A stretch of 64,000 nucleotides of DNA from Thermoplasmata archaeon (GTDB lineage: Archaea > Thermoplasmatota > Thermoplasmata > Thermoplasmatales > Thermoplasmataceae): positions 1-64,000 of the forward strand of contig JAJZZE010000024.1 in assembly GCA_021797735.1 (NCBI GenBank). Direction: 5' to 3'. The translations under genes and the position numbers were made by a program. Positions 1 through 64,000 of this stretch are shown here, one piece after another (positions within the stretch are counted from its first letter, which is position 1; each line of letters begins with the position of its first letter). Under the pieces are notes generated by a model that saw nothing but the letters and a program-made list of their open reading frames with translations, was not told where the DNA came from and made no database searches.

Positions 1-87
1 CATTAATACTATATTCCTGTACGGATCACGGGCCTGTGTGGCATCCGTGTACGTATCTCTCCGGTCTAACCTCTGTTTTTCTTTCAT
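1..87 (-). CDS. Gene following nuoA, probably NADH-quinone oxidoreductase subunit B (N-terminal part only)
   Basis: Only the first 29 codons lie in the window; the frame is open to the window edge. It starts with ATG at 87, preceded by a good Shine-Dalgarno sequence (AGGAGG, about 10 bases upstream), as expected for an internal cistron. The visible peptide is hydrophilic and rich in Arg, Asp and Thr (MKEKQRLDRRDTYTD...). It begins 44 bases after the nuoA stop on the same strand. In archaeal and bacterial nuo operons nuoB follows nuoA, so the assignment is by position. The conserved iron-sulphur cysteines of NuoB would lie outside the window, so the name is inferred and not seen. Confidence 0.5.
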   Translation of the reverse strand, partial: MKEKQRLDRRDTYTDATQARDPYRNIVLM

Positions 88-131
88 ATTTTCAAAGCCT
101 CCTGATCAACTCTTTTGTCCCCTTCACAGTT

Positions 132-581
132 TTAGTCATGGGTAGTTGACCTCATCCACCTCATATATCCCATTTTAAATGCGTAATAAACCGCAAATAA
201 TGGCATTGCAATAAACACTATTGTTTCTATAAATGGGTATAACCCGAGTTTATAAAAGTCAAATGCCCATGGTAGCAATAATAACATATCAATATCAAAC
301 AGTATAAATAAGAATATTATAGCATAGTACTGTACTGTTATATTACCTTCCTCATATTCCTTTGCAACCTCACCGCTTTCGAATGGATGCAGATATGAAT
401 CGTCCTTTGCAGGGGGATTGTTTTCTATTGATAAGTTTTCCCTGATATTCTCAGGCCTGAAACTTATTTTACGTTTTTTATACCTGTTTGGTGAAATTGA
501 TGGCAGGACCTTGAAGACTAAGTACAATGCAAGGCTCAAAATTATTATCGCAATAGCTATAGCAATGTAACCTATTAACAT
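132..581 (-). CDS. nuoA: NADH-quinone oxidoreductase subunit A (NuoA/ND3-like)
   Basis: A 149-residue membrane protein with three hydrophobic segments (about residues 3-25, 84-108 and 115-137). The stretch HPFESGEVA followed by a hydrophobic helix containing FDIDMLLLLPWA matches the NuoA signature (P-[YF]-E-x-G ... F-D-V-E-x-x-x-x-x-P-W), with Asp in place of the usual Glu. It is longer than the usual ~120 residues because of a charged, Asn-rich stretch between helix 1 and the FESG motif. NuoA is a membrane subunit of complex I and helps couple electron transfer to proton pumping. It appears to be the first gene of the operon: a TATA-like box (602-609) lies about 25 bp upstream of the ATG, suggesting a leaderless transcript. 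Confidence 0.9.
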   Translation of the reverse strand: MLIGYIAIAIAIIILSLALYLVFKVLPSISPNRYKKRKISFRPENIRENLSIENNPPAKDDSYLHPFESGEVAKEYEEGNITVQYYAIIFLFILFDIDMLLLLPWAFDFYKLGLYPFIETIVFIAMPLFAVYYAFKMGYMRWMRSTTHD

Positions 582-735
582 TATCCTTATATTTTTAAAC
601 CGTATATAACTATATCGTTGGGTAATAAAGTCAAAGATTTACAGGCAATTACAATAAATTAATTAATAGTTTTGTATCAGTTATATTGATATAAAGTGTA
701 AATAAAATCTAATAATTGAAAATTTAATGGAGTGT

Positions 736-2541
736 TTAATGAGTGTTTTTTAACTTTTTATACATTTCAATAACTTTTTTAGCATTAAAAGTTGAATTGG
801 TTTCTTTTTTAAATGAAGGTATAATATTTTTTTCATTTATAGAATTATTAATGATTAATTTATTAATAATTTCTCTTATTTCTTCATCGCTTAATGATTT
901 TAGTTCATCCATTTTTATAAGTTCATTTATATTAATTTTTTTAACGGTAAAAATTTCCAAAGCCTTTTCTATATTGCTTCTGTCCCAGCCATTATTTTTG
1001 GCAATATTTAATATTTTTATAAGATTTTCATTGCCTATTTTGGAATTATACTTTTTTTCTAATTCCGGAACTGTCTGTAATAATAATCTTGCTACCGTTT
1101 TCGGTTCATTATAAATTTTTATTAATTTAACAAATGTACTGTATAAACTGTTGTTTATTACTGCATCCGATTCAACCGTTGATAATTTATATTTATTATT
1201 TAGATTTAATTTTGCTTCTTCCATCGTTTCCGGAATCAGGTTATTTGCCTCATCCAGTAGACTTTTATTTATTTCAAATAATGGTATATCTGTTTCTGGA
1301 TACATTCTTTCCCTACCTGGCAATGGCCTTAAATATTTTGTTTCTCCCTTTTCTGTTGCAGCTCTCGTTTCCGCTAAATCCATGTTTATGATTTTATTCA
1401 GCCTTAATCTTAAAAGGCCTGCCAATGCACCTATATTGTTTTTATATGTTAAAACAATTATAATGCTATCGTTATCTCCTCTGGATAATAATTTATAAAC
1501 ACTGTTTAATTCATCATCGGATATGCCATATCCGGGAAATTCATCTGAATGCATCATTCCACCTATTCCCATATTCCTCGCAACATCAGCAAATTCCTTG
1601 CCGAGATGGTAATTGCCATATTTCATTAAATGGTTTACATTTGTTATCATTGCAGAAAATACTGATTTGCCTGTTTTTATGGCTTTTTTTATCATCGACG
1701 ACTCTGTGTTTTTAAATAAATATGTTATATCGTTAAAATCTGATATCTCGGACCCTTTAATTTTTAAAATATCTGAAATTTCCTTTAATGACATTTGCCT
1801 TGTAACCTCATAGTCTATTGTATCCCTTATAAATGATAACCTTGAAACACCTTTTATTTCAACCCTGCCGTAACCCATTGAGAAATTAACGTCCTGCCTT
1901 ATTGAATCGACCTCCCCCCTGAATTTATATGTTGACATCACCAAATAACCTATTGCCTTTGCTGTTTCCAGGGCATGTTCCTGATCTATTATATCGGGTT
2001 CTGTGGATATTTCTACCAGTGGTATTCCAAGTCTATCGAGGGAATACTCAGCTCTATCTATATCCTCCCTTATTTTTCTTGCAGCATCCTCCTCCAGTGT
2101 AACTGCTGAAATCCTCACATTGCCCTTTGAGGTTTTGATATAACCGTCCATGCCTATTACACCTGTTCTCTGGAAGCCCGAGGTATTTGAGCCATCTATA
2201 ACTATTTTCCTCATAAATGATACATAATCAACAATTTTACAGTGCAGTGCCATTGATAATACAACTGCCGTTTTTAATGCTTCATAATCAACATCATGTG
2301 GGGGCTCCTCATCCTTTTCTACCAGGCATGAATTATCACTGGAATAATATACAAATGTCCTATCTCTCATCTGCTCATACTTTACCGCATTATCAATTTT
2401 ACCAAGTTCACTCATTACCGGTGTCATTTTTCTTTCTATAATAAAATCCGTTTTTTCCCCCTCTGTGCTACATGAACAGAATAATTTATTGCCCTTTAAT
2501 TGAAAGTGAATTTCCAGTCCTATTTTCATATCTATCACCAT
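736..2541 (-). CDS. gatE: Glutamyl-tRNA(Gln) amidotransferase subunit E
   Basis: This 601-residue protein begins with the GatB/GatE signature (KIGLEIHFQL, then a CSCSTEG element) and continues with family motifs such as LVEISTEPDI and RPLPGRERMYPETDIP. The C-terminal part, from about residue 430, is the helical tail/YqeY-type region that binds tRNA. GatE is the kinase/tRNA-binding half of the archaeal GatDE amidotransferase, which converts Glu-tRNA(Gln) to Gln-tRNA(Gln) using ammonia delivered by GatD. The ATG at 2541 overlaps the gatD stop by 7 bases, so translation is probably coupled. A second in-frame Met four codons later (MKIGLEIH) is an alternative start. The tail is very rich in Asn, Lys and Ile, as are its neighbours. 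Confidence 0.95.
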   Translation of the reverse strand: MVIDMKIGLEIHFQLKGNKLFCSCSTEGEKTDFIIERKMTPVMSELGKIDNAVKYEQMRDRTFVYYSSDNSCLVEKDEEPPHDVDYEALKTAVVLSMALHCKIVDYVSFMRKIVIDGSNTSGFQRTGVIGMDGYIKTSKGNVRISAVTLEEDAARKIREDIDRAEYSLDRLGIPLVEISTEPDIIDQEHALETAKAIGYLVMSTYKFRGEVDSIRQDVNFSMGYGRVEIKGVSRLSFIRDTIDYEVTRQMSLKEISDILKIKGSEISDFNDITYLFKNTESSMIKKAIKTGKSVFSAMITNVNHLMKYGNYHLGKEFADVARNMGIGGMMHSDEFPGYGISDDELNSVYKLLSRGDNDSIIIVLTYKNNIGALAGLLRLRLNKIINMDLAETRAATEKGETKYLRPLPGRERMYPETDIPLFEINKSLLDEANNLIPETMEEAKLNLNNKYKLSTVESDAVINNSLYSTFVKLIKIYNEPKTVARLLLQTVPELEKKYNSKIGNENLIKILNIAKNNGWDRSNIEKALEIFTVKKININELIKMDELKSLSDEEIREIINKLIINNSINEKNIIPSFKKETNSTFNAKKVIEMYKKLKNTH

Positions 2542-3746
2542 AATATTCTATTATTTATTTCTCCCCTTAGATTTGTTTTCATTAAATTTACAAAACTGTC
2601 ATTATAATTGGCTAATAAATACATAGCTTTTACCATTGCAGTTTCGGCCAACATATCATATAACGGTATAACATTTGCTTTTAATAATTCCCTGCCTGTG
2701 GAATAAACATTTAAATTTACACCACCATAAATACACTGGGATGTCATAAAAAAATGAACGTCCTTTGATAATTTTTTTATTGTTTTTATAATGCTGTCAG
2801 AAACATGGCCCAGGCCGGTACCCATAATTATTACAGCATCCTTATTGTAAACCGTATTATAAAAATCCTCGTCTTTTATCCCAGGATAAAAATATATAAG
2901 TGAAACATTGTCATTCAATTTATCGTTTAAAATGTTATTTTTACCGGTACTTTTATACTCCGAATTAAAAATTATATTTTTATTATTATATACTGCTATT
3001 TCAGAATCATCTACTGTTTTAAATGCACTTCTTTCACTTGTATGCATTTTCCTTACCCTTACACCACGATGCAATGATATATTATTATCTGATATCCCTG
3101 AATGCATTGCCACACCGACTTCACCTATATCCGTTGAGGAAAAATGTATTGAACCTTCTATGTTTGTGAATGCATCGCTGCTTGGTCTGTCAGAGCTCCT
3201 CTGACTGCCTGTAAATATTATTGGGTTTGTCTGTTCCTCAAACATAAATGATAATGCTGATGCAGAATATTGCATTGTATCGGTTCCGTGGAATATTATG
3301 ACGCTGTTATTATTATCCATTTTTTCCTTAGCCTTTCTTGCAAAATTGATCCATTTCTCTGGGTTAACATTTTCACTTAATATATTATCTATATTTTTAT
3401 GTGATAAATGATAATCATCTATATTATTAACATAATTATATAAATATGAAATATCTTTCACGGGTTTTACTGCACCGGTTTCATAATCTATTGAACTGCC
3501 TATTGTCCCACCTGTTGTCAGGATACAGACATTATTTTTGCCATGTTTTTCAATACTTTTTATTTTTATGTCCTCTCTTTTTTTACCATTACCATAAACA
3601 TTCTTTATTTTTATATTTTCATTTCTTACTGTTATATTATAACCATTATCGAGCTTTACTGTCGTTTTTTCATCGTCTGAACTTATAAAAATACCCTTAT
3701 AATTATTGTCTTTATAGTTAAATTCTATTTTTTGACCTGTTAACAT
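2535..3746 (-). CDS. gatD: Glutamyl-tRNA(Gln) amidotransferase subunit D (asparaginase-like)
   Basis: A 403-residue protein with a short N-terminal beta-barrel-like domain (about 1-80), then an L-asparaginase-type domain. The catalytic Thr motif VCILTTGGTIGS, the second motif FHGTDTMQYSASALSF and the SQRSSDRPSSDA stretch are all present. GatD hydrolyses glutamine (or asparagine) and feeds ammonia to GatE. It is the first gene of the gatDE pair and overlaps gatE by 7 bases. The ATG at 3746 follows directly on AT-rich promoter sequence, and the length is close to the family norm. No missing catalytic residue was noticed. Confidence 0.95.
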   Translation of the reverse strand: MLTGQKIEFNYKDNNYKGIFISSDDEKTTVKLDNGYNITVRNENIKIKNVYGNGKKREDIKIKSIEKHGKNNVCILTTGGTIGSSIDYETGAVKPVKDISYLYNYVNNIDDYHLSHKNIDNILSENVNPEKWINFARKAKEKMDNNNSVIIFHGTDTMQYSASALSFMFEEQTNPIIFTGSQRSSDRPSSDAFTNIEGSIHFSSTDIGEVGVAMHSGISDNNISLHRGVRVRKMHTSERSAFKTVDDSEIAVYNNKNIIFNSEYKSTGKNNILNDKLNDNVSLIYFYPGIKDEDFYNTVYNKDAVIIMGTGLGHVSDSIIKTIKKLSKDVHFFMTSQCIYGGVNLNVYSTGRELLKANVIPLYDMLAETAMVKAMYLLANYNDSFVNLMKTNLRGEINNRILW

Positions 3747-3777
3747 TACAGATTAATTATTAAAATGTATAAAAACT

Positions 3778-4911
3778 TTATAAGTTTTTCATAATTTCCT
3801 TTGCGATAATTATTTTCTGAATTTCATTTGTTCCTTCGTATATCTGTGTAATTTTTGCATCCCTCATATGGCGTTCCGCATCGAAATCCGTTGTAAAACC
3901 GTATCCACCAAATAATTGCAGCGACCTTTCTGTGACGTATACTGCCGTATCAGAGGCAAACATTTTTGCAATTGATGATATTTCTATTGTGTCTTCTTTT
4001 TTTTGCCATCTTTCCGCCGCATCCCTTATTAACAGCTCCGATGCCTTTATTCTGGATTCCATTTCAGCTATCATAAACTGTATTCCCTCAAAATTTATAA
4101 TTTTTTGATTAAATTGCTTCCTTGTGTTTATATAGTTCAATGCCTCATTAAATGCCGCCTTTGCTATTCCAAGGGCCTGCGCGGCTACACCAACCCTGCC
4201 CGCATCTAATGTATCCATTATTACCTTAAATCCTTCATTATATTTTCCTACTATATTCCCATCTGGAACAAAAACATCATTAAAACTTAATTCAACCGTA
4301 CTTGAACCACGTATACCCATTTTATGTATATCCTTGCTAATCTCTAAGCCCTTAGAATCAGCATCAACAACAAATGTTGTTATACCCTTATACTTTAATG
4401 ATTTATCTGTTGAAACATCCATAACAAAGAATTTTGCTAATCTGCCATTTGAAATAAATGTTTTTGTTCCGTTGATCTTATAACCATTGTTATATTTCTC
4501 TGCATGTGCACTTATTGAAGCCGCATCACTACCTGCATTTGGCTCGGTAATGGCCAGACCACCGACTGCACCCTTTGCTACTTCTGTTAGATATTTTTGA
4601 TTTAAATGTTCACTGCCGAACATCATTAATGGCTCGGCAAACAACGTTAATGCGCCATCCAGAACAAGAGCGGTGCTTGGGCATGCCTCCGATATTATTT
4701 CTATAGCATCTATAAGAAATGGAAAGCTTAATCCATTGCCACCATATTTTTCTGGTATATATGATGAAAATAATCCCATATCACGCATACCGTTTATTAT
4801 ATCTTCGGGAACATACATCTTTTCATCTATTTCCCTGGCTCTGGGTTTTATCTTTGTTTCTGCAAATTCTCTCACATATTTTAGAATGTCTTTTTCAGTT
4901 TCATTAACCAT
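3778..4911 (-). CDS. Acyl-CoA dehydrogenase
   Basis: A 377-residue protein with the full acyl-CoA dehydrogenase layout: N-terminal helical domain (to about 115), middle beta domain with GLAITEPNAGSDAASI and KTFISNG, and a C-terminal helical domain with QLFGGYGFTTDFDAERHMRD followed by QIYEGTNEIQK, where the Glu of YEGT is the usual catalytic base. FAD-dependent oxidation of an acyl-CoA to the 2-enoyl-CoA is the expected reaction, with electrons passed to an electron-transfer flavoprotein. The substrate chain length cannot be read from the sequence. It is transcribed toward gatD, separated by 31 bases, and may have its own promoter in the AT-rich stretch upstream of 4911. Relatives in this order probably serve fatty-acid or branched amino-acid breakdown. 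Confidence 0.9.
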   Translation of the reverse strand: MVNETEKDILKYVREFAETKIKPRAREIDEKMYVPEDIINGMRDMGLFSSYIPEKYGGNGLSFPFLIDAIEIISEACPSTALVLDGALTLFAEPLMMFGSEHLNQKYLTEVAKGAVGGLAITEPNAGSDAASISAHAEKYNNGYKINGTKTFISNGRLAKFFVMDVSTDKSLKYKGITTFVVDADSKGLEISKDIHKMGIRGSSTVELSFNDVFVPDGNIVGKYNEGFKVIMDTLDAGRVGVAAQALGIAKAAFNEALNYINTRKQFNQKIINFEGIQFMIAEMESRIKASELLIRDAAERWQKKEDTIEISSIAKMFASDTAVYVTERSLQLFGGYGFTTDFDAERHMRDAKITQIYEGTNEIQKIIIAKEIMKNL

Positions 4912-5200
4912 ATATGTATATTATTTATTATAATAATATTTTTATTGTTGGAATAATAATATTTTTGATTTTCCCCGGTATATTATATATTAACTGCATT
5001 ATTAATAAGGTCTTACAGTATTTTAAACACCAGAAAATAATTTATACAGTTAGAATAAAGAATAACATACACTGTTTTCTCCGTGTTACTATAGCCCTTA
5101 ATTTATAAATTAATACTATGTAATTTTATACATAACACACAGTCCGTTATACCTGCGTGCATAAAGAAAAATTTATTAAAACTGGTTGTATAGAGTCACT

Positions 5201-5986
5201 ATGAATATACTTGTAACAGGGCACAAAGGATTTATTGGGTCACACATTTACAACGACTTAAAATCAAAGGGGTATAATGTCTATGGTTACGATCTTGGCA
5301 GCATACTTGAGGATGTAAAATATGATATTATTGTACATATGGCTGCACGTGGTCTAATAAGAGAATCAACAAAGCATCCATATAATTACTTTGAAGATGG
5401 CCTTGAATTGTCGATAAAGTTTCTTGAACTTGCAAGGAAAAATAACGCTACTTTTGTTTTTCCATCATCTGGATCAATAGCAGATCCTACAAACCCATAT
5501 TCTCTTGGAAAAAAACAGAGTGAAGAATGGATTTATTTATATAACAAACTGTATAATCTGAAGTATTACATCCTTCAATTTTACAACATTTATGGTCCGG
5601 GAAGTAGAAAAGGTGCGGTATATCTATTGACCAGGGCTGCACTGGGCAATGAAGAAGGAGTAGTATATGGTGATGGTTCCCATATAAGGGATTATGTATA
5701 TGTAGATGACGTTTCCAATCTTGTCGATAATATTATTAACAGTAAAATACCATGTGGCAGATATGAGGTTGGAACAGGTGTAGGAACAAGTGTTAATGAA
5801 TTGGTAAAGAATATAGAAAATGTGGTGGGAAAGAGAATAAAAATAAGGAATGAGCCTTATATTGTAAATGAGGGTGAAAGGCTGTATGCAGAGAATCCAG
5901 CGGTAAAGAATTTCAGAGATCTTAATTATGGAATCAAAAAGGTCGCAGAATTTATCAAAAATGATGCTAATATTGCCAAATTATAA
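5201..5986 (+). CDS. NAD(P)-dependent sugar epimerase/dehydratase (extended SDR)
   Basis: A Rossmann-fold extended SDR. The N-terminus reads MNILVTGHKGFIGSHI, giving the GxxGxxG nucleotide-binding motif. A serine in FPSSGS and the YSLGK motif supply the catalytic Ser-Tyr-Lys set. The length is about 261 residues, slightly short for UDP-glucose 4-epimerase-type enzymes (300-330). The ATG at 5201 is preferred over an upstream TTG at 5186, because the glycine motif is then at the usual distance from the N-terminus and a TATA-like AATTTATTAAA (5169-5179) lies about 26 bp upstream. Likely acts on a nucleotide sugar for surface glycans; the actual substrate is unknown. No operon partner is close on either side. 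Confidence 0.85.
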   Translation: MNILVTGHKGFIGSHIYNDLKSKGYNVYGYDLGSILEDVKYDIIVHMAARGLIRESTKHPYNYFEDGLELSIKFLELARKNNATFVFPSSGSIADPTNPYSLGKKQSEEWIYLYNKLYNLKYYILQFYNIYGPGSRKGAVYLLTRAALGNEEGVVYGDGSHIRDYVYVDDVSNLVDNIINSKIPCGRYEVGTGVGTSVNELVKNIENVVGKRIKIRNEPYIVNEGERLYAENPAVKNFRDLNYGIKKVAEFIKNDANIAKL

Positions 5987-6171
5987 TGCCAGATTAAAAA
6001 AAATCATTATCTGTATAGCTTCATTAGACACTTGCCCAGAACCCATAAAACAACCATTTTAGAATGCCGTTAATGGTATATTGCTGGTTTTTATGCAACG
6101 AAACCATACAAATAAAACAGTTTGATACTGTTATTGAGTTAACTTTATGCATTTTTAATCATTACAGGATA

Positions 6172-6696
6172 ATGTTTCTTACACTGTCTGTAAATATTAA
6201 GAATAAAAAAATACTGTTTATAGGATCTGGAAGGATTGCAGAACATAAAATAAAAAATGTAATAAACTATGAACCTTCAATATGTGTTATTGGAATTGAG
6301 GCAACGGATTATATTTTAAATTTAAATAAAAACAATATGATATCGTATTATAAAAGAGAATTTAACGAAGATGATATTAAAAATGATTATTTCATGGTCT
6401 TTGCTGCAACCAATAATAGTGAATTAAATAAAAATATATCAGTACTGTGTAAAAATAAAAATATTCTGTGTGATAATGTTAGTGACCATAATTATTCTGA
6501 TGTGATAACGCCAGTAAATATAAGAATAGATTGCATTGATATATCAATAAATACAAATGGTGAGGAGCCTGGATTAACAAAGGAATTAAAAAATTTGTTA
6601 TTAGACGATATAATTAATAATAACTATAACTTTGAGAAAAAGATAAAAGAGATATATGATAAAAAAATGAGAGGTTATGAAAACAATAGGAAATAA
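6172..6696 (+). CDS. Precorrin-2 dehydrogenase / siroheme synthase N-terminal domain (CysG-N/Met8-like)
   Basis: About 174 residues. The start MFLTLSVNIKNKKILFIGSGRIAEHKI is typical of the NAD-binding domain of siroheme synthases (GxGxxA-type loop), followed by VFAATNNSELNKNI, which matches the 'AAT(D/N)' motif, and CDNVSD. It oxidises precorrin-2 to sirohydrochlorin and may also insert iron. The ATG at 6172 is chosen because it aligns with the family N-terminus and has TTTATGCATTTTTAA about 25 bp upstream; the open frame extends further upstream to 6064 without family resemblance. The last 20 bases overlap the next gene. No uroporphyrinogen methyltransferase domain is attached, so a separate one is needed elsewhere. 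Confidence 0.8.
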   Translation: MFLTLSVNIKNKKILFIGSGRIAEHKIKNVINYEPSICVIGIEATDYILNLNKNNMISYYKREFNEDDIKNDYFMVFAATNNSELNKNISVLCKNKNILCDNVSDHNYSDVITPVNIRIDCIDISINTNGEEPGLTKELKNLLLDDIINNNYNFEKKIKEIYDKKMRGYENNRK

Positions 6697-7312
6697 AAAG
6701 ATATATGAAACCCCTGAGGAGATAATGAAACCTGAACATACCATGTTAATTAACTGGGACCTGCAAAATGGGCTTGTGAAAAACATTTTTAACAAAAACG
6801 AATTTGTAAAAAATGTAAAATCCCTAAATGAAAATGCAAGAAAGGTTAAAATGCCCATAGCCTATACAAAAATTACACCCTTACCGTTTTTATATATGTC
6901 ACCCGCAATGATAGGAAGCTATATGAGGAGATTTGGTGTTGATGATCCGGCAAAATTGCCTGCTTTTATGGCCCCTGGATCTGAAGATGCTGAAATCTAT
7001 AATGATTTTATGCCGGAAAAGGAAGATTATATATTCAATAAAAACACAGCAAGCATATTTATTGGTACAAATTTTATCAATATGTTGAAGGCTGCGGGAA
7101 TAGAGACACTAATATTCACAGGAATTGCAACAGAAATAGGCGTGGAATCAAGCGTAAGGGACTCTGCTGTTTATGGTTATTATACAGTTGTTGCATCGGA
7201 TTCGTGCTCATCACATGATAGGGAAAGCCATGAGGCTGCACTGAAGTCCATGTCAAGCGTATCAATGGTTATGAAAACGGCTGATATAATAAATGTTTTA
7301 AAAAAATATTAG
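6677..7312 (+). CDS. Isochorismatase-family hydrolase with Gly at the usual Cys position
   Basis: A 211-residue alpha/beta cysteine-hydrolase fold protein. Asp28 (in LINWDLQNG) and Lys122 (in FNKNTASIF) match the catalytic Asp and Lys. The third motif reads FTGIATEIGVESSVRD: where cysteine hydrolases such as nicotinamidase have T-[DE]-x-C-V, this protein has Gly155. True isochorismatases (EntB, PhzD) also lack the Cys and have Gly there, so a vinyl-ether hydrolase is possible, but the surrounding motif (ATE, VESSVRD) looks more like the broader amidohydrolase branch. The start overlaps the precorrin-2 dehydrogenase gene by 20 bases, suggesting co-transcription. Substrate unknown. Confidence 0.8.
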   Translation: MKTIGNKKIYETPEEIMKPEHTMLINWDLQNGLVKNIFNKNEFVKNVKSLNENARKVKMPIAYTKITPLPFLYMSPAMIGSYMRRFGVDDPAKLPAFMAPGSEDAEIYNDFMPEKEDYIFNKNTASIFIGTNFINMLKAAGIETLIFTGIATEIGVESSVRDSAVYGYYTVVASDSCSSHDRESHEAALKSMSSVSMVMKTADIINVLKKY

Positions 7313-7347
7313 GAAAATATTAATATTAGAATTTATTATATTTTAAA

Positions 7348-7683
7348 ATGGATGTTAGAAAATACATTAAACTAAAAAACGACATTGAAACTGTTATAGG
7401 CATAATAATAGGCGTTATTTTTGGAGAAAAAATTATAACGGTTATAGCCCCCTATTTTATTAGATATGCATCATCCGGAATTACAATATCATCAGGGATA
7501 TATGCGCCTTTGATAGCTATAATAACTGGTGTAATATTATTCCTTGGAATAAGGTCACTGGCATACCTTCTATCATCTGTGTTTCTAGGTACGGGTATAA
7601 GTATAGCGATATTTGAGTTTGCAGGAATAAGCGTATATGCAAGCCTTGCCGGTGTTTTCAATGTATTATTAATACTTCATTAG
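7348..7683 (+). CDS. Small membrane protein of unknown function
   Basis: A 111-residue protein with about three hydrophobic helices (roughly residues 16-40, 48-72 and 78-110) after a short basic N-terminus (MDVRKYIKLKND). It is glycine-, isoleucine- and alanine-rich and has no conserved polar motif that I recognise. It lies 35 bases after the isochorismatase-family gene and 44 bases before the giant helical-repeat gene on the same strand, so it may belong to the same transcription unit. The codon pattern is like that of its neighbours, and the composition (a long uninterrupted hydrophobic pattern in one frame only) supports a real gene. Confidence 0.65.
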   Translation: MDVRKYIKLKNDIETVIGIIIGVIFGEKIITVIAPYFIRYASSGITISSGIYAPLIAIITGVILFLGIRSLAYLLSSVFLGTGISIAIFEFAGISVYASLAGVFNVLLILH

Positions 7684-7727
7684 GGTTATGGCAAAAATAA
7701 TATACCATAATTAAACTACACTATGGA

Positions 7728-10700
7728 ATGATTTCATTAACATACAAGAAGATTAATAAAAAACTTATTAATTATTTAGAGGATTCTATAAAAAATGAGT
7801 CCTACGATGAACTTATACAGTACATTTTAAAGGAAGAAAATAACATCAAAAGAGTATATGATGATGAAATTGAAAGTATATTTTTTAATCACCTTAAGGA
7901 TAAGGATATCCCTGAAAAATTATATGACCTTATAAATGAAATAGATAATAAAAACAGGCTTGTACTGTTATATCAGATTAAACTGTATTACAGTAATAAT
8001 GATACTGACAGATTTCTGGGATTAATAGAAAATAATAAGAAGCTGTTATCAGTAAAAGGTATAAGGGAAAAATTTGATAATTTCCTTGGTTCAAAACCCG
8101 TGTATGATAAACTACTGTATCTGTCAAAAATGGATATTTATGATGATACATATGTTGAAAAATACATAATAAATAATTATAATTTTAATGATTTTAAAAA
8201 TATTGTTGATAATTTTACCGGCAATAATGATTATGAAAACGCAGAGATTATTTTAAAAAAATGTATAGAATTAAAAAGGGATATCAACTGTTATTATTTA
8301 CTTGGAAGTATTTATATTAAGACTAACAATAAAAAGGCACTGAACGATACTGTAAATTATCTTTTAATAAACGACAGCAAAAAACCAAATGAAAAACTAT
8401 CTAAATACCTGTATTTTGAGGGCAAGTATGGTATGGCAATAGAATACGCGGATAAATTAGACCGGGGAAATAAAATACTGGCAGATTCATATTATTACAA
8501 TGGCAACTATGGCAGGGCTCTTGAAATTTATAAAAACATTTATTATAATATTGATAAAGGTGTTATATACAAAATAATAGAAATAGAACACATAATAGGT
8601 GATTACGGATCCTTAATAGTATATCTAAAATCCCTGGAAAAAATGGGTACACTGGACAAAAACTTTTGTCTGTATAAAATAGAAGCTGAAATGAAACTTG
8701 ATATGTATATTGATGCGGAAGATGATATAAATCTATATACAAAGAAATATGGCAATGATAAGGCTCTATTATATCTGAAACTGGAATATTACAGGCACAT
8801 AGAAAATGAGTCTATGGAATATAATATGGCAAACGAAATATTAAAAACCGGAGAAAAGGACATTAATGTTTTCAATACAATAATTAATTACCAGTATAAT
8901 AATGAAAATTATACAGAACTTGAAAAATTCATTGAGGAACACAGTATAAAGGATAATTTCATGGGAAAATATGTAGCCTCATTAATATATAATAACAAAA
9001 TGGAAAATGTAATAGAAGAGATAAGGAATAATACGAAATTGCTGAATAATGGCGAGGTAATTGACTCATTATTTAATGCAATAAAATCTGATAAAAATAT
9101 AAAACTTTTTGATTCAATAGACTATAAAAATACATTGCTTGAATTTGTGATTAATTATTTAAGGGGAAATAAAAATATAGACTATTTAAAATATTTTGAC
9201 ATTGTAGATAGGGGAAAATCTAAAATATGTGCATATATCATAGCAGTAAATGGGATAGATTTTAAAAACAATGTAAAGAAAAAATATGTGAAGGATATAT
9301 TATCAAAGGGCAAATTCAGTAATATTAATTATATAATAAAAAGTATTTTTGATGCTTACAGCGGCAATATCAATGATGATACCAGAGATTTGAAATATTT
9401 CCTGTACCCTGTAACAGATGCTTTAATTAAGACCGGTAAATACGATACGGCAAAAAATATGATAGAAAGCTTAATTTCAAAAAATCCAGATCCGTTTTAT
9501 TATTATTACCGTGGTTTGATTGAGTATCATAAAAATAATTATGGTGATTCTGAAAAATATGTAAATGAAGCAATTGAAATATTAAAAAATGCTGATTTCT
9601 TTTCTTTAAAATTAATACTGGCAATGAAACAGAATAGCAGTATAAATAAATTGCTTGATGAGGCATTTAATTTAAATTTTTACTCTATTTTCGGGGATGC
9701 ATATGAATTTATTTTATATAATAAAATTGATAGCACCATAACCGAGTATTTTTTCAATTTAAATATACATGATATAAATCTATATAGAATAAAAAGGAAT
9801 TTGTTTGGTGAATATAAATCAAAGGTAAAATATTCCGCATTAACCCTTGCTGGAGATTATAATGAAGATGATATGATAAAACAGTATAATATATTAAAAA
9901 ATTCTGATGTAAAAATAGGAGTGAAATTTTTAAGGTTTTTTAAATTTAAAACCTATAAAACTGATGAAATTATAGCAAATTATTATTATTCAGTAAATGA
10001 TTATTATAATTCATTTAAATATTATAATGATGCCTTTATAAGAAACAATGATGTTGTAGATAATGTAAATTTTATTAAAATCAGGAATGATAATGAAATA
10101 TATAATAATGCCATAAATAAATTCATTGAGAACGGTGATTATTATAATACTGTTATATCATATTTTATAAGAAAGGAGTATAATAAAATAGAAAAAATTA
10201 TAGATAAAATATATGATAATAAAAAAATTATGGAATTCCTTATAGAGAATGCGTGGAATAAAAACTATATAAAAAATAACATAATAAAAATTTTCAATGA
10301 AAAAAATGACAGAATAACAGGTGAGTTAATAAGTAAAAAATTTGATGATGATGAGGATTATTATAATGAAATTCCTGTTTTAAAGAAATTACATGAATTA
10401 TATAACGACGACCTGATGATCTTAGATAAGTTAATATCAGCATTAAGCAGAAACAATGAAAAAGAAGATGCTCTATCAATACTATACAATAAATTCCATG
10501 AGACAAAGAATTTATTTCTGTTTAACAGGCTTGTTTCAATGTATTATAATTTCAGGGATTATAACTCTGTAATGAAGATATATAACAGTAATTATATAGA
10601 TAGGTATAACATTAAATATTTCATTTTTTCCTCAATAAAGTTATTCATGTATGAAAATTATAAGACACTTAGCGAAAAATACAGGGACTTAATAGATAAA

Positions 10701-11231
10701 AGTGCATTTAATGAAATAAATAATAAGCTGTCGTCTTCATATAAATTTAAAAATTTATTATCATGGGCAAAAAAACTTTTTGAGTATGAATATAAGGAAG
10801 ATAAAAAAATGAAATTTGAAGAGTATTATAAAGTTGTTCCAGATTATATTTCAGAAAATCTGTATAAATTTATTGAAAACATGGAGCCATATACATTTAT
10901 AAATAAGTATGTTTATAATGATATGTCAAGAGATATTATTAGAAAACTTTATGAAAATGGTTCGGTGGTTATAACGAAAATAAAAATAAATAAAATATAT
11001 AATATCGTTAAAGATGTTATAACAGCAAAGAACTTTTATATATTTATTGATCGATCATTGAGCAATGTGTATAATATAAAATTCAATAGCAAATATGAAT
11101 ATATATTAGATAAAATAAACAGGAATAATATAAATCCAATGGAACTCGTTACCAGATTTGATATAGGGCTTATAGATGCTTTAAACATAATTGATATTTT
11201 GAATAAGAGTGATAAAAATGTATTACAGTAG
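7728..11231 (+). CDS. Very large helical-repeat (TPR-like) protein
   Basis: A 1167-residue, soluble-looking protein, extremely rich in Asn, Lys, Ile, Tyr and Asp. Repeated helix pairs resemble degenerate tetratricopeptide repeats, for example the stretches around residues 185-275 (YYLLGSIYIKTNNKKAL, YFEGKYGMAIEYADK, SYYYNGNYGRALEIYK) and around 590-620 (YYYRGLIEYHKNNYGDSEKY). No signal peptide, transmembrane segment or enzymatic motif was seen. The last ~90 residues look like a small separate domain (ends NPMELVTRFDIGLIDALNIID). TPR arrays are protein-interaction scaffolds; which partner is bound is unknown. The 3' end overlaps the site-2 protease gene, so the two are probably co-transcribed. 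One sampled 60-base line inside it (10081-10140) contains only 15 G or C. Confidence 0.7.
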   Translation: MISLTYKKINKKLINYLEDSIKNESYDELIQYILKEENNIKRVYDDEIESIFFNHLKDKDIPEKLYDLINEIDNKNRLVLLYQIKLYYSNNDTDRFLGLIENNKKLLSVKGIREKFDNFLGSKPVYDKLLYLSKMDIYDDTYVEKYIINNYNFNDFKNIVDNFTGNNDYENAEIILKKCIELKRDINCYYLLGSIYIKTNNKKALNDTVNYLLINDSKKPNEKLSKYLYFEGKYGMAIEYADKLDRGNKILADSYYYNGNYGRALEIYKNIYYNIDKGVIYKIIEIEHIIGDYGSLIVYLKSLEKMGTLDKNFCLYKIEAEMKLDMYIDAEDDINLYTKKYGNDKALLYLKLEYYRHIENESMEYNMANEILKTGEKDINVFNTIINYQYNNENYTELEKFIEEHSIKDNFMGKYVASLIYNNKMENVIEEIRNNTKLLNNGEVIDSLFNAIKSDKNIKLFDSIDYKNTLLEFVINYLRGNKNIDYLKYFDIVDRGKSKICAYIIAVNGIDFKNNVKKKYVKDILSKGKFSNINYIIKSIFDAYSGNINDDTRDLKYFLYPVTDALIKTGKYDTAKNMIESLISKNPDPFYYYYRGLIEYHKNNYGDSEKYVNEAIEILKNADFFSLKLILAMKQNSSINKLLDEAFNLNFYSIFGDAYEFILYNKIDSTITEYFFNLNIHDINLYRIKRNLFGEYKSKVKYSALTLAGDYNEDDMIKQYNILKNSDVKIGVKFLRFFKFKTYKTDEIIANYYYSVNDYYNSFKYYNDAFIRNNDVVDNVNFIKIRNDNEIYNNAINKFIENGDYYNTVISYFIRKEYNKIEKIIDKIYDNKKIMEFLIENAWNKNYIKNNIIKIFNEKNDRITGELISKKFDDDEDYYNEIPVLKKLHELYNDDLMILDKLISALSRNNEKEDALSILYNKFHETKNLFLFNRLVSMYYNFRDYNSVMKIYNSNYIDRYNIKYFIFSSIKLFMYENYKTLSEKYRDLIDKSAFNEINNKLSSSYKFKNLLSWAKKLFEYEYKEDKKMKFEEYYKVVPDYISENLYKFIENMEPYTFINKYVYNDMSRDIIRKLYENGSVVITKIKINKIYNIVKDVITAKNFYIFIDRSLSNVYNIKFNSKYEYILDKINRNNINPMELVTRFDIGLIDALNIIDILNKSDKNVLQ

Positions 11232-11850
11232 AAACAATGAAACTAATGATATACTTGTAGCAGTTTTAATCCTTACCATTTCATTTACATTAATGATAAC
11301 CGGCGGGATAACAAGAATAACAGCATATAGTACAGGAGCTATAGAACTTGCGGGACTCACAGGGTTTGCAGTAACAGTAACAGCTTTTCTACTGCATGAA
11401 ATGGCACATAGAACTGTTGCAAAGAGATTGGGTGCAGTGGCATTCTTTAAATTATGGCCTGCAGGTGTTTTAATAGCACTGATAACCTCTATGTTCGGAT
11501 TTTTATTTGGTGCACCAGGGGCTGTTGAGTTTGCAGGTTTATATGATCAGGAGAGTGAGGGAAAAATAGCACTAGCAGGTCCGGCAACAAATATTGTCCT
11601 TGGGGTAATATTTTACGTTTTATATCTACTGCTGTCATTACCATCAATGTTTATAGTTGAATTTGTTTTATTTTACGTTGCATTGCTGAACCTGTGGTTT
11701 GCACTGTTTAATCTGTTGCCCATACCACCCCTTGATGGAAGTAAGGTATTTTACTGGAACAGTAAATTATATGCAGGCATATTCATACTTGTAATAGTTT
11801 TAAATTTTGTCGATGGGCTAATACCCTCATTCCTCGGGATTCATATATAA
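11218..11850 (+). CDS. Site-2 protease family zinc metalloprotease (peptidase M50)
   Basis: A 210-residue integral membrane protein with about five to six hydrophobic segments. The zinc-binding HEMAH motif (HExxH) sits in the second helix, and a later LLPIPPLDGSKV supplies the third ligand region (N/PxxDG). These are the two hallmark motifs of S2P/M50 intramembrane proteases. A predicted GPATNI turn precedes the second motif. The substrate is unknown; relatives cleave membrane-anchored regulators or small membrane proteins. The gene overlaps the 3' end of the helical-repeat protein gene. The ATG at 11218 is used here; a GTG three codons upstream (11209) is also possible. Confidence 0.88.
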   Translation: MYYSRNNETNDILVAVLILTISFTLMITGGITRITAYSTGAIELAGLTGFAVTVTAFLLHEMAHRTVAKRLGAVAFFKLWPAGVLIALITSMFGFLFGAPGAVEFAGLYDQESEGKIALAGPATNIVLGVIFYVLYLLLSLPSMFIVEFVLFYVALLNLWFALFNLLPIPPLDGSKVFYWNSKLYAGIFILVIVLNFVDGLIPSFLGIHI

Positions 11851-11912
11851 ACCATTTTAAGTAAAAACATTAAATAAAGGTTATATATATTATTTTAATA
11901 TTGAGTAAGGAA

Positions 11913-12089
11913 GTGATTAAAATTAACACCAAAGAAACTTGTACTTCATGTGGCATAGGGCTGGTTGAAGTTGGATATTCAATATTCCTCTGCCCTAACT
12001 GTGGCGAAGAAATGATAGGTAGATGTAAGCAATGTAGAGAGCATTCTACACCATATGAGTGCCCGAAATGCGGGTATTTGGGACCGTGA
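11913..12089 (+). CDS. Zinc-ribbon RNA-binding-type small protein
   Basis: A ~58-residue protein made of four CxxC-type knuckles: TCTSCG, FLCPNCG, RCKQCR and YECPKCG. This four-knuckle arrangement is typical of the archaeal small zinc-finger family often annotated as zinc-ribbon RNA-binding protein and usually placed beside the EF-1beta gene, as here (5 bases before the EF-1beta ATG). The GTG at 11913 is preferred because a TATA box (TTATATAT, 11881-11888) lies about 27 bp upstream, which suits a leaderless transcript; an in-frame TTG at 11901 would add four residues (MSKE). Probable role in translation or ribosome-associated RNA binding, inferred from context. Confidence 0.82.
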
Positions 12090-12094
12090 TATTC

Positions 12095-12361
12095 ATGGGA
12101 GATGTAATGGTTTTATTAAGGGTATTGCCAGAATCGATTGATATTAATCTGGATGAATTAAAGGAGAATATATCAGAGAAGCTGGATGGCCTCTGCAAAA
12201 TCAATGAGGTAAAACAGGAAGAGATTGGCTTTGGATTAAATGCATTAATGTTTTCTATAATAGTGCCTGATGAAGAAGGAAAAATAGACAGGGTAGAAAA
12301 TGCAATATCTTCCGTTGAACATGTAAGCCAGGTAGATACCAGAGATGTTACACTAATTTAA
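12095..12361 (+). CDS. Translation elongation factor 1-beta (aEF-1beta)
   Basis: An 88-residue protein (MGDVMVLLRVLPES...) that matches the archaeal EF-1beta/EF-1B C-terminal exchange domain: an alternating beta-strand start, a central KQEEIGFGLNALMFSIIVPDEEG segment and an ending VSQVDTRDVTLI. It catalyses GDP/GTP exchange on EF-1alpha. The ATG at 12095 is chosen because the family begins at this point; the frame extends upstream into the zinc-ribbon gene without similarity. It follows the zinc-ribbon gene by 5 bases and is followed one base later by a glycosyltransferase gene, so the three probably form one transcript. Confidence 0.92.
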   Translation: MGDVMVLLRVLPESIDINLDELKENISEKLDGLCKINEVKQEEIGFGLNALMFSIIVPDEEGKIDRVENAISSVEHVSQVDTRDVTLI

Positions 12362-12362
12362 A

Positions 12363-13442
12363 ATGTTATTTATTATTTTATTGATATTATTTACAGTAAT
12401 TTTAATCCTTATTTCGATGGGGCATATATTTATAGAATCACATAAATATGTGGATGACAACATAAAAAATGATTATTATCCAAAAACCCTGGTAATGCTA
12501 CCATGTAGGGGCATAGACTATTCATTAAGGTCTAATTTAAATTCAATAAAAAATCAGAACTATAATAATTTTAGGTTAGTATGTGTGGTTGACAATGAAA
12601 ACGAAGGGGCATTAAAAATCATAAAAGAGTTAAATGTGGAATATATAATAAGTGATTATAAATGCGAAAAATGCAGTGGCAAGGTAAAGGCAATAAGTAC
12701 TGCAATGAAAAAATTTGATGATTATGATGTTTATGTAATCGCAGATTCTGATATATATGTTAAAAATGACTGGCTTATAAATCTTATAATGCCATTAAAA
12801 AATAATGATGCGGGATTATCAACAACATTTCCATATTTTGCCCCAAAAAATGGTTTCTGGTCCGAGGTCAAGGAAGTATGGGGGTTTGTTGGCATGGGAT
12901 TAATGGAATCAAAACTTACACGGTTTGGTTGGGGAGGATCCCTGGCATTTAAAAGAGAGATAATTGAGGATAATTTCAATTTTTTTAGTGAACATATATC
13001 TGATGATACTGCACTAACAAAGATAGCAAAAAATAAAAACTTAAAAATATATTATACAAAAAATTCAATGCCGTATGTAAACTCTCCAGAGAATTTTGTG
13101 GATTTCTTTGAATGGGCTAACAGGCAAACAGCACTATCAATATCTGCAGACAGAAGAATTTATTATTATGGTTTATCGTTTTACGGGTCATATTTATTTC
13201 TGTTCTTTTCCGCAATTTTAATGGGAATATTTTATAATTATCTATTTTTCCTGTTTTTAATTCCGGCGACACTATATGTAATAAACATGTTAAAAAGATT
13301 GGTTAAAATAAAGTTTACAAATGTAATAGCTGCAATAATCCTGCCCGAGATATATATTGTAAACCTATTAATAGCAAAAAGGATGAAAAATATAAAATGG
13401 CGTGGAAGAAAATATAACATAACCGATAAAAAATTACTATAA
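12363..13442 (+). CDS. Membrane glycosyltransferase, family 2 / ceramide-glucosyltransferase-like
   Basis: A 359-residue protein with an N-terminal transmembrane helix (3-20), a cytosolic GT-A domain, and two to three C-terminal helices (about 265-310 and 315-340). The motifs TLVMLPCRG, VVDNENEG, a DxD-type ADSDIYV, GWGGSLAFKR and SDDTALTK follow the order seen in GT2/GT21 enzymes, with WANRQT in place of the (Q/R)xxRW box. It transfers a sugar from a nucleotide or lipid donor to a lipid or glycan at the membrane; donor and acceptor are unknown. It starts one base after the EF-1beta stop, and the phosphohexomutase gene follows after about 30 bases, suggesting a link between sugar activation and glycan assembly. 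Confidence 0.82.
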   Translation: MLFIILLILFTVILILISMGHIFIESHKYVDDNIKNDYYPKTLVMLPCRGIDYSLRSNLNSIKNQNYNNFRLVCVVDNENEGALKIIKELNVEYIISDYKCEKCSGKVKAISTAMKKFDDYDVYVIADSDIYVKNDWLINLIMPLKNNDAGLSTTFPYFAPKNGFWSEVKEVWGFVGMGLMESKLTRFGWGGSLAFKREIIEDNFNFFSEHISDDTALTKIAKNKNLKIYYTKNSMPYVNSPENFVDFFEWANRQTALSISADRRIYYYGLSFYGSYLFLFFSAILMGIFYNYLFFLFLIPATLYVINMLKRLVKIKFTNVIAAIILPEIYIVNLLIAKRMKNIKWRGRKYNITDKKLL

Positions 13443-13473
13443 AAATTATTATAATACCTTGCTATATTATGTT

Positions 13474-14817
13474 ATGAAAACACCGCAGTTATTCGGAACT
13501 AACGGCATAAGGGGAGTTCCAAATGATTATTTAACAACAGAATTTTCAATGGCAATAGGAAAGGCAATAGGAACGTTTTTTAATGCAGGGAAAATAGCTA
13601 TTGCAAGGGATACAAGAATAAGTGGCGATATGATACTGCTATCTGTTGCCTCTGCTGTTTTATCAACTGGAACCGATACTGTGTATTTAGATATATTGCC
13701 AACGCCGGCATTACAGTATTATTGCAAAAACCATAAAATACCGGGAATAATGATAACAGCATCGCATAACCCACCACAGTATAATGGCATTAAGGCGATA
13801 GATTCAGATGGTACTGAAATCGACGAGGAGAAGGAAGTAGAAATAGAGGATCTAATATTTTCAAAGAAGTTTAAAAACGTTCCATGGGATGAGATAGGGC
13901 AGTACTCATCCGACAATACCGTGATAGACGAATATATAAACGGCATTATGAATGCTGTAAACGCCGGTAAAATAAAGGAGAAAAAATTCAGTGTTGCAAT
14001 AGATACGGGTAACGGTGCATCATATTTTACGAGCCCATTATTATTATCAAAATTTAACTGCCATGTAGTTTCATTAAATTCAAACCCCGACGGAAAATTC
14101 AGTTCAAGAAATTCTGAACCGAAACCTGAAAATCTAAGTGATCTGATTAATATTATGAAAACAAAAAAGTTTGATATAGGAATAGCCCATGATGGGGATG
14201 CTGATAGGTGTGTTTTTATAGATGAAAATGGCAATTTTATAGATGGTGATAAGAGTCTGGCATTAATTGTTAAATATTCAATAAATAAAAATGATAATGT
14301 TGTTACCCCTGTAAGCAGTTCAGATGCATTAAAGGAGATCTGCAATGAAAAAAATGCAAATTTAATATCAACAAGGGTTGGTGCACCGATAGTTGCAAGA
14401 GCAATGATAAATAACAGGGCAGTAATAGGTGGAGAGGAAAATGGTGGAATAATTTATGGTAAACACCAGTATTGCAGAGATGGCGCTATGACCCTATCAT
14501 TGATGTTAAATCTGCTGGCAAATGAAAATAAAAAACTATCAGAATTACTGAAAGATATACCGGATTATAAAATGATAAAATCATCGGTTGAACGGAAAAG
14601 GGAATGGAATGAAATACATAATGATTTAATAAAAAAATATAAAAATAAAAAAATGGATTTTACAGATGGCGTAAAAATATATGATGACAATGGATGGACA
14701 TTAATAAGGCCATCCGGAACCGAGAAAATAATAAGAATATTTTCCGAATCAAAAAGCATGGATGATGCAGCAGAATATAATAGGGAGTATTCAGATTACT
14801 TGGCTGTGGGACAATAG
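13474..14817 (+). CDS. Phosphoglucosamine/phosphomannomutase (phosphohexomutase)
   Basis: A ~447-residue alpha-D-phosphohexomutase with all four domain signatures: LFGTNGIRG at the N-terminus, the phosphoserine loop MITASHNPPQYNG, the metal loop AHDGDADRC, the sugar-binding loop GGEENGG, and the phosphate-binding RPSGTEKIIRI near the C-terminus. Archaeal enzymes of this branch interconvert hexosamine- or hexose-1- and 6-phosphates for nucleotide-sugar synthesis. The ATG at 13474 is preferred over a TTG at 13459 because it puts the LFGTNGIRG motif at the normal distance. The last codons (YLAVGQ) and the stop lie at the edge of a TnpB-derived relic, so the natural C-terminus may have been slightly altered. 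Confidence 0.93.
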   Translation: MKTPQLFGTNGIRGVPNDYLTTEFSMAIGKAIGTFFNAGKIAIARDTRISGDMILLSVASAVLSTGTDTVYLDILPTPALQYYCKNHKIPGIMITASHNPPQYNGIKAIDSDGTEIDEEKEVEIEDLIFSKKFKNVPWDEIGQYSSDNTVIDEYINGIMNAVNAGKIKEKKFSVAIDTGNGASYFTSPLLLSKFNCHVVSLNSNPDGKFSSRNSEPKPENLSDLINIMKTKKFDIGIAHDGDADRCVFIDENGNFIDGDKSLALIVKYSINKNDNVVTPVSSSDALKEICNEKNANLISTRVGAPIVARAMINNRAVIGGEENGGIIYGKHQYCRDGAMTLSLMLNLLANENKKLSELLKDIPDYKMIKSSVERKREWNEIHNDLIKKYKNKKMDFTDGVKIYDDNGWTLIRPSGTEKIIRIFSESKSMDDAAEYNREYSDYLAVGQ

Positions 14818-15136
14818 TCCCTTCTATCCATCGACTTTCTGGATTGGTTCACCCACCTGGGGCAGAACATTCCAGTACCATTGCTTCACCTGAATGACCT
14901 TTTAGCTATAGCCGGGATCGTTTTAGCCTTATCGGACACAGCAATACAATATTAATATATGCAGTAACATCCATTAAAATTCTCACTTAACTCCCTGTAT
15001 ACCATCTTTGTAAGGCTGTTCCCTGATGTAATATTATTGTCTATAGCTCTGGTTATACATATATCTGTCATTGCAGTAAACTGTTTCTGTAGTTCAGTAA
15101 TGGTTTGTGATGGTGTATATTTCTGTGTAACAAGTT
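14804..15136 (-). pseudogene. Internally deleted TnpB (IS200/IS605 family OrfB) relic, copy A
   Basis: Read on the minus strand from 15136, an open stretch encodes LVTQKYTPSQTITELQKQ, continues ICITRAIDNNITSG and ends VYRELSENFNG, which matches the N-terminus of TnpB-type proteins. It then runs, in a shifted frame, directly into MDVTAYINIVLL, which corresponds to the C-terminal DxNAxxNI motif after the zinc finger. The middle of the gene, including the RuvC-like catalytic part, is missing. The right end contains a perfect hairpin (GGGAC-AATA-GTCCC, 14806-14819), overlapping the end of the phosphohexomutase gene. A near-identical copy with the same internal deletion lies at 43889-44203 in the opposite orientation. 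Relative to that copy it carries 21 extra bases bounded by a GCTAAAA direct repeat. Confidence 0.72.
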
Positions 15137-15273
15137 TTATAGGCAGTCATATACGGGAAAATATAAGAACATTATATAAATTTATGTAAGGAAAGCTAAA
15201 ATAAAGGTTTTGCATACAGTTAACTGAAAGTGGATAAAATAATTATATTCCGAAGCCATATTACTTAAAAAAT
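15137..15273. other. Intergenic stretch after TnpB relic A
   Basis: AT-rich DNA between the relic and the CDP-alcohol phosphatidyltransferase gene. I see no gene, RNA or repeat here. Confidence 0.5.
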
Positions 15274-15879
15274 TTATAAACTTTTATACATTGCAAGAAA
15301 TCTTGTTATCGCATTAATATTACCTGCAAAGCCGAACCATAATAACAGTATATCTGTAGCGTATATTTTTACTGAGTATAAATCAAAATGAGACACAATA
15401 AATAACTGTATCAGTATGAATATTATTATTAAAACTAATCTATCTGCCCTTCCTGCTATACCAGAATAATTTCTCTTTAACCCAAGAGCCTGTGATTGGG
15501 TTCCCATATAACTTGTCATTAGAATTCCTATGATTGCAAATAAACCAATGTAAACATTCCCATATACTGAAAATGTCATGCCCATTATAATAAAGATATC
15601 CGAATACCGGTCAAACGCATGGTCCAGCAGGTCTCCCTTTTTTGATGAAATGTTTTTTAACCTTGCTATTTTTCCATCCAGTGCATCAAACAATGCCGAT
15701 AATATTACAAAAATAAATGCAAGGATTAGATAATAATGGCTGAAATAATAAAACAATCCACTTAAACCTGCAAAAACTAATGATAATATGGAAACCGTAT
15801 TTGGATTTGCCTTTACGAATATTTTTGATAATGGAACCAGTATTTTATCTCCCTGGCTCCTATATGAATCAAGTACCAT
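15274..15879 (-). CDS. CDP-alcohol phosphatidyltransferase (probable archaetidylinositol-phosphate synthase type)
   Basis: A 201-residue membrane protein with about five to six helices and the complete CDP-alcohol phosphotransferase motif D-x2-D-G-x2-A-R-x8-G-x3-D-x3-D, read here as DALDGKIARLKN ... KKGDLLDHAFDRYSD. The N-terminus (LDSYRSQGDKILVPLSKIF) resembles archaeal AIP/PI-phosphate synthases. It would transfer a polar head group, probably inositol phosphate, from or to CDP-archaeol to make an archaeal phospholipid; the head group cannot be proven from sequence. It is downstream of the processive GT2 gene on the same strand with 34 bases between, so the pair may be co-transcribed and serve envelope lipids and glycans. 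Confidence 0.85.
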   Translation of the reverse strand: MVLDSYRSQGDKILVPLSKIFVKANPNTVSILSLVFAGLSGLFYYFSHYYLILAFIFVILSALFDALDGKIARLKNISSKKGDLLDHAFDRYSDIFIIMGMTFSVYGNVYIGLFAIIGILMTSYMGTQSQALGLKRNYSGIAGRADRLVLIIIFILIQLFIVSHFDLYSVKIYATDILLLWFGFAGNINAITRFLAMYKSL

Positions 15880-15913
15880 AATGGTTTATTATATCTATAT
15901 TATTAAATTTATT

Positions 15914-17293
15914 TTATTTATTTTCCTTAATTAGCAGGTAGGACGTTGAGAAATAACCGCTGGAATAATATAATAACCATATGCCTGTAAAAATAAAATT
16001 CTGTAGAAAATATATTATTGATCCGGTTAGAAATATAATACCAAATATTAATATTATATATATAACTGAACTTATATTGTGTTTTTTGCCCTTTGGGGTT
16101 ACCTTATATATACGCTTTGATTTAAATGCCCTGAAAGCCCATAAAAGCATAAAAGGAGACAGTGCAACTGTGTATGATGATGTACGTCCCAGACCTGTTA
16201 ATGCCTCCTTATTGGTAAAATTCAATTTTTTCCCTATCAATATAAATACATATGCATATGATGCAAGGAAAATGAACCATATTAAAAATAATATATTATT
16301 CAATATATCAAAGTGTATAAATGGTATAAAGGCTATGAGAAGCATTGCCATGATAAATGTCAGTATTATAGGTATATACTGTAAAAGGAATGCAATTGCG
16401 TCTATTTTTTTTACTACTGATAATTTGGATGAAGAAATTGATCTGAACCTTCTCGTAAGGACTTCAATAGAACCCATAGCCCATCTTGTTTGCTGTATAT
16501 AAAACGCCCCGAATGTGTCCGGCACATCTATGTGAACGCTTGCATCCGAACTTACTATCTTTTTGCCCGCCTTCAAAAGTTTTGCGCCTATTTCAAGGTC
16601 ATCCTGAATCATTTGCGGGTCCCAGGCCCCAACAGCTTCCAGGGCACTTTTTTTAAATACTGTTCCACAGCCTATTGGAAATACCTCCATATTGCCCTTA
16701 TCCCTGCCCTGGACTATCGATTTGTTTGTAAAATGTGTTGATATTATAACTCCTCTGGTTAATGAGGTGTTGTTATGTGTATAACCTTCCCAGTTCATTG
16801 TAACCGCATCTGCTTTCCTGTTCAGTAACTGCATGTATGCGTACAGTAATGAGTTTTTATCAAGTCTTGCATCCACATCCAGTGTAAGAATGAGATCACC
16901 ACGTGACCGTTTATATCCTTCAAGCAGGGCTCCACTTTTATATCCTATTCTATTTTTTCCCCTTCTGAACAATAAAATGTTTGTATTTTCCGGTATAATA
17001 AGTTTTGATTTGATCTCATTGAAATAACTTTCACGGTCATCTGAAATTATTATTATTTCAATTTTTGATTTGTCCCAATCTGCTTCCAGTACATTTTTTA
17101 TTAAATCATTTATTGTATCCACATTTTCTCCTTTTGTTGGGACAAGCACTGATAAATATGGAAAATCTTTAATTTCCACTTTATTATACTTAAATTTTGT
17201 ACCCATATAATAATAAAGTAACTGGAAAAATAATATTATAATTGGTGGAATAAAAATTATTACAGGTATTATGAGATAATACAGGTTAATCAT
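15914..17293 (-). CDS. Processive membrane glycosyltransferase, family 2 (cellulose/hyaluronan-synthase-like)
   Basis: A 459-residue protein with an N-terminal helix (3-26), a GT-A domain and four C-terminal helices. The processive GT2 motif set is complete: VPTKGE, the nucleotide-binding LDVDAR, IQDDLEIG, and QQTRW (Q(Q/R)xRW). The PIGCGTVFKK stretch is also usual. Such enzymes extend a polysaccharide or glycolipid at the cytoplasmic face and may extrude it; the sugar is unknown. It lies just upstream of the phosphatidyltransferase gene. The start is the ATG at 17293. No second glycosyltransferase domain or PilZ domain is present. Confidence 0.87.
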   Translation of the reverse strand: MINLYYLIIPVIIFIPPIIILFFQLLYYYMGTKFKYNKVEIKDFPYLSVLVPTKGENVDTINDLIKNVLEADWDKSKIEIIIISDDRESYFNEIKSKLIIPENTNILLFRRGKNRIGYKSGALLEGYKRSRGDLILTLDVDARLDKNSLLYAYMQLLNRKADAVTMNWEGYTHNNTSLTRGVIISTHFTNKSIVQGRDKGNMEVFPIGCGTVFKKSALEAVGAWDPQMIQDDLEIGAKLLKAGKKIVSSDASVHIDVPDTFGAFYIQQTRWAMGSIEVLTRRFRSISSSKLSVVKKIDAIAFLLQYIPIILTFIMAMLLIAFIPFIHFDILNNILFLIWFIFLASYAYVFILIGKKLNFTNKEALTGLGRTSSYTVALSPFMLLWAFRAFKSKRIYKVTPKGKKHNISSVIYIILIFGIIFLTGSIIYFLQNFIFTGIWLLYYSSGYFSTSYLLIKENK

Positions 17294-17833
17294 AGCATTT
17301 CAACCCTTTAAAGCCTATAGCAATTGTTTTTGCAAATCTTTTAATTTTCATGTTAACACTGTTTATTTATATTCTGCAATTCCTCCATATACTGTATTAA
17401 GTGCAGGGTTCTTATAATCATTTATTACCTTAAATATAATATTTCTTGATTTTAACGTTACTGTCATTGAAAAGTGTATAGATAATATCCTATTTAATTT
17501 TTCCAGTGATGCCCTGGCGGAAAAAAAGCCGGTTAGTTTTTTTTCTTATTTTTTGTTTCCAGAACAGTAAATATGTATAGTTGTCCTGTATGCTTCACAT
17601 CATGCAGCACGGAAGTACTGTATCTTTCAGGGTGGATTTATGGGGGCATAGTCACGGACTTTATAGTATATCCCACTTCTTGAGGATCCTGCGGGTACTT
17701 TGTGAATAAAACGGTAGTATCTGGCCATTTTCCATTCCACATATATTGGTTGTATATACTCTCCGGCATGCGCCGTCTATTGCCACCATAGGATAGATAG
17801 AAATTGATTTGTACTTTAAGTATATTAAGTTAT
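17294..17833. other. Intergenic region with a possible gene relic on the minus strand
   Basis: About 540 bases without a convincing gene. On the minus strand, 17661-17820 holds an open stretch (MVAIDGACRRVYTTN, then PFYSQSTRRILKKW before a stop), and further downstream a disrupted stretch (SVLHDVKHTGQLYIF, about 17560-17620). Stops and frame changes interrupt it. It looks like the remains of a protein gene, possibly a transposase, but I recognise no family. The last part holds the promoter of the radical-SAM gene (ACTTTAAGTATATT, 17813-17826). Confidence 0.35.
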
Positions 17834-19534
17834 ATGGATACGGACATTGCCTTTCTTCACCCACCAAGCATCTATGATTTCAGGAAACGTACACTTAAGG
17901 AAGGGCCAATTGGAGATGTAGTCCCATCCACACCATTATTCGAGATGTACCCCATTGGATTTGTAAGTATGCTTGGCTATGCACTGAAGCACGGGTACAG
18001 GGGCAGGATTTCAAACATTGCAGTACTGATGTTATCAAGCAATAAATTTGAAGTTGAGAAGTATATAAAAAATATTGATTCGGAGATATATGGCATTGAT
18101 CTTCACTGGCTTCCGCATGTACAGGGTGCCTTTAACATAGCAAAAATTGTTAAGAGACTACATCCTGATAAAAAGGTTCTATTTGGTGGATTTACCTCAT
18201 CGTACTTTGCTGAGGACATAATGAGAAGCAATGAGGCTGTTGATTTTATACTGACAGGGGACTTTATGGAGAAACAGCTTGTTACACTTTTGGATACAGT
18301 TGAGAGAGGTAAAAGTCTGGAGATGGTTCCAAACCTGGTTTACAGGGATGGAGACAAAATCAGGAGAAATAAACCATTAAAAGATGATAACCCCGGTGAT
18401 TCCGTATTTATTGATTACGGGATTCTTATAAAAAATGCAATAAAATATCATGATATTCGTGGCCATCTTCCATATTATAACTGGATAAGGAATCCAGTGG
18501 CAGTAACACTGATTCAGAGAGGGTGCCAGTATAACTGTGGCTTCTGTGGTGGATCAAACTTTGCCTACAGTAATAATTATTATCCAGTGTCACCTGTAAG
18601 AAGGTCTCCAGAAATTATAGCAGATGAGATTGAGGCAGTAAAGGAAACAATAAGTTCACCGGTTTTCATTGCAGGCGATATAAACCAGACGGGTGAAAAG
18701 CACTATACTGCACTCTTCAGGGAAATCCATTCAAGAAAACTTGACCTTCCCATCCTCACAGAGTATTTCGTGCCACCTGGAAGGGATTATTTCAGGGACC
18801 TTTCCCGGAATGTGGTTGATTTTTCCTGTGAAATATCACCGGATTCCTCTATTCCTAATATAAGAAATATAACCGGAAGATATTATTCCAATGATGCCCT
18901 AGAAAAATCTATTTCACTTGCCAGGGAATTTGGGTCAAAAAAGTTTGATGTTTATTTCTCCATCGGGCTGCCATACCAGACAGTTGAGGATGTAATGAAG
19001 GATGGGGCATACTATGAGCACCTTTCCAGGGATTTTGGAAGCAAGGAGATGCCTGTATATGGATTTATATCACCGCTCACACCATTTCTCGATCCCGGAT
19101 CACTCTTCTACGAGATGAGGGAAAAATATGGATACACTATTAATGGAAGCAACATTATGGATTATTACAATATACTTGATAGAGGTTCTTCATGGGAGGA
19201 TTTTCTGAATTATTATACAAAATGGATGTCCAGAGAGGATATTATTAAGGCAACTTACCTTGCCGGGATAAAAATGGTTGAAATTGGCAGCAGACTTGGA
19301 TATATTCAATATGAAGAAAAGAACAGGATTATAAACAATATCATGAACTATATGAATGGCGGTGAATATATATCACATGAGGATAAGAGCCGGCATCTGA
19401 CATACCTTGTGAAGGAGATAGACTGGTCCAGGAAACATGGCCTTACATTCGATTCTTCCCTTGTTTTTATTTATTCTGTTTTTGAGAGAGTAAAGGATGA
19501 ATTTAATTATATTTTTGGGAAAAAACATGGTTGA
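17834..19534 (+). CDS. B12-binding domain / radical SAM protein (Ta0216-like)
   Basis: About 566 residues. The first ~160 residues resemble a cobalamin-binding domain (ending GGFTSSYFAEDIM and DFILTGD). The radical SAM cluster motif CxxxCxxC follows at about residue 230 (RGCQYNCGFCGG), then a TIM-barrel-like region with SCEISPDSSIP and FSIGLPYQTVEDV. This layout matches a B12-binding radical SAM family recognised in Thermoplasmata; its reaction is not known to me. The ATG at 17834 is preferred over an upstream TTG (17804) because it sits about 20-25 bp after a TATA-like sequence. The gene is GC-richer than its neighbours (25 of 60 bases in 19081-19140) and may have been acquired. Confidence 0.82.
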   Translation: MDTDIAFLHPPSIYDFRKRTLKEGPIGDVVPSTPLFEMYPIGFVSMLGYALKHGYRGRISNIAVLMLSSNKFEVEKYIKNIDSEIYGIDLHWLPHVQGAFNIAKIVKRLHPDKKVLFGGFTSSYFAEDIMRSNEAVDFILTGDFMEKQLVTLLDTVERGKSLEMVPNLVYRDGDKIRRNKPLKDDNPGDSVFIDYGILIKNAIKYHDIRGHLPYYNWIRNPVAVTLIQRGCQYNCGFCGGSNFAYSNNYYPVSPVRRSPEIIADEIEAVKETISSPVFIAGDINQTGEKHYTALFREIHSRKLDLPILTEYFVPPGRDYFRDLSRNVVDFSCEISPDSSIPNIRNITGRYYSNDALEKSISLAREFGSKKFDVYFSIGLPYQTVEDVMKDGAYYEHLSRDFGSKEMPVYGFISPLTPFLDPGSLFYEMREKYGYTINGSNIMDYYNILDRGSSWEDFLNYYTKWMSREDIIKATYLAGIKMVEIGSRLGYIQYEEKNRIINNIMNYMNGGEYISHEDKSRHLTYLVKEIDWSRKHGLTFDSSLVFIYSVFERVKDEFNYIFGKKHG

Positions 19535-19555
19535 AATATAAGCATAATTACCAGA

Positions 19556-20944
19556 TCATTTAACCCCGGAATCAATACGCTTTTCCATCATTGCTTTAGT
19601 TGAGGATATGGCTATCAGGAGTATAGCCAGAACAACCAGGACAAGGCCAGTAGCCTCAACATACCACGAAAGGGTGATCGTATATACCAGTACACCGAAC
19701 GCACCAATTGTTGTACCGGTGCCTGCAAATGCCACAATAATATTCTTCAGGATGTTCTGCTCCCTGACAAAGTAGATAAATACAAGTAATATCCCTGCAA
19801 GCAATGGCATAAGGAAAAAGGCAAATAGCAGATGCCCGTTTGTAAATGCCTGGTCATATAGATATCCTGCTCCTCCAGCCGGTGGGGTGCCCGGAGACCC
19901 GAAACCATAATATGTTTCATTGAATTCCATGGAATAACCCACTCCTATCATTACAGCCATAGTTGCCATCCATATATACATCTCCAGCGCCTGCAGTAAT
20001 CTTTCAGGCTTCTTTAAAGAGAGGGCATAATAAAGGCCAGCTATAGAAATAAGGGCACCGGCCCCAATCAGACCGGTCTGGCTGTCATCAAGGGCAAGAC
20101 CGTTCATTCCTCCTGTTCCGGATATAAATAATGTAGGAATGGAATATGTACCAAAGGCTGATATAAAGTAAAGATAACTCATGGAAATGACTCCAAATAC
20201 TGAAATCAAAAGGCTGACATTTACTATTCCTCTTTTCATGGATGATAATTTTTCATAGCCAATGTAAATTGCAGCCAGGGCTACAATCACTCCCATTACT
20301 GCCGGCAGCATCTGATGCGAATGTGAGGTAAAAAGATTGCCCAGGAAAGTATTTAATCCTCCCCATGCAATTACATAATTATTGAACCATGGAACCGAGG
20401 CAAAGCCAAATAGAAAACCATATTCATAGATTACTCCCATTAGCGATGCAATGATGCCGGATACGGTACCCACAAGAAGAAGTGTATATGCACCCCAGAT
20501 TTTTCGAAACTTTTCCCTGTCATGGAATGGCATGAGAATAAGCGATACAAGAAATATAACTGCAAGAATAATCATCCATACATCCCTAATAGCCTGAAGG
20601 GCGTAGTCAATATTTGCAAAACGTGCTGGATAATAAAAGGCTATTCCTAAAGCGCTGATGAGTAAAAATGGATATGTACCGATATTTACAATTTTTCTTT
20701 CAAATGGTAGAAGGTTCAGAAGCTCAGAAGAATATATAAACAGAAGAAAAACAAATGGTATCATTATCGTGTGGATATAATTAACCATATCAGGGGTAAA
20801 ATCCCCCAGTTTGAACCAGCTAACACCCGGCAATAACGGACCGATTAGAAGAAACAGGGTAATATAAATAAAGACTGCCATGGAATTATGCCGCGGGCTT
20901 AAAATAAAATTTTTAATGGCATAACCATTAAAGACTCCATGCAT
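19556..20944 (-). CDS. Polytopic membrane protein with conserved-looking histidines, function unknown
   Basis: A 462-residue protein with about twelve hydrophobic helices. Histidines sit in or near helices: YIHTIMIPF (about residue 56), SHSHQMLPAVMG (about 210) and TNGHLLFAFFL (about 370). Paired histidines in a helix are seen in heme-binding membrane proteins such as NnrS or heme-copper oxidase relatives, but the full ligand set of either family was not identified, so a heme role is only a guess. The gene is convergent with the radical SAM gene (21 bases apart) and is much GC-richer than the average here (33 of 60 bases in 20041-20100). A truncated miniature element lies just upstream. Confidence 0.6.
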   Translation of the reverse strand: MHGVFNGYAIKNFILSPRHNSMAVFIYITLFLLIGPLLPGVSWFKLGDFTPDMVNYIHTIMIPFVFLLFIYSSELLNLLPFERKIVNIGTYPFLLISALGIAFYYPARFANIDYALQAIRDVWMIILAVIFLVSLILMPFHDREKFRKIWGAYTLLLVGTVSGIIASLMGVIYEYGFLFGFASVPWFNNYVIAWGGLNTFLGNLFTSHSHQMLPAVMGVIVALAAIYIGYEKLSSMKRGIVNVSLLISVFGVISMSYLYFISAFGTYSIPTLFISGTGGMNGLALDDSQTGLIGAGALISIAGLYYALSLKKPERLLQALEMYIWMATMAVMIGVGYSMEFNETYYGFGSPGTPPAGGAGYLYDQAFTNGHLLFAFFLMPLLAGILLVFIYFVREQNILKNIIVAFAGTGTTIGAFGVLVYTITLSWYVEATGLVLVVLAILLIAISSTKAMMEKRIDSGVK

Positions 20945-20986
20945 ATAAAGTTTATATAGATTTAATTATTAAATATTGTGATTTTA

Positions 20987-21120
20987 ACTATGGCAGAAAT
21001 AAACCACCAGGAATTGTAAAAAGGAAAGGCACAGTGTAAAAACAGCTATTATAAGCCTGTTGACAGGAAGATAGTATAATACTTGCCGGTAACATAAATA
21101 ATACACCATATTGGAATGAA
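20987..21120 (+). mobile_element. Truncated, internally deleted copy of the 30.4-kb miniature element
   Basis: The left end (ACTATGGCAGAAATAAAC) matches the terminal repeat of the element at 30373-30660 with few changes, and the internal segment AACAGCTATTATAAGCCTG with the following ~60 bases is nearly identical to 30521-30600. About 110 bases between these blocks are missing relative to the complete copy, and the right terminal repeat is absent. It ends a few bases before the stop codon of the convergent GT-C gene. Confidence 0.7.
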
Positions 21121-21124
21121 AATG

Positions 21125-22972
21125 TTAAACCCTATTGAAGGATATTTTATATTTTGGTGGTATAAACAGTATATTTTTAATTTTTGTTACCCTGTTATTA
21201 TGTATTTTATATGTTGCATAACCGAGATTTGTATTATTATATGCTATTACTTTTATTGTAACATTCCCGGGTATATTTTCGCCCCTTACTGGATATAGAT
21301 AAAATGTCTTTGTCTGGCCTGGTGATATTGAATTATTGCTGACATTAAATAAATAACCATCATAATTTGTTTCGTTTACCATGGCACGGAAATAAAGATT
21401 TTTATCTGAACTACCACTATATGTTAAATTAACCTCTATATATTTTATACTGCCACCTTTAATTTCTGGCTTTATGGAATTTATATTTACCTTATTGGTA
21501 TGGTAATAATTAATGCCCGAAAATATAACCACAATTATTACAATAAATATGAATGCTATATATGCAAACCTTTTCAATTTTTTATAATTTATCTTTTTAA
21601 TGCTTATAAGATCTTTACCATAGTTTATATCCTCTATAACCAGTAATGATAATACCGGCCAGTATATGAAATATCCCGGAAGTACACGGTAATTAAAGAA
21701 AAATATTAAAACTGGAAATACAAACAGTTCATATTTTAATAAATCATAATATTTTATATAAATAACTATTGACATTATAAATACCAGAGTGAATGCAATG
21801 GTAAAGGCAGTATATGGAATGTAAATATAACCCATGAATGAAAGCTGCGATATGCCATAGCCTATGCCTATTAGACGGTTTAATTCTGGTGATAAAACAT
21901 TAGTAATATATGTAACTGGACTTAAAATAATAAAATAACCGTTTATCAGTAAAAAAACTGCAGATGCAATTAAAAGCCACTGGATAGCCTTTTTTAATCC
22001 CCTTTCACGGTAAATCATATATATAATAAATGGAAAAATAAAAATGGGGAACTGCTTTGCGGATATGGATAAACCAAAAAATATTCCGGATAAAAATGGA
22101 TTTTTATAGAGAAAATAATATGAAATCATTAAAGATGAAACCCATAATATACCTATTATGGCATCAACCGCAGAGTACATATACACAAAATTCACTATAA
22201 TTGCCATTACCCCCAGCAATGCCAGTCTTTTATCTTGGAATTTTTTATACACTAAGATTAACGGTATAATAGATAATAATCCTATTATGGTATTATCCAG
22301 CCTGCCTATAAAAAAATATGGTATGTATGCAATAAAGGCCAGTGCAGGATATCCCATAAATGTTATTACTGCGCCATATGTTGTTGGCGTTGTATAGTCA
22401 AGGTTAAAATTTTTATAAATGGAGAAAATATTTGCTGTTGTTGAATGTATATACGGATTTAAGCCACCTAAAAATTGTTTTGCCGAGTATAGATCTATTA
22501 AATATTCATCATCTACTGAAAGGTTTATCATTAAGGTTGTTATCATTATTCCTGCGGATAACGTTAAAATAAACAGCAATACTATTATCCCGATATTTTT
22601 TTGAGTGAAAAAATCTTTATCTAACAGTTTATAACTGTTTTTATCATAATAATGTTCTATCAGTAGTACCATCGCAATAATAAAAATAACTATGATTATT
22701 TTAAGGTAAATATTTCTTAAAAGGTTTATTATCAGTAAAACAGGCAATAAAAAAATTAGATACCTTAAAAGATGAATATAATTTTCGTGAATCTTTATTT
22801 TAGCATTGATACTGGATAAAAATAGAAATATAAATGAAAATATTATGAAAAAAGATTCTAATAGTATTGCATATATATTAAAATAACCATAAAAACCCCA
22901 TAGAATAAATGGTATAAGCACAGACATCGTCGAAATTTCATTTAATACTATCCGGTATTCTTTATCGTTCAT
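21125..22972 (-). CDS. GT-C type membrane glycosyltransferase-like protein
   Basis: A 615-residue protein with about eleven to twelve transmembrane helices in the first ~490 residues and a C-terminal ~110-residue soluble domain of beta-strand character (after residue ~500), probably outside the cell. The first long loop contains VDDEYLIDLYSAKQFLGGLNPY, with an acidic pair in the place where GT-C enzymes (PMT/ArnT/DUF2029 type) carry catalytic Asp/Glu. The fold would use a polyprenyl-phosphate sugar donor and act on the outer face. The family assignment rests on topology and this loop only. The stop codon lies next to a truncated miniature element, so the C-terminus may not be the ancestral one. 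Confidence 0.65.
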   Translation of the reverse strand: MNDKEYRIVLNEISTMSVLIPFILWGFYGYFNIYAILLESFFIIFSFIFLFLSSINAKIKIHENYIHLLRYLIFLLPVLLIINLLRNIYLKIIIVIFIIAMVLLIEHYYDKNSYKLLDKDFFTQKNIGIIVLLFILTLSAGIMITTLMINLSVDDEYLIDLYSAKQFLGGLNPYIHSTTANIFSIYKNFNLDYTTPTTYGAVITFMGYPALAFIAYIPYFFIGRLDNTIIGLLSIIPLILVYKKFQDKRLALLGVMAIIVNFVYMYSAVDAIIGILWVSSLMISYYFLYKNPFLSGIFFGLSISAKQFPIFIFPFIIYMIYRERGLKKAIQWLLIASAVFLLINGYFIILSPVTYITNVLSPELNRLIGIGYGISQLSFMGYIYIPYTAFTIAFTLVFIMSIVIYIKYYDLLKYELFVFPVLIFFFNYRVLPGYFIYWPVLSLLVIEDINYGKDLISIKKINYKKLKRFAYIAFIFIVIIVVIFSGINYYHTNKVNINSIKPEIKGGSIKYIEVNLTYSGSSDKNLYFRAMVNETNYDGYLFNVSNNSISPGQTKTFYLYPVRGENIPGNVTIKVIAYNNTNLGYATYKIHNNRVTKIKNILFIPPKYKISFNRV

Positions 22973-23157
22973 TTACATCACATAACCATAGCATGAGATT
23001 ATATTGGCTGGGTTTTAATTTAACATGGTTATATTAATCTTTTTAATATATTTATTGTACATGACTATCCATGGTTATATAGATACAGAGTGTAATTTAT
23101 TACTTTCAAACTATAATCCGGGAAACAATTTAATATTTTGTTGTACTATATACAGTT

Positions 23158-23946
23158 ATGATGCCCCGAGTTATGTCTGTTGCCTCCACGGATTCTGGCG
23201 GTGGAGCAGGAACAATGGCGGATTTAAAGACATTCACAGCCTTAAAGGTCTTTGGTACAGCTGTTGTTGTGTCATTAACCGCACAGAATAGCGTTTCTGT
23301 AAAATCAATATATGAACTGCCATTAAAATTTATAGATGACCAGTTTGATGAAATTCTGGATGATATAGGTACAGATGCCGCCAAAACAGGAATGCTATAT
23401 TCATCCAGTATAATAAGGGAGGTTGCAGATAAATTTATCCAGTATGATGTAAAAAACATTGTTATAGACCCTGTAATGGTTTCAAAAACAAATGTGAGGT
23501 TATTAAAGGAGGATGCGATAGATACCATGGTAAATAAACTTATGAAAATAGCGTGCCTGATAACACCAAATATACCTGAGGCTGAGGTTATCTCAAAAAG
23601 TAAAATAAATAATTATAATGATATAAAAAATGCCGCTAAAATAATTTATAACAGTATTAATACAAAGGTTTTAATTAAGGGCGGGCATTATAATTCATAT
23701 TTTTCAGATGATATTCTGTATGATGGAAATGAGTTTTATGAATTTAAAAGGAAAAGAATAGATACAAAAAATACACATGGCACCGGTGATACACTGTCGT
23801 CTGCAATTGCATCCTATATAGCTAAGGGTATGCCACTAAATGAGGCAATAGGGAATGCAAGGGAATATATAGAGGGAGCTATTAAAAACTCATTTCCAAT
23901 GGGTAAGGGTTATGGCCCTTTAAATCATTTCTGGGTGATAAAATGA
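23158..23946 (+). CDS. thiD: Hydroxymethylpyrimidine/phosphomethylpyrimidine kinase
   Basis: A 262-residue ribokinase-fold kinase. Features are SVASTDSGGGAGTMADLKTF at the N-terminus, DPVMVSKTN, TPNIPEAE, VLIKGGHY and the C-terminal anion-hole motif NTHGTGDTLSSAI with the catalytic Asp. ThiD phosphorylates HMP and HMP-phosphate to give HMP-PP for thiamine synthesis. The start is ATG at 23158 (or the next ATG), with TTTAATATTTT about 26 bp upstream. The normal fused ThiN domain found in many archaeal ThiD proteins is absent. The stop overlaps the start of the following AIR-synthase-like gene by 4 bases, so the two are translationally coupled. Confidence 0.93.
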   Translation: MMPRVMSVASTDSGGGAGTMADLKTFTALKVFGTAVVVSLTAQNSVSVKSIYELPLKFIDDQFDEILDDIGTDAAKTGMLYSSSIIREVADKFIQYDVKNIVIDPVMVSKTNVRLLKEDAIDTMVNKLMKIACLITPNIPEAEVISKSKINNYNDIKNAAKIIYNSINTKVLIKGGHYNSYFSDDILYDGNEFYEFKRKRIDTKNTHGTGDTLSSAIASYIAKGMPLNEAIGNAREYIEGAIKNSFPMGKGYGPLNHFWVIK

Positions 23947-24971
23947 TAGGTAAAATATCAAGGGATTTTTTTGAGAAAAATATTATAAACAGGATAGGAA
24001 AGACTAGGGAAGAGGTTGTTGTTCCACCTAAAAATGGTGTTGATGTTGGAATAGTGAAAGTTGGGAATAAATATATGGTACTGACAACAGACCCGTTATA
24101 CATTGATAAAACATTCGGATTAAAAAAGGCTGCATGGTTTGCATTCCATATACTGTTATCTGATATGTACACCTCGGGAATAAGGGCTGATTATATGAGC
24201 ATAGATTTAAATCTGCCATTAAGTATAAGGGATGAGGAATTTAATGAGATCTGGGACGTTATAAATGAAGAATCCTTAAAATATAACATAGAAATAGTAA
24301 CAGGACATACGGCAAGGTATGCAAACACAGATTACCCAATGCTTGGTGGTGTTACACTGGTGGGTATCGGTGATAATTATATAACAACTGAAAATGCAAA
24401 AATTAATGATAAAATAATAATGACAAAAACATGTGCCCTTGAAGCTTCTGTTGTATTATCATATACCTTTCCCCAGTATGTTAAGGACAAACTTGGAATA
24501 GATACATTAAGTGATTTAAATAACATGTTTTACGATATGTCCTGCATACGTGAGGAGGAACTGTCAATAGATTATGGCATAGATAAGATAACATCAATGC
24601 ATGATGCAACGGAGGGTGGTTTATTAAATTCAATTTACGAGATAGGAATAGCATCTAATAATGGATTACTGGTAAATATGGAAAAAATAATAATAAATGA
24701 TAATGTAAAAAAAATCTGTGAACTATTCAGTATAAATCCATTGAGGTCTATAAGTGAGGGTACATTGCTGATAACAGTAAAAAATGAATATGCAGATGAA
24801 TTCCTTAATATACTTAGAGAGAATAAAATAGAATCCGAAATAATAGGTGAAATAAAGGATAAATCATACGGAATAAAAATAAAGGAAAACGATAATTATT
24901 ATGATATAAAGCCCGAAGATGACCAGTTCTGGTCCGCAATAATAAATGGAACTAAGGACAATTTAAAATAG
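23943..24971 (+). CDS. AIR-synthase/HypE-fold protein, possible ATP-dependent kinase in thiamine metabolism
   Basis: A 342-residue protein with the two-domain PurM/HypE/ThiL fold. Visible features are VVPPKNGVDVGIV, VLTTDPLYI (the N-terminal Asp of the ATP site), HILLSDMYTSG, EIVTGHTARY and MHDATEGGLLNSIYEIG, the HDATEGG motif typical of HypE-like and AIR-synthase-related proteins. No hydrogenase maturation genes are nearby. The 4-base overlap with thiD suggests a thiamine-related role, for example as a stand-in for ThiL, but classical ThiL motifs (DxGDDAA) are not evident. The 3' end overlaps convergent threonine synthase by 9 bases. The fold is well supported; the function is inferred from context. 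Confidence 0.75.
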   Translation: MIGKISRDFFEKNIINRIGKTREEVVVPPKNGVDVGIVKVGNKYMVLTTDPLYIDKTFGLKKAAWFAFHILLSDMYTSGIRADYMSIDLNLPLSIRDEEFNEIWDVINEESLKYNIEIVTGHTARYANTDYPMLGGVTLVGIGDNYITTENAKINDKIIMTKTCALEASVVLSYTFPQYVKDKLGIDTLSDLNNMFYDMSCIREEELSIDYGIDKITSMHDATEGGLLNSIYEIGIASNNGLLVNMEKIIINDNVKKICELFSINPLRSISEGTLLITVKNEYADEFLNILRENKIESEIIGEIKDKSYGIKIKENDNYYDIKPEDDQFWSAIINGTKDNLK

Positions 24972-26129
24972 AACATCCTCCATATTCATAGCATTATATT
25001 TCAAATCCATATCAAGATCCTTCAATATATTTCCTGTCAGAATTGATGCAACAGTATCACTTTTGCCTATTACATTGCTATCCCTTAATTTTTTTACTCC
25101 GGCTAAAGATGCAGCGGATGCCGGCTCACATCCAATTCCAGACCCATCTATTATTCTCTTTGCTTCTATTATTTCCCTATCAGATACCTTCTCAACAATT
25201 CCCTTTGTAAATTCTATGGATCTTTTCGCCTTCTTAAAATTTACAGGATTGCCTATTCTTATTGCCGATGCTATTGTTTCTGCCTTAACAGGTACTATCT
25301 TATCCATTTTACCGTTTATATAATCATAAAACGGTGATGCACCTTCTGCCTGTATTGCTATTAATTTCGGAACATTTTTTATCTTGTCCATAGATTTTAA
25401 TTCCATAAGGGCTTTGCCAAATGCTGATGTATTACCAAGATTTCCCGCAGGAAATGATATAAAATCCGGTTCCAGTTTTTCCATTATCTCAAATATTATT
25501 GTTTTCTGGCCTTCTATTCTCCATGGATTCAATGAATTTAAAACATAAAAATCATCTCTTTTTTTCAATGTTTCCCTTACATTTGCCATGGCTGTATCGA
25601 AATCTCCATTTATATTAACTATATTGGCACCGTATGCTATTGCCTGAAACAATTTATTTTTTGATATTCTGCCTTCCGGTATAAGTACATAGCTATTTAT
25701 ACCGGCAAATGAACTGTAACTTGCCGCAGCAGCAGATGTATTACCGGTAGATGCACATAATGTTTTCTTAAAACCCAATCTCATTGCCTCAGAAACTGCA
25801 ACAGTCATACCCCGGTCTTTAAAAGAGCCGGTGGGGTTTTCTCCCTCGTGCTTTAAAAATATATTTTCTATTCCAGAGTAATCAGATATTTTAAAATTTT
25901 TATACAAATTTGTGTTTCCTTCCCTCTTTGTTACTATATATTTTTTGTCTATTCCCGGGTGTATTAAATTTTTATATTTCCAGACGCCATCATAATTGGA
26001 TAACTCAAAACTGTCAAGATCATTCTGAATAATATCTAAAATATTACCGCATTTATCACATAGATAACTACTCCTATTTATATCATATTCACTGTTACAT
26101 ACGGGACATCTTAATATTGAATAAACCAT
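24963..26129 (-). CDS. thrC: Threonine synthase
   Basis: A 388-residue fold-type II PLP enzyme. It begins with a zinc-ribbon-like piece (LRCPVCNSEYD ... YLCDKCGN) that is common in archaeal threonine synthases, then carries FLKHEGENPTGSFKDRGM, in which the Lys of SFKDRG binds PLP, STGNTSAAAASYSSFAG and the phosphate-binding FPAGNLGNTSAFGKA. It converts O-phosphohomoserine to threonine. The 3' end overlaps the convergent HypE-like gene. The catalytic set appears intact and the length is normal. A TATA-like run is not obvious immediately upstream; Sec61-beta lies 47 bases upstream on the same strand and may share its promoter. Confidence 0.93.
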   Translation of the reverse strand: MVYSILRCPVCNSEYDINRSSYLCDKCGNILDIIQNDLDSFELSNYDGVWKYKNLIHPGIDKKYIVTKREGNTNLYKNFKISDYSGIENIFLKHEGENPTGSFKDRGMTVAVSEAMRLGFKKTLCASTGNTSAAAASYSSFAGINSYVLIPEGRISKNKLFQAIAYGANIVNINGDFDTAMANVRETLKKRDDFYVLNSLNPWRIEGQKTIIFEIMEKLEPDFISFPAGNLGNTSAFGKALMELKSMDKIKNVPKLIAIQAEGASPFYDYINGKMDKIVPVKAETIASAIRIGNPVNFKKAKRSIEFTKGIVEKVSDREIIEAKRIIDGSGIGCEPASAASLAGVKKLRDSNVIGKSDTVASILTGNILKDLDMDLKYNAMNMEDVLF

Positions 26130-26176
26130 TGAATGGTTAATGATAAATCCTATAAATTTTTTGTTATTTTGGGTAA

Positions 26177-26344
26177 TCAGATTGGCCAGAAAACTTTAGC
26201 AAGTTCAACTATTACCGCCATTGCTATTCCCATGTAAATGATTAACTTTGGATCTATAGCGGGACCCTTTATTTCCTCCTCGTTGAAATACCTTATCAAC
26301 CCTGCTCCCGACTGGAAGTTTTCATTGTTATTATCTTTAGCCAT
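26177..26344 (-). CDS. secG: Preprotein translocase Sec61-beta subunit
   Basis: A 55-residue protein starting with ATG at 26344. After a short Asn-rich N-terminus it reads SGAGLIRYFNEEEIKGPAID, the hallmark of archaeal Sec61-beta, then one transmembrane helix ending VELAKVFWPI. It is the small tail-anchored subunit of the SecYEG/Sec61 channel for protein export. A TATA-like ATAATTTAAAT (about 26363-26373) lies about 25 bp upstream. It is on the same strand as threonine synthase, 47 bases upstream of it. Confidence 0.93.
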   Translation of the reverse strand: MAKDNNNENFQSGAGLIRYFNEEEIKGPAIDPKLIIYMGIAMAVIVELAKVFWPI

Positions 26345-26403
26345 ATGATAAATGATTTAAAACTATAATTTAAATGTTTTTATTATAGTGGGATATTTAT
26401 AAA

Positions 26404-26997
26404 TTAAAATTTCAGTTTGTTATAATTTTTGTATAAATCTTCTATAAAATTGTCCTCATTACAATTTTGAATGAATAATTTACATTCGATACTATATGTC
26501 CTTATTGTAAAAAAATTGCATTTAAAATCTATATTTTCATGAACGCTAAGGGTTATTCTGGTATTTTTCTGTGTTATTTCCATTATGTTATTTATGTTTA
26601 TAGTTAAAAATGGCGTATCAGATAATATATGGGTGTCAAAAAGCTGGTAAAAATAAAGATAATAATTATCCATAACAATTTTTACTTCTATATTTTTATT
26701 TTTTATAATTTTTTTTATCACATTATAATTGTTGTTTTTTACAATGGCATTAAAATTATTATCCATCCCATTTATATCATTTAAACTATATTTTTTTACC
26801 TTTTTTATAAAAAATGTTTCTGATAAATGATTATAATATGTAAATGGAAATATTGTAATTGATCCTATTATGATGAATAATACAATGGTATAAAACATAT
26901 AATAAAACGCGAAATCCTTATATCCATATGACATGAAATATGCTATAACTAAGGATAACGCAAGGCATGAAACAAAATAATAGGTATTTTTTATCAT
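26404..26997 (-). CDS. Hypothetical membrane-anchored protein
   Basis: A 197-residue protein with two N-terminal transmembrane helices (about 8-26 and 31-52) separated by a short loop, then a ~140-residue polar domain rich in Asn, Ile and Lys that is probably cytosolic. No motif is recognised. It lies upstream of secG on the same strand with 59 bases between them, and is divergent from the signal peptidase gene. Its composition matches the most AT-rich genes of the window. The two-helix hairpin plus soluble domain resembles many uncharacterised archaeal membrane proteins of the bPH2 sort, but I cannot establish membership. Confidence 0.55.
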   Translation of the reverse strand: MIKNTYYFVSCLALSLVIAYFMSYGYKDFAFYYMFYTIVLFIIIGSITIFPFTYYNHLSETFFIKKVKKYSLNDINGMDNNFNAIVKNNNYNVIKKIIKNKNIEVKIVMDNYYLYFYQLFDTHILSDTPFLTININNIMEITQKNTRITLSVHENIDFKCNFFTIRTYSIECKLFIQNCNEDNFIEDLYKNYNKLKF

Positions 26998-27119
26998 TGT
27001 ATAATATAAATTTATATATTATACTAATATTTATTGCCTGCAGGCGGTATTATTTCTGTAAATAATAAAAAAACAGTTGATTATAACAATTTAAATAATA
27101 TTTTTCTATTAACTAAAAG

Positions 27120-27932
27120 GTGAAATTAAATAAAAATAGGATTTATAAAAATGCATGGATTATTGCTGTTTTAATCATAATATTAATTTTTATATCCCTT
27201 ACATTATATTCCGGGGTTTTCCCACCCGCTTCTGTTGTTGAATCATACAGTATGGAGCATTCAAACACATGGCAGTACGGAATGATCGATGAGGGCACAG
27301 TAGTATTTGTGAAAAAGGTAACGGCTATAAACGAAATAAAAACATATGTAACCGGTAGTGAACATAACTACACAAGTTATGGCGAATATGGAAATGTGAT
27401 ACTGTACCATGACTACGGAAATGGCAAAACTATTATTCACAGGGCAATGTTTTATCTATACTGGAATAATTCAATGCCAGAAATACTCGGATACCATAAC
27501 CAGAAAGATATTGCAGTTAATAAAAATTTCATATTAATGAAGGATGTTGGTTATGCACATAGAAATTTAATTGTAAATGTTTCTGGCCTTAAAAACGAGT
27601 CGGGATTTATAACTGCTGGTGATCATAATTTAGCATGCCTGCCTAATTATGCGCCGTATTATAATAAAACATATAATGCGTATTATGCATCTGATCAGGC
27701 TTTATTCCATATAAAACCGGTTAAATTATCCGACATAGTTGGTATAGCATATGGCTATATACCATGGTATGGACTTATAAAACTTAATATTATGAGAGTT
27801 GAGGGGAAATGGCCACTTGAATACGCAGACCATGTACCTGAATATTCCTATGCAGGCTTATTCATATCACTGGCTGCGATACTGACACTTATACTGTTTC
27901 CGTATAAAAAAATCTTTAAGAAGAATAAATAG
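27120..27932 (+). CDS. Signal peptidase I (archaeal type, S26B)
   Basis: A 270-residue protein anchored by an N-terminal helix (about 12-33) and a C-terminal helix (about 245-262). The catalytic Ser is in SYSMEHSN, the archaeal His replacing the bacterial Lys is in TIIHRAMFY, and the acidic box E motif is in TAGDHN. It removes signal peptides from exported proteins at the outer face of the membrane. The start must be the GTG at 27120, since the next Met lies inside the catalytic motif; TTTAAATAATATTTT (27091-27105) is about 25 bp upstream. The region between the catalytic Ser and His is longer than in the minimal archaeal enzymes. Confidence 0.85.
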   Translation: MKLNKNRIYKNAWIIAVLIIILIFISLTLYSGVFPPASVVESYSMEHSNTWQYGMIDEGTVVFVKKVTAINEIKTYVTGSEHNYTSYGEYGNVILYHDYGNGKTIIHRAMFYLYWNNSMPEILGYHNQKDIAVNKNFILMKDVGYAHRNLIVNVSGLKNESGFITAGDHNLACLPNYAPYYNKTYNAYYASDQALFHIKPVKLSDIVGIAYGYIPWYGLIKLNIMRVEGKWPLEYADHVPEYSYAGLFISLAAILTLILFPYKKIFKKNK

Positions 27933-27939
27933 TTAAAAT

Positions 27940-28908
27940 TTAAAAGTTTTTTGAGACCACTTCGGGTTTACCGGCAACCTTTAAGTATACGGGGTCTGAA
28001 TTGAATTTCTTTGCTTCACTGTATATTTTTTCCATATTATTTTTTTCTACAGCAACAAATACATTTGTACCCCCTGTAACTATATATGCATTCCAGAACC
28101 TTTTTTTTAATTCCTTTAATCTGGAAATGAATTTATTCATATCATCTGTTATAATATTCACATTTACATCCCTTAGCATTGAATGATATTCCTCTGTGTC
28201 CTCTTCAGCGAGTTCAAATATTCCCTTAATATTCCTGGAATTTGCAAGTTCATTTAATTTCTTTGATTTTAATTCTGAATTTTTTACCCTATCATTATAT
28301 CTACTGTGATTTATTATGTTTTCATGTATTACATCCGATGGTTTTCTTTCCTCTGAAAATTTACATCCAACTATTATATAATCCCTGAAGTTTCCGGCAT
28401 CCAGAATTTCATCTGTTAATGATTCTCTGCCATTTGCATGGTTTACAGTTAAACCACCATATAAACTTCTTCCAACACTTTCAGAGATTTTCTGTAAATC
28501 GTTTTCAAATGTAAATATATTAATATTATATTCAAAAATAGATTCTATACATTCCCCTATTGCAGCTGCACCGGCATCCGAGCTCCCGCTTATAATATTT
28601 TTATTTTCAGATATAAATGAAATTTCCCTGAATTCTGGATGCCGCATTAAAATTTGATTTCTGAATTTATCGATAACGATAAATGGTGACCTTGAGGAGT
28701 TTACATCTATTTTTTTACCGTTAATAATTCCTGACCTTGCGTCAGATAAATACAGGTCTGTTTTAACATAAATATCATCATTTAAACCTGTATATGCTAT
28801 ACCAGCAGTTGTATGCCTTGGTGTTCTATTTGTATTATTCGATACACCACCGAGTAATATTATTCCAATTGTTGGATATGCTTTTGCCTCAACGTAATAT
28901 TTTTTCAT
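27940..28908 (-). CDS. Mevalonate 3-kinase (Thermoplasma-type mevalonate pathway)
   Basis: A 322-residue GHMP-fold protein that closely follows the Thermoplasma acidophilum mevalonate 3-kinase as I remember it: AYPTIGIILLGGVSNNTNRTP, TAGIAY, the phosphate-binding loop ISGSSDAGAAAIG, KPSDVIHENII, KGIFELAEEDTEEYHSML and WNAYIVTGGTNVFVAVE. In these archaea mevalonate is phosphorylated at the 3-OH, then at the 5-OH, and decarboxylated to isopentenyl phosphate, unlike the classical pathway; the product feeds archaeal lipid synthesis. It is related to diphosphomevalonate decarboxylase but acts as a kinase. Convergent with signal peptidase (7 bases apart). Its presence supports a Thermoplasmatales origin. 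Confidence 0.88.
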   Translation of the reverse strand: MKKYYVEAKAYPTIGIILLGGVSNNTNRTPRHTTAGIAYTGLNDDIYVKTDLYLSDARSGIINGKKIDVNSSRSPFIVIDKFRNQILMRHPEFREISFISENKNIISGSSDAGAAAIGECIESIFEYNINIFTFENDLQKISESVGRSLYGGLTVNHANGRESLTDEILDAGNFRDYIIVGCKFSEERKPSDVIHENIINHSRYNDRVKNSELKSKKLNELANSRNIKGIFELAEEDTEEYHSMLRDVNVNIITDDMNKFISRLKELKKRFWNAYIVTGGTNVFVAVEKNNMEKIYSEAKKFNSDPVYLKVAGKPEVVSKNF

Positions 28909-29090
28909 GTAACCATATCAATAATATATTAAAATTGTTTTTGTTATAAATTTGTTGATATTTTTGATTTAATCATTTATCACATTATCATAAAAAGAAT
29001 TAAATAGACGTTTATTATAACATATTATACTGTAGTAAATTTTGTGTATTGTGAACCCTTGTATGGATTCTTAAATATAAAGGTGTTTAT

Positions 29091-30338
29091 ATGAATGGTT
29101 TTAATCAATTAGATAACGGGAAAATAGGGTTTCAGCAGAAAAAGTTGTTTACATTATCTTCGATGGGGTTATTCCTTGATGGATATGATTTATCTATAAT
29201 AACAATGGCTATACTTGTTATACCTACACAGCTGGGTTTTACAAAGCCTGAATATATCCTTGTTGATATTTCATCTTTCGTGGGGATGCTAATTGGAGCC
29301 CCGATACTGGGGATATTATCTGACAGAATAGGAAGGAAAAAGATCTTTGGGCTGGATCTAATATTCTTTGTTGTGTTTGCCATAACTTCTGGGTTATCCG
29401 GGAATTTTATTGAATTGTTTTTATCCAGGTTACTGATGGGCATAGGCATAGGCGGAGATTACCCCATAAGCTCAACAATGATGTCCGAATTCTCACCAAG
29501 GAAATCCAGAGGAAAACTATTAATTTCAATGGTAGGAATGTACTGGCTTGGTGCCTTTGCTTCTTCCGTTGTAAATTATGTCTTTGTTATTTATCCATAC
29601 TTCTGGAGATATACATTTATCGTGGGTGGATTAATAGCAATACCTGTAATATTATTAAGGTTCGAGGTACCAGAATCGCCAAGGTGGATCACATCAAAAG
29701 AAAAGGAGGAAAACGGTTATGACAGATACAATAAAAAATCACCAAAATTCTATGTAATGTTAATATTTGTTTTGCTTGCATGGTTTATATTTGATATTGC
29801 TGCCTACGGCATTGGCTTTTATTATCCGGTAATTTTCAGTACTCTGGGCTTTAAGTATCAGTTCAGGTCAATAGCAGAGATAAGCATGTTAATATCAATA
29901 GGTGGAATTTCAGGCTATTTAATAGCTTTGCCACTGGCTGATAGACTTGGTAGAAGGTTCTTAATAATAGCGGGGTTCTTTATAATGTCGGTACTTTTAA
30001 TTATCGGTTCTGTAATAAAAATAACTGGATTATATACAGTTCCATTTTTCTTTTTATTCGTTTTGTTCGAACAGTGGGTTGGAGCTGTAACATTATTCTA
30101 TCCAACTGAAATCTTTGATACGGGTATAAGATCAAGCGTACAGGGACTGGCAACATCGGTTTCAAGAGTGGGAGCAATCATAGGCATTATTTTATTCCCA
30201 TTATTTCCAATATTTAGCTCACTGTCCATATTTGCGGCCTTTTCTATAATTGGGTTATTTTTAGTTATTTTTCTGGCACCGGAAACAAAAAACACATCCC
30301 TTGAAAAAAATGTGGAGAATTATACCCTATCCAAATAA
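29091..30338 (+). CDS. MFS transporter, sugar/organic-acid porter type
   Basis: A 415-residue protein with twelve predicted helices in two six-helix halves. The loop between helices 2 and 3 carries GILSDRIGRKKIFG, and the equivalent loop in the second half carries ADRLGRR, both major facilitator signatures. SRLLMGIGIGGDYPIS (helix 4-5) and RFEVPESPRWI at the central loop are typical of the sugar/aromatic-acid porter branch; the FLDGYDLSIIT helix 1 motif is common in aromatic-acid/H+ symporters. Probably proton-coupled import of an organic substrate in an acidophile; substrate unknown. A complete MITE lies 34 bases downstream of its stop. Confidence 0.88.
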   Translation: MNGFNQLDNGKIGFQQKKLFTLSSMGLFLDGYDLSIITMAILVIPTQLGFTKPEYILVDISSFVGMLIGAPILGILSDRIGRKKIFGLDLIFFVVFAITSGLSGNFIELFLSRLLMGIGIGGDYPISSTMMSEFSPRKSRGKLLISMVGMYWLGAFASSVVNYVFVIYPYFWRYTFIVGGLIAIPVILLRFEVPESPRWITSKEKEENGYDRYNKKSPKFYVMLIFVLLAWFIFDIAAYGIGFYYPVIFSTLGFKYQFRSIAEISMLISIGGISGYLIALPLADRLGRRFLIIAGFFIMSVLLIIGSVIKITGLYTVPFFFLFVLFEQWVGAVTLFYPTEIFDTGIRSSVQGLATSVSRVGAIIGIILFPLFPIFSSLSIFAAFSIIGLFLVIFLAPETKNTSLEKNVENYTLSK

Positions 30339-30372
30339 TTTTTAATTTACCCTTAAAATTTGTAATAAAACT

Positions 30373-30660
30373 ACTATGGCGGAAATAAGCCGCCAGGAAT
30401 TTCGTATAATTTTTCTTTCTGACTCTGTGATCTACTACCTGAGAGTGGGATTTATGTGTATCCCATACATATAGGATACGTGACATTGGTTGTAAAAAAG
30501 GTAAATACGCGGGGCAAAAACAGCTATTATAAGCCTGTTGACAGGAGGATAGTATAATACTTGCCGATAACATAAAAAATACACTATATCCGGATGAAAG
30601 CATAAAAAATATAATGAACTATATAAAAGTAAATGAATAATCACTTATCTCCGCCATAGT
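30373..30660 (+). mobile_element. Complete miniature inverted-repeat element (288 bp)
   Basis: The ends are 17-bp terminal inverted repeats: ACTATGGCGGAAATAAG at 30373-30389 and its complement CTTATCTCCGCCATAGT at 30644-30660, one mismatch. The element is flanked by a direct repeat AAAACT (30367-30372 and 30661-30666), a probable target-site duplication. No open frame of useful length is inside, so it must depend on a transposase elsewhere. A decayed copy is at 20987-21120. Its right end stands about 10 bp upstream of the TATA box of the next gene. Confidence 0.85.
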
Positions 30661-30699
30661 AAAACTAAAAAATTATTTATAAGGAAAACATACACTGAC

Positions 30700-31557
30700 A
30701 TGAAATATAAAGTCTCAGATATAATGACAAAGAATCCTGTGAAATATACTGTTCCCAGTTCTATTGCAGAGGTTATAAAAGTTCTAATAAAAAATAATGT
30801 AACCGGTATACCTATAGTAGATAACCAGAATAAATATCAGGGTGTAATAACAAGAAGGGATATATTTTATAATCCAGATGAGACACAGACAGCTTTAGTA
30901 ATGAGAAAGGCAAAACCAATAAATGAGGGTGATAGTGTAGAAACTGCGGCGAATGAACTGGTAAAACAGGGTAAAAGACATTTAATAGTAACTAATGACA
31001 GTAATGAGGTTACGGGCATATTAACCCCTCAAAACTTTCTTAATATAATCAGTGAAGAATATAGAAGTTTAAAGGTAAAGGATATAATTGAGTATAATTC
31101 CGTATGCGTATGGAAAGATACACCGTTATCTGTAGCACTGGTAATGATGAAATTATCACAGGTTTTCTCATTTCCAGTTCTTGATGATGACGGTAAATTT
31201 ACAGGACTGATAACAGATAGAGATATATTCAATAAGGTAAAGATGTCACATACATCGGTTTTATCAGAAGCTGGTATTGCGGATGATGAGGATCCATGGT
31301 CCTGGGAGGGCATAAGAAATGTTTTTACATACATAATAGAGAAGTCAAACATAAAAGTTCCAGATATAAGGGTAAAAGAACTGATGGTGCCAGACCCGAA
31401 GGTTATATACCTTGAATCAACAATAGAAGATGCAGTAAAATTAATGTCCCAGAAAAATTATAATCAGCTACCCATTCTATCAGGCCATGGGGAAATTTAT
31501 GGTATGATCTATGATATAGAAATATTAAAAGTATTTAATGATAAACATGTACAGTGA
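30700..31557 (+). CDS. Four-CBS-domain protein
   Basis: A 285-residue soluble protein made of four CBS repeats in two Bateman modules: KVSDIMTKNPVKYTV ... GVITRRDIF (1-55), a second repeat ending GILTPQNFL (~65-110), a third starting KDIIEYNSVCVW and ending GLITDRDIF (~125-175), and a fourth starting KELMVPDPKVIY and ending IYDIEIL (~225-283). Such proteins sense adenine nucleotides or SAM and regulate partners; the partner is unknown. Its last 20 bases overlap the glycyl-tRNA synthetase gene. The TATA box (TTATTTATAA, about 30672-30681) is right next to the MITE's right end. Confidence 0.88.
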   Translation: MKYKVSDIMTKNPVKYTVPSSIAEVIKVLIKNNVTGIPIVDNQNKYQGVITRRDIFYNPDETQTALVMRKAKPINEGDSVETAANELVKQGKRHLIVTNDSNEVTGILTPQNFLNIISEEYRSLKVKDIIEYNSVCVWKDTPLSVALVMMKLSQVFSFPVLDDDGKFTGLITDRDIFNKVKMSHTSVLSEAGIADDEDPWSWEGIRNVFTYIIEKSNIKVPDIRVKELMVPDPKVIYLESTIEDAVKLMSQKNYNQLPILSGHGEIYGMIYDIEILKVFNDKHVQ

Positions 31558-32965
31558 CATAATAGAAATTGCAAAAAGGAGGGGTATTTTCTGGCCCTCA
31601 TTTTCCATATATGGTGGTTTTTCTGGCTTTTATGATTACGGTCCACTGGGTACACTATTAAAAGATAATATAATAAAAATATGGAAGGAATCGTATTTAA
31701 ATGATGATGCAGTATTTGTTGACACGCCTAATCTAACGCCCGAACCCGTATTTAAAGCTTCGGGCCATATAGCAAGATTCTCTGATATGGCTGCAGAATG
31801 TAAAAACTGTAAGAGTAAATTTAAATTTGAAACCATTTTAGTATATAATAATGTAAATAAAATGCCTAAAAATATTGACGAGGCGGTTGAACTGGCTAAA
31901 GAATTTAAACTGAAATGCCCTGTATGCGATTCACTGATTGATAATGTATATAACTTTAATCTGATGTTCAAAACTGAGAATAATGATTTATATTTAAGGC
32001 CTGAAACGGCACAGGGAATATTTGTGAATTTTAAATTACTGTATAACTATAATAGAAATAAATTGCCTTTAATAGGGGGGCAGATAGGTAAGGGTTTCAG
32101 AAATGAAATAGCACCCCGGCAGAGCCTGATAAGGTTGAAGGAGTTCAATCAGTGTGAAATTGAGGCTTTTTTTGATCCGGATAATCTATATTTTAAGGAT
32201 CTGTATGAATATAAAAAAATAAATCTTAAGCCAAATGACGGTAATGAGTATTATATAACTGTAAAAGAGGCCGCAGAAAGAGATATAATAAGCAATAAAG
32301 CTTTTGCATATTTTGTACTGAAAACACAGTATATCCTTGAAAATATTGGTATGAATAATGAGAGATTAAGATTCAGGCAACATAGCCCGGATGAAAGGGC
32401 ACATTACGCAGCCGATTCGTGGGATGCCGAGGCTTTAATCGACAATGATTGGTTTGAAATAGTTGGAATAGCAAATAGAACAGATTTTGATTTAAAAACC
32501 CACGATGAAAATTCAAATGAATCCATGAAAATAAAAATAGATAACAGGGAAATAATACCATATGTTATAGAGCCATCATACGGTATAGACAGAATAATTT
32601 TAGCATTATTATCCCAATCATATTACGAGAGGAATAATAAATTCAAAGTTTTAAAATTAAATTATAATATTGCACCCTATCATATTGCCGTATTTCCATT
32701 AATGAGAAAGGATGAATTAAAAGCCCAGGCATTAAAACTTTATAATGCAATGAAAAAGGTAGATAAATATATTTATTACGACGAAACCGGATCAATAGGG
32801 AAAAGATATGCCAGGCAGGACGAAATAGGTACACCGTATTGCATTACAGTAGATTATCGGACCATGGAAGATAATACTGTAACGGTAAGGTACAGAGATA
32901 CAATGGAACAGAGAAGAATGGAAATAGATGAAATATTGTCAGAAAACGGCTTTAAAAATCTATAA
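31547..32965 (+). CDS. glyS: Glycyl-tRNA synthetase (class II, homodimeric type)
   Basis: About 472 residues with the class II core: motif 1 region (SGFYDYGPLGTLLKDNI), motif 2 (KGFRNEIAPRQSLIRLKEFNQCEIEAFF) and motif 3 (PSYGIDRIILALL), plus the RPETAQGIF and an internal zinc-knuckle pair (CKNCKSKF ... CPVCDSLI, about 85-125). A C-terminal anticodon-binding domain starts around residue 365 (APYHIAVFPLM). It charges tRNA-Gly. The start overlaps the CBS gene; an in-frame ATG three codons upstream (31538) is equally possible. Co-transcription with the CBS gene is likely. Confidence 0.94.
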   Translation: MYSDIIEIAKRRGIFWPSFSIYGGFSGFYDYGPLGTLLKDNIIKIWKESYLNDDAVFVDTPNLTPEPVFKASGHIARFSDMAAECKNCKSKFKFETILVYNNVNKMPKNIDEAVELAKEFKLKCPVCDSLIDNVYNFNLMFKTENNDLYLRPETAQGIFVNFKLLYNYNRNKLPLIGGQIGKGFRNEIAPRQSLIRLKEFNQCEIEAFFDPDNLYFKDLYEYKKINLKPNDGNEYYITVKEAAERDIISNKAFAYFVLKTQYILENIGMNNERLRFRQHSPDERAHYAADSWDAEALIDNDWFEIVGIANRTDFDLKTHDENSNESMKIKIDNREIIPYVIEPSYGIDRIILALLSQSYYERNNKFKVLKLNYNIAPYHIAVFPLMRKDELKAQALKLYNAMKKVDKYIYYDETGSIGKRYARQDEIGTPYCITVDYRTMEDNTVTVRYRDTMEQRRMEIDEILSENGFKNL

Positions 32966-33179
32966 TTATATTTTTTATATAAAATTAATAATAACAAAAA
33001 ATTTACAGAAGGTTCCAGATTTTATAACTATGGATAATTTACAGGGAAAAATAATCTCCACAGCATCTGGAATTATATCTGCAGAAAAATTTTCAAAGGG
33101 AGAAGATAGTGGGCACAGTTGCCGGGATTATAACTGCAAAACGGTTGATACAGTATTAAAGAAATTTATAATTAAAATA

Positions 33180-35036
33180 CTAATCCGCCGGCGTTTCATC
33201 CCCAGAATCATCGAATGAGCCGGGTTTTTCAACGGTGCCGAGTTTTAGCAGTATTTCTCTTTCGGTTATAGTGCCTATAGCCTTACCAGTTCCATCAACT
33301 ATTGCCAGTATATTGACATTATTTTCCTTTAAAACACGTACCGCATCTGTTACATCAGTATCCTTGTTTACACTTACGGCCTTTTCAATATGCATCTGGT
33401 TAATTTTACCGTTATCTATTGCCTCCCTTGGCAATAATAATATATCTATTATATATAATGTACCTATAGGCTTTAAATTGCTGTCAACAACAACAGCGTA
33501 TGGCAGATTTTTTGATAATAGTTTTTCCATAACGGATTTTAACGTATCATTTATGTTTACAATTATATCCGATCCGGGAATTCTTGCATCCATAACCGTA
33601 GCATTTAAAAGATTCTCAGCAACTATTTTCCCCTCCTTGCTTATATCAAGTTCTTCAGGTGCTTTTGTTGTAATTCCTTTAACCTCAGATAAAATAAAAC
33701 CTATAACTATCCACGTTAAAAATATTGTTGTATAATAAGGAACTGTTGAATATGCAGAATATATTAGAACTATTGTACTTATAATAGCACCCGTTACAGC
33801 CAGTATGAATTCCCTGTAATCGAATAAATAACCCCATAACGTTTTATTTGCCCTTGATACAAGGCGCTTTCCCCTTCTTATGCCAATTCTTAACAGTGAG
33901 AAATTTGCACTTACGTGTATAAATAAACCACCCAGAGCTGCTATTGTACCCAGAAATATGAAGGCTATTTCGAGTGATATGTAATGCAGGACCAGTAGTG
34001 GCAGTAATACTATTATTAAACTTACAACCAATGTTGCTATTATAGGATTATCACCAATTTTTTTTGCAAAGAAGGATGGAAATGTCCTGTCATAACCCAT
34101 TCTGAAAAACGTTCTTGATGCCGCAGAACCAAATGATAAAACTGCAAGTATGCCATCATTTATTGTTGCTATGGCAGCAGCATAATAGAAATATATACTG
34201 AAACGGCCAAAATCAGTTTTTATTATCCCTATTACAGGTAGTTTATCTGCTACAGGCAGTATCAAATTATTCTGCAGTAAAATATTTGATATTGCATATA
34301 TCATCATTGTTGCAAGTGCACCACCAACAATTATTACAGTTATTACACTTTTCCCAACAACCTTCTTTGGATTTGTAATTTCTCCGGAAACAGGGGCTAT
34401 TGAACCATAACCTGTGGGTATGCCCATTGCAAATAATATTCCGAGGAACAGGGCACCTGTTGATATTGGATATACTGCTGGGTCAGGTATATAGGCAGCA
34501 CCCTTTGTCATCATAAATGATGTTACAATTATGGCAACCATAAAAACTATTTCAATTGCCACAGCGTATAAAGCGTATTTTGATGATAATCTTATTCCTA
34601 TCAATAAAAAAGAAATAGAGGGAACAATAATAATCAAAAATGCATAGTATGTTGTTATGCCAAATGGGGCGAGGATAGTTGTAATTACAAACATTGCCCC
34701 TACCAGATAGGCTAAACCGAACAGTATTGAATAAAAAATGTACATCCAGCCTGTATCAAAACCTATTCTTGCTGATAGGGCCTGGAAAGCATATGTATAA
34801 TATCCACCCGAAGATGAAAATCTTTTTGATAGTTGCGTTACGGATAACCCATTAATTAAAACCAGCAATGTTCCTATAATCATTACAATAGGTGCATCAT
34901 ATCCTGCCAGTGTTATAGCGAAGGCACCGTATGTAAATATACTGAGCAATGGTGACATGCCACCAAATGAGAGAAAAAAAACGTCTTTGAATGTCAAATG
35001 TCTTGCCAGTTCACCGTGATTATTTGATTCTGCCAT
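33180..35036 (-). CDS. APC-superfamily amino-acid permease fused to a C-terminal CBS pair
   Basis: A 618-residue protein. Residues ~18-455 hold about twelve transmembrane helices of the amino acid-polyamine-organocation type (SFGGMSPLLSIFTYG in helix 1, SSGGYYTYAFQALS at helix 2-3, GYGSIAPVSGEITNPKKVVGK). From ~480 on, two CBS repeats follow (ATVMDARIPGSDIIV ... PIGTLYIIDILLL and KAVSVNKDTDVTDAV ... AIGTITEREILLKLG). The CBS module probably gates transport in response to a nucleotide. Substrate unknown. An IS200/IS605-type hairpin lies ~50 bp upstream of its start and a second APC gene is divergent to it. Confidence 0.87.
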   Translation of the reverse strand: MAESNNHGELARHLTFKDVFFLSFGGMSPLLSIFTYGAFAITLAGYDAPIVMIIGTLLVLINGLSVTQLSKRFSSSGGYYTYAFQALSARIGFDTGWMYIFYSILFGLAYLVGAMFVITTILAPFGITTYYAFLIIIVPSISFLLIGIRLSSKYALYAVAIEIVFMVAIIVTSFMMTKGAAYIPDPAVYPISTGALFLGILFAMGIPTGYGSIAPVSGEITNPKKVVGKSVITVIIVGGALATMMIYAISNILLQNNLILPVADKLPVIGIIKTDFGRFSIYFYYAAAIATINDGILAVLSFGSAASRTFFRMGYDRTFPSFFAKKIGDNPIIATLVVSLIIVLLPLLVLHYISLEIAFIFLGTIAALGGLFIHVSANFSLLRIGIRRGKRLVSRANKTLWGYLFDYREFILAVTGAIISTIVLIYSAYSTVPYYTTIFLTWIVIGFILSEVKGITTKAPEELDISKEGKIVAENLLNATVMDARIPGSDIIVNINDTLKSVMEKLLSKNLPYAVVVDSNLKPIGTLYIIDILLLPREAIDNGKINQMHIEKAVSVNKDTDVTDAVRVLKENNVNILAIVDGTGKAIGTITEREILLKLGTVEKPGSFDDSGDETPAD

Positions 35037-35077
35037 CTACTCAATAATATTTAATTGGTATAAATATTTACTGTGAC

Positions 35078-35215
35078 ATCCTCTCACGACTTTAGTCGTG
35101 GATTTCATGTTTCAGCGGCTGGAGTTGCCATTGCTGACAGATCTACAATCTTCACAGGCATAACTTTGGAAGTATCCTATCCACTTTCTTAAAGAGGTTA
35201 TCATTCACTGCGTTA
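35078..35215 (-). mobile_element. End fragment of an IS200/IS605-type element with hairpin
   Basis: A perfect 7-bp palindrome CACGACT-TT-AGTCGTG (35085-35100), preceded on the plus strand by CATCCTCT, is typical of the ends of IS200/IS605 (TnpB-carrying) elements, where such hairpins are recognised in single-stranded transposition. The following ~110 bases are GC-richer than the surrounding promoter DNA and have no intact frame. No TnpA or TnpB coding sequence remains. It sits between two divergent permease genes. Confidence 0.55.
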
Positions 35216-35386
35216 AATTTTTACTATTATATCATGCTATATTGGGGTTATTTTTATATTAAAAATATAGTAGTATAGGTGATTTTATTATAAATTTATA
35301 TGTAATATAGTATTTATAAGAGTATTATTGAAAGGATTTTTAAATAGTATAAAAATATTTATATATATTAAACATATGTATACATT

Positions 35387-36835
35387 ATGATTAGAAAGGT
35401 AAATAAAATTGGATTAATGAAAGGGTCTGTGGGGTTTTGGCCACTAGTGGGCCAGACTGTTGCATTTACCGCTCCACTTGCCTCAGTGGTTACATCACTT
35501 ACTGGAGCTGCATTTTATGCTAAAGGTGCCTTGCCACTTGCAATACTTATAGCCGTTATTAGCGGGCTTATATGGGTTAATACACCATATCAATATTCCA
35601 GTAAAATTGCAAGTGCAGGGGGTTTTTATACATTTACCAGAAAAGCTATTGGGCCAAAATATGGACTTTTTGATGGGCTTATATATTTAATGTTCGAATA
35701 TGCAATACTGGCTAATACAACGCTTTTCTTTTCGGGTGTTTTAATACCTGCTATTTTTTCAGATTTCTTCGGGATAACAGTATCTAAATATCTCTGGATA
35801 CCAATTTTAATAATATTTGTGCTAATTTTTACTATTTTGCCATATATTGGAATAAAACCATCAGTAAAATATGCCCTGGTTGGTGCATTGCTTGAAATAG
35901 CTATACTTAGTATTTTAAGTGTGGCTATAATAGTTATTTCCGGTCCAAAAAATACCGGTGCAGTTTTCCTACCTGCACTGTCTGGTGGTATTACTCCCCT
36001 TTTTGAGGGGGTAGTGCTTGGGACATTTCTTATGACCGGTGCCTCGGGAGCAGTATATATAGGTGAGGAGGCTAAAGTCCCGAGAAAAAATATTAAAAAG
36101 GCAATGGCTGTCAGTTTTGTTATTACAGGGGGGATATTTTTACTTACTGCATATGCGTTAACAATTGGCTGGGGCCCAACCAAAATGGGGAGCTTTGCCT
36201 CAAACCTTGTGCCGGGATTGATATTATCAAATAAATTCCTTGGATTGCCATTTCTTATAACGGTTATAGTTTTACTTTTCAATAGTGTCTTTGTATCTAT
36301 GGTATCTCCACTTAACGTTCTTGGAAGAATGTCCTATTCATTTTCAAGGGATGGCGTAATGCCACCGTGGTTTGTAAAAATACATCCAAAATACAGAACT
36401 CCGTCAAATGCAATAGCGTTTATGGGCATTACAAGTATAATAGCCAGTGTAGCAGCGGGCCTCATACTGGGACCATATTATGGTTTCCTGTTTCTTATAA
36501 CAATAGCCAGTATAGCCCTGTTTGCCGGTCATATCATGAGCGACTTTGCATTACCGTTCCTGTTCAAGAAGTTAGGTGAATTAAAGATGAGTTTTCATCT
36601 GGTTCTGCCAATAATTTCACTTGTTGTACTGGCATTTGGTGTTTACTATAGTGTTTATCCACCGAGTTTTCCATATTTCCAGGCTTCCATAACTACGTTA
36701 GTTCTTCTTGTGCTGATAGGTTTGTTTGTTACCTATTTTTCGATAAAAAATAGTACAAAAATCGATGATATAGGACTTATAGAGGCCCCACTACCAAAGG
36801 AAAGCACAAAAAAACCAGAGAATGAAAATATGTGA
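35387..36835 (+). CDS. APC-superfamily amino-acid permease
   Basis: A 482-residue protein with twelve predicted helices. The helix 1 motif (GSVGFWPLVGQTVAFTAP), the SAGGFYTFTRKAIGP stretch and TGASGAVYIGEEAKVPRKNI after helix 6 are typical of the amino-acid permease family. Unlike the divergent neighbour it has no CBS tail, only a short polar C-terminus. The ATG at 35387 has TATTTATATATATT about 24 bp upstream, suggesting leaderless transcription. It is downstream of a mobile-element fragment. Substrate unknown, probably an amino acid or other amine. Confidence 0.87.
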   Translation: MIRKVNKIGLMKGSVGFWPLVGQTVAFTAPLASVVTSLTGAAFYAKGALPLAILIAVISGLIWVNTPYQYSSKIASAGGFYTFTRKAIGPKYGLFDGLIYLMFEYAILANTTLFFSGVLIPAIFSDFFGITVSKYLWIPILIIFVLIFTILPYIGIKPSVKYALVGALLEIAILSILSVAIIVISGPKNTGAVFLPALSGGITPLFEGVVLGTFLMTGASGAVYIGEEAKVPRKNIKKAMAVSFVITGGIFLLTAYALTIGWGPTKMGSFASNLVPGLILSNKFLGLPFLITVIVLLFNSVFVSMVSPLNVLGRMSYSFSRDGVMPPWFVKIHPKYRTPSNAIAFMGITSIIASVAAGLILGPYYGFLFLITIASIALFAGHIMSDFALPFLFKKLGELKMSFHLVLPIISLVVLAFGVYYSVYPPSFPYFQASITTLVLLVLIGLFVTYFSIKNSTKIDDIGLIEAPLPKESTKKPENENM

Positions 36836-36837
36836 AA

Positions 36838-36862
36838 TTTTAATTTTTTTATTTTATTAATT
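36838..36862 (+). terminator. T-rich termination tract after the APC permease
   Basis: Immediately after the stop codon the sequence is almost pure T with single A interruptions (TTTTAATTTTTTTATTTTATT), the usual form of an archaeal intrinsic terminator. No stem is needed or seen. Confidence 0.5.
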
Positions 36863-37134
36863 TATATATGCTGTTGATTTTTATTTATTATGTTTACATT
36901 TATAATAAATTGCTTTAGAAAATTTATGGTAATTGAATTTTCCAGTGAACCATGTATGGAATACAGATTATATGGTGCCTGTCCCCACCAGAGCGAATTC
37001 AAATAATATCTATGATACCCCCTGCTAATCCTATAAGCATATAATATTTCACTCCTGCTTTAATTTAATTGCAGGTGATATACCCTGATCCCTGGTGCTA
37101 AATTTTTGCAGGAGTTATTAATGTACCATAAAAA
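36863..37134. other. Intergenic DNA of no recognised function
   Basis: About 270 bases that change from AT-rich to a mixed composition (36940-37110). No open frame, tRNA-like or repeated element was recognised. Confidence 0.4.
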
Positions 37135-37314
37135 TTATTCACTGTGCTCAAATCCTCCCTCCGTACCTGAAATTTCTTCAGCCTCTCCAGCATCAACTGC
37201 TGGATCGTCCCTTTCCTGGGACTCTATTATTTCCTTCCGTTCCTTTAGGTATTTTTTCTGCTGTCTAAGTTCTTCTCTTTCTTTCTTTTTTTCAGGATCC
37301 ATAATTTTCACCAT
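37135..37314 (-). CDS. Small highly charged coiled-coil protein, unknown function
   Basis: A 59-residue frame starting at ATG 37314 (MVKIMDPEKKKEREELRQ...). The N-terminal half is almost continuous Lys/Arg/Glu/Gln with a helical, coiled-coil-like pattern. The C-terminal half is acidic and Gly-rich (AGEAEEISGTEGG). The GC content and codon use are higher than in intergenic DNA. A TATA box (AAATATTTATATA on the minus strand, 37343-37355) is about 30 bp upstream of the start, in divergent position to the MazG-type gene. No homologous family is recognised. An internal start at 37302 (MDPEKK) is possible. Confidence 0.55.
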   Translation of the reverse strand: MVKIMDPEKKKEREELRQQKKYLKERKEIIESQERDDPAVDAGEAEEISGTEGGFEHSE

Positions 37315-37411
37315 TAAATTTTAATTGATTAACTGTTATTTCTATATAAATATTTATGATGACTAATTTATGACCGTAAAAATATTTATCTGATAATTTC
37401 ATAAGCTAATA

Positions 37412-37786
37412 ATGACAGATATTAAAGAGTTGCAATCAATTGCAAGGGAATTTATAGATAAAAGGGACTGGAGAAAATTCCATACCCTAAAAGACCTGGC
37501 TATGAATTCATCAATAGAATCAAATGAGTTAATGGAAATATTTTTATGGCATGATGAAAATTTTGAGAATGACCTTATTTCACACAACGATGAGAAAAAT
37601 TTAAGAAAAATAAAAAATGAGGTTTCAGATATATTGTTTTCATGCCTGGCAATAGCAGATCATTTAAATTTTGATATTTCAGAGGCATATATACATAAAA
37701 TGTCTGAACTTGATAAAAGATATGATGTGAATACAGTAAGGGGAAAATTAAAAAAGATACCATCACCTGACCATGAAAAAGATTAA
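37412..37786 (+). CDS. MazG-like nucleotide pyrophosphohydrolase
   Basis: A 124-residue all-alpha NTP-PPase. The metal-binding glutamates sit in the two motifs ESNELMEIFLW (ExxE region) and KNEVSDILFSCL (ExxD region), the pattern of MazG/dCTPase-1-like enzymes. WRKFHTLKDLAM is the usual N-terminal helix. Such enzymes hydrolyse non-canonical or excess nucleoside triphosphates to monophosphate and pyrophosphate. It ends one base before the convergent ABC exporter gene. The divergent small charged gene shares its upstream region. Confidence 0.88.
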   Translation: MTDIKELQSIAREFIDKRDWRKFHTLKDLAMNSSIESNELMEIFLWHDENFENDLISHNDEKNLRKIKNEVSDILFSCLAIADHLNFDISEAYIHKMSELDKRYDVNTVRGKLKKIPSPDHEKD

Positions 37787-39505
37787 CTATAGCACTAATT
37801 TATTTTGATTGTATAGCTCGTAGAAATAGCTCTGGCTTTTTATTAATTCTGATGGTTTGCCTTCCTCTATTATTTCACCATTTCTGACATAAAATAAATA
37901 ATCGGAATTCATTATTGTGTTTAAATGGTGTGCAATTATAATTACCGTTTTATTTTCCATAATTTTATAAATAGCATTCTGTATATTTATCTCATTTACA
38001 GAATCCAGCTGGGACGTTGCTTCATCCATTATAATTATTTCTGGCTCATTAATAACAGCCCTTAGAATTGAAATAGCCTGCCTCTGACCTTCGGATAGAT
38101 TTGAACCCCTTTCTCCCACCTCTGAATACAGTGATAATCTGCTCAGTATTTTATCAAGGCCGGTATTCATTATTTTTTCATTTATATAATCATCTGTTAT
38201 ATTTTCATTTGTAAATTTTATATTATCCAGTATTGTGCCCTCAAATAGAAATGGATCCTGCAGTATAACACCAAATAATTTCCTGTAATTTCCGGTGTTT
38301 ATTTCATTTACGTTTATATTATCCATTGTTATATTTCCGGAGTTGGGAGTATAAAATTTCAACATTAGATTTGTTACTGTGGTTTTACCTGCACCAGTTT
38401 TGCCTATAAACGCTACTTTCTGGCCTTTTTTTACTGTAAATGATATATCCTTTATTGTATCTGTTTTTCCGTATGAAAATTTTACATGATTAAACGATAA
38501 ACTGTCATTGAATTTTATATCATTATATTTATAGTTATTTTTATCCTTTTCTTCATCTATTATCTTATATATCCTTTCAACCGCAATTGATGACGACTGG
38601 TAGGAATTATAAAATTGCGATAACTGAACTATGGGATTAAAGAATCCCTGAACATAAACAATAAAGGATACTAATATGCCTATGCTTAAAATTCCTGAGA
38701 ATACCTGGGTACCACCTTCATATAGAACTATCATTATTCCGAAACCTTCTATTATCTGAACTATACTTGAAAATAATGATGTTAATCTTACTGCCCTTAC
38801 GTTTGCATTATAATTATTATTATTAACAGTTTCAAAGCTTTCATTGAAAACATCCTCTGTTCCTGAGCTTTTTATTGCCTTTACACCGTTAATTGATTCA
38901 CTTACATTGCCTGTTAATTCTGCTATTCTTTGCCTTACACTTATGTAATTAAATTTAATTTTTTTATTCATTAAAAAAATTGTTGCTAAGAGCATGGGTA
39001 TTATTAAAACTGCATATATGGTTAATCTATAATCAAGATATGCCATTATAAATAATGATGCCACTATGCCGGCTATACCTGAAACAACCTGCGGTATCTG
39101 GAAGGTTAAAAAATCTCCAAGGGTTTCTGCATCGTTTGTAATCCTGCTTATTATTTTTCCGGAATTTTTTTCAGAGTAATACTTTAATGGCACATACTGC
39201 AGATTTTCAAATGCCCTGTCCCTTAACTGTTTTATTACCATCTGCGATGTGTTCATCATGTATAATGTCCTTCTATTCTCTGAAAAATAATTAATTATAT
39301 AGATTAATATATAGAAGCTGCCGAGATATATTAACAGTGTAAACTTTAGTGAGATTATTGAATCCGTCGCAATACCGATTAGATATGGCCCCAGCATTGC
39401 TATTACCGATGATAATAATATTGAAAAAATAATGATGGAGGAATTCCTTTTATATGACAATATTTCTTTTATCAACCTTATAAAATAATTATTCATGTAT
39501 ATCAC
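37787..39505 (-). CDS. ABC exporter half-transporter with canonical Walker B (subunit 2)
   Basis: A 572-residue protein: six transmembrane helices (to about residue 305) followed by an ABC ATPase domain. Walker A reads GKTGAGKTT, the signature SNLSEGQRQ, Walker B IIIMDEATSQLD with the catalytic Glu, and the H-loop IIAHHLN. The signature deviates slightly from LSGGQ. It is the second gene of a pair: its start overlaps the end of the upstream ABC gene by 17 bases. Together they most likely form a heterodimeric exporter of the multidrug/lipid type, in which this subunit supplies the active Walker B. Substrate unknown. Confidence 0.9.
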   Translation of the reverse strand: MIYMNNYFIRLIKEILSYKRNSSIIIFSILLSSVIAMLGPYLIGIATDSIISLKFTLLIYLGSFYILIYIINYFSENRRTLYMMNTSQMVIKQLRDRAFENLQYVPLKYYSEKNSGKIISRITNDAETLGDFLTFQIPQVVSGIAGIVASLFIMAYLDYRLTIYAVLIIPMLLATIFLMNKKIKFNYISVRQRIAELTGNVSESINGVKAIKSSGTEDVFNESFETVNNNNYNANVRAVRLTSLFSSIVQIIEGFGIMIVLYEGGTQVFSGILSIGILVSFIVYVQGFFNPIVQLSQFYNSYQSSSIAVERIYKIIDEEKDKNNYKYNDIKFNDSLSFNHVKFSYGKTDTIKDISFTVKKGQKVAFIGKTGAGKTTVTNLMLKFYTPNSGNITMDNINVNEINTGNYRKLFGVILQDPFLFEGTILDNIKFTNENITDDYINEKIMNTGLDKILSRLSLYSEVGERGSNLSEGQRQAISILRAVINEPEIIIMDEATSQLDSVNEINIQNAIYKIMENKTVIIIAHHLNTIMNSDYLFYVRNGEIIEEGKPSELIKSQSYFYELYNQNKLVL

Positions 39506-41201
39506 CTGTTAACTGTTTTGAAAACATTGATGAGAAATAATTACTTTTGCATAGAAGGTCCTTTATTAATCCATTTTCAACAATTTCACCATTGTTTATA
39601 ACATAAGCATAATCCGCGAGTAAAACCGATGATAGTTTATGGCTTACTATTATCACTGTTTTATTTTTTATGTACTCCTTTATTACTTTTATAAATTCCA
39701 CCTCTGTATCAGCATCCAGACTTGATGTGGAATCATCAAATATAATTATTTCAGGGTTCCTTATTACAATCCTTGCTATTGCCAGTCTCTGTTTCTGGCC
39801 ACCTGACAGTGTTATGCCACGTTCTCCAACCATTGTGTTATATTTATCTGGCAAACTTTCTATAAAATCATCTATCATGGACAGGTGTGCCGCATTTTTT
39901 ATTTTGTCCAGAGCATAACTTCTTCCCATTGTTATATTATAGCTTATGGATCCCGAGAATAAAATAACGTCCTGTGAAACTATGCCTATCTTTTCTCTTA
40001 TTATATCATTGTTTACATCCCTTAATTCATTGCTGTCAATGTATATATGCCCCTCATAATTTTTATATAAACCTGAAATAATATTTATTAATGTTGTTTT
40101 ACCTGCACCAGTTTCTCCAACTATGGCTATTTTATCACCACTTTTTATCTCCATATTTATATTTTTAAGTGTATAATTTTCGTTTACCCTGTACGATAAA
40201 TTTTCTATTCTTATATCACCCGTTATTTCTGGATTTAATTCACCATTATATTCATAGGCATTATCATTTATTGAATTGATTCTATCAAGACTTGCCATAC
40301 CGTTTTCATAAAATGATATATATCTTCCATAGAATCTTACGGGCCTTAACACAAGGGTAAAAATATTAACTGCTGCTATTACACTGCCTATTGAAACAGT
40401 TGAGAATATGCTTTCATATCCCCCGTAAATCAAAACAAATCCTACTGCCAGGTTTAACATCAATAATAACAGTGGATTATATAATGACCTTATGCCTGCT
40501 ATGCTTTTATAATCATCATAATAATCATCCGTAACATTATTAAATCTATTTACTTCCTTATCTTCTGCCGTAAAACTTCTTACCACCCTGTTGCCCAGAA
40601 TGTTCTGGTTTAATATGCCATTCATTTTACCGTATTTGTCTCTTAATGACCTCCAGAATTTTCTCTGTGACCTCTGCATTACTAATGTAAAATATATTAC
40701 TGGTATTATTACAGCAAAGAATATGATCGTAAAACCATAATATAATTTACTTAACTCAAATGCTGCTATTACTATTAAGAATGTAACGCTGAATAAATTT
40801 GATAGACTCATATTTACCAGTCTTCTCAAAGTTTCTATATCCATTGTAAATTTTGATAGTATATTGCCTGTAGAATTTTTATTAAAATATTCATAATTTT
40901 TTGATAATAGTTTTTTAAATTCGTTTTTCCTCAGGTTGTAAACAAATTTCTGGCTTGCCTTGTTTGAATAATAATCTATTGTAAAGTTAAATATAGCAGC
41001 ACCAGCTGTAACAAGCAATATGAGCAGGGCGTAATTTAAAATTACTGAATAATGTTTGCCAACAAGGCTTTCTACGGAGTCACCTATATATAATGGAATT
41101 AAAATTCTTAAATACGCAAAAAGTATTGATGCTATGATAACTACTATTATCAGATGCCATACACTTTTTATATTTCTAAATATGATAGAATACCTGCCCA
41201 C
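39489..41201 (-). CDS. ABC exporter half-transporter with degenerate Walker B (subunit 1)
   Basis: A 570-residue protein with six transmembrane helices (to about residue 300) and an ABC ATPase domain. Walker A reads GETGAGKTT and the signature is canonical (TLSGGQKQR), but Walker B ends IIIFDDSTSSLD: the catalytic Glu is replaced by Asp. The H-loop (IIVSHKLS) is present. A non-catalytic site in one subunit paired with a normal one is typical of heterodimeric exporters such as TM287/288 and BmrCD. It overlaps the partner gene by 17 bases and precedes it. Role: efflux of an unknown compound or lipid. Confidence 0.9.
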   Translation of the reverse strand: MGRYSIIFRNIKSVWHLIIVVIIASILFAYLRILIPLYIGDSVESLVGKHYSVILNYALLILLVTAGAAIFNFTIDYYSNKASQKFVYNLRKNEFKKLLSKNYEYFNKNSTGNILSKFTMDIETLRRLVNMSLSNLFSVTFLIVIAAFELSKLYYGFTIIFFAVIIPVIYFTLVMQRSQRKFWRSLRDKYGKMNGILNQNILGNRVVRSFTAEDKEVNRFNNVTDDYYDDYKSIAGIRSLYNPLLLLMLNLAVGFVLIYGGYESIFSTVSIGSVIAAVNIFTLVLRPVRFYGRYISFYENGMASLDRINSINDNAYEYNGELNPEITGDIRIENLSYRVNENYTLKNINMEIKSGDKIAIVGETGAGKTTLINIISGLYKNYEGHIYIDSNELRDVNNDIIREKIGIVSQDVILFSGSISYNITMGRSYALDKIKNAAHLSMIDDFIESLPDKYNTMVGERGITLSGGQKQRLAIARIVIRNPEIIIFDDSTSSLDADTEVEFIKVIKEYIKNKTVIIVSHKLSSVLLADYAYVINNGEIVENGLIKDLLCKSNYFSSMFSKQLTGDIHE

Positions 41202-41449
41202 AATAATACCTTATTACATGATATTATTTTTATTTTTTTATATATAATATTTATTACAAAAACATTTTTCCATTAAGTATAATATGTCCAGAGATCGTGT
41301 TTAGATGGACCTGCTGGACGCTTCCGCAATGTTTAATCTCTTTTGGAGTGGTGGGTTCAGCATACTGTTATCCCGGGAAAGTTCATAACATCATTTGCTT
41401 TTATTAGTTATACCGTTTTCAGCGTTAAATTTAAGAGATATAAAAAATA
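41202..41449. other. Intergenic region, no gene seen
   Basis: The part 41285-41395 is GC-richer than its flanks (contains CTGCTGGACGCTTCCGC) and may be a fragment of older accessory DNA, but no family or repeat was recognised. The rest is AT-rich promoter and terminator-like sequence. Confidence 0.4.
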
Positions 41450-43804
41450 TTAATTTACGTTTTTTATCAATTTTTCATATGTATCCAGGAACTCCAAACC
41501 CTTCTTGATTCCACCGAATATTTCATCTCTTTTAATTTTCTCTGCATTTTCTCTCATTTTATCGGGGCTTTTAACACCTGCATATGCTATCATTGATTGA
41601 ACGGATCTGTTTATCCTCAATGGGCTTAATTCAAGTTTAAACATTGTATTTACTATTTCTTCAATATTATCAACTATAAATTCCCTTGATACGTCATTTG
41701 AGGCCATTGAAACAAAAAAGGAATCAATATCCTGTTTTTTTGCACTGCCGGAATTTATAAAATCCATTATTTTATCATGGTTTTTCAGTAACCCCGATGC
41801 GGTTATTGCCTTTGTTTTATCCTCATCACTGAATGCATTTATGATTATACCGGATAAATAATTAAAATCATTGTTTATCCTTGCGTTTGCTATTAAATAT
41901 GCCAATCTGAAATCCGGGTCTATATTATAGTAATTATCATATGTCTTTAACAGGTCTCTATCAAAATCGTCATTTATGTACGCAAGCCGGGTATATAATG
42001 ATGATAAACTTATTTTAAAGTTAAAATCATCTTTTCTGTTATTTTTTATGTATTCTATTTTATCCTTTATATAGAAATTGGCAATATCCCTGAAATAATT
42101 GCTATTTGTAATGCTGTATAAACTGTACAGTTGCTTGGATATTTCATCGATTATTATATTATCATTTACATGATAGAATTTTTCCAGTCTTTTGACATAC
42201 TCGTTTAATTTTATCTTATTTGATAATAAAAACGCATAAAGGTCATTGATAATCCCCCATTTCTCATAGTTGCTTATTCTATCCAGATTCCTGGATATAT
42301 TTTCAAATAAATAACTATCATACATAACCCTGTAAAATCCGAAATGATTATTATTTAATGATAATATATCACCCTCCAGTGATATACTGCTTTTATCCAT
42401 CAATATTACATCATCATCTGAAAATCTTTTTACGAATAATGGTAAATTCCAGGTTTCATTACTATTTTCATCCAGGAAATAGAACTGTTTCTGTGTGATT
42501 CTTAATTTATCCTCCGTTTTCTCAGCAATTAAATATGGATAACCCTTCTTCGATATCCACTGTTCCATAATTTTTGATATCCCCTTTTTCGATTCCTCCT
42601 CTATGGAATTCCATAGATCCGATCCGGAAGCATTGCTATATGAAAATTTCTTCAGGTAATTTCTCAATGAATTCATAAATACATCATTGCCAACATAGGC
42701 TTCTATCATCCTCAATACGTTTGAACCCTTGCCATATCTTATTTCATATGATAACTGTGATATGCTCCTGGGATCACTAACATCGGCATTTATCGGGTGT
42801 GAGTTTATTAATGAGTCCATGGTATATGCACCATCTGTTTGATCCAGTAAAAAGTCACCATAGAAATTCCACTCAGGGTAAACATCATTTATAGTTTTGA
42901 ATGCAAAAAATGTTGCAAAACTTTCATTTAACCATAAATCATTCCACCATTTCATTGTTACAAGATCTCCGAACCACTGGTGAACCAGCTCGTGTGTTAT
43001 TACCTCTGCAGTTCTCTTATAACTTCTACTGGTTGTTGATTTATCTATTGTTAATAATATCTCCCTGAAGGTTATTGCACCCCAGTTTTCCATTGCACCC
43101 GCACCAAACTCTGGAACCGATATTAAATGTAATTTGGGAAGCATGTAATCTATATTTGTATAATTTTCCAGGTAATTCAATGATTTTTCTGCAATTTCTA
43201 TCGGATAATTTGATTCTGTTAAATGGTTTTTCATAGCCGTTAAATATACCCTTTTGTTTTTATATAAATCAGACATTTCATCAAAATGGCCAACGCCCAA
43301 ATATACTAGATATGTTGACATTACAGGTGTCTGTTCAAACTCAACTATTTTTCTATTTTTCTCAAGTTTTTCATTTTTTATGGGCATGTTTGAAATTGCA
43401 GTTAAATTACTGTTAACTACCAGTGTAATATCAAATGTAGCCTTATACAACGGGTTATCTATACATGGAAATGCCCTTCTTGCATCTGATTCCTCAAATT
43501 GTGTTGATAGTATATATTCCTTATCATTACCGGCAACATAAAATCCTTTTAATCCTCTGGCATTAAACGATGAAAATTCTATATAAACATCGATATCTTT
43601 CTCACTGTTATTTATACTTACATAATCCTTATTTAAATTATATTTTACTTCCTTATTATTTACCTCTATTTTTTTTATTTCTATCTCATTTAAATCAAAT
43701 TTTAATTCCTTTTCGGGGTCTTCTATTTTTATGTGTTCAGAACCCTTGTATTTCTTATTTTCAAAATCAACGTCTATTTTTATATTATAATTAATAACTC
43801 TCAT
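41450..43804 (-). CDS. Tricorn protease-interacting factor F2/F3-type aminopeptidase (M1)
   Basis: A 784-residue M1 zinc aminopeptidase. The exopeptidase motif GAGAMENWG, the zinc site HELVHQW with the third ligand Glu 19 residues further in NESFATF, and the downstream YGKGSNVLRM are present. Segments such as FEESDARRAFPCIDNP and LVTMKWWNDLWLNESFATF closely recall Thermoplasma tricorn-interacting factors F2 and F3. These trim the short peptides released by the tricorn protease into amino acids in the last step of cytosolic protein breakdown. Length (F2 783, F3 780 residues in T. acidophilum) fits both; which one this is cannot be told safely. Confidence 0.9.
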   Translation of the reverse strand: MRVINYNIKIDVDFENKKYKGSEHIKIEDPEKELKFDLNEIEIKKIEVNNKEVKYNLNKDYVSINNSEKDIDVYIEFSSFNARGLKGFYVAGNDKEYILSTQFEESDARRAFPCIDNPLYKATFDITLVVNSNLTAISNMPIKNEKLEKNRKIVEFEQTPVMSTYLVYLGVGHFDEMSDLYKNKRVYLTAMKNHLTESNYPIEIAEKSLNYLENYTNIDYMLPKLHLISVPEFGAGAMENWGAITFREILLTIDKSTTSRSYKRTAEVITHELVHQWFGDLVTMKWWNDLWLNESFATFFAFKTINDVYPEWNFYGDFLLDQTDGAYTMDSLINSHPINADVSDPRSISQLSYEIRYGKGSNVLRMIEAYVGNDVFMNSLRNYLKKFSYSNASGSDLWNSIEEESKKGISKIMEQWISKKGYPYLIAEKTEDKLRITQKQFYFLDENSNETWNLPLFVKRFSDDDVILMDKSSISLEGDILSLNNNHFGFYRVMYDSYLFENISRNLDRISNYEKWGIINDLYAFLLSNKIKLNEYVKRLEKFYHVNDNIIIDEISKQLYSLYSITNSNYFRDIANFYIKDKIEYIKNNRKDDFNFKISLSSLYTRLAYINDDFDRDLLKTYDNYYNIDPDFRLAYLIANARINNDFNYLSGIIINAFSDEDKTKAITASGLLKNHDKIMDFINSGSAKKQDIDSFFVSMASNDVSREFIVDNIEEIVNTMFKLELSPLRINRSVQSMIAYAGVKSPDKMRENAEKIKRDEIFGGIKKGLEFLDTYEKLIKNVN

Positions 43805-43888
43805 AAAGCTTTATGTTACAAACTTTAATAAATTTTTATATCTGTAGGCTTTGGGACATAATTATTTTATCCTTATTTTCAATTACGG

Positions 43889-44203
43889 AACTTGTTACAC
43901 AGAAATATACACCATCACAGACCATTACTGAACTACAGAAACAGTTTACTGCAATGACAGATATATGTATAACCAGAGCCATAGACAATAATATTACATC
44001 AGGGAACAGCCTCTCAGAATTTGTATACAGGGAGTTAAGTGGGAATTTTAATGGATGTTGCTGCCTGCATTAATATTGCATTGCTGGGTCGGATAAGGCT
44101 AAAAGGCCATTCAGGTGAGGCAATGGTACTGGAATGTTCTGCCCCAGGCGGGTGAACTAATCCAGAAAGTCGAAGGATAGAATGAAAATTGTATCCCACA
44201 TCC
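43889..44203 (+). pseudogene. Internally deleted TnpB (IS200/IS605 family OrfB) relic, copy B
   Basis: Nearly identical to copy A (14804-15136) in reverse orientation. It opens with LVTQKYTPSQTITELQKQ and continues to VYRELSGNFNG, the TnpB N-terminal pattern, then runs in another frame into MDVAACINIALLGR, the C-terminal D-x-N-A-x-x-N-I element, followed by LKGHSGEAMVLECSAPGG and a stop. The central and catalytic region is lost at the same point as in copy A, so both derive from one deleted ancestor. One unit of a GCTAAAA direct repeat and the 14 bases between are absent here. Confidence 0.75.
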
Positions 44204-44257
44204 ATATTTGTATTTCTGGTGTATTTATTTAAATATCCGTTTTAAATTAACATTATT

Positions 44258-44671
44258 ATGGAGCAAAAGTACAGTTATGCATATACGGGAATTTTTGTAA
44301 TGATGGTACTGCTTGCATTACAGTTTCTGCTTGGCATATACATAAATTTATATGTTTCATTTCCCCCCATAAGCCAATTACATTTACATTTCCCTGCAGA
44401 TTATATAATAGTTATGGTTCATATGATGTTGGGCTTTCTTATATTAATTGCGTCATTTATTCTTATGCTCCTTGCCATTAAAATAAATGATATTAAAATA
44501 ATAATTTCCAGTGCACTGGGATTTGTTTTTGTTATTGTAGCAGGTTTATCCGGTTTTATATTTCTTTTCGATAAATACAGTGTATATTCATTTTCCATGG
44601 CATTTTCATTTATTATAGTTGTATTATCTGAGTTTTACTATTTTTACAGGTTATCATTAATAAAAAAATGA
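44258..44671 (+). CDS. Four-helix membrane protein, unknown function
   Basis: A 137-residue protein with four predicted helices (about 9-30, 48-70, 78-102 and 107-130). The segment between helices 1 and 2 is His-rich (SQLHLHFPADY) and helix 2 starts with MVHMMLGF, so a heme- or metal-binding role is conceivable but unproven. TATA-like AAATATCCGTTTTAAAT precedes the ATG by ~25-30 bp. It lies between the TnpB relic and the VapB gene and has a normal AT-rich composition, so it is likely native. Confidence 0.65.
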   Translation: MEQKYSYAYTGIFVMMVLLALQFLLGIYINLYVSFPPISQLHLHFPADYIIVMVHMMLGFLILIASFILMLLAIKINDIKIIISSALGFVFVIVAGLSGFIFLFDKYSVYSFSMAFSFIIVVLSEFYYFYRLSLIKK

Positions 44672-44782
44672 TTTTTCTGATGTGATAAAACTATATACAT
44701 TGAACTTTTATAATAACTAAAGAGCAAAATTGACATTGTATGGCACTTATGGAGCTATTAGATTTACCTAATAAATATTAAA

Positions 44783-44798
44783 TATATACCTGTATATA
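44783..44798 (+). promoter_or_regulatory. Candidate operator of the vapB gene
   Basis: A perfect 7-bp inverted repeat TATATAC-CT-GTATATA directly in front of the vapB ATG (44802), overlapping the start region downstream of an AT-rich TATA box (AAATATTAAATAT, 44772-44784). Antitoxins usually bind such palindromes to repress their own operon. Confidence 0.45.
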
Positions 44799-44801
44799 TG
44801 T

Positions 44802-45038
44802 ATGGTCAAGGTTATCTCAATAGGGGATGATGTTTATGAGGAACTGTCAAAGCGCAAAGATAATAAGTCCTTTTCCACGGTTATAAGAGATCTACTGAAA
44901 GAATCTGGTAAAAAACCCACAATAGGTGACATTGTGAAATATGAAACTGCCCTTTCTGATGAAGAAACCACCAAAACGAAAAAAGAGATACTGGAAGCTA
45001 GAAAGCGTTCTAAGACAGGAAATATAGAGGAGTTGTAG
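44802..45038 (+). CDS. VapB-type antitoxin (UPF0330/DUF217-like)
   Basis: A 78-residue protein: MVKVISIGDDVYEELSKRKDNKSFSTV is the typical ribbon-helix-helix-like N-terminus of archaeal VapB antitoxins of the DUF217 group, and the acidic/basic C-terminal tail is the usual toxin-binding part. It would neutralise a VapC PIN-domain ribonuclease. The toxin gene that follows four bases later is frameshifted and truncated, so the antitoxin is an orphan within this locus. It is GC-richer than the flanking native genes. Confidence 0.82.
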   Translation: MVKVISIGDDVYEELSKRKDNKSFSTVIRDLLKESGKKPTIGDIVKYETALSDEETTKTKKEILEARKRSKTGNIEEL

Positions 45039-45041
45039 GAT

Positions 45042-45116
45042 TTGGCTAGAGTGCTGGATACAAACATACTGATTGATCTGGCTCATCACCAGAAATACGT
45101 AAGGCTCTGAAGGTGT
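45042..45116 (+). pseudogene. Frameshifted, truncated VapC (PIN domain) toxin
   Basis: Starting at TTG 45042 the frame reads ARVLDTNILIDLA, the exact N-terminal strand of PIN-domain ribonucleases with the first catalytic Asp (LDTN). It then goes out of frame and stops at 45110. A one-base shift restores a PIN-like continuation (SSPEIRKALKVFTNGS) up to about 45130, where the sequence runs into the unrelated MFS fragment. Without the remaining acidic residues the toxin cannot be active. Confidence 0.75.
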
Positions 45117-45446
45117 TTACCAATGGGTCGTATCAACATTTCCGCCGATTGGCATATTTCTTATGGACGGCACGAAAATTACGACAACCATAGCTACAAT
45201 AATAATGAATGTCCCGAAGTACTCAAACGACTTCATAACACCGTATTCTGAAATAATCAGTGGCAGGTAAATAGCCCCTGCGGATGTTGATACCCCTCTG
45301 AAAACATAGAGATTTGATGCTGTTCTTCCAGGGAGCTCCTTTTCTGTTGTGCTCTGCATATAAGCACTGTAGAGTATGGCATATATAGAGAAATTAAAAC
45401 CGGGGATGAACCATGATGCAATGCCCAGAAGATAGTTGAAAAGCAA
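45117..45446 (-). pseudogene. C-terminal fragment of an MFS transporter
   Basis: About 109 residues with three hydrophobic helices of MFS type (LGIASWFIPGFNFSIYAILYS, GVSTSAGAIYLPLIISEYG and IIIVAMVVVIFVPSIRN), with KELPGRTASN in the loop, resembling helices 10-12 of a sugar or metabolite porter. No N-terminal half exists upstream in the window. The 3' end joins the vapC relic, so the fragment has been cut at both ends by rearrangement. Confidence 0.65.
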
Positions 45447-45512
45447 GAATTATTTTTTGTTTTATAATAATATTATAAAGAAATTCTAAAGGAGGGAACA
45501 GCCATCTACTGA

Positions 45513-45791
45513 TTAAAACGTATTACCATAAACATCATCATGAGACCCAATATCCACAAATAGTATTAAACAGTTCATATCATCTATTTTATAAAGAATG
45601 ACAGTCTTTTGGTTATTCACTTTAACTGCACGGATATTTTTAATTTGATGACTCTTTGTTTCTCCAATAAGTGGGTTCTCTTTAACTTTCTCTATTTTCT
45701 TTCTTATCTGGCGTTTGATGTTTTTATCTTTATATTTCTAAAGCCTGTCTTTAATAGCTGAAACATCAAAGGCGTATTCATTGCATGCCAT
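45513..45791 (-). pseudogene. RelE/ParE-like toxin gene with an in-frame nonsense codon
   Basis: Read from ATG 45791: MACNEYAFDVSAIKDRL, then TAG (45738-45740), then an open continuation (KYKDKNIKRQIRKKIEKVKENP ...) to the stop at 45513. The total is 93 codons. The downstream part has RelE-superfamily features: KSHQIKNIRAVKVNNQKTVILY and, near the end, FVDIGSHDDVYG. The gene starts 5 bases after the Panacea gene stop, so the two form an operon. The remainder is well preserved, which suggests a recent inactivating mutation, or possibly a start further downstream. Confidence 0.7.
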
Positions 45792-45796
45792 AAAAA

Positions 45797-46375
45797 TCAG
45801 GAAAATAACGGGTCGAGTTCTGTATCGCTTTTTATTATATGCTTGCCGTATATTCCTTTCCTTATATTCTCGTTATCTATTTCTTCAGCTTCTTTCCAGA
45901 ATTTATCAGAATTAACTTTACTGTAAAACCACGCATAGCCATTAAGATCTATTGATTCATTAAAATTCTTTGCTTCTATGTATGGTTCAGTATTATCCGC
46001 AAGTTTTTCAAGGGCCTTCCCATTTTTATTTATATATGGCTTTATGAGATTATCTATAATATTTGCTATTTCCTGGTTTATTTTAAAATCTTTCTGAATA
46101 AGTTCTGACTCTTCTGCAGTATTATAATTACCTTCTTCTTTTATTATAATAGTTTCTTCCAGATCCTCGATATTTTTTGTATCTTCAGAATACGGACCGT
46201 AATAATAACGTTTAAATGATAGATCGGATAATCTTTTGCCATATTTTTTAATATACTCATATTCAGCAAAATAAGCAAGTTTCTGTAATTTCTTCTGTTG
46301 TAATGGACCATATTTGCTGAGCAAATATTTAACAAGAGAGTCTCCATTTATTTTTACCATAAAAAGCAATCTCAT
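45797..46375 (-). CDS. Panacea-domain (DUF4065/SocA-like) antitoxin
   Basis: A 192-residue protein. Residues ~6-100 match the Panacea domain: SLVKYLLSKYGPLQQKKLQKLAYFAEY followed by FKRYYYGPYSEDTKNIEDL, the hallmark LQKLxYxA ... xxxYGPY pattern. Panacea proteins are antitoxins of many toxin types. Here the next gene on the same strand, 5 bases on, is a RelE-like toxin gene broken by a nonsense codon, so this is a toxin-antitoxin operon whose toxin is dead or altered. TATA-like GATATAAAAAG lies about 25-30 bp upstream of the ATG at 46375; an inner Met (46360, MVKINGD) is an alternative start. Confidence 0.78.
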   Translation of the reverse strand: MRLLFMVKINGDSLVKYLLSKYGPLQQKKLQKLAYFAEYEYIKKYGKRLSDLSFKRYYYGPYSEDTKNIEDLEETIIIKEEGNYNTAEESELIQKDFKINQEIANIIDNLIKPYINKNGKALEKLADNTEPYIEAKNFNESIDLNGYAWFYSKVNSDKFWKEAEEIDNENIRKGIYGKHIIKSDTELDPLFS

Positions 46376-46527
46376 TTATTATATAAAAACTTTTTATATC
46401 ATAATTGTAATATAATATATAAATTATATAATGTTATTTTTATATTATAAAAGGTGGATTGATAGTATATAAAGAGTAAGAATAATTATCCATTCTTACG
46501 GTATATACATTAAACCTTTGTAGGAAT

Positions 46528-46611
46528 GCGGAGGGTCGGATTTGAACCGGCGAACCCCTGTGGGAATAGATTTTGAGTCTATCACCTTTAACCTGACTCG
46601 GTAACCTCCGC
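46528..46611 (-). tRNA. tRNA-Leu (anticodon CAA)
   Basis: An 84-base class II tRNA on the minus strand. The acceptor stem is GCGGAGG/CCTCCGC. The anticodon arm reads ATAGA-CTCAAAA-TCTAT, giving anticodon CAA (codon UUG). A long variable arm (CCCACAGGGG) follows, and the T-loop is TTCAAAT with one C-A mismatch in the T stem. No intron and no encoded CCA. Confidence 0.9.
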
Positions 46612-46708
46612 TTTATAAATTATGCAATATATTTTAATTTAAATGCTTTATTGCATTTACTAATATTGCATTATGATATATAATTATTATTTTGTACATT
46701 CTTAGTAA

Positions 46709-46954
46709 ATGAATAAAAATTTATTGTACCATATAATTACTGTATTTGTGGAAATAAATATTGAAATAGATGAGGAAGATTGTTACAGCTTATATAATTC
46801 TATTATTGCAGACAACGATGAAAATATTTCAATGGAATGCGATAACAATAAATTAAAAATAGATATAAAAAATGCAAAAATTATTTCAATCTATAATTTA
46901 ATAGATGATATTTTAAGGGATTATGAAACATTTAAAAAAATAAAAGGATTATAG
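46709..46954 (+). CDS. KEOPS complex subunit Pcc1
   Basis: An 81-residue protein with the Pcc1 fold pattern: a beta-strand with EINIEIDEEDCYSLYNSI, a central DNDENISMECDNNKLKIDI sheet and a C-terminal helix IYNLIDDILRDYE. Pcc1 is the dimerisation subunit of KEOPS, which makes the t6A modification of ANN-decoding tRNAs together with Kae1. It is convergent with TFB (2 bases apart). The length is normal for an archaeal Pcc1. The match is by pattern, with no diagnostic catalytic residue to check. Confidence 0.75.
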   Translation: MNKNLLYHIITVFVEINIEIDEEDCYSLYNSIIADNDENISMECDNNKLKIDIKNAKIISIYNLIDDILRDYETFKKIKGL

Positions 46955-46956
46955 TT

Positions 46957-47892
46957 TTATTCTTCTATTGTAAGGTTTAATTTTTCTGTCAGTTCCTTGT
47001 ACCTGTTTCTTATTGTTACCTCGGTTACTCCCGCCACTTCTGCTATTGCTCTCTGTGTTCTTCTTTCTCCTGTAATTAATGATGCAATATATATAGCTGC
47101 GGCTGCAACCCCTGTTGGCCCTTTTCCTGATGTTAAATCATTATCAACAGCCATTTTTAATATTTCTTCTGCTCTCTTTCTTGCCTCCATTGATAGCCTT
47201 AGCTTGGAGCAGAACCTGTTGACATAGTCATCGGGTTTTGATGGTAATATGTTTAATTTCAGGTATCTTGCCATTATTCTGTATGTTCTTCCTATTTCCT
47301 TTTTCTTTACCCTTGTTACTGATGCAATTTCATCCAGTGTCCTTGGAACATTGGTTATTCTGCATGCGGCATATATTGATCCTGCAACAACACCTTCTAT
47401 TGATCTTCCCCTTATCATATTCTGTTTAACTGCTTTTCTATATATTACTGCGGATGTTTCCCTTACATCATTGGGTATGCTTAAATTGGATGCCATTCTT
47501 TCAAGTTCCTGCAAAGCCTGTGATAGATTTCTTTCTGCAGCGTTTGATACCTTAATTCTCTTCTGCCACTTTCTCAATCTGTACAGCTGTGCCCTATTTC
47601 TTGTAGGAATAGATTTGCCATATGAATCTTTGTTCTTCCACGATATATCTGTGGACAATCCCTTATCATGGATTGTATATGTCATTGGAGAACCTGTTCT
47701 GGCCCTGCTTTCACTCTGTTCAGAATCAAATGCCCTCCATTCCGGGCCTTCATCGATGTAGCTGTCATCAATGACCAAACCACAGTTAGAGCATACCAGT
47801 TCCCCACGTTCGTAATCTCTTACTAACTGTGAAGAACCGCATTCCGGGCATTTATCTATTTCATAAATATTTTTTTTCTTTTCTTCTGCCAT
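46957..47892 (-). CDS. tfb: Transcription initiation factor IIB (TFB), paralogue 1
   Basis: About 311 residues. An N-terminal zinc ribbon ([24 protein letters not shown]) is followed by the B-reader region (GPEWRAFD) and two cyclin-like repeats ([21 protein letters not shown] and [22 protein letters not shown]). The C-terminal helix-turn-helix ([14 protein letters not shown]) binds the BRE. It recruits RNA polymerase to TBP-TATA promoters. The start is at the MAEEKK Met (47892); three codons upstream is another Met (47901). It follows gar1 by 10 bases, a common archaeal arrangement. Confidence 0.95.
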
Positions 47893-47902
47893 TTTAATCA
47901 CC

Positions 47903-48115
47903 TTAACATTTTACATATATTTTGTTTATATCCATATCTTTTTTAGCAAGATATGCAAGAGCATATGGATGAGATACGGGACCTAATACTCTGGTAATTT
48001 TACCTATGCTGTTGTCGTTTTCATCGTAAATTTTATTGTGTATTCCAATGCAATTATTTATGTTTATTAGTATTTCATTGTTCATTATGTGTATTATACT
48101 GCACTCGTATTTCAT
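47903..48115 (-). CDS. H/ACA ribonucleoprotein subunit Gar1
   Basis: A 70-residue beta-barrel protein. The segment [21 protein letters not shown] is the conserved Gar1 core. Gar1 assists the Cbf5-Nop10-L7Ae particle in RNA-guided pseudouridylation. It lies 10 bases upstream of the tfb gene on the same strand, a classical archaeal gene pair. The ATG at 48115 gives the full barrel; an internal Met at 48085 would remove the first strand. Confidence 0.85.
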
Positions 48116-48329
48116 ATATTTACTATATGTAATATCTATATTTAAAGCTTTCGTAATATTATTAAAAATATGTGTTATGTTATTAAAATATTCGTGTATA
48201 AAAGTGTGTAGTCAATGTTTTACTTAATTATCATACTGTTTATTACTAAATTTTTCTCATAAATTTGTTTCGTAATATATAATAATATTTTAATACATAA
48301 TGTAATGTCTATATTAACTTGGTGGTTTA
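48116..48329. promoter_or_regulatory. Divergent promoter region between gar1-tfb and the second tfb gene
   Basis: A 214-bp very AT-rich region holding both promoters. TATA-like runs stand near both ends (TAAATATAG on the minus strand at ~48135-48143 and AATATTTTAATAC at ~48286-48298). The two basal-factor genes are therefore back to back, and cross-regulation is possible. Confidence 0.5.
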
Positions 48330-49247
48330 ATGGAGACGGATGATGTAAAAAAATGTTCTGAATGTGGATCAGCACATCTTATAAAGGATTATGAAAGGGG
48401 TGAACTTATATGTTATGATTGTGGTATGGTTATAGAAGACGCTATTATTGACCAGGGGCCTGAATGGAGGTCCTTTGACCAGGAACAGAATGAGAATAGA
48501 GCCAGAACAGGGTCACCCATGAGTTTTTTAAGCCATGATAAGGGTCTGGCAACGGAAATCTCCTGGTCAAATAAGGATTATTACGGTAAAAGAATACCGC
48601 ACAAAAACAGGGCACAGATATACAGGGTAAGAAAATGGCATCAGCGAATAAGGGTAAGCAATGCGGCTGAGAGGAATCTGTCCCTGGCATTGCAATTATT
48701 AAATGAGGACGGTGCAAAATTAGGTATTCCAAAAGATATAAAGGAAAACGCAGCCCTTATATACAGGAAAGCTGTGGAAAGAAACCTTATAAGAGGAAGA
48801 AGCATAGAAAGCATCGTATGTGCATCAATATATGCTGCATGCAGGATGATAAATATACCCAGAACACTGGAGGAAATATCGAGAATTGCTGATGTTAATA
48901 AAAAGAAGGTTGGAAAAGCATACAGACATTTAGCGAAGGAACTGGCATTAAATTTAAAGCCAACAACACCATATTCATATATTTCACAGTTTTGCAATAA
49001 ACTTGATCTGGACAAAAATGTAATAATAGATAGTGAAAATATTATCAGAATGGCAAGCGAAACTGGTATATCTACCGGTAAAGGACCCACGGGCATTGCG
49101 GCAGCGGCTATTTATATTGCGGCCATTAAAAATGGAAAAACAAGGACACAGAAGAGTATTGCAAAGGTTTCAGGTGTAACTGAGGTAACAATAAGAAATA
49201 GATACAAGGATATGAGTAGGGCACTGGGTTTAGATGACACAAAGTGA
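48330..49247 (+). CDS. tfb: Transcription initiation factor IIB (TFB), paralogue 2
   Basis: A 305-residue TFB with an intact zinc ribbon (CSECGSAHLIKDYERGELICYDCG), reader (GPEWRSFDQEQNENRARTGSP), two cyclin folds and the C-terminal [14 protein letters not shown] helix. It is close to TFB1 along its length but differs in the second cyclin repeat (KLDLDKNVIIDSENIIRMASE) and lacks the N-terminal Glu/Lys stretch. Two TFBs allow alternative promoter selection or stress responses. Divergent from gar1-tfb. Confidence 0.95.
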   Translation: METDDVKKCSECGSAHLIKDYERGELICYDCGMVIEDAIIDQGPEWRSFDQEQNENRARTGSPMSFLSHDKGLATEISWSNKDYYGKRIPHKNRAQIYRVRKWHQRIRVSNAAERNLSLALQLLNEDGAKLGIPKDIKENAALIYRKAVERNLIRGRSIESIVCASIYAACRMINIPRTLEEISRIADVNKKKVGKAYRHLAKELALNLKPTTPYSYISQFCNKLDLDKNVIIDSENIIRMASETGISTGKGPTGIAAAAIYIAAIKNGKTRTQKSIAKVSGVTEVTIRNRYKDMSRALGLDDTK

Positions 49248-49289
49248 ATAGTATATATTCATATTTTAATGCATTATTATAACGGGCAT

Positions 49290-50024
49290 TCAAATTTTTG
49301 TTGTTTTTACTGCGATGTTTATAAAGGCAGTATGCCCTATAATATTATTATCCGGTCTTGTTGCATTTTCCCTTACTATAATATTTCTCTTAACTAATTC
49401 AACGGTTTCAATAACAAAAAATTTATGTTTCTTAAGTTCAGTAACATTTTTTTCAGTTTGATTATAGTTAGGCGAATATAAAATTATATAACCTCCGGGT
49501 TTTATGTTATTTTTAATATTTGAAATAGCATTCCATGGATCTGGCATATCTAATATTACCGCATCATAAACATCATTGCTCCTATAATTTTTAATATCAT
49601 CATTTATTAGATTCCAGTTATCTACATCTATAAATCTTGAAACGTTCTTTTTAGCATTTTCAATGTTTTTTTCATTTATATCTATACCTGTTAATTTCCC
49701 ACTTTTCCCTATAGATTTTAATATGGAATAGCTTAAATTTCCTATCCCAACACCGGATTCAAGAATGTTTTTACCATAATTTATTGATGCAGAATATAGT
49801 ATATACGATATATCCAGGGGCAGTATTGTCTGTGTATACCTTCCGGTTACCTCATTATAAAATAATGGGTCGCAGTTTAAAACCACATATTCCTTACCAC
49901 CTATTTTTATTGAATCTCCCGGGTCATATACATAATTCCCCGGTAAGGTTATCTTTTCTCCCCTTATATACGCAATGCTGCCGTCCAGTATACCAGTGTA
50001 CTCCCCGGATTTTAAAAGAAACAT
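49290..50024 (-). CDS. trmI: tRNA (adenine-N1)-methyltransferase TrmI
   Basis: A 244-residue class I SAM-dependent methyltransferase. An N-terminal small beta domain (1-75) is followed by the SAM-binding ILESGVGIGNLSYSI, the acidic GIDINEKNIENAKKN, and the LDMPDPWNAI catalytic motif, all typical of the TrmI/Trm61 family. It makes m1A at position 58 (in archaea also 57) in the T-loop of tRNAs. The ATG at 50024 is used. It lies 24 bases downstream of guaA subunit A on the same strand. Confidence 0.88.
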   Translation of the reverse strand: MFLLKSGEYTGILDGSIAYIRGEKITLPGNYVYDPGDSIKIGGKEYVVLNCDPLFYNEVTGRYTQTILPLDISYILYSASINYGKNILESGVGIGNLSYSILKSIGKSGKLTGIDINEKNIENAKKNVSRFIDVDNWNLINDDIKNYRSNDVYDAVILDMPDPWNAISNIKNNIKPGGYIILYSPNYNQTEKNVTELKKHKFFVIETVELVKRNIIVRENATRPDNNIIGHTAFINIAVKTTKI

Positions 50025-50048
50025 ATGGTTAAATGCAACAGTATAATT

Positions 50049-50615
50049 TTATTTTTTGCATACATCTATAAAATTTTTGAATAATTCTGTTCCATACTCT
50101 GTGTTATTCACTTCAGGATGAAATTGAACGCCGAAAATATCCCTGTTTTTATGATAGAACGCCTGGATTTTGCATGTATCAGAGGATGCACATATTATAT
50201 AATCATCAGATATGCTCTTTATCTCATCATTATGATTTTCCCATGCATTTATTTTTCCTGGTAAATTATAAAAAATTGATTCATTTTTACTGAAAGTTAT
50301 CTCCTTTTTTCCGTATTCGGAATGTATTGCCTTTCCAACAGTGCCACCAGAGTTCAGGGCTATAAACTGTGCACCGACGCATATGCCAAATACAGGGTAT
50401 TCGTGGGTTTCTATATACTGCTTTATATTACCTAATCTGTTTAATTCCTTATCTATGCTTGCAGGCCCACCGGATAAAACTATACCGTCCAGGTCATTTA
50501 ATTTATCATTATCGACATTATTCGGTAATATTTCGGATTCCACATCAAAGGATTTTAAAACCTTCCATTCCCTGTGTGTCCATTGACCACCGTTATCAAT
50601 AACATCAATTTTCAT
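50049..50615 (-). CDS. guaAA: GMP synthase glutamine amidotransferase subunit
   Basis: A 188-residue class I glutamine amidotransferase. The features are DNGGQWTHREWKVLKS, SGGPASI, the nucleophile elbow FGICVGAQFIALNSGG (Cys) and the His/Glu of FGVQFHPEVNNT. Archaeal GMP synthase is split into this subunit and a separate ATP-pyrophosphatase subunit; no guaAB is in the window. It supplies ammonia for converting XMP to GMP. Divergent promoter with rps8e. Confidence 0.9.
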   Translation of the reverse strand: MKIDVIDNGGQWTHREWKVLKSFDVESEILPNNVDNDKLNDLDGIVLSGGPASIDKELNRLGNIKQYIETHEYPVFGICVGAQFIALNSGGTVGKAIHSEYGKKEITFSKNESIFYNLPGKINAWENHNDEIKSISDDYIICASSDTCKIQAFYHKNRDIFGVQFHPEVNNTEYGTELFKNFIDVCKK

Positions 50616-50695
50616 TTATGCATTATTGTAATTATATATATAAATAATGTTTATTAAATAAAAGCTTATATAATTTTAATAAATACAGGGAGAAT

Positions 50696-51076
50696 ATGAC
50701 GATATATCAGGGTAAAAGTACAAAGAAGTTTACAGGTGGCAAATTAAGAAGAAATCATTCGAAGAGAAGATATGAACTCGGTAGGGAACCATCATTAACA
50801 AGGGTCGGTGATACCGAAAGAAGATCATTAAGAACAATGGGGGGAAATAGAAAATTAATATTATTAAAGGAACTGTATGCAAATGTATATAACCCAGAGG
50901 ATAAAACAACAAAAAAATTAAAGATTTTAACAGTTAAGGAAAATCAGGCAGATCCGCATTACGTCCAGAGAAATATAATGAATAGGGGAACAATAATATC
51001 AACAGAATTGGGCAATGCAAAGATAACCTCAAGGCCAGGCCAGGATGGAATCGTTAACGCAGTAATAGTAAAATGA
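50696..51076 (+). CDS. rps8e: 30S ribosomal protein S8e
   Basis: A 126-residue basic protein: YQGKSTKKFTGGKLRRNHSKRRYELG is the archaeal/eukaryal S8e start, and it ends RPGQDGIVNAVIVK. It is a component of the small ribosomal subunit. A TATA-like TTATATAATTTTAATAA is about 22-30 bp upstream, with GGGAGAAT close to the ATG. The stop overlaps the srp19 start by four bases. Confidence 0.95.
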   Translation: MTIYQGKSTKKFTGGKLRRNHSKRRYELGREPSLTRVGDTERRSLRTMGGNRKLILLKELYANVYNPEDKTTKKLKILTVKENQADPHYVQRNIMNRGTIISTELGNAKITSRPGQDGIVNAVIVK

Positions 51077-51321
51077 TAACATTATATTCGCAGTATTTTA
51101 ATAAGGATATTTCCAGAAGGCTCGGCAGAAGGATAAGCAAAAGCAAAGCAGAAAAGTACAGTAATGATAAACTGTTATCGATTTTAAAGGAACTGAGTTT
51201 TAATTATGAAGTTAGGGACTGCAGGTATCCAAGATTGCCATACGCGGAATCAAAAATGTTTGTTATTGACGGAAATGTAAAGAAATCAACATTACTGAAA
51301 ATAATAGAAAAACGGTTATAA
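51073..51321 (+). CDS. srp19: Signal recognition particle subunit SRP19
   Basis: An 82-residue protein whose YSQYFNKDISRRLGRRISKSKA, then DCRYPRLPYAESKMFVID, matches SRP19. It binds 7S RNA and helps assemble SRP54 onto it, for co-translational targeting. It overlaps rps8e (ATGA), so the two are co-translated. The 7S RNA itself was not seen in the window. Convergent with priL, 1 base apart. Confidence 0.93.
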   Translation: MITLYSQYFNKDISRRLGRRISKSKAEKYSNDKLLSILKELSFNYEVRDCRYPRLPYAESKMFVIDGNVKKSTLLKIIEKRL

Positions 51322-51322
51322 T

Positions 51323-52339
51323 TTACTTTTTCCTTGAATTTATCTTGTCCTTAGCCTTTATCTCATAATACTGTAAGGGATGCTTTATATGTGGGCATAA
51401 TGCATCATCTCCCATATAACAGAGATGGTTAGATTTTAATGTAGCACATTTTGGTGGGGAATATTCCGTTCCGGAAATGCTTCCTGTTAAATGGCCGATC
51501 TGATATGATGCACTGGATTCATCAAAATCTGCAGTTCTGCTAAATATTTTGACTATATGTTCATTATCCATACCAATATGATGTAGAAATGTGGCAAGTG
51601 TAAGTCTTGCCATATGAGAGGGGTTGCCACCATCATTTATTTCATTGATGTATTCCTTAATACAGGGTGGAAATATTGAAGAATCTATCTCACCTAAATT
51701 CATGGTTTTTTTCCTGTTTATTTCAATAAATTCCTTTTTTAATTCATCCAGTTTATCATAGAACCCCTCAAAAATATCCTTTGAATCACTATAATCCATC
51801 TTATCATAAATATCATGCATTTTTACAGCAAAATACTCCCTCAAAATGTGTGCTGCTTGCCTTAAATCAATATATACATAGCCGTTGTCGAGCATCTGAT
51901 ATACCAGCCTGTATTTATTTCCGGACAGCTTTTTATTATACCTTATAAAAATATTAAAGGGTATTTTAAATAAATATTTATTTCCGACAGTTTCAATACT
52001 TGCATCTCCTATTCCAAAGGTACTGAAGTACTCAATTACATTATCATAATTTTCCAATAACATCTCTGCTATTCTATTCCCGAATACATCCCTCTGATCT
52101 GTTATAAACCTGTTAATTAAAGGTTTTTCATTTATATATTTTATAATCCAGAGTGTAATGGCAAATGTTTCCCTATCCAGGGTTGCATTGTATTTTTTAT
52201 TATCCGAGTACTTTTTTATCAGATTGTCTATATAATCAAAGGCATCCCGTCTATGTTTTCCATTTTTAACCAGAATGTCCTTTATTTTATTTTTATCCAG
52301 AATCAGATTAAAATTAACAAAAAAATTTGATGTTATCAT
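51323..52339 (-). CDS. priL: DNA primase large subunit PriL
   Basis: A 338-residue protein with the helical N-terminal region and a C-terminal [4Fe-4S] domain with the four cysteines in FPPCIKEYI, PPKCATL, HLCYMG and ALCPHIKHPLQYY. The RLTLATFLHHIG stretch is typical. PriL regulates the catalytic PriS subunit and binds primer initiation nucleotides. The start overlaps the upstream M24 peptidase gene by four bases. priS is not in the window. Confidence 0.9.
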   Translation of the reverse strand: MITSNFFVNFNLILDKNKIKDILVKNGKHRRDAFDYIDNLIKKYSDNKKYNATLDRETFAITLWIIKYINEKPLINRFITDQRDVFGNRIAEMLLENYDNVIEYFSTFGIGDASIETVGNKYLFKIPFNIFIRYNKKLSGNKYRLVYQMLDNGYVYIDLRQAAHILREYFAVKMHDIYDKMDYSDSKDIFEGFYDKLDELKKEFIEINRKKTMNLGEIDSSIFPPCIKEYINEINDGGNPSHMARLTLATFLHHIGMDNEHIVKIFSRTADFDESSASYQIGHLTGSISGTEYSPPKCATLKSNHLCYMGDDALCPHIKHPLQYYEIKAKDKINSRKK

Positions 52340-53412
52340 AATTCTATTAAATCCTTTGGTGCGTTCGTTATCTGCTCGTAACCATCCTTTTTAACAACAA
52401 CATCATCTTCTATCCTGACACCACCGAAATTGGTTACATATATTCCCGGCTCATCTGTGACAACCATGCTGTTTTTAAGTATGAAATAATATGTTGGTGA
52501 TAATGCCGGATGATCATGGACATCCAGACCTACTCCATGGCCAAGGCTGTGTATAAATCTACCCTTATACTTTGTAGAGTCTATTATATCCCTTGCTATT
52601 TTATCTATATCCCTCCCGTTGACTCCTGCTTTAATTGCTATCATACTGTCATGCTGTGCTTTTTTTACAGTTTCATATATTTCCTTCTGTTCATCGTTTG
52701 CCCTGCCGAATACAAACGTCCTTGTTATATCAGAGCAGTATCTGTTGTATAATGCACCGTAATCTATAAGGACAAAATCATTCTTTTTTAGTTTTGCTCT
52801 TCCAGGTGAATAATGTGGCATAGCCGAATTTTTGCCGAATGCAACAATTGTACTGAATGATTCCCCGGAAGCACCATTCTTCATCATTGCATATACAACA
52901 TTTGCTGCAAGTTCACTTTCAGTCATACCCTCGTGAACTGTCTCTGTAAAATCCTCAAATGAATCACTGGCTATCTTTGCCGCCTCCCTTATATTTTTTA
53001 ACTCATCATTTTCTTTCAGTATTCTTGATTCTAATATCGACTGTGATACATCTATAAACTCCTTATCCGGAATTATTTTCAGTATACCCTTATACATACC
53101 CAGTGTTACTGCCGAATAATTTAATCCGATGTTTATATCATTTTCAAATAGTTTTTTCAGTATATTACTTTTTTCTGATGCTGTTTTGAATGTTATAACA
53201 TCAAGGCCTGTTTCCTTTGCCGCCTCCTCTTCAAGCTCTGACGTGATAATTTTTATTTCATCGGGTTTAACATATAATGCCGAACCTTCAAATATACCGG
53301 ATTTCGCACCTGTAAGGTAAAAAAATGTTTTATCGCACTGGTTCTCTCCGCCGTTCATTATCAGCATTGAATCGACGTCCCTGATATAATCAAAAATTCT
53401 TTTCTCTTTCAT
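52336..53412 (-). CDS. Xaa-Pro dipeptidase/aminopeptidase (M24)
   Basis: A 358-residue pita-bread metallopeptidase. An N-terminal creatinase-like domain (to ~125) is followed by the catalytic domain with metal ligands Asp in LIDYGALYNRYCSDITR, His in HSLGHGVGLDVHDHP, and two Glu in VVTDEPGIYV and GGVRIEDDVVV. It cleaves X-Pro bonds in small peptides. It overlaps priL by four bases, a frequently seen archaeal neighbourhood. Likely complements the tricorn-factor aminopeptidase in peptide breakdown. Confidence 0.92.
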   Translation of the reverse strand: MKEKRIFDYIRDVDSMLIMNGGENQCDKTFFYLTGAKSGIFEGSALYVKPDEIKIITSELEEEAAKETGLDVITFKTASEKSNILKKLFENDINIGLNYSAVTLGMYKGILKIIPDKEFIDVSQSILESRILKENDELKNIREAAKIASDSFEDFTETVHEGMTESELAANVVYAMMKNGASGESFSTIVAFGKNSAMPHYSPGRAKLKKNDFVLIDYGALYNRYCSDITRTFVFGRANDEQKEIYETVKKAQHDSMIAIKAGVNGRDIDKIARDIIDSTKYKGRFIHSLGHGVGLDVHDHPALSPTYYFILKNSMVVTDEPGIYVTNFGGVRIEDDVVVKKDGYEQITNAPKDLIEL

Positions 53413-53491
53413 TATTGACGATTTTAATAATGAATATAATTATTTCTATAATATTTAGAAATATATTTTAATATCAAAAGTATAAAGTATT

Positions 53492-54730
53492 ATGATGGAT
53501 ATTGTTTTTTCAGGAAAATTTTATTATAATGGGGAATTCCAGGATCTGGATATAGGTGTGTCGGATGGTATTATCACGGATATAAAAAAACATATAAATT
53601 TTAAAAGAAAAAGATTAAAAAACGCCGTGATACCTGCGGGAACTGACACACATGTGCATTTTCGTGACCCGGGAGAAACGTATAAGGAGGATTTTAGAAC
53701 CGGAACAGTATCCGCAATTTTTGGTGGAACAACAACGGTATTTGATATGCCAAATAATAAAATAAAAATTGACAATTATACAGCTTACAGTGATAAACTG
53801 GAAATAGTGAGAAGAAAAGCATACTGTGATTTCGGTTTATATTCAATGTTTAATGGCAATAATTCCAGTATAATAAGTAAGGATTCATCTGGAATAAAAA
53901 TATATCTTGGGGATACAACAAACGTTGATAATATTAACAGTTTTAGTATAAATGAAATAGAAAATGTTAATAATATGAATATACCTGTTTTTTTCCATGC
54001 AGAGGACAAAAACTGCCTTGATAAGAATTACAAAAAAGCACGTAATTTAAGGGAGTATAATCAGAGTAGGCCAATGGCATGTGAGGACATTGCCGTTAAT
54101 ACTGCAAATAGCATGAAGTTTAAAAAGGGTGTTATTACACATATGACCCATTATATGAATACGGATTATATAAAGGAGGTAGCACCACACCATTTATTAT
54201 TAAACGATGAAATGCCGTTAAAATCATACGGAAAGGTTAATCCACCATTGAGGGATTCAGAAACGCAGAAAAATCTGTTAGGCGATTATATAAATAACAG
54301 GTTCAATATTGTTTCATCAGACCATGCAGCACATTCACAGAATGAAAGGGAAGAGTTTGAATACTCAAAATCCGGTATAATCGGTGTTGAGACAAGAATA
54401 CCATTATTACTGGCACTGGTACAAAAGAAAATTATAAACTTCGAAACACTTTATAATACGTGCATATACAATCCCGATAAATTATTTAATCTGAAAAAGG
54501 GAGAGATAAAAATAGGGAACTATGCGGACTTCATGACGGTAGACTTTTCAAAAATGGAGAGATTAAATGATTATACACTGCATTCAAAAAATCCTGCATC
54601 ACCATTTAACGGCTTTGATGTAATATTTCCACAGGATGTTATAATACGCGGCAACACGGTAATAGATAATCGTGAATTAATAGAGGATAGAATTGGGAAA
54701 CATGTAAATGATTTGAAAAAATTACAATAA
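53492..54730 (+). CDS. pyrC: Dihydroorotase
   Basis: A 412-residue amidohydrolase with HVHFRDPGETYKEDFRTG (the metal-binding HxH), the lysine region GIKIYLGDTTN (carboxylated Lys), FFHAEDKN, ITHMTHY and SSDHAAHS (catalytic Asp). It forms dihydroorotate from carbamoyl aspartate for pyrimidine synthesis. The second codon is also ATG, so the start may be one codon later. TATA-like AATATATTTTAATATC precedes the ATG by 25-35 bp. It is divergent from the M24 peptidase gene. Confidence 0.92.
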   Translation: MMDIVFSGKFYYNGEFQDLDIGVSDGIITDIKKHINFKRKRLKNAVIPAGTDTHVHFRDPGETYKEDFRTGTVSAIFGGTTTVFDMPNNKIKIDNYTAYSDKLEIVRRKAYCDFGLYSMFNGNNSSIISKDSSGIKIYLGDTTNVDNINSFSINEIENVNNMNIPVFFHAEDKNCLDKNYKKARNLREYNQSRPMACEDIAVNTANSMKFKKGVITHMTHYMNTDYIKEVAPHHLLLNDEMPLKSYGKVNPPLRDSETQKNLLGDYINNRFNIVSSDHAAHSQNEREEFEYSKSGIIGVETRIPLLLALVQKKIINFETLYNTCIYNPDKLFNLKKGEIKIGNYADFMTVDFSKMERLNDYTLHSKNPASPFNGFDVIFPQDVIIRGNTVIDNRELIEDRIGKHVNDLKKLQ

Positions 54731-55391
54731 TTATTTTTTAACTTTAAAATTTCTTACGATTATTCCTTAACTCCATCCATTTTACGTAACAGGAACCAAG
54801 ATTTTTTTAAATATATGTTTGTGACCAGCTATTTTACTAGTTTTGATAACAGATACGGTTACACAAACATTTGTATTCATGGTATGTGTATATACATTAT
54901 GTGAATAATATTTCAGATTGGGCAATAAAATATAAGACCCGGGGGTATTTGTATCCAGGATGTAGGCAACAGCTATTATTGTACCTGCACTTCTAAGTTC
55001 TCAACATAATAGATGGGAAATACAGTGGTGGGAATGTTCTCCTGACACTTTAAAGGGTTAGGGGACACAGCTAGAAAAACAGGAAATTACAAATGGGATT
55101 CCAAAAAAATCAAATAAATTCATTGCGGATCTAAAGATAGATATAGACCTGTTATGTAAAAAAACCGTGAGTTAAGGATTATTTTAATCTCATAAACATT
55201 GCGGGATTGGTTTTTACTATTTAGTCCATACATATATTATTATTTACATTAGTTTTATAATGTCACGGCATTTATCAAACTTTTGGAATTTATATCGTTT
55301 GTCTTTAAAATGGCTTTCATTTCTTAATAGCACTTAGAAATCTGTCCATTAATTTGCTGTGAACCCATATTCATTAGATGTATTATTGTTT
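54731..55391. other. Gene-free region with decayed mobile-element DNA
   Basis: About 660 bases with no intact gene. Two inverted sequences, ATTATTCCTTAACTC (54759-54773) and GAGTTAAGGATTATT (55169-55183), match at 13 of 15 positions and could be the ends of a ~425-bp element. Inside, GGGAATGTTCTCC (about 55029-55041) resembles GGAATGTTCTGCC in the TnpB relics, and AACAGCTATTAT also occurs in the MITE. The right flank (55184-55391) is AT-rich and holds nothing recognised. Confidence 0.4.
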
Positions 55392-55778
55392 TTAGCTACA
55401 TCTCCCTTTTATTTTTTCATTATATTTCGGTAATGTAAAATATAAAATTACAAATATAATCATAATGGCACTTGAAATATATGAATATATAGCGGAAGAT
55501 TTAGGATCAAAAGTGTATCCCCTGTAATAACCAAAAATATAAAATACAAATGTAAATAGTAAAAACAATTTGACCGCTTTATTATGATTTATTTTGTCCA
55601 GGATAAGAATAAATAAAACAAACGTTATGTATGATGCCCACAGATTCGTATACACGAGCACTGGCTTATAGTAAGCAATATAAAGAAAGTATATTGATAA
55701 TGGTATTATTGCTATTGATATTATTTTCTGTATTAATAGAATATTTTTATTATTTATTGCTACATTATTTTTTTGCAT
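55392..55778 (-). CDS. Small four-helix membrane protein beside a secreted/membrane protein gene
   Basis: A 128-residue protein with four predicted helices (about 14-30, 35-53, 66-84 and 98-118) and Lys/Asn-rich ends. No motif was recognised. It starts 10 bases after the stop of the 278-residue gene upstream, so the two are co-transcribed. It could be a partner, immunity or transport component of that protein, but this is inference from arrangement only. Confidence 0.6.
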   Translation of the reverse strand: MQKNNVAINNKNILLIQKIISIAIIPLSIYFLYIAYYKPVLVYTNLWASYITFVLFILILDKINHNKAVKLFLLFTFVFYIFGYYRGYTFDPKSSAIYSYISSAIMIIFVILYFTLPKYNEKIKGRCS

Positions 55779-55788
55779 TTTTTACCCC

Positions 55789-56625
55789 CTATAAATTTAC
55801 TGGCTGGCAATGTATTACATAAAAATAGCCATTGGGTACGGGGTTATAAGAAAATATTGGATATGGAACATTAAACCATCCAGTATTATAACCCATATAA
55901 ACTCCAACATTCCCACCATAGCCATCCACGGTTTTTATAGCAACTGCAGTTATAAATGCAACAGCAAATGCATAAGTAAGTATTTTTGCCAGTGTAGATA
56001 AAGCAACGGAAGTTATTTTAGCTGCACTGCCCAATAGACCTCTAGCAACTCCGGATAAAGTAAATCCTGCACCCAAATAGTTCAACAATCTGCCAGTGTT
56101 TAGCTGGTCAAGTGAAAATACTTCCCCTTTTAAATTTCCATTAGAATTAAGTTTTAAATATAAACTATAACAAAGTAACGCGGCAGTATCAGGTGTAATA
56201 TTATTAGATTTACTGTTCATATCAGCTAATGTTTTATTATTTATTATCATTGTGTTTTTTAATGTGTCTGATTTCACCGGAATAATTACAAAGTTTGTTT
56301 CGTTATTATTCATTATGACAAATAGTGATGATTGCAATTTATTATTAGTATATGTCGATAGTGCATATCCTTTATATAAACTGCCTTTATAGAAAGTTTC
56401 AACTATTCTTACATCATTTGCATTGCTTTTTGACTTAATTTCATATTGTTTCATCTCATTGATATTTTTCAGACCGTATTCATTCATCGTACTCTGTATA
56501 ATATTGTTTTTGGATTGCAATTTATTTTTGGGTTTATAATACATTAACCCTGTAAAGCCAGCCATTATCATAACTGTAGCAAACAATATTGCTATAATAA
56601 TTTTTTTATTTATGCGCTTTTCCAT
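55789..56625 (-). CDS. Membrane-anchored exported protein with a Gly/Ala-rich hydrophobic C-terminal domain
   Basis: A 278-residue protein. It starts with a basic signal/anchor helix (MEKRINKKIIIAILFATVMI, to ~30), followed by a ~140-residue polar domain with beta-strand character. From ~residue 178 it is strongly hydrophobic and small-residue rich (NYLGAGFTLSGVARGLLGSA, LAKILTYAFAVAFITAVAIK), ending in a Gly/Tyr/Asn/Pro-rich tail (YGGNVGVYMGYNTGWF). This order, an exported N-terminal domain plus a small hydrophobic C-terminal piece, recalls halocin-C8-like precursors, but the Cys-rich peptide of that family is absent. Function unknown. Confidence 0.6.
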   Translation of the reverse strand: MEKRINKKIIIAILFATVMIMAGFTGLMYYKPKNKLQSKNNIIQSTMNEYGLKNINEMKQYEIKSKSNANDVRIVETFYKGSLYKGYALSTYTNNKLQSSLFVIMNNNETNFVIIPVKSDTLKNTMIINNKTLADMNSKSNNITPDTAALLCYSLYLKLNSNGNLKGEVFSLDQLNTGRLLNYLGAGFTLSGVARGLLGSAAKITSVALSTLAKILTYAFAVAFITAVAIKTVDGYGGNVGVYMGYNTGWFNVPYPIFSYNPVPNGYFYVIHCQPVNL

Positions 56626-56651
56626 AATAATAATAATAATAATAATAATAA
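56626..56651. repeat. Short AAT microsatellite
   Basis: Eight successive AAT/ATA-type trinucleotides (AATAATAATAATA...) upstream of the exported-protein gene start on the minus strand, overlapping its promoter region. Such a simple repeat may vary in length between strains. Confidence 0.7.
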
Positions 56652-56673
56652 TTTATATATAAAATTTTCTATA

Positions 56674-56955
56674 ATGCCGGCTTTGGGAGAGATTCTTGGA
56701 TACCGAATGATCGCTTATATACACTTTCTTGGTAAGACTTTACATTTTAACCTGTATCCTGAGGAAAACAGGAAAAAGAGCATGGTAAATATAAAACCGC
56801 TCAGAAAGTGCTTTATTCTATGTGCAAAAACGGTTGTATACCCGAGATCTAACTTCAGATTCCACATCATAAGCAACATTACACCCCAGATAACAGATCT
56901 ATTTGGTGATTTCATCATGAGATATGAGGATAAAACACTGAATTTGAGGTGGTAA
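56674..56955 (+). pseudogene. Possible C-terminal relic of a transposase-like protein
   Basis: A 93-codon frame (MPALGEILGYRMIAYIHFLG ... NITPQITDLFGDFIMRYED) whose composition is richer in GC than the neighbours. GYRMIAYIHFLG and NITPQITDLFGDF are reminiscent of the C-terminal part of IS4/IS1634-type transposases, but I cannot confirm the family. No further part of a transposase is present and no start or promoter is evident. The 5' side is an AATAAT repeat run (56626-56651). Confidence 0.3.
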
Positions 56956-57014
56956 TAATATAAAAAAGTCATCTGGCAAATAGCAGTATGGCAAGTTCAT
57001 TTGGTGAAGTCAAG

Positions 57015-57686
57015 TTATAATATTCCGTAATGGTTTAGAACATCCTCCATTTCATTTCCATATCTATGCTTTGATACATAGTCGCTTTTGCTTTTTATAG
57101 TGGCTGTTGCATTTGCGGGGCATGCCCTGTTCACGTTCAGGTTAAACATGGGTACATCATTATCTGAATCACCAACAACCAGAATTTCATCATAATTCAG
57201 TTCAAATTGGTCTTTCATATAATTTACAGCATATGCCTTATTCTGGTTTTTATCCATTAAATGCCATGTAAACCTGCTGTTAACAATGGACAGACCGTTT
57301 TTTTCTGCCTCACCCGAAACATAATTTTCATCAGAATCGTCCATATTAAATGCAATGGATGTTTCCCTCCACATGTTTGTAAAGACAGGTTTAACCGATG
57401 ATTTTTTTGATATATATTCCAGAAATTTTTCAGCCCTGGTTTTATCAAAGAATTTTTTAATCTGATTTTTATATAATAATATTCCGCCATTTTCAGCAAA
57501 TACCGGACCATTTATACCTATAAATGTCTGCAATGCAAACATTACCGGTACAACATTTCCACTGATCAGTGAGAATGTTACATTTTTATCTATGCCTTTT
57601 CTTATATATTTTATCGCACTGGTTGATATTAACCTATTTCCATCAGTTAGAGTACCATCAACATCCAGAACAATTAATTTTATCAT
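57015..57686 (-). CDS. Phosphoglycolate phosphatase (HAD family, archaeal type)
   Basis: A 223-residue HAD phosphatase. The nucleophile motif is LIVLDVDGTLTDGNRLI, motif II SLISGN, motif III Lys in the NQNKAYAVNYMKDQF stretch and motif IV VVGDSDNDVPMF. The C2B-type cap lies between. It closely matches the Thermoplasma TA0175 type, a phosphoglycolate phosphatase; broader phosphatase activity is possible. Divergent from rnp4, separated by 41 bases. Confidence 0.9.
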   Translation of the reverse strand: MIKLIVLDVDGTLTDGNRLISTSAIKYIRKGIDKNVTFSLISGNVVPVMFALQTFIGINGPVFAENGGILLYKNQIKKFFDKTRAEKFLEYISKKSSVKPVFTNMWRETSIAFNMDDSDENYVSGEAEKNGLSIVNSRFTWHLMDKNQNKAYAVNYMKDQFELNYDEILVVGDSDNDVPMFNLNVNRACPANATATIKSKSDYVSKHRYGNEMEDVLNHYGIL

Positions 57687-57727
57687 CTATGGCAATGTTT
57701 ATAAAATTAATAAATATTTATAAACAG

Positions 57728-58009
57728 ATGAAAGACAGTATTCTAATAAAAATATCAAATGAACGCATCAATAAACTATATAATGAGGCTTTAAAATGCA
57801 GTGATATGGATTTATCAAGGAGATATATAACATTGATGGAGAGTATAGCGAAAAGGATGGATATAACACTTGAAAGAAGAATAAAATTATCATACTGTAA
57901 AAAATGTAAAACTCCATATAATAATTTTAACATGAGGATAAAAAATGGGGTTATAAATATAAAATGCAACTACTGTGGGAATATAAGAAGATTGCCCGTA
58001 AGGGATTAA
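57728..58009 (+). CDS. rnp4: Ribonuclease P protein component 4 (Rpp21-like)
   Basis: About 93 residues. The N-terminal helices (SNERINKLYNEAL ... SRRYITLMESIAKRMDI) and the C-terminal zinc ribbon (YCKKCKTPYNNFNMRIKNGVI ... IKCNYCGNIRRLPV) match RNase P component 4. The four cysteines in the two CxxC pairs bind zinc. It assists RNase P RNA in tRNA 5'-end processing. The ATG at 57728 matches the family start; an upstream in-frame ATG (57689) would add 13 residues without similarity. The 3' end overlaps the convergent small gene by four bases. Confidence 0.88.
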   Translation: MKDSILIKISNERINKLYNEALKCSDMDLSRRYITLMESIAKRMDITLERRIKLSYCKKCKTPYNNFNMRIKNGVINIKCNYCGNIRRLPVRD

Positions 58010-58230
58010 TCGATAGTTTCCATCTCGAAATATACTTTAAATCCCTGCAGTGTTGCCTGTATTTTATCGGCAAACCATATGGCATCTTCTGCAGATGCTG
58101 AATCTGGCCAGTTGTATACCATGTCATGCTCACCCCTTGTAAGGGAGAATCCCAATGACCTTAATCTATCTATTATCTCACTGGGCTTTGTGCCCTCGCT
58201 GTTGAATATCACTTTAAGGTAAGTTTTCAT
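58006..58230 (-). CDS. Conserved-looking small protein of unknown function
   Basis: A 74-residue protein (MKTYLKVIFNSEGTKPSEII...) with alternating beta and helix patterns (YLKVIF, EIIDRLRSLGF, AEDAIWFADKIQ, FKVYFEME) suggestive of a ferredoxin-like fold. No catalytic motif is recognised. The start ATG at 58230 is preferred over 58248. It sits between rnp4 (4-base overlap, convergent) and the MMPL gene (25 bases) and may share a transcript with the MMPL gene. Confidence 0.6.
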   Translation of the reverse strand: MKTYLKVIFNSEGTKPSEIIDRLRSLGFSLTRGEHDMVYNWPDSASAEDAIWFADKIQATLQGFKVYFEMETID

Positions 58231-58255
58231 AGTACATAAGTATAGCAATGTATAA

Positions 58256-61200
58256 TTATTTTTCCGTATTTTTCATTTTTGAAGGCCACCAGTTATATTT
58301 ATTCATTATTGCCATTATGACCGGAACAAAGAACATCCAGCTCACAAATGTATCTATTAAAACGCCTAAGGCCAGGCCAACGCCTATTTCTTCCATTATG
58401 CCTATACCACTGAAATACAGTGCACCGAATGTTGCAAATAATAGTGAACCAAGAACTATAATAACACCACCAGTTTCCTTTATGGAATCTTTTATTGCAT
58501 TATTATTATCCATGCCCTTCATTATATTTTCCTGAACCCGGGTTATCATGAATATATCATAATCCAGCCCAACAGCAAGCAGTGTAATAAATACAAACAA
58601 CGGCAAAAATATCAGTAATGGCATATGCAGCATGTAATAGAATATTATATATGTCAACGTTAATGATGCCACAACGGCTGCCATGACCATTATTATTAAT
58701 CTTATTGGTGTTAACGCAGATGCCAGCTGTATTAATAGTATAGCAAATATCGTTACTGCAAGTACTGGAACAAGCCTATTAAATGCCGATGATGTAAATG
58801 AATATGCATTGTTTAAATATTCGGTTAAACCACCAACATATCCCTTATAATCGCTGTGGCTGTTTACCATTGATGGTATACCGCTAACAAAATTTGTTGA
58901 TTTACTGCTCCACGCAACGTTTGATAAATATACCACTATTTCAACATAATTCTTTTTATGACCCAGATACGTATTTGTCTGGTTTATATATTGATTTTTA
59001 TAGTTATTGTTTGACGACTCAAGGAAGCTATAATTAACCATGTTGCCGTATGGATATCCAGGGCCCATGACCCTACTAACCTTACCAGAATCCATCAATC
59101 TATTTTCTATCTGCAGCGTTTGATTATACTCTGTTTGATTATACCGTACTGTTCCATTGTGGGTTGTCATAAACGGTGACGTAAAATTCAGTATTATATA
59201 TGTAGGGTCAAACAGGTCATAATGGAATGAATCATTAACGACAGATAATGATTGCATACCACTGCTCTGTGGTAGAAGGGCAAAAAAATCCATGTTGGTA
59301 GGTGTTACCGAATATAGATACAGGGCTCCCAGTGTAATCACTATGAATATTACTAATATTTTCTTTTTATTATTCAATACTGTATGCGCAACCTTTTCCA
59401 TTGATTTTTCGAATGGTAGTTTCTGTTTTTCCTTAATTTTTGATGGCCAGAATACTTTGCTTTTTAACTGTGCAATTATTGCAATCAGAAATGTATTTGC
59501 AATTATAATGGTAACAACTGCAGCTATTGCATTTGTTAAACCCGCATCACTGAATATTGGTATATTTGATAGCCATAATACAACGTATGATAGGGCTACT
59601 GTTGTGCCTGATGTGAATACAGCATGTCCCGCCCATTTTGATGATTCAGGTACAGCATCGGGATTTTTATTCCTTGCCTCATTTCTATACCTTGACAGTA
59701 TATACACAGAATAGTCTGATGATAGACCGAGAATAATTATCAACAAAAATGTGGGCGTAATAAATGATATTGTTGTTTTAAATACATATTTATATAATAT
59801 GCCATTTATACCTGCGGCTATGACAGCAGAAAACAAAAACATTGAAAATGGTAAAAATGCTGCTATGGGTGATTTAAAGAATAGACCTACAATTATAATA
59901 GAGATAATTATTCCTATTATCAGTGCTATTACCATACCATTCAGCACTTCGGTTGACAGCTGGTGATTGGAAACCGATGAACCTGCTAAATAATATGAAC
60001 TTCCGGGTATTATTTTTGTATAGCTATTCTCCATAGAGGTTATTGTTGATTGTTCTTTAGTTGTCAGGCTGCCATTGTAATGGAATATAAACAGCACCGT
60101 TGAATTACCTGGGGATATCAATGAGGCCGAAATGTATTTAGATGGCAATACCGGATATCTATTGTAAGGTGTACTGTTAACTATCTTTGATGAGAAAGCT
60201 GTTATATTTTTACCGCTGGAGCCATTTTCATATAGATTGGATAAATAATTGCTATAATACGGTTTATTTATCTTTAACAATGGATTGCCATTCATTGAAT
60301 TTATTGTTCCATTATATACCTCAGATACCATTAATTTTGATATATTTATGCCTGATGGATTTTCACCGAGATTGTATGCATTTTTAACAAAGTTATTAGC
60401 ACTCATATTTAAATAGGTTTTAATAAATGATGAAGAAGTTGTATTGGTACTGAGTTTGCCGGATATGTAATTTATACTGTAATCTTTTAACATGTATGGT
60501 ATTTCTTTAGAATTAAACATGTACTGGTTTAATGTAAAATTAGTATCAAGAGATAAAAATACTGGATAACCCTCACCGGCCTCGGTTCTAAAGCTAGTGT
60601 TTTTTCCCGTACTGTTTATTGCAGAATTCATGTAATGTGTCTCATTGTAAATATTTGTTGCATTTACATTTTTTAATGTTGAATTCCATGTGTGTGAAAA
60701 TGCATCAAGATAAGTTAATGATAAGTTGCTGTTTTTTACCTTTGAGTGAATTTCATTATAGGCTATGCTATTTGCCTTTATTTTATTGTGTGTGCTATTA
60801 TATGCCTTATTAAAAACTTGAATATATGTGGCTGGTAAACCAAATCCAAGGTTCAGTGATAAATTTGCACTGGCATTAAATTTAATGCCTTCATTATTTA
60901 CTGTTGATATTAATTTATAGGTACCGTTTTCTTCCTTATAAATACCCTTAGAATATGATTTTAGGGCTGAATTTTCTACAGTAAAAATATTTGTCTGGTT
61001 TGTATATTTTATATTTATTGATTTCAAATATGATACAACTGAACTGTCAAAGCTCATTAAATGTTGCATTGTGGTGTTATTATCTATATTTGTATTATTT
61101 GCAACAATTATAATCTGTGGATCTGTAGAGTTGCCAAACTGTGATGATAATAAATTATTTGCCTTAGAGGCCATGGAATGTTTTGTAACAATTGAATTTG

Positions 61201-61339
61201 AAACATTATATGATGTATCGGTAAATATTAACGTTGCAGGATATGCCATTAACAAAAACAGTACTATCCAGAACACTATAACCTTCTTTTTGTTTTTTTC
61301 AATATATTTGCCAACCCTGTGAAAAAAAGTCTCAAACAT
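58256..61339 (-). CDS. MMPL/RND-superfamily transporter
   Basis: A 1027-residue protein with the RND/MMPL layout: a helix 1 (about 17-37), a large extracytoplasmic loop (~40-460), five helices, then a repeat with another helix (~675-695), loop and five helices. The ASSDYSVYILSRYRNE-type sequence LSSDYSVYILSRYRNEA and LDYDIFMITRVQENI at helix 4/10 are the proton-relay-region motifs of MMPL proteins. The loop is rich in Asn, Ser and Tyr. It probably exports a lipid or other hydrophobic compound using the proton gradient; the substrate is unknown. Confidence 0.9.
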   Translation of the reverse strand: MFETFFHRVGKYIEKNKKKVIVFWIVLFLLMAYPATLIFTDTSYNVSNSIVTKHSMASKANNLLSSQFGNSTDPQIIIVANNTNIDNNTTMQHLMSFDSSVVSYLKSINIKYTNQTNIFTVENSALKSYSKGIYKEENGTYKLISTVNNEGIKFNASANLSLNLGFGLPATYIQVFNKAYNSTHNKIKANSIAYNEIHSKVKNSNLSLTYLDAFSHTWNSTLKNVNATNIYNETHYMNSAINSTGKNTSFRTEAGEGYPVFLSLDTNFTLNQYMFNSKEIPYMLKDYSINYISGKLSTNTTSSSFIKTYLNMSANNFVKNAYNLGENPSGINISKLMVSEVYNGTINSMNGNPLLKINKPYYSNYLSNLYENGSSGKNITAFSSKIVNSTPYNRYPVLPSKYISASLISPGNSTVLFIFHYNGSLTTKEQSTITSMENSYTKIIPGSSYYLAGSSVSNHQLSTEVLNGMVIALIIGIIISIIIVGLFFKSPIAAFLPFSMFLFSAVIAAGINGILYKYVFKTTISFITPTFLLIIILGLSSDYSVYILSRYRNEARNKNPDAVPESSKWAGHAVFTSGTTVALSYVVLWLSNIPIFSDAGLTNAIAAVVTIIIANTFLIAIIAQLKSKVFWPSKIKEKQKLPFEKSMEKVAHTVLNNKKKILVIFIVITLGALYLYSVTPTNMDFFALLPQSSGMQSLSVVNDSFHYDLFDPTYIILNFTSPFMTTHNGTVRYNQTEYNQTLQIENRLMDSGKVSRVMGPGYPYGNMVNYSFLESSNNNYKNQYINQTNTYLGHKKNYVEIVVYLSNVAWSSKSTNFVSGIPSMVNSHSDYKGYVGGLTEYLNNAYSFTSSAFNRLVPVLAVTIFAILLIQLASALTPIRLIIMVMAAVVASLTLTYIIFYYMLHMPLLIFLPLFVFITLLAVGLDYDIFMITRVQENIMKGMDNNNAIKDSIKETGGVIIVLGSLLFATFGALYFSGIGIMEEIGVGLALGVLIDTFVSWMFFVPVIMAIMNKYNWWPSKMKNTEK

Positions 61340-61444
61340 TATTTACTTATTAAATTGTATAATATAAAATTTATGACCGAATCTATAGTAAAGGAAATTT
61401 TTTAAATTAAAATATATTTATATTTTATATCCAATTATCTACCA

Positions 61445-62353
61445 ATGAATTACACTAAAATTAATTTATATGGTTATTTTTATAATTTAGTAAAGCAAAT
61501 TCCTGACGATAAAATTACAACTTATGGTGCTCTGGCCAATGCTCTGGGGGATATTAAAGCATCAAGGGCGGTAGGCTATATGCTGTCCGTAAATAAGGAT
61601 CCGGATATTATTCCATGTTATAAGGTCGTGCATACAGATAAAACTACTGGCAAATATAGACTGGGAATAGATGAAAAAATAAGAAGGCTAAAAAATGATG
61701 GTGTTGAAATAATAAACGGAAAGGTAACAAATTTTGATGATAAATTTTTTGATAATTTTAAAACAGATTATCCATTAAAAAAATTAAGGGAAGAACAGTT
61801 AAAAATAGCAGAAAAAATAGATTTAAATGATCATGACTATAACAGTAATATAGCAGCAGTAGATGTTTCATATGAAAATGAAATAGGTTATGCGGCAATG
61901 GTTTATACTGCAAATAATGAATACAGTACAAAAACATATATTAACAGTACAGATTTTCCATATATACCAGGATATTTAGCATATAGGGAATTACCATTTA
62001 TAGAGAAATTATCAGAGGGTTTCGATGGAATTATCATAATAGATGCAAATGGATTATTACACCCAAGGAAATGTGGTTTAGCAACATTTGCCGGAATAAT
62101 AATGGATAAAACAACAATAGGTGTGGCAAAATCCCTGCTCCTGGGAAATATAAATAATAATTATATATATTACAATAATGAAAAACTTGGCTATATGATA
62201 AATAAACATACCATAGTAAGTCCAGGAAATAAAATAAGTTTAGGGACAAGTATAAAAAAGATAATGTTATTAGGTAATGGTAAATATCCTGAAATATTAA
62301 AACTGGCTCATAATGAGACCGTAAAATTGAGGAAGCGGAGATTGCCGAGCTAG
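61445..62353 (+). CDS. O6-alkylguanine-DNA alkyltransferase/endonuclease V fusion
   Basis: A 302-residue bifunctional repair protein. Residues 1-93 are an alkyltransferase domain with the helix-turn-helix ASRAVGYMLSVN and the active Cys58 in IPCYKVVH. From ~110 an endonuclease V domain follows with VDVSYE (Asp140), the AYRELPF Glu, IIIDANG, and HPRKCGLATFAG. It repairs alkylated guanine directly and cleaves DNA at deoxyinosine. This fusion is described from Ferroplasma acidarmanus. The last 19 bases of the reading frame are also the 5' part of the tRNA-Leu gene, an unusual overlap. Confidence 0.93.
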   Translation: MNYTKINLYGYFYNLVKQIPDDKITTYGALANALGDIKASRAVGYMLSVNKDPDIIPCYKVVHTDKTTGKYRLGIDEKIRRLKNDGVEIINGKVTNFDDKFFDNFKTDYPLKKLREEQLKIAEKIDLNDHDYNSNIAAVDVSYENEIGYAAMVYTANNEYSTKTYINSTDFPYIPGYLAYRELPFIEKLSEGFDGIIIIDANGLLHPRKCGLATFAGIIMDKTTIGVAKSLLLGNINNNYIYYNNEKLGYMINKHTIVSPGNKISLGTSIKKIMLLGNGKYPEILKLAHNETVKLRKRRLPS

Positions 62354-62418
62354 GACAAAGGCGATGGATTCAGGGTTCATTTCCGCAGGGATTCGAGGGT
62401 TCAAATCCCTCTCTCCGC
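62335..62418 (+). tRNA. tRNA-Leu (anticodon CAG)
   Basis: An 84-base class II tRNA with a perfect acceptor stem (GCGGAGA/TCTCCGC), D-arm GCCGAGCTAGGACAAAGGC, anticodon arm ATGGA-TTCAGGG-TTCAT (anticodon CAG, codon CUG), a long variable arm and T-arm GAGGG-TTCAAAT-CCCTC. It overlaps the 3' end of the AGT-EndoV frame by 19 bases. Its 3' end borders accessory DNA, so it is a likely integration site. Confidence 0.93.
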
Positions 62419-62483
62419 ACTATTATAAAGTTTAATGTGTATACTATAAAGATAGATAATTACCTCTATTCCTTTATATACTG

Positions 62484-62663
62484 TTAAAATTCTTTATTAA
62501 CGGATTCTTTAACTTGAAGATACTTTATATATGAATCAAAGAAGACATTCCCCCGCATATTTTTTATTATCCTGCCGTTTTTTACCTTCCAGGTGAAATC
62601 ATACAGATCACGTTTATCAAAATTATCGGTCTTATATATTCTTTCATACTGGGAAATCAGCAC
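62484..62663 (-). CDS. Small unrecognised ORF or gene fragment in the post-tRNA region
   Basis: A 60-codon frame on the minus strand starting at GTG 62663: VLISQYERIYKTDNFDKRDL, then YDFTWKVKNGRI and VFFDSYIKYLQVKESVNK. Composition is protein-like, but an in-frame stop lies just upstream and there is no evident promoter or strong start, so it may be the C-terminal remnant of a larger gene. Confidence 0.35.
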   Translation of the reverse strand: MLISQYERIYKTDNFDKRDLYDFTWKVKNGRIIKNMRGNVFFDSYIKYLQVKESVNKEF

Positions 62664-62978
62664 CTCAAACTATTCAAATACTTTTAACGATAAAACTCTC
62701 ACATTTATAGATATATAAATCAAATTATAATATTCTCTTCTATTATTAAAATAAAACACGGGGTTTGTGGGAAATTAAGAAATTTATTTTTAAAACATAT
62801 AAATGGTTGAATGTTTAGCACATAATAATATTAAAATTATATCAAAATGAATTTTTTTTTCCGGTTAAAACCCAAGTTGAAAATCATTATTGATTGGAAG
62901 CTAATTTTTTCTTCTTTATTTTTGTAAAGGTATTAAAATCTGAAAAGTTATGAGTATAGTAATGACCAATGCATAATC
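62664..62978. other. Gene-free AT-rich stretch in the post-tRNA region
   Basis: About 315 bases of strongly AT-rich sequence. No frame, repeat or RNA was recognised. Confidence 0.4.
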
Positions 62979-63147
62979 CGGGCTTGCAAGTATACCTAAA
63001 TCCGATCTTGATAGCTTTGGGGTTACCATAGAAACGCTATAGAACGAGTTTATAATGGATCAGCTTGAAAGAAGCGGAGTTGACATCAAGAATGGCATAG
63101 GCGGTTTAGTCTCAGCCGAATTAGCTAACAAGATCGAAAAGTTTTAG
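62979..63147 (+). pseudogene. Relic of a small regulator-like protein with an in-frame stop
   Basis: The frame reads SGLASIPKSDLDSFGVTIETL, then TAG, then NEFIMDQLERSGVDIKNGIG and VSAELANKIEKF before a stop. The second part alone could start at ATG 63055 (30 residues). The whole looks like one small (about 55-residue) protein broken by a nonsense codon. The GC content is higher than that of the chromosome around it. Confidence 0.5.
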
Positions 63148-63152
63148 TTGCT

Positions 63153-63328
63153 ATGGTTGCTAGCCGAATTGTGAAATGTCCGGTGTGCGGAAAAGTAATA
63201 GTGGCTCTCCAATGAAAAAATAGGCTTTTAACGTGTTTGATGTTTCATGATATAAGTGCTCATCCTGTGAAAACAACTTCAATGTCAATGTGAGCAAACA
63301 TAATGCGTATACTATCCCAAAGAGTTAA
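63153..63328 (+). pseudogene. Relic of a small zinc-ribbon protein
   Basis: From ATG 63153 the sequence gives MVASRIVKCPVCGKVIVALQ and a stop. A frameshift later the other half appears: FNVFDVS, a stop, then YKCSSCENNFNVNVSKHNA and PKS before a final stop. The two CxxC knuckles (CPVC ... CSSC) show that an intact zinc-ribbon gene was lost by at least one frameshift and stops. It belongs to the same decayed block as the preceding relic. Confidence 0.55.
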
Positions 63329-63361
63329 TAAACTTTATTCCCGATTTTTGAAGTTACTTAT

Positions 63362-64000
63362 TTACGAAATGAAATCCATTGTCACCAATTTAAGCTTTGA
63401 AGAATCGAATGGTTTTACATCCGCCTTCTTAAACATGCCTTTTTCAGCCAGAAAATTGCCAAGATCCCCTATCATTTTCTTCCAGTCACTGTCTTTCTTG
63501 TAAGATTTCCATATCTGCCTTAGGACTTGAAGCCTTTTCTTAGTGGGAGGAAGAGATAGTAGCTTTGATTTGATCTGTTCCCATACGTGTTCAACAGAGA
63601 TATCGTTAGGATATTCGTAAAGATAATCACTTAGCTGTATCTCAATCTCATCAATCATTTTCTTAATAAATTTAGTGCTGTTTGATCTGTTGAGTTCTTT
63701 CAACTGAGAATCTTGCGTGCTGCTGAGCTCTATCTCTTTGTATGTCCTTTCAATTTCCTCTAAAACCAGTTTATTTGTGTCATAGACTTTCTCGAAGAAA
63801 GACGGAATCACGCGTTTTTCCCCTTTTTTGCATTTTATGTACTCCAAAATGTCAGTTTTGCTGGTCAGAAAATTACCAGTGCTTAGATCGTATATATACC
63901 AGAAGTGGAAGTCCCTTTCATACTCATAGTAGAAGAATATTCCTGAGATATTTTCTCTCTTCAGTCCGCTGAACACGCCAAATGGAATTTTTTCCAGTTC
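63362..64000 (-). CDS. C-terminal part of a large SNF2-like helicase (partial)
   Basis: The frame is open from the window edge to the stop at 63362 (about 212 residues). The start of the visible part (IPFGVFSGLKRENISGIFFYYEYERDFHFWYIYDLSTGNFL ... EYIKCKKGEKR) resembles the region after the helicase core in large SNF2/RapA-like helicases found in defence and mobile loci. The remainder is charged helices. The helicase motifs themselves lie outside the window, so this is a similarity by pattern. GC is about 42% in one sampled line (25 of 60 in 63541-63600), well above the neighbouring genome. A GTG at 63976 is a frame artefact and not needed as a start. Confidence 0.5.
   Translation of the reverse strand, partial: ELEKIPFGVFSGLKRENISGIFFYYEYERDFHFWYIYDLSTGNFLTSKTDILEYIKCKKGEKRVIPSFFEKVYDTNKLVLEEIERTYKEIELSSTQDSQLKELNRSNSTKFIKKMIDEIEIQLSDYLYEYPNDISVEHVWEQIKSKLLSLPPTKKRLQVLRQIWKSYKKDSDWKKMIGDLGNFLAEKGMFKKADVKPFDSSKLKLVTMDFIS

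Follow-up and report, generated by a model that had tools for sequence, protein, structure and literature searches.

An archaeal MITE, very probably an internal-deletion derivative of a two-gene Mutator/IS256-superfamily insertion sequence of Thermoplasmatales

The window analysed here, a stretch of 64,000 nucleotides of contig JAJZZE010000024.1, carries a 286-bp MITE that is very probably an internal-deletion derivative of a two-gene insertion sequence (IS) of the Mutator/IS256 superfamily in Thermoplasmatales, mobilised in trans. This origin is based on observations of its copies, their ends, 8-bp duplications and empty sites, on the fact that each half is homologous to the parent and on the anatomy of that parent. 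The element has the characters of a MITE in being short and multicopy, in lacking an intact transposase, and in having terminal inverted repeats and a target-site duplication with a matching empty site.

Table 1 Features of the MITE, of its surroundings in the window and of parent elements in other genomes
Feature	Position	Strand	Basis or remark
MITE, 286 bp	30374..30659	+	Strand follows the parent transposase genes; copy alignment and G007 empty site
Left terminal inverted repeat, CTATGGCGGAAATAAG, 16 bp	30374..30389	+
Right terminal inverted repeat, CTATGGCGGAGATAAG	30644..30659	-	One mismatch to left repeat
Left copy of 8-bp target-site duplication, TAAAACTA	30366..30373	.	Single copy in G007
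Right copy of 8-bp target-site duplication, TAAAACTA	30660..30667	.
TATA-like element, putative ancestral OrfA promoter	30447..30456	+	Position equals GGTTTA-type box in IS leaders
22-bp palindrome, GTATCCCATACATATAGGATAC, possible operator	30458..30479	.	Between TATA box and start of OrfA remnant
OrfA remnant, about 25 codons, ending in TAA	30480..30557	+	tblastn, OrfA protein alignment, DNA alignment with G007 C31 copy
GTTGAC, probable deletion hinge	30537..30542	+	Common to OrfA and OrfB C-terminus
OrfB C-terminus remnant with stop	30560..30640	+	Consensus LAGNINNTLY...; DNA alignment with 3' end of own-genome full-length relative
Pre-existing TATA-like box of CBS-domain gene, TTATTTATAA	30673..30682	+	ATG at 30700
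Decayed, internally deleted older copy without right terminal inverted repeat	20987..21121	+	Orthologous copy in G007 (L071)
Parent element in G021, 2,113 bp			Target-site duplication CTTCTGTA
Parent element in G011			Target-site duplication TCACCGTA; OrfB broken
Parent element in G003			Target-site duplication CTAAAATG

In an alignment of ten MITE copies the homology runs from CTATGG to CCATAG, which sets the length at 286 bp rather than the 288 bp of the first-pass annotation. Inverted repeats had rightly been recognised at both ends, but they are 16 bp long (15 of 16 positions matched) and not 17 bp, the outer A/T beyond them belonging to the flank by the same comparison. The target duplication, previously read as the six bases AAAACT, is the 8-bp TAAAACTA; the shorter figure arose because the final A of the left repeat and the initial T of the right one had been counted as part of the element, and other copies also have duplications matching at 8 of 8 bases. 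At up to three mismatches, ACTATGGCGGAAATAAG is found three times in the window against 0.23 times expected from shuffles, namely at both termini of this element and, at 20987, at the left terminus of the decayed copy.

The view that this is a MITE has held up: the element has multiple copies, terminal inverted repeats and target duplications, and three of its sites are empty in the sister species G007. The element's own genome (G000) contains nine two-ended copies, ten altogether with the decayed one, and G007 contains about ten; among the ten genomes of the genus it is present in these two only, G004 having one weak 40-bp match. The copies are pairwise 78-98% alike. Perfect 8-bp duplications flank five of the nine two-ended own-genome copies (CATTTTGC, TCTAAAAG, ACTAAGCC and GTTAATAA in addition to that in the window, each matching at 8 of 8 bases) and one copy in G007. 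The other four of the nine (C11, C28, C43 and C22:93149) have no clear duplication, with 2-5 of 8 bases matching; their flanks have G007 counterparts at separate places or for one side only, which fits rearrangement at these copies.

A related strain had been expected to show an empty site with one duplication unit, and G007, the closest relative, whose CBS-domain protein is 98% identical to that of the window, reads ...TTTTAATAAAACTAAAAAATTATTTATAAG... at the orthologous site, with a single TAAAACTA. The site is also empty in G004, the next relative. Joined flanks, when searched, revealed two further empty sites in G007, for the copies at C48:96124 and C3:39716, exactly one 8-bp unit being missing in each. 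Sequence comparison therefore places the window insertion after the split from G007, the closest sequenced relative, and its absence from both G007 and G004 marks it as recent. The combination that would have spoken against a mobile element, namely no additional copies and an identical arrangement in distant species, was looked for and is not what the genomes show. The decayed copy, which stands at the same site in G007 and must therefore have entered before the species split, had been seen in the first pass as a deleted copy at 20987-21120; it extends one base further and lacks the right terminal inverted repeat.

Two G007 copies, at C6 (L223) and C35 (L224), have insertions of ~100-190 bp that lie in the 22-bp palindrome or next to it, and one of these insertions holds a ~47-aa transposase-like tail without a Pfam name; a possible IS110-type C-terminus in the C6 insertion finds no support in Pfam. 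A ~230-bp stretch at C48:89354 of the own genome (L049) is bounded by CCATGGCGGAGATAGG and CCACCATAG and may represent a separate MITE family whose tips are similar.

The parent IS, as seen in other genomes (Table 1), consists of OrfA and, overlapping it, OrfB (about 560 aa) between CTATGG ends, with an 8-bp target duplication. Its Thermoplasmatales representatives (F. acidarmanus Fer1, NC_021592.1; E-plasma, KI542675.1) are about 2.1 kb long and carry both genes; the MITE shares their CTATGG-type ends, 8-bp duplication, OrfA leader with its promoter and OrfB C-terminus but lacks nearly all of the coding sequence, and the inner bases of the terminal repeats vary between subgroups. The element in G009 agrees with the F. 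acidarmanus Fer1 element both in its identity and in where it stands, which puts the genus as Ferroplasma. Ends that match those of the MITE occur in two elements, neither of which has a full intact gene set: in G058 the ends CTATGGCGGAAATAAACCGTTA are nearly identical and the genes broken, and in G007 C13 the terminal repeat and ~70-bp leader of the MITE lead into an intact OrfA and then the beginning of OrfB. Within the own genome, contig C56 stops in the left end of an element of the parent type and C3 in its right end (L218/L220), with the matching duplication AATTAATT, and contigs C55 and C48 (L219/L221) likewise carry both ends, with the matching duplication GCATTAGC. Two copies of a full-length relative of the parent have broken this assembly, the duplications pairing C56 with C3 and C55 with C48; they are identical over their visible ends, and their inner parts are absent from the assembly. 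Their terminal repeats equal those of the MITE over CTATGGCG only and then differ. The present-day mobiliser is not seen, since the own-genome and G007 assemblies contain no intact OrfB. OrfB is 100% identical among F. acidarmanus Fer1, G003 and the Ferroplasmaceae MAG UBA567 (L203, L154, L155), a sign in the sequences of what would be recent IS movement in Ferroplasma.

Both halves of the MITE can be traced to this parent. The first-pass description of the element as non-coding is right as to intact genes, of which it has none, but overlooks broken remnants of OrfA and OrfB that remain recognisable. One reading frame of the consensus reads MGYVTLIVKKVNMRGKNSYYKPVDRKMV and another ends LAGNINNTLYRDENMKNIMNYIKVNE. 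The MGYVTLIVKKVNMRGKNSYYKPVDRKMV frame matches the N-terminus of OrfA (~103 aa), and for five of six OrfAs only 0 to 13 of 1000 shuffles aligned as well (278 of 1000 for the sixth). The match to OrfB is weak at the protein level, and the assignment is made because the DNA aligns with the end of contig C3, the right end of an own-genome full-length element. In the G007 C31 copy, the MITE-like left half runs on into OrfA and the junction is absent. GTTGA is present at the junction of the MITE and at both parental positions, within LVDEKR of OrfA and VDMGKR of the own-genome OrfB, and deletion across this short repeat is therefore the likely origin of the MITE, the exact hinge being our reading of the alignment.

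The transposase family, left unnamed in the first-pass annotation, can now be assigned to a two-gene IS of the Mutator/IS256 superfamily. OrfB has an N-terminal CPxC and the conserved motifs QIDGT, DMR, CLMHF and TNNG[MI]E, with D138, D193, C214xxH217 and E448 (G021 numbering) conserved. Over the catalytic part, the best member scores 24.2 bits against Pfam MULE (cut-off 27.6; 5e-5) and 21.7 bits against Transposase_mut (cut-off 21; 1e-4), and the NCBIfam IS256 model gives 38.3, 32.3 and 29.9 bits, below its cut-off of 150. Fold comparison was needed because phmmer against PDB sequences returned chance matches only and a profile search placed ISCth4 at E 0.044 amid unrelated chance matches. 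In both comparisons the predicted fold (pLDDT 84, pTM 0.70) comes closest to 6xg8, the ISCth4 transposase (Foldseek E 1e-7; Z 14.1 over 311 residues, rmsd 6.4), but the fold alone gives no verdict on the family, because Hermes and retroviral integrases, which share the RNase H core, follow close behind.

The parent can be compared with IS256 and ISCth4, the latter known for 8-bp A/T-rich duplications and a C/DxxH motif (PMC7780238). The parent shares with them, besides the best fold match, an RNase H-like DDE core with helical insertion and CxxH, and a duplication of about 8 bp (CTTCTGTA, TCACCGTA, CTAAAATG, AATTAATT, GCATTAGC). It differs in its scores far below the IS256 cut-off, in the separate OrfA before the transposase and in the CPxC-type N-terminus. 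The subterminal TGTAAA motif of IS256 terminal repeats (PMC7780238) is another point of difference, inspection by eye of the outer ~30 bases of the MITE consensus and of the G021 and own-genome elements having shown none. On motifs and the predicted model, OrfB is a DDE transposase and the parent a distant member of the Mutator/IS256 superfamily, not an IS256 element by the curated cut-off. Such transposases have been seen before, since the F. acidiphilum annotation already mentions mutator and MULE transposases (PMC5473848). OrfA corresponds to no family in Pfam or NCBIfam, and its predicted model, with a pLDDT of 65, is too uncertain for a fold search.

We propose the following route to the MITE. 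Internal deletion of a two-gene IS of ~2.1 kb would have removed about 1.8 kb, from a GTTGA early in OrfA to the matching GTTGA near the end of OrfB, and would have retained the left repeat, the promoter, the first ~25 codons of OrfA, the last ~25 of OrfB and the right repeat. The parent transposase would then have moved the MITE in trans, duplicating 8 bp at each insertion. OrfB is the presumed mobilising enzyme, and a copy-out/paste-in route is suggested by analogy to ISCth4.

The retained leader may matter to the neighbouring gene. The MITE consensus reads GTATCCCATACATATGGGATAC between the TATA-like box and the start of OrfA, and sixteen related OrfA leaders (L094-L109) often have palindromes in the same region, of different sequence. 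These palindromes reach p < 0.05 against shuffles in 9 of 17 sequences and three sequences show nothing; Fisher's combined p of 2e-8 is overstated, some of the elements being related. The pattern suggests an operator that could diverge along with its binding protein. As first noted, the right end lies beside the TATA box of the CBS-domain gene, TTATTTATAA, which lies 14 bp beyond the MITE. This box stands at the same distance in nine genomes of the genus, empty sites included, so it was not brought by the MITE, and the core promoter, having kept its own box, is undisturbed. An effect of the MITE on this promoter is speculative; a second, read-through promoter for the CBS gene is possible.

Whether the MITE has been co-opted as such a second, regulated promoter, with the OrfA promoter and the 22-bp palindrome facing the gene, seems unlikely to us. 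The CBS gene and the parent genes run in the same orientation, the TATA-like box and palindrome have been kept, and cases of promoters inside prokaryotic MITEs driving neighbouring genes are known (PMC10969869), all of which speaks for it. However, the CBS gene still has its own TATA box, conserved and intact, the insertion is recent, being absent from G007 and G004, and the other copies take no constant orientation to neighbouring ORFs.

A different ancestry, from or by the action of another DDE family of Ferroplasma (IS4, IS5, ISH3 or IS481) with the CTATGG tip shared by chance, could draw on the many IS4, ISH3, IS5 and IS481 copies in Ferroplasma genomes (PMC12350378) and on the missing intact OrfB in the own assembly. 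We consider it very unlikely, given that both halves of the MITE align to the OrfA/OrfB parents, that its terminal repeat and ~70-bp leader match the OrfA element of G007 C13, and that the 8-bp duplication is found in parent and MITE alike. Exceedingly improbable is a repeat that works as an RNA element, a processed hairpin, instead of mobile DNA: the MITE as a whole does fold slightly better than its shuffled versions (z -2.15; 2 of 200 did as well), its terminal repeats being paired, but such pairing is expected of any MITE, and a functional RNA was rejected in view of the target duplications and empty sites, which show transposition, and of a search of Rfam that gave no match.

The element resembles the Sulfolobus MITEs SM1-SM4 and other archaeal MITEs, which are likewise short and multicopy, without a transposase of their own and, as proposed here for the window element, moved in trans (PMC10969869). 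The Sulfolobus elements belong to another host order, and their copy numbers (25-44 reported for SM2-SM3; PMC10969869) compare with about 10 here.

Archaeal MITEs are little studied, and our literature searches found no paper joining 'Ferroplasma' and 'MITE' and none on Thermoplasma MITEs. The element is ordinary as a MITE; the evidence is unusually complete and the parent group can be named. Within a single genus the whole chain is documented, from the parent group through its deletion derivative to the empty sites and an older copy that two species share, and a draft genome of Ferroplasma turns out to hide full-length relatives of the parent at its contig ends. The promoter and palindrome constitute a testable regulatory module common to parent and MITE. 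We also entertain a broader scheme, which we hold to be rather improbable, in which the parent would be an undescribed two-gene branch of Mutator/IS256, OrfA or OrfB would repress the OrfA promoter via a subgroup-specific palindrome between its TATA box and the start codon, and MITEs, by keeping this promoter and its operator, would carry to new sites a complete promoter under transposon control, here facing the CBS gene.

Follow-up and report, generated by a model that had tools for sequence, protein, structure and literature searches.

Is an intact Panacea antitoxin gene that stands directly ahead of a broken toxin frame, behind a tRNA gene of an acid-loving, AT-rich archaeon, part of a working toxin–antitoxin (TA) system, a product of faulty sequence, or the remains of something larger? 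The window, by which we mean the whole stretch of 64,000 nucleotides under analysis (contig JAJZZE010000024.1, assembly GCA_021797735.1), has a G+C content of 32% and belongs to a genome of 1.97 Mb in 57 contigs. Acidiplasma and a MAG with the name Ferroplasmaceae belong to the host's GTDB family, and the host itself is probably a Ferroplasma-like species. The initial annotation had described a Panacea gene followed after 5 bases by a RelE-type frame that a TAG interrupts at codon 18, all of which was re-derived by translation and Pfam searches. As to the length of the frame, the position of the TAG was confirmed, but the count of 93 codons had to be corrected to 92 codons plus the stop. The pair comprises the following features:

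45797..46360, minus strand: PanA antitoxin gene (Panacea domain, PF13274), intact, 187 aa from the conserved start
45513..45791, minus strand: pseudogene of a RelE/ParE-superfamily toxin, with 92 codons before the final stop
45738..45740, minus strand: in-frame TAG at codon 18 that breaks the toxin frame, located by translation

The PanA frame is open over 45797–46375 (minus strand), and translation from the upstream ATG at 46375 would give 192 aa. The homologues (42–76% identity) begin at the second ATG, position 46360, which favours a length of 187 aa. The protein carries a Panacea/DUF4065 domain and matched PF13274 (SocA_Panacea) with an E-value of 6e-12 and 46.8 bits against a Pfam cut-off of 25.7. 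An identity as DarG or SocA was rejected, as the PADLOC and NCBIfam matches did not reach the NCBIfam cut-offs and are explained by the common Panacea domain. No relative of PanA was retrieved from the PDB by sequence or by fold, the PanA model being weak (pLDDT 63), and none from the viral contigs searched for Panacea. Other families of the order yielded weak Panacea-like matches with 25–30% identity.

Translation of 45513–45791 (minus strand) gave MACNEYAFDVSAIKDRL, the internal stop, and then KYKDKN...GSHDDVYGNTF up to the final stop; 5 bp (45792–45796) separate PanA from the toxin frame. With the internal stop read as X, the frame matched PF15781 (ParE-like_toxin; 1.8e-10, 41.1 bits) and PF05016 (ParE_toxin; 1.2e-6, 29.4 bits), both above the curated Pfam cut-offs. 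The remainder of the toxin had been called well preserved, and indeed the frame stays open to GSHDDVYGNTF and shares 60% identity with the toxin of the relative G036, much like the intact toxin of G008 (61%). Its dN lies well below dS where dS is estimable, the NG86 dS being saturated for most of the pairs compared. Since the divergence of the window toxin does not exceed that of intact toxins, its stop is probably of recent origin, which agrees with the proposal that the toxin was recently inactivated beside an intact Panacea antitoxin. With its toxin gene broken at codon 18, the window copy of this PanA–PanT (PanAT) arrangement is a remnant and not a working system.

What the toxin was can be judged from its intact relatives. 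A profile of three intact toxins retrieved E. coli RelE from the PDB (3e-6), the G008 toxin matched NCBIfam RelE_StbE above the cut-off while its YafQ matches stayed below theirs, and PHROGs labels the toxin as RelE-like. An AlphaFold2 model of the intact G008 toxin (pLDDT 79) had E. coli RelE as its best Foldseek match (TM 0.70), followed by YoeB, YafQ, HigB and ParE; the RelE fold is thus assigned to this intact relative. Judged from these profiles and the model, a RelE-like toxin is better supported than a ParE-like one. Size, fold of the intact relative and a conserved C-terminal H-D-x-x-Y segment are shared with the RelE/YafQ/ParE superfamily (PF15781, PF05016, TIGR02385, TIGR00053), whose antitoxins are RelB, DinJ and ParD, whereas the partner here is a Panacea protein.

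Relatives were searched with PanA and with the intact toxins and the flanks were read, and ten additional loci emerged within the family. An intact pair is present in G008, in contig 29 of G007, in G261 and in WH5.bin26, and probably also in G036, where the toxin has no clear ATG, GTG or TTG start. The gene order is kept across the genomes with the pair, and the 5-bp gap recurs in the window's own genome, G008 and G007. The arrangement is thus a two-gene operon with a small toxin that is conserved in several genomes, and the recurrence of the same frame beside Panacea argues that the pair is more than a product of chance. The initial annotation had proposed an archaeal pairing of Panacea with a RelE-like protein and had staked it on TAG-free homologues in related genomes and on the same pairing occurring elsewhere. 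Both were found, with five genomes holding intact genes (one with the unclear toxin start) and a G008 toxin that is predicted to fold like RelE, so that the claim stands. The window's own genome contains no second copy of the pair; its only other RelE-like match (C43, 27% identity) follows an AbrB-like gene and represents an ordinary pair.

Decay of the cassette is common in the relatives. The copy of Acidiplasma aeolicum VT (L112 5001–5840) has an antitoxin frameshift in an A-run and an ATA where the G008 toxin has its ATG, the copy of G382 (L084 5800–6660) has one stop codon in each gene, contig 10 of G007 holds a truncated antitoxin and no toxin, and in G294 the toxin is absent; several of the relative genomes are metagenome bins, in which single lesions may be assembly errors. 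The G001 copy runs off its contig.

The surroundings of the pair place it at a tRNA gene, with these further features:

46527..46611, minus strand: tRNA-Leu (CAA), the docking site, with its 3' end (46527) facing the cassette (ARAGORN, Rfam)
46474..46526, minus strand: 53-bp leader from the tRNA 3' end to the block, found with the same length and a related sequence behind many other tRNA genes
46424..46473, minus strand: 50-bp conserved block, read as the end mark of an element family, located by pattern search
44677..46525, no strand assigned: variable island of 1.85 kb, delimited by blastn of the window against L032 and by sequence, absent from G004
44802..45038, plus strand: VapB-type antitoxin, 78 aa (PF02697, 2.8e-13, 50.9 bits)
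45042..45107, plus strand: putative VapC stub, 22 codons, with the PIN-like start LARVLDTNILIDL (by translation; PIN identity assigned by reading)
45117..45446, minus strand: fragment of a membrane-transporter-like gene, 109 aa (transporter identity assigned by reading; no Pfam match)

The tRNA-Leu(CAA) gene next to tfb occupies the same place in 10/10 genomes of the genus, and the conserved start of PanA lies 166 bp behind its 3' end. G004 has the same tRNA-Leu and the same genes on either side, with about 35 bp in place of 44677–46525. VapB and the cut-short VapC appear to be a second decayed TA pair, so that a dead toxin beside an intact antitoxin would occur twice within 1 kb. In G007 the flanks are about 95–98% identical and an insertion sequence occupies the tRNA-Leu(CAA) site. 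This insertion sequence (L033 1424–2884) encodes a 453-aa transposase-like ORF and lies about 10 bp behind the tRNA; the few bases left at the G007 site resemble the element leader.

The block reads TTTATATACT-N12-TTT..AATATAAAAATAACATTATATAA, is TATA-like with a palindromic centre, and stands exactly 53 bp behind the tRNA in the alignment of the PanA loci. A search with the block pattern (up to 3 mismatches) gave 20 matches in 10/10 genomes of the genus, compared with 0 for the reversed-pattern control; across the family, the block was present in 12 of 77 genomes and in only two of 19 genera, namely this genus and Acidiplasma. ARAGORN placed a tRNA end 49–54 bp upstream of the block in 16/20 copies, for which the chance estimate is vanishingly small, although the copies are related and the value is not an independent-trials probability. 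One further copy is cut by a contig end that resembles a tRNA 3' end, and three copies represent one element beside a match to a tRNA-Thr 3' end in inverted sense. Most block copies have no Panacea gene. Those in the window's own genome lie at C3:309–358, C12:77578–77627 and C22:93015–93064, and copies were collected in loci L120–L139 and L152–L155. Some copies of the block have no gene starting behind them, so its role is not just that of a panA promoter.

In place of Panacea, a small hallmark gene (DKYDLYDFTWK) without a Pfam family points towards the block, frequently with a winged-helix-like gene after it. Deeper inside the element, one family of tyrosine recombinases is represented on contig 3 of the window's own genome (PF00589, 6.9e-23), in G003 and in G006, and by fragments in G004 and G005. 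In G003, 18-bp direct repeats (TAAGCCGCCGACGGGATT) stand about 9.6 kb apart (L147, block to +9.6 kb). The recombinase lies immediately within the far repeat, at a tRNA-Thr, and the block-side tRNA part is inverted relative to other copies; the own copy on C3 has a doubtful 15-bp repeat. Within the own element copy on C12 (L142 motif +702..+992, minus strand) there is a fragment of 96 aa from the C-terminal domain of a DNA gyrase A (PF03989).

How does the pair relate to these elements? In G008 and A. aeolicum it lies between the block and the hallmark gene. The 3' ends at which the module begins belong to tRNA-Leu-CAA in the window's own genome, Leu-TAG in G001, Pro-CGG and Val-CAC in G007, and Leu-TAA in A. 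aeolicum; G007 carries the cassette behind tRNA-Pro(CGG) and a truncated copy behind tRNA-Val(CAC), and in G004 the sites at Leu, Val and Pro are empty. At the window locus, an element end at the tRNA 3' end is indicated by the 53-bp leader and the block at tRNA-Leu, together with the empty site in G004. No tyrosine recombinase gene lies beside the window copy, and neither a second attachment repeat nor a direct repeat of the tRNA 3' end was found on the far side of the island. What ties the window to an integrative element is therefore the block, together with the leader and the location at the tRNA. The pair also occurs without the 50-bp block or an adjoining tRNA (G036, G261, G382 and WH5.bin26), and the cassette is thus not bound to the tRNA-docked element alone.

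Taken together, the block, the leader and the tRNA docking, the recombinases in sister copies and the position of the pair between block and hallmark gene point to PanA and its toxin as cargo of tRNA-docked integrative elements, of which the window holds a truncated remnant. We consider it likely that the locus is what remains of such an element with a PanA plus RelE-fold type II TA cargo, in which the toxin was recently stopped and PanA was orphaned. The initial annotation had overlooked this setting: the cassette is the tRNA-proximal cargo of a tRNA-docked element and adjoins the second decayed TA pair of VapB and the VapC stub. The cassette would be built with the PanA antitoxin gene first and the RelE-fold toxin gene second. 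By analogy with known PanAT and RelE systems, working copies would make an antitoxin that binds the toxin and keeps it silent; the role of the pair would be either to stabilise the element through post-segregational killing or to serve as a growth-arrest or defence module. At the window locus, the rest of the element would have been lost and the toxin would have acquired its recent nonsense codon. With the toxin frame stopped, PanA is left as an orphan and gives no more protection against the toxin encoded beside it; it may still guard the cell against intact toxin relatives in circulation behind other tRNA genes of the genus. Toxicity, neutralisation, mobility of the element, the recent date of the stop and any role of the orphan PanA are the parts of this scheme that we infer, whereas the pair, its stop, the intact relatives, the docking at tRNA genes, the empty sites and the recombinases of sister copies are seen in the sequences.

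PanA might instead be kept for another job, either immunity against incoming elements with an intact pair or regulation, so that the dead toxin would mark an adaptive stable state and not a step of decay. The frame of PanA is open and its dN/dS against G008 is low (0.145/1.17) while the toxin is dead, and intact pairs are present in relatives. Moreover, the same genome appears to have lost a second copy: on contig C26, at tRNA-Pro (L102 2217–2290), the leader is kept and the sequence then skips 1,034 bp, which in G007 (L041 9741–10774) contain PanA and most of the toxin. ATACTCA is common to both sides, which suggests a deletion across these 7-bp repeats; a deletion and a stop codon thus seem to have cost the strain one toxin copy each. 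However, the toxin loss looks recent, so that an intact PanA is expected by default, and the antitoxin has been lost as well in A. aeolicum, G382 and contig 10 of G007. We therefore regard a retained function of this kind as rather unlikely.

A sequencing or assembly error at the TAG, with an intact toxin in the living strain, is a distinctly unlikely account. It would fit a single lesion in an otherwise well-kept frame without relaxed divergence, in a draft genome that is the only one of its species in the set analysed. Yet the TAG is a stop of the substitution type and not a homopolymer indel, the copies in A. aeolicum VT, G382, contig 10 of G007 and G294 have decayed independently, and the neighbouring VapC is likewise broken. 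Read-through of the TAG by a suppressor tRNA or recoding, which would provide low levels of full-length toxin, agrees with the conservation of the frame beyond the stop. Intact relatives, however, have no stop at the position of codon 18, TAG is an ordinary terminator that ends 9 of the 38 long ORFs of the window, and no PylS above the family cut-off was detected in the window's genome; TAG recoding was rejected on these grounds, and read-through is very improbable. Hardly worth entertaining is the shortened toxin from an internal start that had been suggested for this locus: after the TAG, the frame offers a GTG at codon 58 as its next start codon, then an ATG at codon 72 and a GTG at codon 79, but initiation at codon 58 would leave 35 residues and, judged on the model of the intact relative, cost the RelE fold its first strands and its two N-terminal helices.

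The reading as a decayed, tRNA-docked element with an orphaned PanA raises the question of how far the element family extends. Its tRNA targets include at least Leu (five times), Pro, Val, Asp, Met, Phe, Gly (twice), Glu and Arg, in addition to the Thr-linked inverted copy. Tyrosine recombinases of this kind normally keep to one tRNA gene, and one element family with so many tRNA targets would be unusual, if true. It might with equal chance prove right or wrong that a single tyrosine-recombinase element family of Ferroplasma-like archaea and Acidiplasma docks at many tRNA 3' ends, always with the 50-bp block 49–54 bp inside, and exchanges TA cargo, PanA–RelE for instance, immediately behind the block.

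The type of pairing is not new. Kurata et al. 2022 (PMC8832971) reported Panacea proteins from archaea and a wide range of toxins encoded with Panacea antitoxins, ParE-type toxins among them, while RelE/ParE belongs to the common toxin folds of the NetFlax network (2023, PMC10440598). Like the PanA–PanT systems of these reports, the locus has a Panacea antitoxin gene followed directly by a small toxin gene; unlike them, its toxin is a pseudogene with intact relatives that most resemble RelE, and a tRNA-docked element carries the pair as cargo. Neither this lineage nor its tRNA docking is described in the searched text of PMC8832971 and PMC10440598. According to the portion of PMC2718499 covered here, 40–50% of atypical gene clusters in Thermoplasmatales adjoin tRNA genes, and the portion covered of PMC12302457 reports islands next to tRNA genes in acidophilic archaea with RelBE, VapBC and MazEF cargo; an Acidiplasma island at tRNA-Leu(TAA) is also listed in this literature. 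As far as these portions go, the window resembles such islands in being a foreign gene cluster next to a tRNA gene with TA pairs as cargo, and they mention neither PanA cargo nor a shared 50-bp block at a fixed 53-bp spacing behind many tRNA genes. A brief search of the open-access literature likewise returned no block at fixed spacing behind many tRNA genes. What is new is the context, namely a tRNA-docked cassette with a block at fixed spacing.

On its own, the dead toxin would be ordinary TA turnover. The wider value of the locus lies in an archaeal Panacea–RelE lineage that has intact and decayed copies in close relatives, from which the order in which toxin and antitoxin are lost can be read directly. 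As the cassette is tied to a family of tRNA-docked elements, an anti-addiction role of the orphan PanA becomes testable.
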